NCBI GenBank assembly: GCA_014729315.1 | Contig: WJKD01000486.1 | Location: 1 to 7,185, forward strand | Direction of reading: 5' to 3' | DNA from: Promethearchaeota archaeon | GTDB taxonomy: Archaea; Asgardarchaeota; Lokiarchaeia; Sigynarchaeales; SOKP01 | Length of the DNA: 7,185 nucleotides | In this document: piece by piece, positions 1-7,185 of the stretch | How the letters are laid out: each line of letters opens with the position of its first letter | Position numbering within the stretch: position 1 is the first letter of the stretch | Translations under genes and position numbers: made by a program | Notes under the pieces: generated by a model | Seen by the model: only the letters and a program-made list of their open reading frames with translations | Database searches by the model: none | Told to the model about the DNA's origin: nothing

Positions 1-809
1 CGGATACGGTGTACGTTGCCACCGCGCCGAATTTCGCAAAGGCAATGATCCTGCGCACTGTCGATGGCGGCGTGACCTGGGAAATGATGGCGCAGGCAGA
101 AGAAGCCGGAATTCCCAATCGCTACCCGATGGATCTGGTGGTCAATCCCAATAATTCGCGGGAAGTTTATGCGGTGTTTTCAGGATTTGGCACGTCTCAT
201 TTATTCCGATCGCCGGATGCCGGAATTTCCTGGATCGATATCGGCGTCGGACTGCCGGACGTCCCCACCTCTGCGGTGGCGCTCGATCCGCTGTTCCCGG
301 ATCACATTTACGTAGGCAATGATCTCGGCGTTTACGTTTCCACAGACCGCGGTTTAAATTGGGAGGAATGGAGCCGCGGCATGCCCACCGCCATTGTCAT
401 GGATTTGACCATTTCCCCGGCAAACCGGGCGCTGCGTGCAGCGATGCACGGAAATGGCGTCTGGGAGCGTAAGTTAGTCGGAGCGACCGGAACGATGGTC
501 GCCGAAGCGCCGCCTGCTAAAAGCACGACATTCCGGCTACACCAGAATTATCCCAATCCCTTCTCCAAATCCGGCAGGCAGGGGACAGCAATCACAAAAA
601 TCCGCTTTGATCTCAGCCGGACTGATGATGTCGTGCTGAAAGTCTATAATGTACTGGGTCAGGAAATATTGACGCTGGCGCAGGGGAAATATCCACCGGG
701 TCGGCACGAAATCGGATTCGAGGCAGCGAATCTGCCGGCAGGTGTTTATCCGTACGTGCTGCGAATCGGGGATCGTGTGTTGACGAAGAAGATGTTGGTT
801 GTAGATTGA
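1..809 (+). CDS. Secreted Asp-box repeat protein with T9SS type A sorting domain (3' end only)
   Basis: The reading frame is open to the left edge (first full codon at 3) and ends with TGA at 807-809, so the N-terminus and any signal peptide lie outside the window. Numbering residues from the GTG at 9, three Asp-box motifs (S/T-x-D-x-G-x-x-W) occur at about 17-24 (TVDGGVTW), 68-75 (SPDAGISW) and 111-118 (STDRGLNW). They are typical of BNR/sialidase-like or Vps10-like beta-propellers. From about residue 175 comes a T9SS type A C-terminal domain: QNYPNPF, then ITKIRFDL, KVYNVLGQE, LPAGVYPYVLRIGDRVLTKKM. In the family this domain directs export across the outer membrane and is cleaved or anchored there. 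The propeller's ligand or enzymatic role cannot be inferred. The last 91 codons before KMLVVD are repeated at 6862-7134. The codon use looks more GC-rich than that of the minus-strand genes that follow. Confidence 0.9.
   Translation, partial: DTVYVATAPNFAKAMILRTVDGGVTWEMMAQAEEAGIPNRYPMDLVVNPNNSREVYAVFSGFGTSHLFRSPDAGISWIDIGVGLPDVPTSAVALDPLFPDHIYVGNDLGVYVSTDRGLNWEEWSRGMPTAIVMDLTISPANRALRAAMHGNGVWERKLVGATGTMVAEAPPAKSTTFRLHQNYPNPFSKSGRQGTAITKIRFDLSRTDDVVLKVYNVLGQEILTLAQGKYPPGRHEIGFEAANLPAGVYPYVLRIGDRVLTKKMLVVD
516..788 (+). repeat. Direct repeat copy 1: T9SS sorting-domain DNA
   Basis: These 273 nt align without any gap to 6862-7134. Comparing codon by codon I count 27 nucleotide differences (about 90% identity) and about 9 amino-acid differences. 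This copy sits in the intact gene and continues into the final KMLVVD and stop. The two copies have the same orientation and bracket the whole defence region. Confidence 0.88.
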
Positions 810-911
810 TTTTGTGGGATTTGTTTGAGACGGAATTTCGAAATACGGATTATGGAGAGTGGGGGAGAAAAACATGCCCTTATCTGATTAGAACATAATT
901 ATACCCATTTA
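810..911. other. Intergenic junction between the T9SS gene and the cassette region
   Basis: This stretch of about 100 nt lies between the converging stops of the T9SS gene (+) and the AbiJ-like gene (-). Base composition shifts across it from GC-richer to AT-rich. It should contain the attC site of the AbiJ-like cassette, but only a possible first box (887-894) is visible and no matching right arm follows. I see no clear U-tract terminator hairpin. Confidence 0.5.
887..894 (-). other. Possible R'' box of a truncated attC site
   Basis: The minus strand reads GTTCTAAT, 17 nt beyond the AbiJ-like stop codon. If the AbiJ-like gene is a cassette beginning TTAGAAC (1778 downward), the R'' box of its own attC should be GTTCTAAC, so 7 of 8 bases match. 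No inverted arm or closing GTTRRRY box follows, so any attC here has been cut off. An eight-base match alone is weak evidence. Confidence 0.35.
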
Positions 912-1760
912 CTATGTTTCAATTTTTAATTCAGATACCTTGCCAAGTAAATAGTTGATAAATCCAGAGCATGCTACCAGCATAAATTTGGCATCACTAA
1001 ATGAAATATTATTCTCTTCAAGGATCGAATGCCTAATTCCCCCTTCATCACTTGTATAGCCATATAGTGAGCTAAAAGCTTTTTCTAAAGCCGGATGGAT
1101 AGAAGTTCGGTCATTCAATAGTTTCAGCGCAGATCCAAGAGTAGCTTTTTGATTACCGGAGAGTGTACGACAAATATTCTCCACAGCCGAAATTGATTCT
1201 TTTATTGAATTTCGATAATCAGGATTTTTACGATCAGAAAGTAATGATAAAGCCGTATTTAGATGCAGATTAATTCCACTAAGTTTTGAATTAGAAGCTG
1301 TTTCAATTGCTTCGATTTCATGCACATCAGTAATTGGTGTTATTTCATTGTTAACGAAACGATATCCAGAATTCTCCTTTTCTAAAAAAACATTGCACAA
1401 CTCAATAAATGATTTAGTGAATGGACTTACAAACTTTGCTGTAAATTCAATTAGATCATAAACCTCATTCCATTCGCAGGAAAAAAAATACTCACGCACT
1501 TTGCTAACAGCACTTTCAAATCTAGGCAAGTTATCAACAGGTAATTTGAAGTAAGAAAGCCAGTATTTACGCAAAAGATTATTTATATTCTGAGATTCCC
1601 TTGACCAACCGATTCCATATTTTTCGTATGGGCGCCATTTTTCCCAATAGCTGATATGAATTGCTGACCAGAGGCTATTTCTCAATTCTGCATCCATTTC
1701 TTCTAGTTGCAAAGCTTTCGAAATTGGTTTTATCTCTTTTCTTTGTGAAAATAGTGCCAT
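912..1760 (-). CDS. AbiJ-NTD4 family protein (putative abortive-infection / defence protein)
   Basis: This 282-residue protein resembles proteins annotated with the AbiJ N-terminal domain 4. The recognisable features are the opening LFSQRK and LRNSLW (27-31), a charged WEKWRPYEKYG segment (39-49), SGYRFVNNEITPITD (131-145), DRKNPDYRNSIKESISAVE (177-194) and IHPALEKAFSSLYGYTSDEGGIRHSILE (221-248). The helical C-terminal half resembles the HEPN-like half found in this family. I do not see a canonical HEPN Rx4-6H motif. R218 with H222 and the pair R243-H244 are the nearest candidates. AbiJ relatives are linked with abortive infection, but the activity of this protein is inferred. The ATG at 1760 is preceded by AGGA with a 7-nt spacer. 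It starts 18 nt after the attC crossover point, as expected for a promoterless cassette gene, so it may depend on read-through from upstream. Stop TAG at 912-914. Confidence 0.8.
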   Translation of the reverse strand: MALFSQRKEIKPISKALQLEEMDAELRNSLWSAIHISYWEKWRPYEKYGIGWSRESQNINNLLRKYWLSYFKLPVDNLPRFESAVSKVREYFFSCEWNEVYDLIEFTAKFVSPFTKSFIELCNVFLEKENSGYRFVNNEITPITDVHEIEAIETASNSKLSGINLHLNTALSLLSDRKNPDYRNSIKESISAVENICRTLSGNQKATLGSALKLLNDRTSIHPALEKAFSSLYGYTSDEGGIRHSILEENNISFSDAKFMLVACSGFINYLLGKVSELKIET

Positions 1761-1779
1761 AGTTTTTTCCTGTTCTAAC
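1754..1779 (-). promoter_or_regulatory. Cassette start and ribosome binding site of the AbiJ-like gene
   Basis: On the minus strand the attC R' box GTTAGAAC (1779 to 1772) runs directly into AGGAAAAAACT and then ATG at 1760. AGGA is the Shine-Dalgarno element, 7 nt from the start. There is no room for a promoter between the crossover point and the start codon, a usual feature of integron cassettes. Confidence 0.6.
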
Positions 1780-1786
1780 GCTGCGA

Positions 1787-1848
1787 AAACCTGCTTTTAT
1801 CGGTGCGTAGAGAGCAGCGCGAACGAAGCGACGATAAAAGTCAGGTTT
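1787..1848. repeat. Imperfect inverted repeat forming the attC stem
   Basis: The arms at 1787-1802 and 1832-1848 are complementary over 16 bp, with one unpaired T at 1841. They enclose 29 nt. There is no T-tract right after either arm that would make a convincing terminator. Read with the flanking GTTCTAAC (1772-1779) and GT|TAGCC (1857-1858 joined to 2511-2515), the structure is better explained as attC. Confidence 0.85.
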
Positions 1849-2429
1849 ATTGCTTTGTGTGTGCCCGGCATGGTGCGTATATGTTTAGTTAATACGAATA
1901 TACACAAATTATCCAGAGGGTGCAAGTCCCTTATGGGCGAGTTGGCGAGTTCTCCGTTTACTGACGGAAGCCCATTAGTAAGCCGCAAGGGCGTTCCGGG
2001 CGACCGGAAGTCTGAAAGAAGCGGGACTAGTCTGTACGGACGAATTCGCCAAATGGCGGACGTACGAGGCATAGCTTTGTGGGTGAGCAACCACATCTTT
2101 GTGAAGCCCGAAGCCAACAAACTTAGCTATGTAGATGCAGCCGGCATAGACTCAACGGATAAGCACCTTACCCGGGGAGATCTGTCAGATGTCGTGCCAG
2201 CCGTTTACGACTGATTGCCCGACACATGGACGAAATAGTCCATGACAGAAGTCAGCCGAGATCATAGTAGCCCAACGCCCGGATTAATACCTGGGACATG
2301 GTGAAGGATCGAACATTAACCCGTTCCGGATTGATTTGGGATGAACATGGACGAATGGTAGTTTCCAAGTCCTGTTCAAGCCCATTTTAAGAAAGAACAC
2401 AGTCAATACACACATGACTGATGGTTAAT

Positions 2430-2464
2430 GAACCGCCGCATACGAGAACCGTACGTGCGGGGTG
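2430..2464 (+). ncRNA. Group II intron domain V (catalytic hairpin)
   Basis: CCGCA (2436-2440) pairs with TGCGG (2456-2460) and TACG (2441-2444) pairs with CGTA (2450-2453) around an AGAAC loop. A two-base bulge, CG at 2454-2455, lies on the 3' strand, which is the diagnostic feature of domain V. The lower helix is imperfect: the bases before 2436 (AACCG) do not pair fully with GGTG after 2460. A one-base loss there is possible, so catalytic competence is uncertain. Confidence 0.78.
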
Positions 2465-2470
2465 CGAGAG

Positions 2471-2510
2471 GCGCACTCCAGTGGGAAACCGCTGGAGCCG
2501 CCTACTCGAT
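2471..2510 (+). ncRNA. Group II intron domain VI and 3' splice site
   Basis: CTCCAGTGG (2476-2484) pairs with CCGCTGGAG (2489-2497), with one T-G wobble, and is capped by a GAAA tetraloop (2485-2488). The tail CCGCCTACTCGAT ends the intron at 2510. A2504, seven bases from the end, is the likely branch-point adenosine. Confidence 0.75.
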
Positions 2511-5500
2511 TAGCCCAATATTTCATTCATTCGCTCTTGGAAATAGCTTGGGTATTTTTCAATCACCGCCCTGGCTTCGTCCCGATTTTTTTTCAGTACT
2601 TTGACGAGATCCTTTTTTTGAGTCGCCGTCAGGTTCATAGATGCGATGAGATCTTGAGAGATGACCCGGTCTGAAAAACCAAGCTCATAAAGAGCGATGG
2701 CAGTTTCCGTTGGCAGGCCATATTTAAGGCGCTTTTGAAAAAGTTGCAGACGATTGATTGAATCGCCTGTTCCGTCACGCTCCAATATTTCTACAAATTC
2801 ACAAACTGCACTCACAAGAAGAGCACCATCATAGGCAATGCCGCCCTCGCAGATATCAATAATATTCTCGAGTTTGACTTTTCTGGGTCTCTTTCCTTTA
2901 CCAAGCCTACATTTATTCTTGTCGGCAATTAGGAAAAGCTCATGAAATTGAGTCCCAAACATCCACTTCTTTGTAATATCTTTCAGGACATCTTTTTTGT
3001 CGAACTTATTGAAGGCCCTGTTGTGGATATGACCCACTATTAACGGCCAAGTGATATCAAAAAGGTCCTCTCCACTTTGAGCGGCAAGCAGTGTATCTGC
3101 ATTATTTTTTACCCACGTCTCAATATCTATGGCATCGTTAACACCATAGAGTGTTCTACCAAACGCTTTTCTGCGATTAATATCGGTTATGTGGTTTGAA
3201 ATATTGTCAGCCAGTACCATGAACAGCTTTAGTATCTGCTCACGCTTTTCCTCGTCCGCTAAAAAATATGCCAAAGTTTGTTCTGCCAACTCAGCAATGT
3301 CAGTTTCCGAAAGAGCACTCTCACCTATATCCCAGTTTGAAAGAAGAAAGCTCTCGATAGAAGAGAGAATTTGGCTAAAAAATTCGAACTGAGGTGCCAC
3401 TACCTCGACAGTGAAGCCACGCTCTCCATATTCCTTTGCAATCTTGCTAATAACTTCGTTTAGGGAATTCAACCCAATTATATGGGCCTCAGCAAAAGAC
3501 AGAATATCCCATGTCAACACATGATTTCTTTTGTCATTTGCATTGTTTCGATCGTTCCGAATATTCATCGGGATCAGTTGAAAGAGACTGCTGGCACATT
3601 CTTCTGAGTTTTTAGGATCAAGCAGTTCTTTAACTATATCCCATCGCCAGCCGTCCTTTTGGGTACGTCGCTTATCATACACAATTGGGTCGGCAAACAG
3701 TATGCTACCTTCGGTATGCATTCCAGCTCGACCAGCCCGACCAATGAGATTGTGGAAGTCACGAACTTTGATTCTTTCTAACCCCTGATACACGCTGGTC
3801 ACAATAAGATATCGAATGGGAAGGTTTACGCCTTGTGCTAATGTTGATGTGCATACAACAAACCTCACAAGATTTTCACGCATAGCATGTTCCACTGAAA
3901 GACGGATACCGTGTGGTGTATTGCCATGATGAGAAAATATGCCATACTTGGCACTCATTGAAGCTGAGGCTGAATTACCAAGGTTTTCTACATGGAGATA
4001 ATGAAGCCGCTCAATCTCTTTCAGGTCTGAAAACTCTTGTGGCAGTGGAAATGGAATACCACGTTGAATGAAATCAACCGCTTTTTCACAGATGCTTGCA
4101 GCAGTTGATTTTTTCCCGCAGAAAATAGCAATGCTTCCGTTGCTAGATAGTTTAATTCCAAGATAAAGGGCAATTGCTTGACCGTCTTTCTTCTCTGGAA
4201 AAAACCGATCCTTTTGCTCTCTACCTCTTCTGCCAAGGTTGAATCGCTCGATTACCCTTGGAACGAAAAATTCATTTTGTTCAGCGTCACGGCTGTCAAC
4301 GTACTCAATTCTTCCCAATTGATCGAGCCAGCTTGCAAATCCGACAGATCTGAAAGTTGGAATCAGTGATGTCCCTTCGACGACATTGGAGTCACCATTC
4401 AGCCATTCACCGACAGACTCAGCATTACTAATGACAGCAGAGATCAGCACTTTCTGGGCATCGTCGGGAATCATTGAAAGTAACGAAGTCAAGAGCAGCT
4501 CATAAGTGATCCCACGAGTGCCGCTATCAAACTGGTGACCTTCATCAAAGACCAGCATTCCGACATGAATCGCTAACTCCGGGGTGTGCCGAAGGACGTA
4601 GAGTAACTTTTCAGGAGTTACAACAAGAATCTGCTGGTGCCCCAATAATTCAGCAATTTCGAAATCGGCCTGAAGCGCATCAGATAATTCATCAACTTTA
4701 GTAGATTCATTGTGAAATGCATTAACGAGACTGTTTTTGATCTCATGGCAAAGTGCCCTAAAAGGAGCGATGATGATAGCCAGAGAAACCCGATCTGCAA
4801 GGAATGCGCTTCGAAGTATCAGCTCAGTTGCCTTCGTTTTACCTGCACTTGTAGGCATTTGAACAATTGCTGATTCACCTTTGAGAACACCAGCCTTACC
4901 CAAGAGGTGTTGTGCAGGCCAGAGTTCTTTGATAAACGACTCTTTTTGCAACGCATAAAGCCATTTATCATGAGGCTGTTCCGAATATAAAGGCAGAGCT
5001 TTCCAAGTGGAGTTTTCGAGCTTTCTTTTCAAAACAGATGAAATCATATCTCCAAAAAGGAGCTCCCGTGGTGTGCCGAAGTCATAGACAGTGTTTCTCA
5101 GCTTTGCAGCTAAATCAATGAGGTTATCTTCGCCTGTTCCGTTCTCGAAAAACTGAAGGAGCCAATGAGAAATGCCATCGATTGATTCGCCAAATGGCCC
5201 CGCAGAGCCTTCAAAATTGGTTTCAAGGTCGGCTTGCAACAACCAGAGCAAAAGGTCTTCCAGACCAGCGCAATCCAGATCCGGACAGTCGCCATCAATG
5301 CGCTTTGCCAATACCGATGCACTTCCGGGAAGATCACACAAGTAATACGATGCAGAGCCGAGAAGTATAAGATACGGATCAAGAACCTCTTTCAGCCCTG
5401 ACTGAAGAAAGGAATCGAAAAAACGGGCAGAGAACAGCAAGTTGGTTCTCAGCTCCGAGACAGAGTCAGGCTCTGACTCTCCCCGGTTAATAGCAGCGGC

Positions 5501-5653
5501 AAGATCCCCCAAAAGGGCAATTGAGACGGTGAAAAGTTTGGCCGGATCTTGTTTAATTTTTATGTGGTGCTCTTCTGGAACACCATACTCAATCATTTTG
5601 GCCTTTGACCGAGTAACACCCAATAGCAACTGGGATTTCTGTTCAGGCCTCAT
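2510..5653 (-). CDS. hamB: HamB, Hachiman anti-phage superfamily 2 helicase
   Basis: From the ATG at 5653 the protein has 1047 residues. Helicase motifs appear in order: Walker A MPTSAGKT (266-273), Ia APFRAL (296-301), Ib TPEKL (346-350), Walker B DEGH (370-373), III SAVIS (405-409), IV AIFCGKK (509-515), V CTSTLAQGVNLP (601-612) and VI HNLIGRAGRAG (634-644). About 240 residues precede the ATPase and about 400 follow it, with no motif I can name. Alone it would be a generic DEAD/DEAH (Ski2-like) helicase. Next to a DUF1837 gene it is the helicase of Hachiman, which in studied systems senses abnormal or single-stranded DNA and controls the HamA nuclease. The start is set by GGAGG at 5665-5661; a longer frame from TTG at 5683 lacks this support. 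It overlaps hamA by 11 nt. The stop TAA (2512-2510) lies in the attC R'' box, and its last base is supplied by the intron end. Confidence 0.92.
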   Translation of the reverse strand: MRPEQKSQLLLGVTRSKAKMIEYGVPEEHHIKIKQDPAKLFTVSIALLGDLAAAINRGESEPDSVSELRTNLLFSARFFDSFLQSGLKEVLDPYLILLGSASYYLCDLPGSASVLAKRIDGDCPDLDCAGLEDLLLWLLQADLETNFEGSAGPFGESIDGISHWLLQFFENGTGEDNLIDLAAKLRNTVYDFGTPRELLFGDMISSVLKRKLENSTWKALPLYSEQPHDKWLYALQKESFIKELWPAQHLLGKAGVLKGESAIVQMPTSAGKTKATELILRSAFLADRVSLAIIIAPFRALCHEIKNSLVNAFHNESTKVDELSDALQADFEIAELLGHQQILVVTPEKLLYVLRHTPELAIHVGMLVFDEGHQFDSGTRGITYELLLTSLLSMIPDDAQKVLISAVISNAESVGEWLNGDSNVVEGTSLIPTFRSVGFASWLDQLGRIEYVDSRDAEQNEFFVPRVIERFNLGRRGREQKDRFFPEKKDGQAIALYLGIKLSSNGSIAIFCGKKSTAASICEKAVDFIQRGIPFPLPQEFSDLKEIERLHYLHVENLGNSASASMSAKYGIFSHHGNTPHGIRLSVEHAMRENLVRFVVCTSTLAQGVNLPIRYLIVTSVYQGLERIKVRDFHNLIGRAGRAGMHTEGSILFADPIVYDKRRTQKDGWRWDIVKELLDPKNSEECASSLFQLIPMNIRNDRNNANDKRNHVLTWDILSFAEAHIIGLNSLNEVISKIAKEYGERGFTVEVVAPQFEFFSQILSSIESFLLSNWDIGESALSETDIAELAEQTLAYFLADEEKREQILKLFMVLADNISNHITDINRRKAFGRTLYGVNDAIDIETWVKNNADTLLAAQSGEDLFDITWPLIVGHIHNRAFNKFDKKDVLKDITKKWMFGTQFHELFLIADKNKCRLGKGKRPRKVKLENIIDICEGGIAYDGALLVSAVCEFVEILERDGTGDSINRLQLFQKRLKYGLPTETAIALYELGFSDRVISQDLIASMNLTATQKKDLVKVLKKNRDEARAVIEKYPSYFQERMNEILG

Positions 5654-6491
5654 CCGCAGCCCTCCTATAAAGTTCGTGGACAAGCTCCATCATACCGGGA
5701 CCCTTGATAACTAAGAGAACCAGATTATCGCCGTTTGGATGAGGAAAGAATATCTTGGATTTTGCGGATTTGGGGATTTTACTACAGTCTGATAAAGCCA
5801 ATTCATCAGCATCAAAACACTCATCAGAAATGATTGCCGCCGCGCCGTAAGTCTCCTTGTAGGGAAAATCAACGGGACTCTGGAATCGCTCAATTTTTTG
5901 AGCCTGTTCGATATCCCTTCTTTCAAATAGTTTTTGTTTGATGAAATTCAACGACTCATCTATTCGAATGTGGTCCTTGGCCGAATGATTGATAGCATGC
6001 TGTAGACGGTTGATCTTAGAGTTGGAAAACTTTGTCTTGGACTCAAAAACAAACAGAACATCCTTGGCCGAGGCTTTGCCGTCTTTTTTATTAAATTGAA
6101 ATCCGATTACATCGCTACCTTTTGGAGATTCATCCCGAACAACTTTCGATGACCATCGCACTCTGGGAACCCAATATCCGAGAAGCCATTGGAGATAATC
6201 GGAAACAAGAATCTCCCCAAAGTCTCCTGCTCGGATGCCCGGACCGAGTTTTGTTGATTTACTCGGAAATTTTATATTAGTCAGGTAATCTGATCTTGTG
6301 CGTTTACCTCGGAGAAAATCAATGTCGGTATCCAGACAATAGTGATTTCGGAAATGCTTTGCCCAAGCTGAGAGTATGGCATCATCTTCCTCATGGCAGA
6401 AATTCCATACCTCGACATCTTTACCATCTGCGGTTTTCAACCGTTCGCCAGTATCAACAAACCATTTAGTGTGTTCCGAAGTCCAAGGCAT
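5643..6491 (-). CDS. hamA: HamA, DUF1837 PD-(D/E)xK nuclease of Hachiman
   Basis: This 282-residue protein is of typical HamA size. The nuclease signature is readable: GDFGEILVSDYL with E93, GSDVIGF with D127, and FVFESKTKF with E150-x-K152. Together these give the acidic-acidic-ExK pattern of PD-(D/E)xK enzymes, so the active site looks intact. In studied Hachiman systems HamA is a DNA-cutting effector held by the HamB helicase and released when HamB meets damaged or phage DNA, leading to DNA loss and death of the infected cell. That mechanism is known for relatives and inferred here. The ATG at 6491 is preceded by AAGGA with a spacer of about 6 nt. The gene overlaps hamB by 11 nt, so the two are almost certainly co-translated. 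Its start is 29 nt inside the cassette boundary at 6520. Confidence 0.92.
   Translation of the reverse strand: MPWTSEHTKWFVDTGERLKTADGKDVEVWNFCHEEDDAILSAWAKHFRNHYCLDTDIDFLRGKRTRSDYLTNIKFPSKSTKLGPGIRAGDFGEILVSDYLQWLLGYWVPRVRWSSKVVRDESPKGSDVIGFQFNKKDGKASAKDVLFVFESKTKFSNSKINRLQHAINHSAKDHIRIDESLNFIKQKLFERRDIEQAQKIERFQSPVDFPYKETYGAAAIISDECFDADELALSDCSKIPKSAKSKIFFPHPNGDNLVLLVIKGPGMMELVHELYRRAADEA
5654..5665 (-). promoter_or_regulatory. Ribosome binding site of hamB, inside hamA
   Basis: The minus strand reads GGAGG (5665-5661), a 7-nt spacer GCTGCGG, then ATG at 5653. This near-ideal Shine-Dalgarno decides the start in favour of 5653 over the TTG at 5683. It lies within the last codons of hamA, which implies translational coupling. 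Confidence 0.8.
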
Positions 6492-6807
6492 TCCAATTCC
6501 TTTTTATCATGTAGAGCTAACAAGTTATCGTCCAGTTCTGTATAACATGAATTCTCAATTTAAATAATATTTCATAAAGTCAAAAAAAATTAATGTTTTG
6601 AAGATATTTTTTTGAATGTTATCTGCAGAAATGCGAACTGCTTTTCGTTGCAATTTGAATGCTATACTGAAAGATAATTCCCCGGATATTTTAATAAAAA
6701 TCATCTGCATGATAGCAATTTGCTGTTAATAAAAAGAAAGAGCGATAAAAAATAATGAACTGTTACAGGAAAGATGAATGTATTAAATATAATAAACAGA
6801 TCACGAA
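6492..6807. other. AT-rich non-coding stretch upstream of hamA
   Basis: About 316 nt without a supportable gene on either strand. It contains the hamA ribosome binding site, the cassette core box at 6515-6521, and runs of A and T (for example around 6581-6590 and 6604-6614). A weak minus-strand promoter is possible: TTGACT (6583-6578) with TAAATT (6562-6557) at a short 15-nt spacing. A full attC or attI site should lie just upstream of the core box. I can only find a weak 6-bp inverted pair (6533-6538 with 6635-6640), which is not enough to call one. No integrase gene is present. Confidence 0.5.
6515..6521 (-). other. Recombination core box GTTAGCT at the 5' end of the hamAB cassette
   Basis: The minus strand reads G then TTAGCT, with the expected integrase crossover between 6521 and 6520. 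The GCTAAC complement of this box is the same six bases found in the R'' box of the attC downstream of hamB. This is expected because the two ends were joined in the circular cassette. The cassette would span 6520 to 1779: 4742 bp with the intron, 4090 bp without it. Confidence 0.6.
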
Positions 6808-7137
6808 ATGTCAACAAAAATTATGGCAAGTTACAATAATTTCACTATAGAAGCGTCCCATGCGAAAAGCACAATTTTCCGGCTGCGCCAGAATTATCCA
6901 AATCCATTCTCCAAATCCGGCAGGCAGGGGACAGCAATCACAAAAATCCGCTTCGATCTCAGCCGGACTGTTGATGTTGTGCTGAAAGTCTATAATGTAC
7001 TGGGACAGGAAATATCAACCCTGGCGCAGGGAAAATATCAACCGGGACGGCATGAAATCGGATTCGAGGCAACGAATCTGCTGGCGGATGTTTATCCGTA
7101 TGTGCTGCGAATCGGAGAGCGAGTGTTGACGAAGTAG
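6808..7137 (+). CDS. Orphan T9SS type A sorting-domain fragment, probably a gene remnant
   Basis: This is a 109-codon frame from ATG 6808 to TAG 7135. About 18 residues without similarity to anything recognised are followed by a T9SS sorting domain from about residue 19, nearly identical to that of the gene at the left edge. There is no signal peptide, no passenger domain and no convincing ribosome binding site. An in-frame TAA lies at 6793. A stop directly after VLTK removes the usual terminal KMLxVx. Without a signal sequence it could not reach the T9SS. It is most likely the broken tail of a duplicated gene, though it has kept its frame without indels and its differences are largely third-position, so decay is recent or the domain was under selection until recently. 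Confidence 0.6.
   Translation: MSTKIMASYNNFTIEASHAKSTIFRLRQNYPNPFSKSGRQGTAITKIRFDLSRTVDVVLKVYNVLGQEISTLAQGKYQPGRHEIGFEATNLLADVYPYVLRIGERVLTK
6862..7134 (+). repeat. Direct repeat copy 2: T9SS sorting-domain DNA
   Basis: Ungapped counterpart of 516-788, about 90% identical by hand count. The match ends exactly where this copy acquires its stop (TAG at 7135 against AAG at 789-791 in copy 1), so only the last few codons of the domain are missing. Confidence 0.88.
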
Positions 7138-7185
7138 CTTATTAGAACTCACTTTGTTGTAGTTTCTTATATTCAAAATTATCAA

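Follow-up and report, generated by a model that had tools for sequence, protein, structure and literature searches.

A group IIC-like intron hides the attC site of a candidate two-gene Hachiman integron cassette

Group IIC introns that enter integrons are described, in the portions of PMC7923331 consulted, as inserting into the attC bottom strand at TTGT/T, just past the hairpin and antisense to the cassette genes, with consensus ends 5' GUGYG and 3' AY. Bacterial introns that lack an ORF are rare and nearly always stand beside related introns in the genome that could help them, according to the sections of PMC4424553 used here, and they are a counted type among group II introns in the corresponding excerpt of PMC8919778. 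Integrons in turn serve as stores of anti-phage systems, whose cassettes are streamlined and small and among which systems of more than two genes are absent, as far as the consulted part of PMC12409362 goes.

The intron analysed here shares with the group IIC-attC introns (S.ma.I2 and its relatives) the TTGT/T target behind a bottom-strand attC hairpin and the orientation against the cassette genes, but it has no intron-encoded protein (IEP), its domain V is damaged, its host is possibly close to candidate division KSB1, and its cassette is a full Hachiman pair. As in ORF-less bacterial group II introns, what is present is a ribozyme without a reverse transcriptase. With the anti-phage cassettes in the consulted text of PMC12409362, hamAB has in common defence genes and an attC; it holds two genes but, at about 4.1 kb, is not small. 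The group IIB introns UHB.I2, H.ha.F1 and H.ha.F2 of hypersaline integrons are also group II introns beside attC, but they belong to another class, UHB.I2 has the same orientation as the cassettes, and the H.ha fragments are 5'-truncated (PMC7923331, same portions). The insertion of a group IIC intron into an attC is already known; what deserves attention is the combination: the defence cassette is large and has two genes, an intron hides its attC, and R'' is broken alike in three hamAB loci. Among the titles searched for Hachiman together with integron, cassette and defense, none reports a Hachiman integron cassette, and the word Hachiman is absent from the searched text of two papers on phage defence in integrons, one of them PMC12409362; such a cassette may already be in print.

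The window, by which we mean the whole 7185-base stretch of DNA analysed, contains the following features.

888..894, minus strand: GTTCTAA after the AbiJ stop, a possible but weak R'' remnant of the AbiJ cassette (chance expectation about 0.013 per 60 nt)
912..1760, minus strand: AbiJ_NTD4 gene (PADLOC candidate PDC-S32; Pfam), the putative next cassette, with GTTAGAAC before it
1773..1779, minus strand: attC R' box GTTAGAA, with the predicted recombination point between G and TT, where the next cassette would start
1780..1858, minus strand: arms and loop, the bulk of the attC, on one side of the intron (from the fold and the scores)
1859..2510, plus strand: group IIC-like intron (652 nt) that has no reverse-transcriptase ORF and lies antisense to the defence genes (Rfam matches)
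2430..2463, plus strand: intron domain V, lacking one conserved base in its 3' strand (20-copy alignment)
2466..2510, plus strand: intron domain VI and 3' end, CCTACTCGAT (20-copy alignment; fold)
2510..5683, minus strand: hamB, Hachiman helicase (PADLOC HamB, 1385.2 bits)
2511..2515, minus strand: GGCTA, start of the attC R'' box, overlapping the hamB stop codon; the remaining AC is at 1857-1858, across the intron
5643..6491, minus strand: hamA, Hachiman, DUF1837 (PADLOC HamA, 369.8 bits; Pfam PF08878)
6515..6521, minus strand: GTTAGCT, 30 bases before hamA, putative left boundary of the hamAB cassette

Removal of the intron (1859-2510) joins 1858 to 2511, and the empty site then reads TTTGT/TAGCCC on the plus strand. 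On the minus strand it is a 91-nt attC that runs from GGCTAAC to GTTAGAA; R'' is assembled from 2515-2511 and 1858-1857, and R'' and R' hold the AAC and GTT cores. The site forms an imperfect hairpin of 23 near-symmetric pairs with one extrahelical (unpaired) base, which lies in the left arm. The hamB stop codon TAA has its first two bases in the flank and its third at intron base 2510, and the empty site likewise reads TAA. Under DNA folding parameters both strands fold, the bottom (plus) strand at -20.3 and the other at -17.2 kcal/mol. Textbook attC boxes read RYYYAAC and GTTRRRY, and two letters of the joined site depart from them, the G at R'' position 2 and the A at R' position 7.

The preliminary description of this DNA had proposed that joining 1858 to 2511 (GTTAGCC) restores an attC, and on re-check every letter and coordinate of that junction is correct. 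The 91 nt, the AAC/GTT ends and the extra left-arm base that it claimed for the minus strand were all reproduced, as was a hairpin on folding that strand (-17.2 kcal/mol, against -20.3 for the bottom, plus strand). Its choice of 1859 and not 1857 as the first intron base agrees with the introns of two other loci, L103 and L121, which begin GTGTGCCC with no GT before it. The observation of an attC in the empty site is real and confirmed, and its earlier interpretation is supported.

The joined site was scored with a home-made scorer (boxes plus hairpin, not IntegronFinder's model) trained on 15 attC sites, which were chosen among candidates for their structure and their agreement with the direction of the array. 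They were drawn from six of twelve stretches adjacent to integron integrase genes, all from genomes in which hamB relatives occur as well. The score of the joined site (S 34.2) compares with 25.3 to 57.5 for the training sites in leave-one-out scoring, and the other listed places in the joined window reach at most 15.4 on either strand; the joined attC is the sole strong candidate there, and is absent from the window when the intron is in place. Its S2 of 31.9 was equalled or exceeded by 2 of 3529 control junctions (TGT/T[AG], from hamB-bearing loci), and its 5'-exon half alone was reached by 23 of 1500 controls. In a background scan of 1.97 Mb (counting both strands) the joined site would be the tenth, as nine others exceed 34.2. 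By eye, those at L019 2964-3049 and in L040, L001 and L079 look like attC, and some of the nine look like chance. An attC-model run on the intron-free sequence had been proposed at the outset; our scorer, standing in for the IntegronFinder model, does call the joined site (S 34.2; 2/3529 controls). The Rfam scan of the window matched no attC family, and the 7185 bases hold neither an integrase gene nor a second whole attC.

We compared 64 hamB loci, 61 from genomes and three from viral contigs, of which 58 are readable in the 5' flank of hamA and 58 at the 3' end of hamB. A start box GTTAGNY lies 31-34 bases before hamA in 5 of the 58 readable loci (L004, L007, L017, L019 and L021), nearly where the window has its GTTAGCT, while the control rate of this motif is 132 in 36989 stretches of 25 nt. 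In four of the five, hamB also ends in GGC-TAA or GTC-TAA, which places its stop codon within R''; the remaining one, L017, extends beyond its contig. A stop of this type is found without a start box in L042. The start box complements the R'' of its own locus fully in L019 and L021 (8 of 8 letters), in 7 of the 7 visible letters in L004, in 7 of 8 in the window and in 6 of 8 in L007, a match to be expected if they were once parts of a single circular attC.

It is barely credible that hamAB was never a cassette, its R-like end boxes being due to chance and the hairpin unrelated. The start box is indeed absent from 53 of the 58 readable relatives, and the nearest relatives by identity (L008, 89% over a part, and L003, 83%) have no such boxes at the hamB end; but boxes occur at both ends in four loci that are separate from each other in the HamB tree, and their complementarity shifts in step, start box and R'' in L021 being GGTCTAAC and GTTAGACC.

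That hamAB is a cassette is also argued by relatives without the intron, in which the junction at the hamB stop runs uninterrupted (GGGCTAACAAATCG in L019, GGTCTAACAAATCG in L021). When the region just behind the hamB stop was scanned in 58 loci, L021 came first (29.5) and L019 second (24.3), followed by 15.2. L021 has a complete 72-nt attC at this place and L019 half of one, the right end chosen by the scan being not credible there. The expectation of the preliminary description that intron-free homologues keep the junction is thus borne out, by the whole attC of L021 and the half attC of L019, ranks 1 and 2 of the 58. The reading frame that follows the half attC of L019 resembles, by eye, an IS3-type orfA. 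L019 has a further attC (S 39.9) at 2964-3049, directly before hamA at about 3074; in the joined window no attC was found before hamA. At the hamB end of L007 there is, by eye, the look of a decayed attC.

In a HamB tree of 32 sequences the cassette-like loci stand apart among non-cassette forms, several nodes having low support. Because these loci are scattered, the cassette state of hamAB has probably arisen or disappeared repeatedly. Integron integrases above the family cut-off were found in 10 of 28 genomes with hamB relatives, the 28 being taken from the 61 genome loci, and in none of 14 control genomes. Below the cut-off the integrase model matches all 28 and all 14, which is meaningless. 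Judged from its sequence, hamAB forms a two-gene integron cassette some 4.1 kb long.

The intron lies on the plus strand and hamAB and AbiJ on the minus strand, so that it runs opposite to the cassette genes. Its insertion point, TTTGT/TAG, has attC sequence on both sides, and its ends (GTGTG at 1859, CGAT at 2510) fit the GUGYG...AY consensus. Rfam matches above the cut-off are group-II-D1D4-3 (RF02001; 60.8 bits at 1994-2164) and D1D4-1 (RF01998; 38.3 bits at 2212-2309). The first score is low, since other RF02001 hits range from 42.7 to 138.5 bits; it is the same Rfam D1-D4 model that is matched by IEP-bearing copies in attC-like sites of this analysis. In domain V the CGC letters are present and a base is missing in the opposite strand, and RF00029 goes unmatched even at E 10. 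Domains V and VI were aligned in 20 copies, some of them near-duplicates from one genome (L108 and L040 were not caught by the pattern used); the domain V gap occurs in the window copy alone, the base being kept in the 19 others. At the place where Rfam would put EBS1, three complementary bases (ACA) are seen by eye, a pairing that we do not claim.

The window copy has no ORF for an intron-encoded protein, and tblastn with two IEPs detected no remnant in it. The same search gave nothing notable in L103, L111, L119 and L130, and found IEP remnants in the intron relatives L117 and L128. Intron reverse transcriptases were sought in 21 genomes and matched in 15, over the cut-off in six; G114, G348 and G229, which carry reduced intron copies, had no match and G209 a weak one only, in assemblies that may be incomplete. 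At the DNA level the intron has relatives in 18 of the 395 genomes sampled from the phylum to which an Ignavibacteriaceae genome belongs and, among 28 genomes that contain hamB relatives, in 2. The closest is in G114, where the half-site score is unremarkable (308 of 1500 controls reach it); by eye, the 5' exon there is similar to the attC arm of L021. In the plasmid collection there is no close copy, the best being 67.7% over half of the intron, in Adhaeribacter, and the E. coli plasmid matches listed span only its last 81 bases. Viral contigs searched with a pattern of the intron end yielded two loci.

Since it has no reverse transcriptase and lacks one base of domain V, the intron of the window is most likely a fossil, unable to splice or move by itself. 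It is improbable that it is still active and useful, for example as an outward promoter for the AbiJ cassette or by splicing from an antisense transcript. Group IIC-attC introns can hold an outward promoter that drives downstream cassettes, according to the excerpt of PMC8876359 consulted, but no sigma-70-like promoter was found on either strand of 1700-2560, where 1.0 is expected in shuffles; this is weak evidence, as the host may use another type of promoter. Activity is also opposed by the domain V of the window copy, without the base kept in the 19 others.

Our explanation, which we hold to be very probable, is that hamAB is a cassette into whose attC a IIC attC-seeking intron reverse-spliced, leaving a fossil and a divided attC. 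A group IIC intron would have reverse-spliced into the folded, single-stranded bottom strand of the attC, directly behind the hairpin, at TTTGT/T and in the direction opposite to the cassette genes. The intron would thereby have come to separate the bulk of R'' from the rest of the attC. Its mobility may have been provided in trans, or the gene for its protein may have been lost later, and the copy that remains would have lost splicing. The divided attC can probably no longer recombine, which would lock the cassette in place. The observed parts of this course of events are the anatomy of the locus, the attC of the empty site, the intron-free relatives, the introns at the same place elsewhere and the published target motif.

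Class C introns also have a habit that would place one behind the transcription terminator of hamB, the attC likeness being incidental: in the part of PMC4424553 consulted, IIC introns insert at terminator motifs and a smaller fraction of them in attC. The exon hairpin directly upstream of the intron fits such an insertion, but no T run follows it and the 5' exon ends in GCTTTGT. Two sites in 1700-2560 resemble terminators, but they start at 1856 and 2078 and not at the exon hairpin. A terminator would also leave the AAC/GTT boxes, the start box and the intron-free attC of L021 and L019 unexplained, so we regard it as very improbable.

Insertion into an attC is also suggested by introns at the same place in other hamAB loci. 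In Desulfobacter vibrioformis (L004) a different intron starts at the same letter of the hamAB R'' and has the same orientation; because the contig stops within this intron, only R'' and the start box are seen. The end of this intron scores 19.2 bits in Rfam against a cut-off of 40. Its last 103 bases have nine matches in the D. vibrioformis genome, one of which, at a contig start, is evidently L004 itself. A Desulfobacter copy with an IEP (an open reverse-transcriptase frame) is found in L146, behind an attC-like arm that ends TTTTGT/GTGTG. By eye, this arm is very like an attC of the integrase-adjacent stretch of the same genome. In Ectothiorhodospira haloalkaliphila (L040), which has a more distant hamAB, an intron occupies the corresponding place on the hamB side and a further one lies on the hamA side of the cassette. 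The empty site of L040 scores 29.0 as an attC, a value reached by 4 of 3529 controls. In its intron-free counterpart in Vibrio sp. Of7-15 (L038), GTGTAACAAAGCGCC is uninterrupted, with no GTT box at the far end, and this locus is unremarkable in the scan behind the hamB stop (58 loci). As read from their sequences, three candidate hamAB cassettes (window, L004 and L040) have an R'' that is broken in the same way.

Empty sites could be reconstructed and scored for the nine introns with both ends readable, those of the window and eight other loci (a set that omits L103 and L121, whose 3' end is unreadable, and L105, L107 and L110). Four were reached by at most 4 of 3529 controls, and those of L001, L068, L119, L117 and L128 are unremarkable (48 to 365 of 3529). 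Of 23 5' exons scored, 10 fall within the top 5% of controls and 13 outside, one of the latter (L168) having been read from a wrong start. This set draws on 12 of the 14 RF02001 hits (omitting L169 and L175, where no intron start was seen) and on 10 relatives or earlier loci (omitting L105 and L110); in it, L168 represents the L146 intron, and the pair of introns flanking hamAB in L040 appear as L171 and L177.

By eye, a whole or residual attC can be recognised at the hamB end of seven hamAB loci, three of which (window, L004, L040) carry an intron there and four of which (L007, L019, L021, L038) do not. In 11 of the 12 integrase-adjacent stretches (138,864 bases, with the 15 training attC; L100 was left out for its length), no group II intron exceeds the Rfam cut-off; setting three of seven against none is unfair, since the training attC were selected as whole and the seven were chosen by eye. 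It is unlikely that group IIC introns repeatedly strike Hachiman attC and thereby fix large defence cassettes in the chromosome; if they did, such an insertion would make a resident defence locus out of a mobile cassette.

The window itself offers a natural example: here an intron may have immobilised a defence cassette that could formerly move. Its attC is invisible until the intron is removed, so that cassettes split by introns are likely under-counted by standard integron searches. It also points to a complete two-gene Hachiman system that travels as an integron cassette across distantly related bacteria, even though the literature describes defence cassettes as small.

A second intron was considered behind AbiJ, where 878-887 ends like an intron (CTTATCTGAT), and was rejected: no domain V is seen by eye and Rfam has no match there. 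Relatives of AbiJ in five loci (38-44% identical) show no clear attC behind the gene, the best of three scored being L154 with 12.4. On its outer flanks the window has two genes on the plus strand whose products carry type IX secretion tails, 'type IX' being taken from the names of their relatives. Among the best 120 of 937 matches of the first flank gene, the best relative is labelled candidate division KSB1 (57% identity), and the other named relatives are from Ignavibacteria, Bacteroidetes and one Acidobacteriota.

The HamB proteins encoded in loci L003–L028, whose hosts are bacteria of several phyla, are about 65–89% identical across the matched parts. This distribution is a sign of horizontal transfer.

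The defence cassettes of the window are flanked on each side by one copy of a direct repeat of 288 bp (504–791 and 6849–7136), the copies being 89% identical and encoding secretion tails. The second copy lies in an open frame of only 109 aa, which is without the front part of a secretion-tail gene. The motif GTTCTAA occurs twice on the minus strand of the window, at 888–894, past the stop of the AbiJ gene, and at 7142–7148, directly behind the second secretion-tail gene; this recurrence may be due to chance.

Three loci with relatives of the window's intron (L103, L111 and L130), from sampled genomes of the phylum to which an Ignavibacteriaceae genome belongs, hold group IIC introns, and no reverse-transcriptase remnant was detected in any of the three. 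The introns of L111 (591 nt) and L130 (617 nt) are placed at attC-like sites, and domain V of the L103 intron is decayed. On the E. coli plasmid pLHM10-1 (L002, 4001–4081), a related group IIC intron has its terminal part, with domains V and VI, at a distance of about 20 bases from the point where tet(X4) ends. The Ectothiorhodospira haloalkaliphila stretch (L040) includes group II introns at three places (794–960, 6802–6968 and 12937–13366), and its hamAB has a group II intron on each side.
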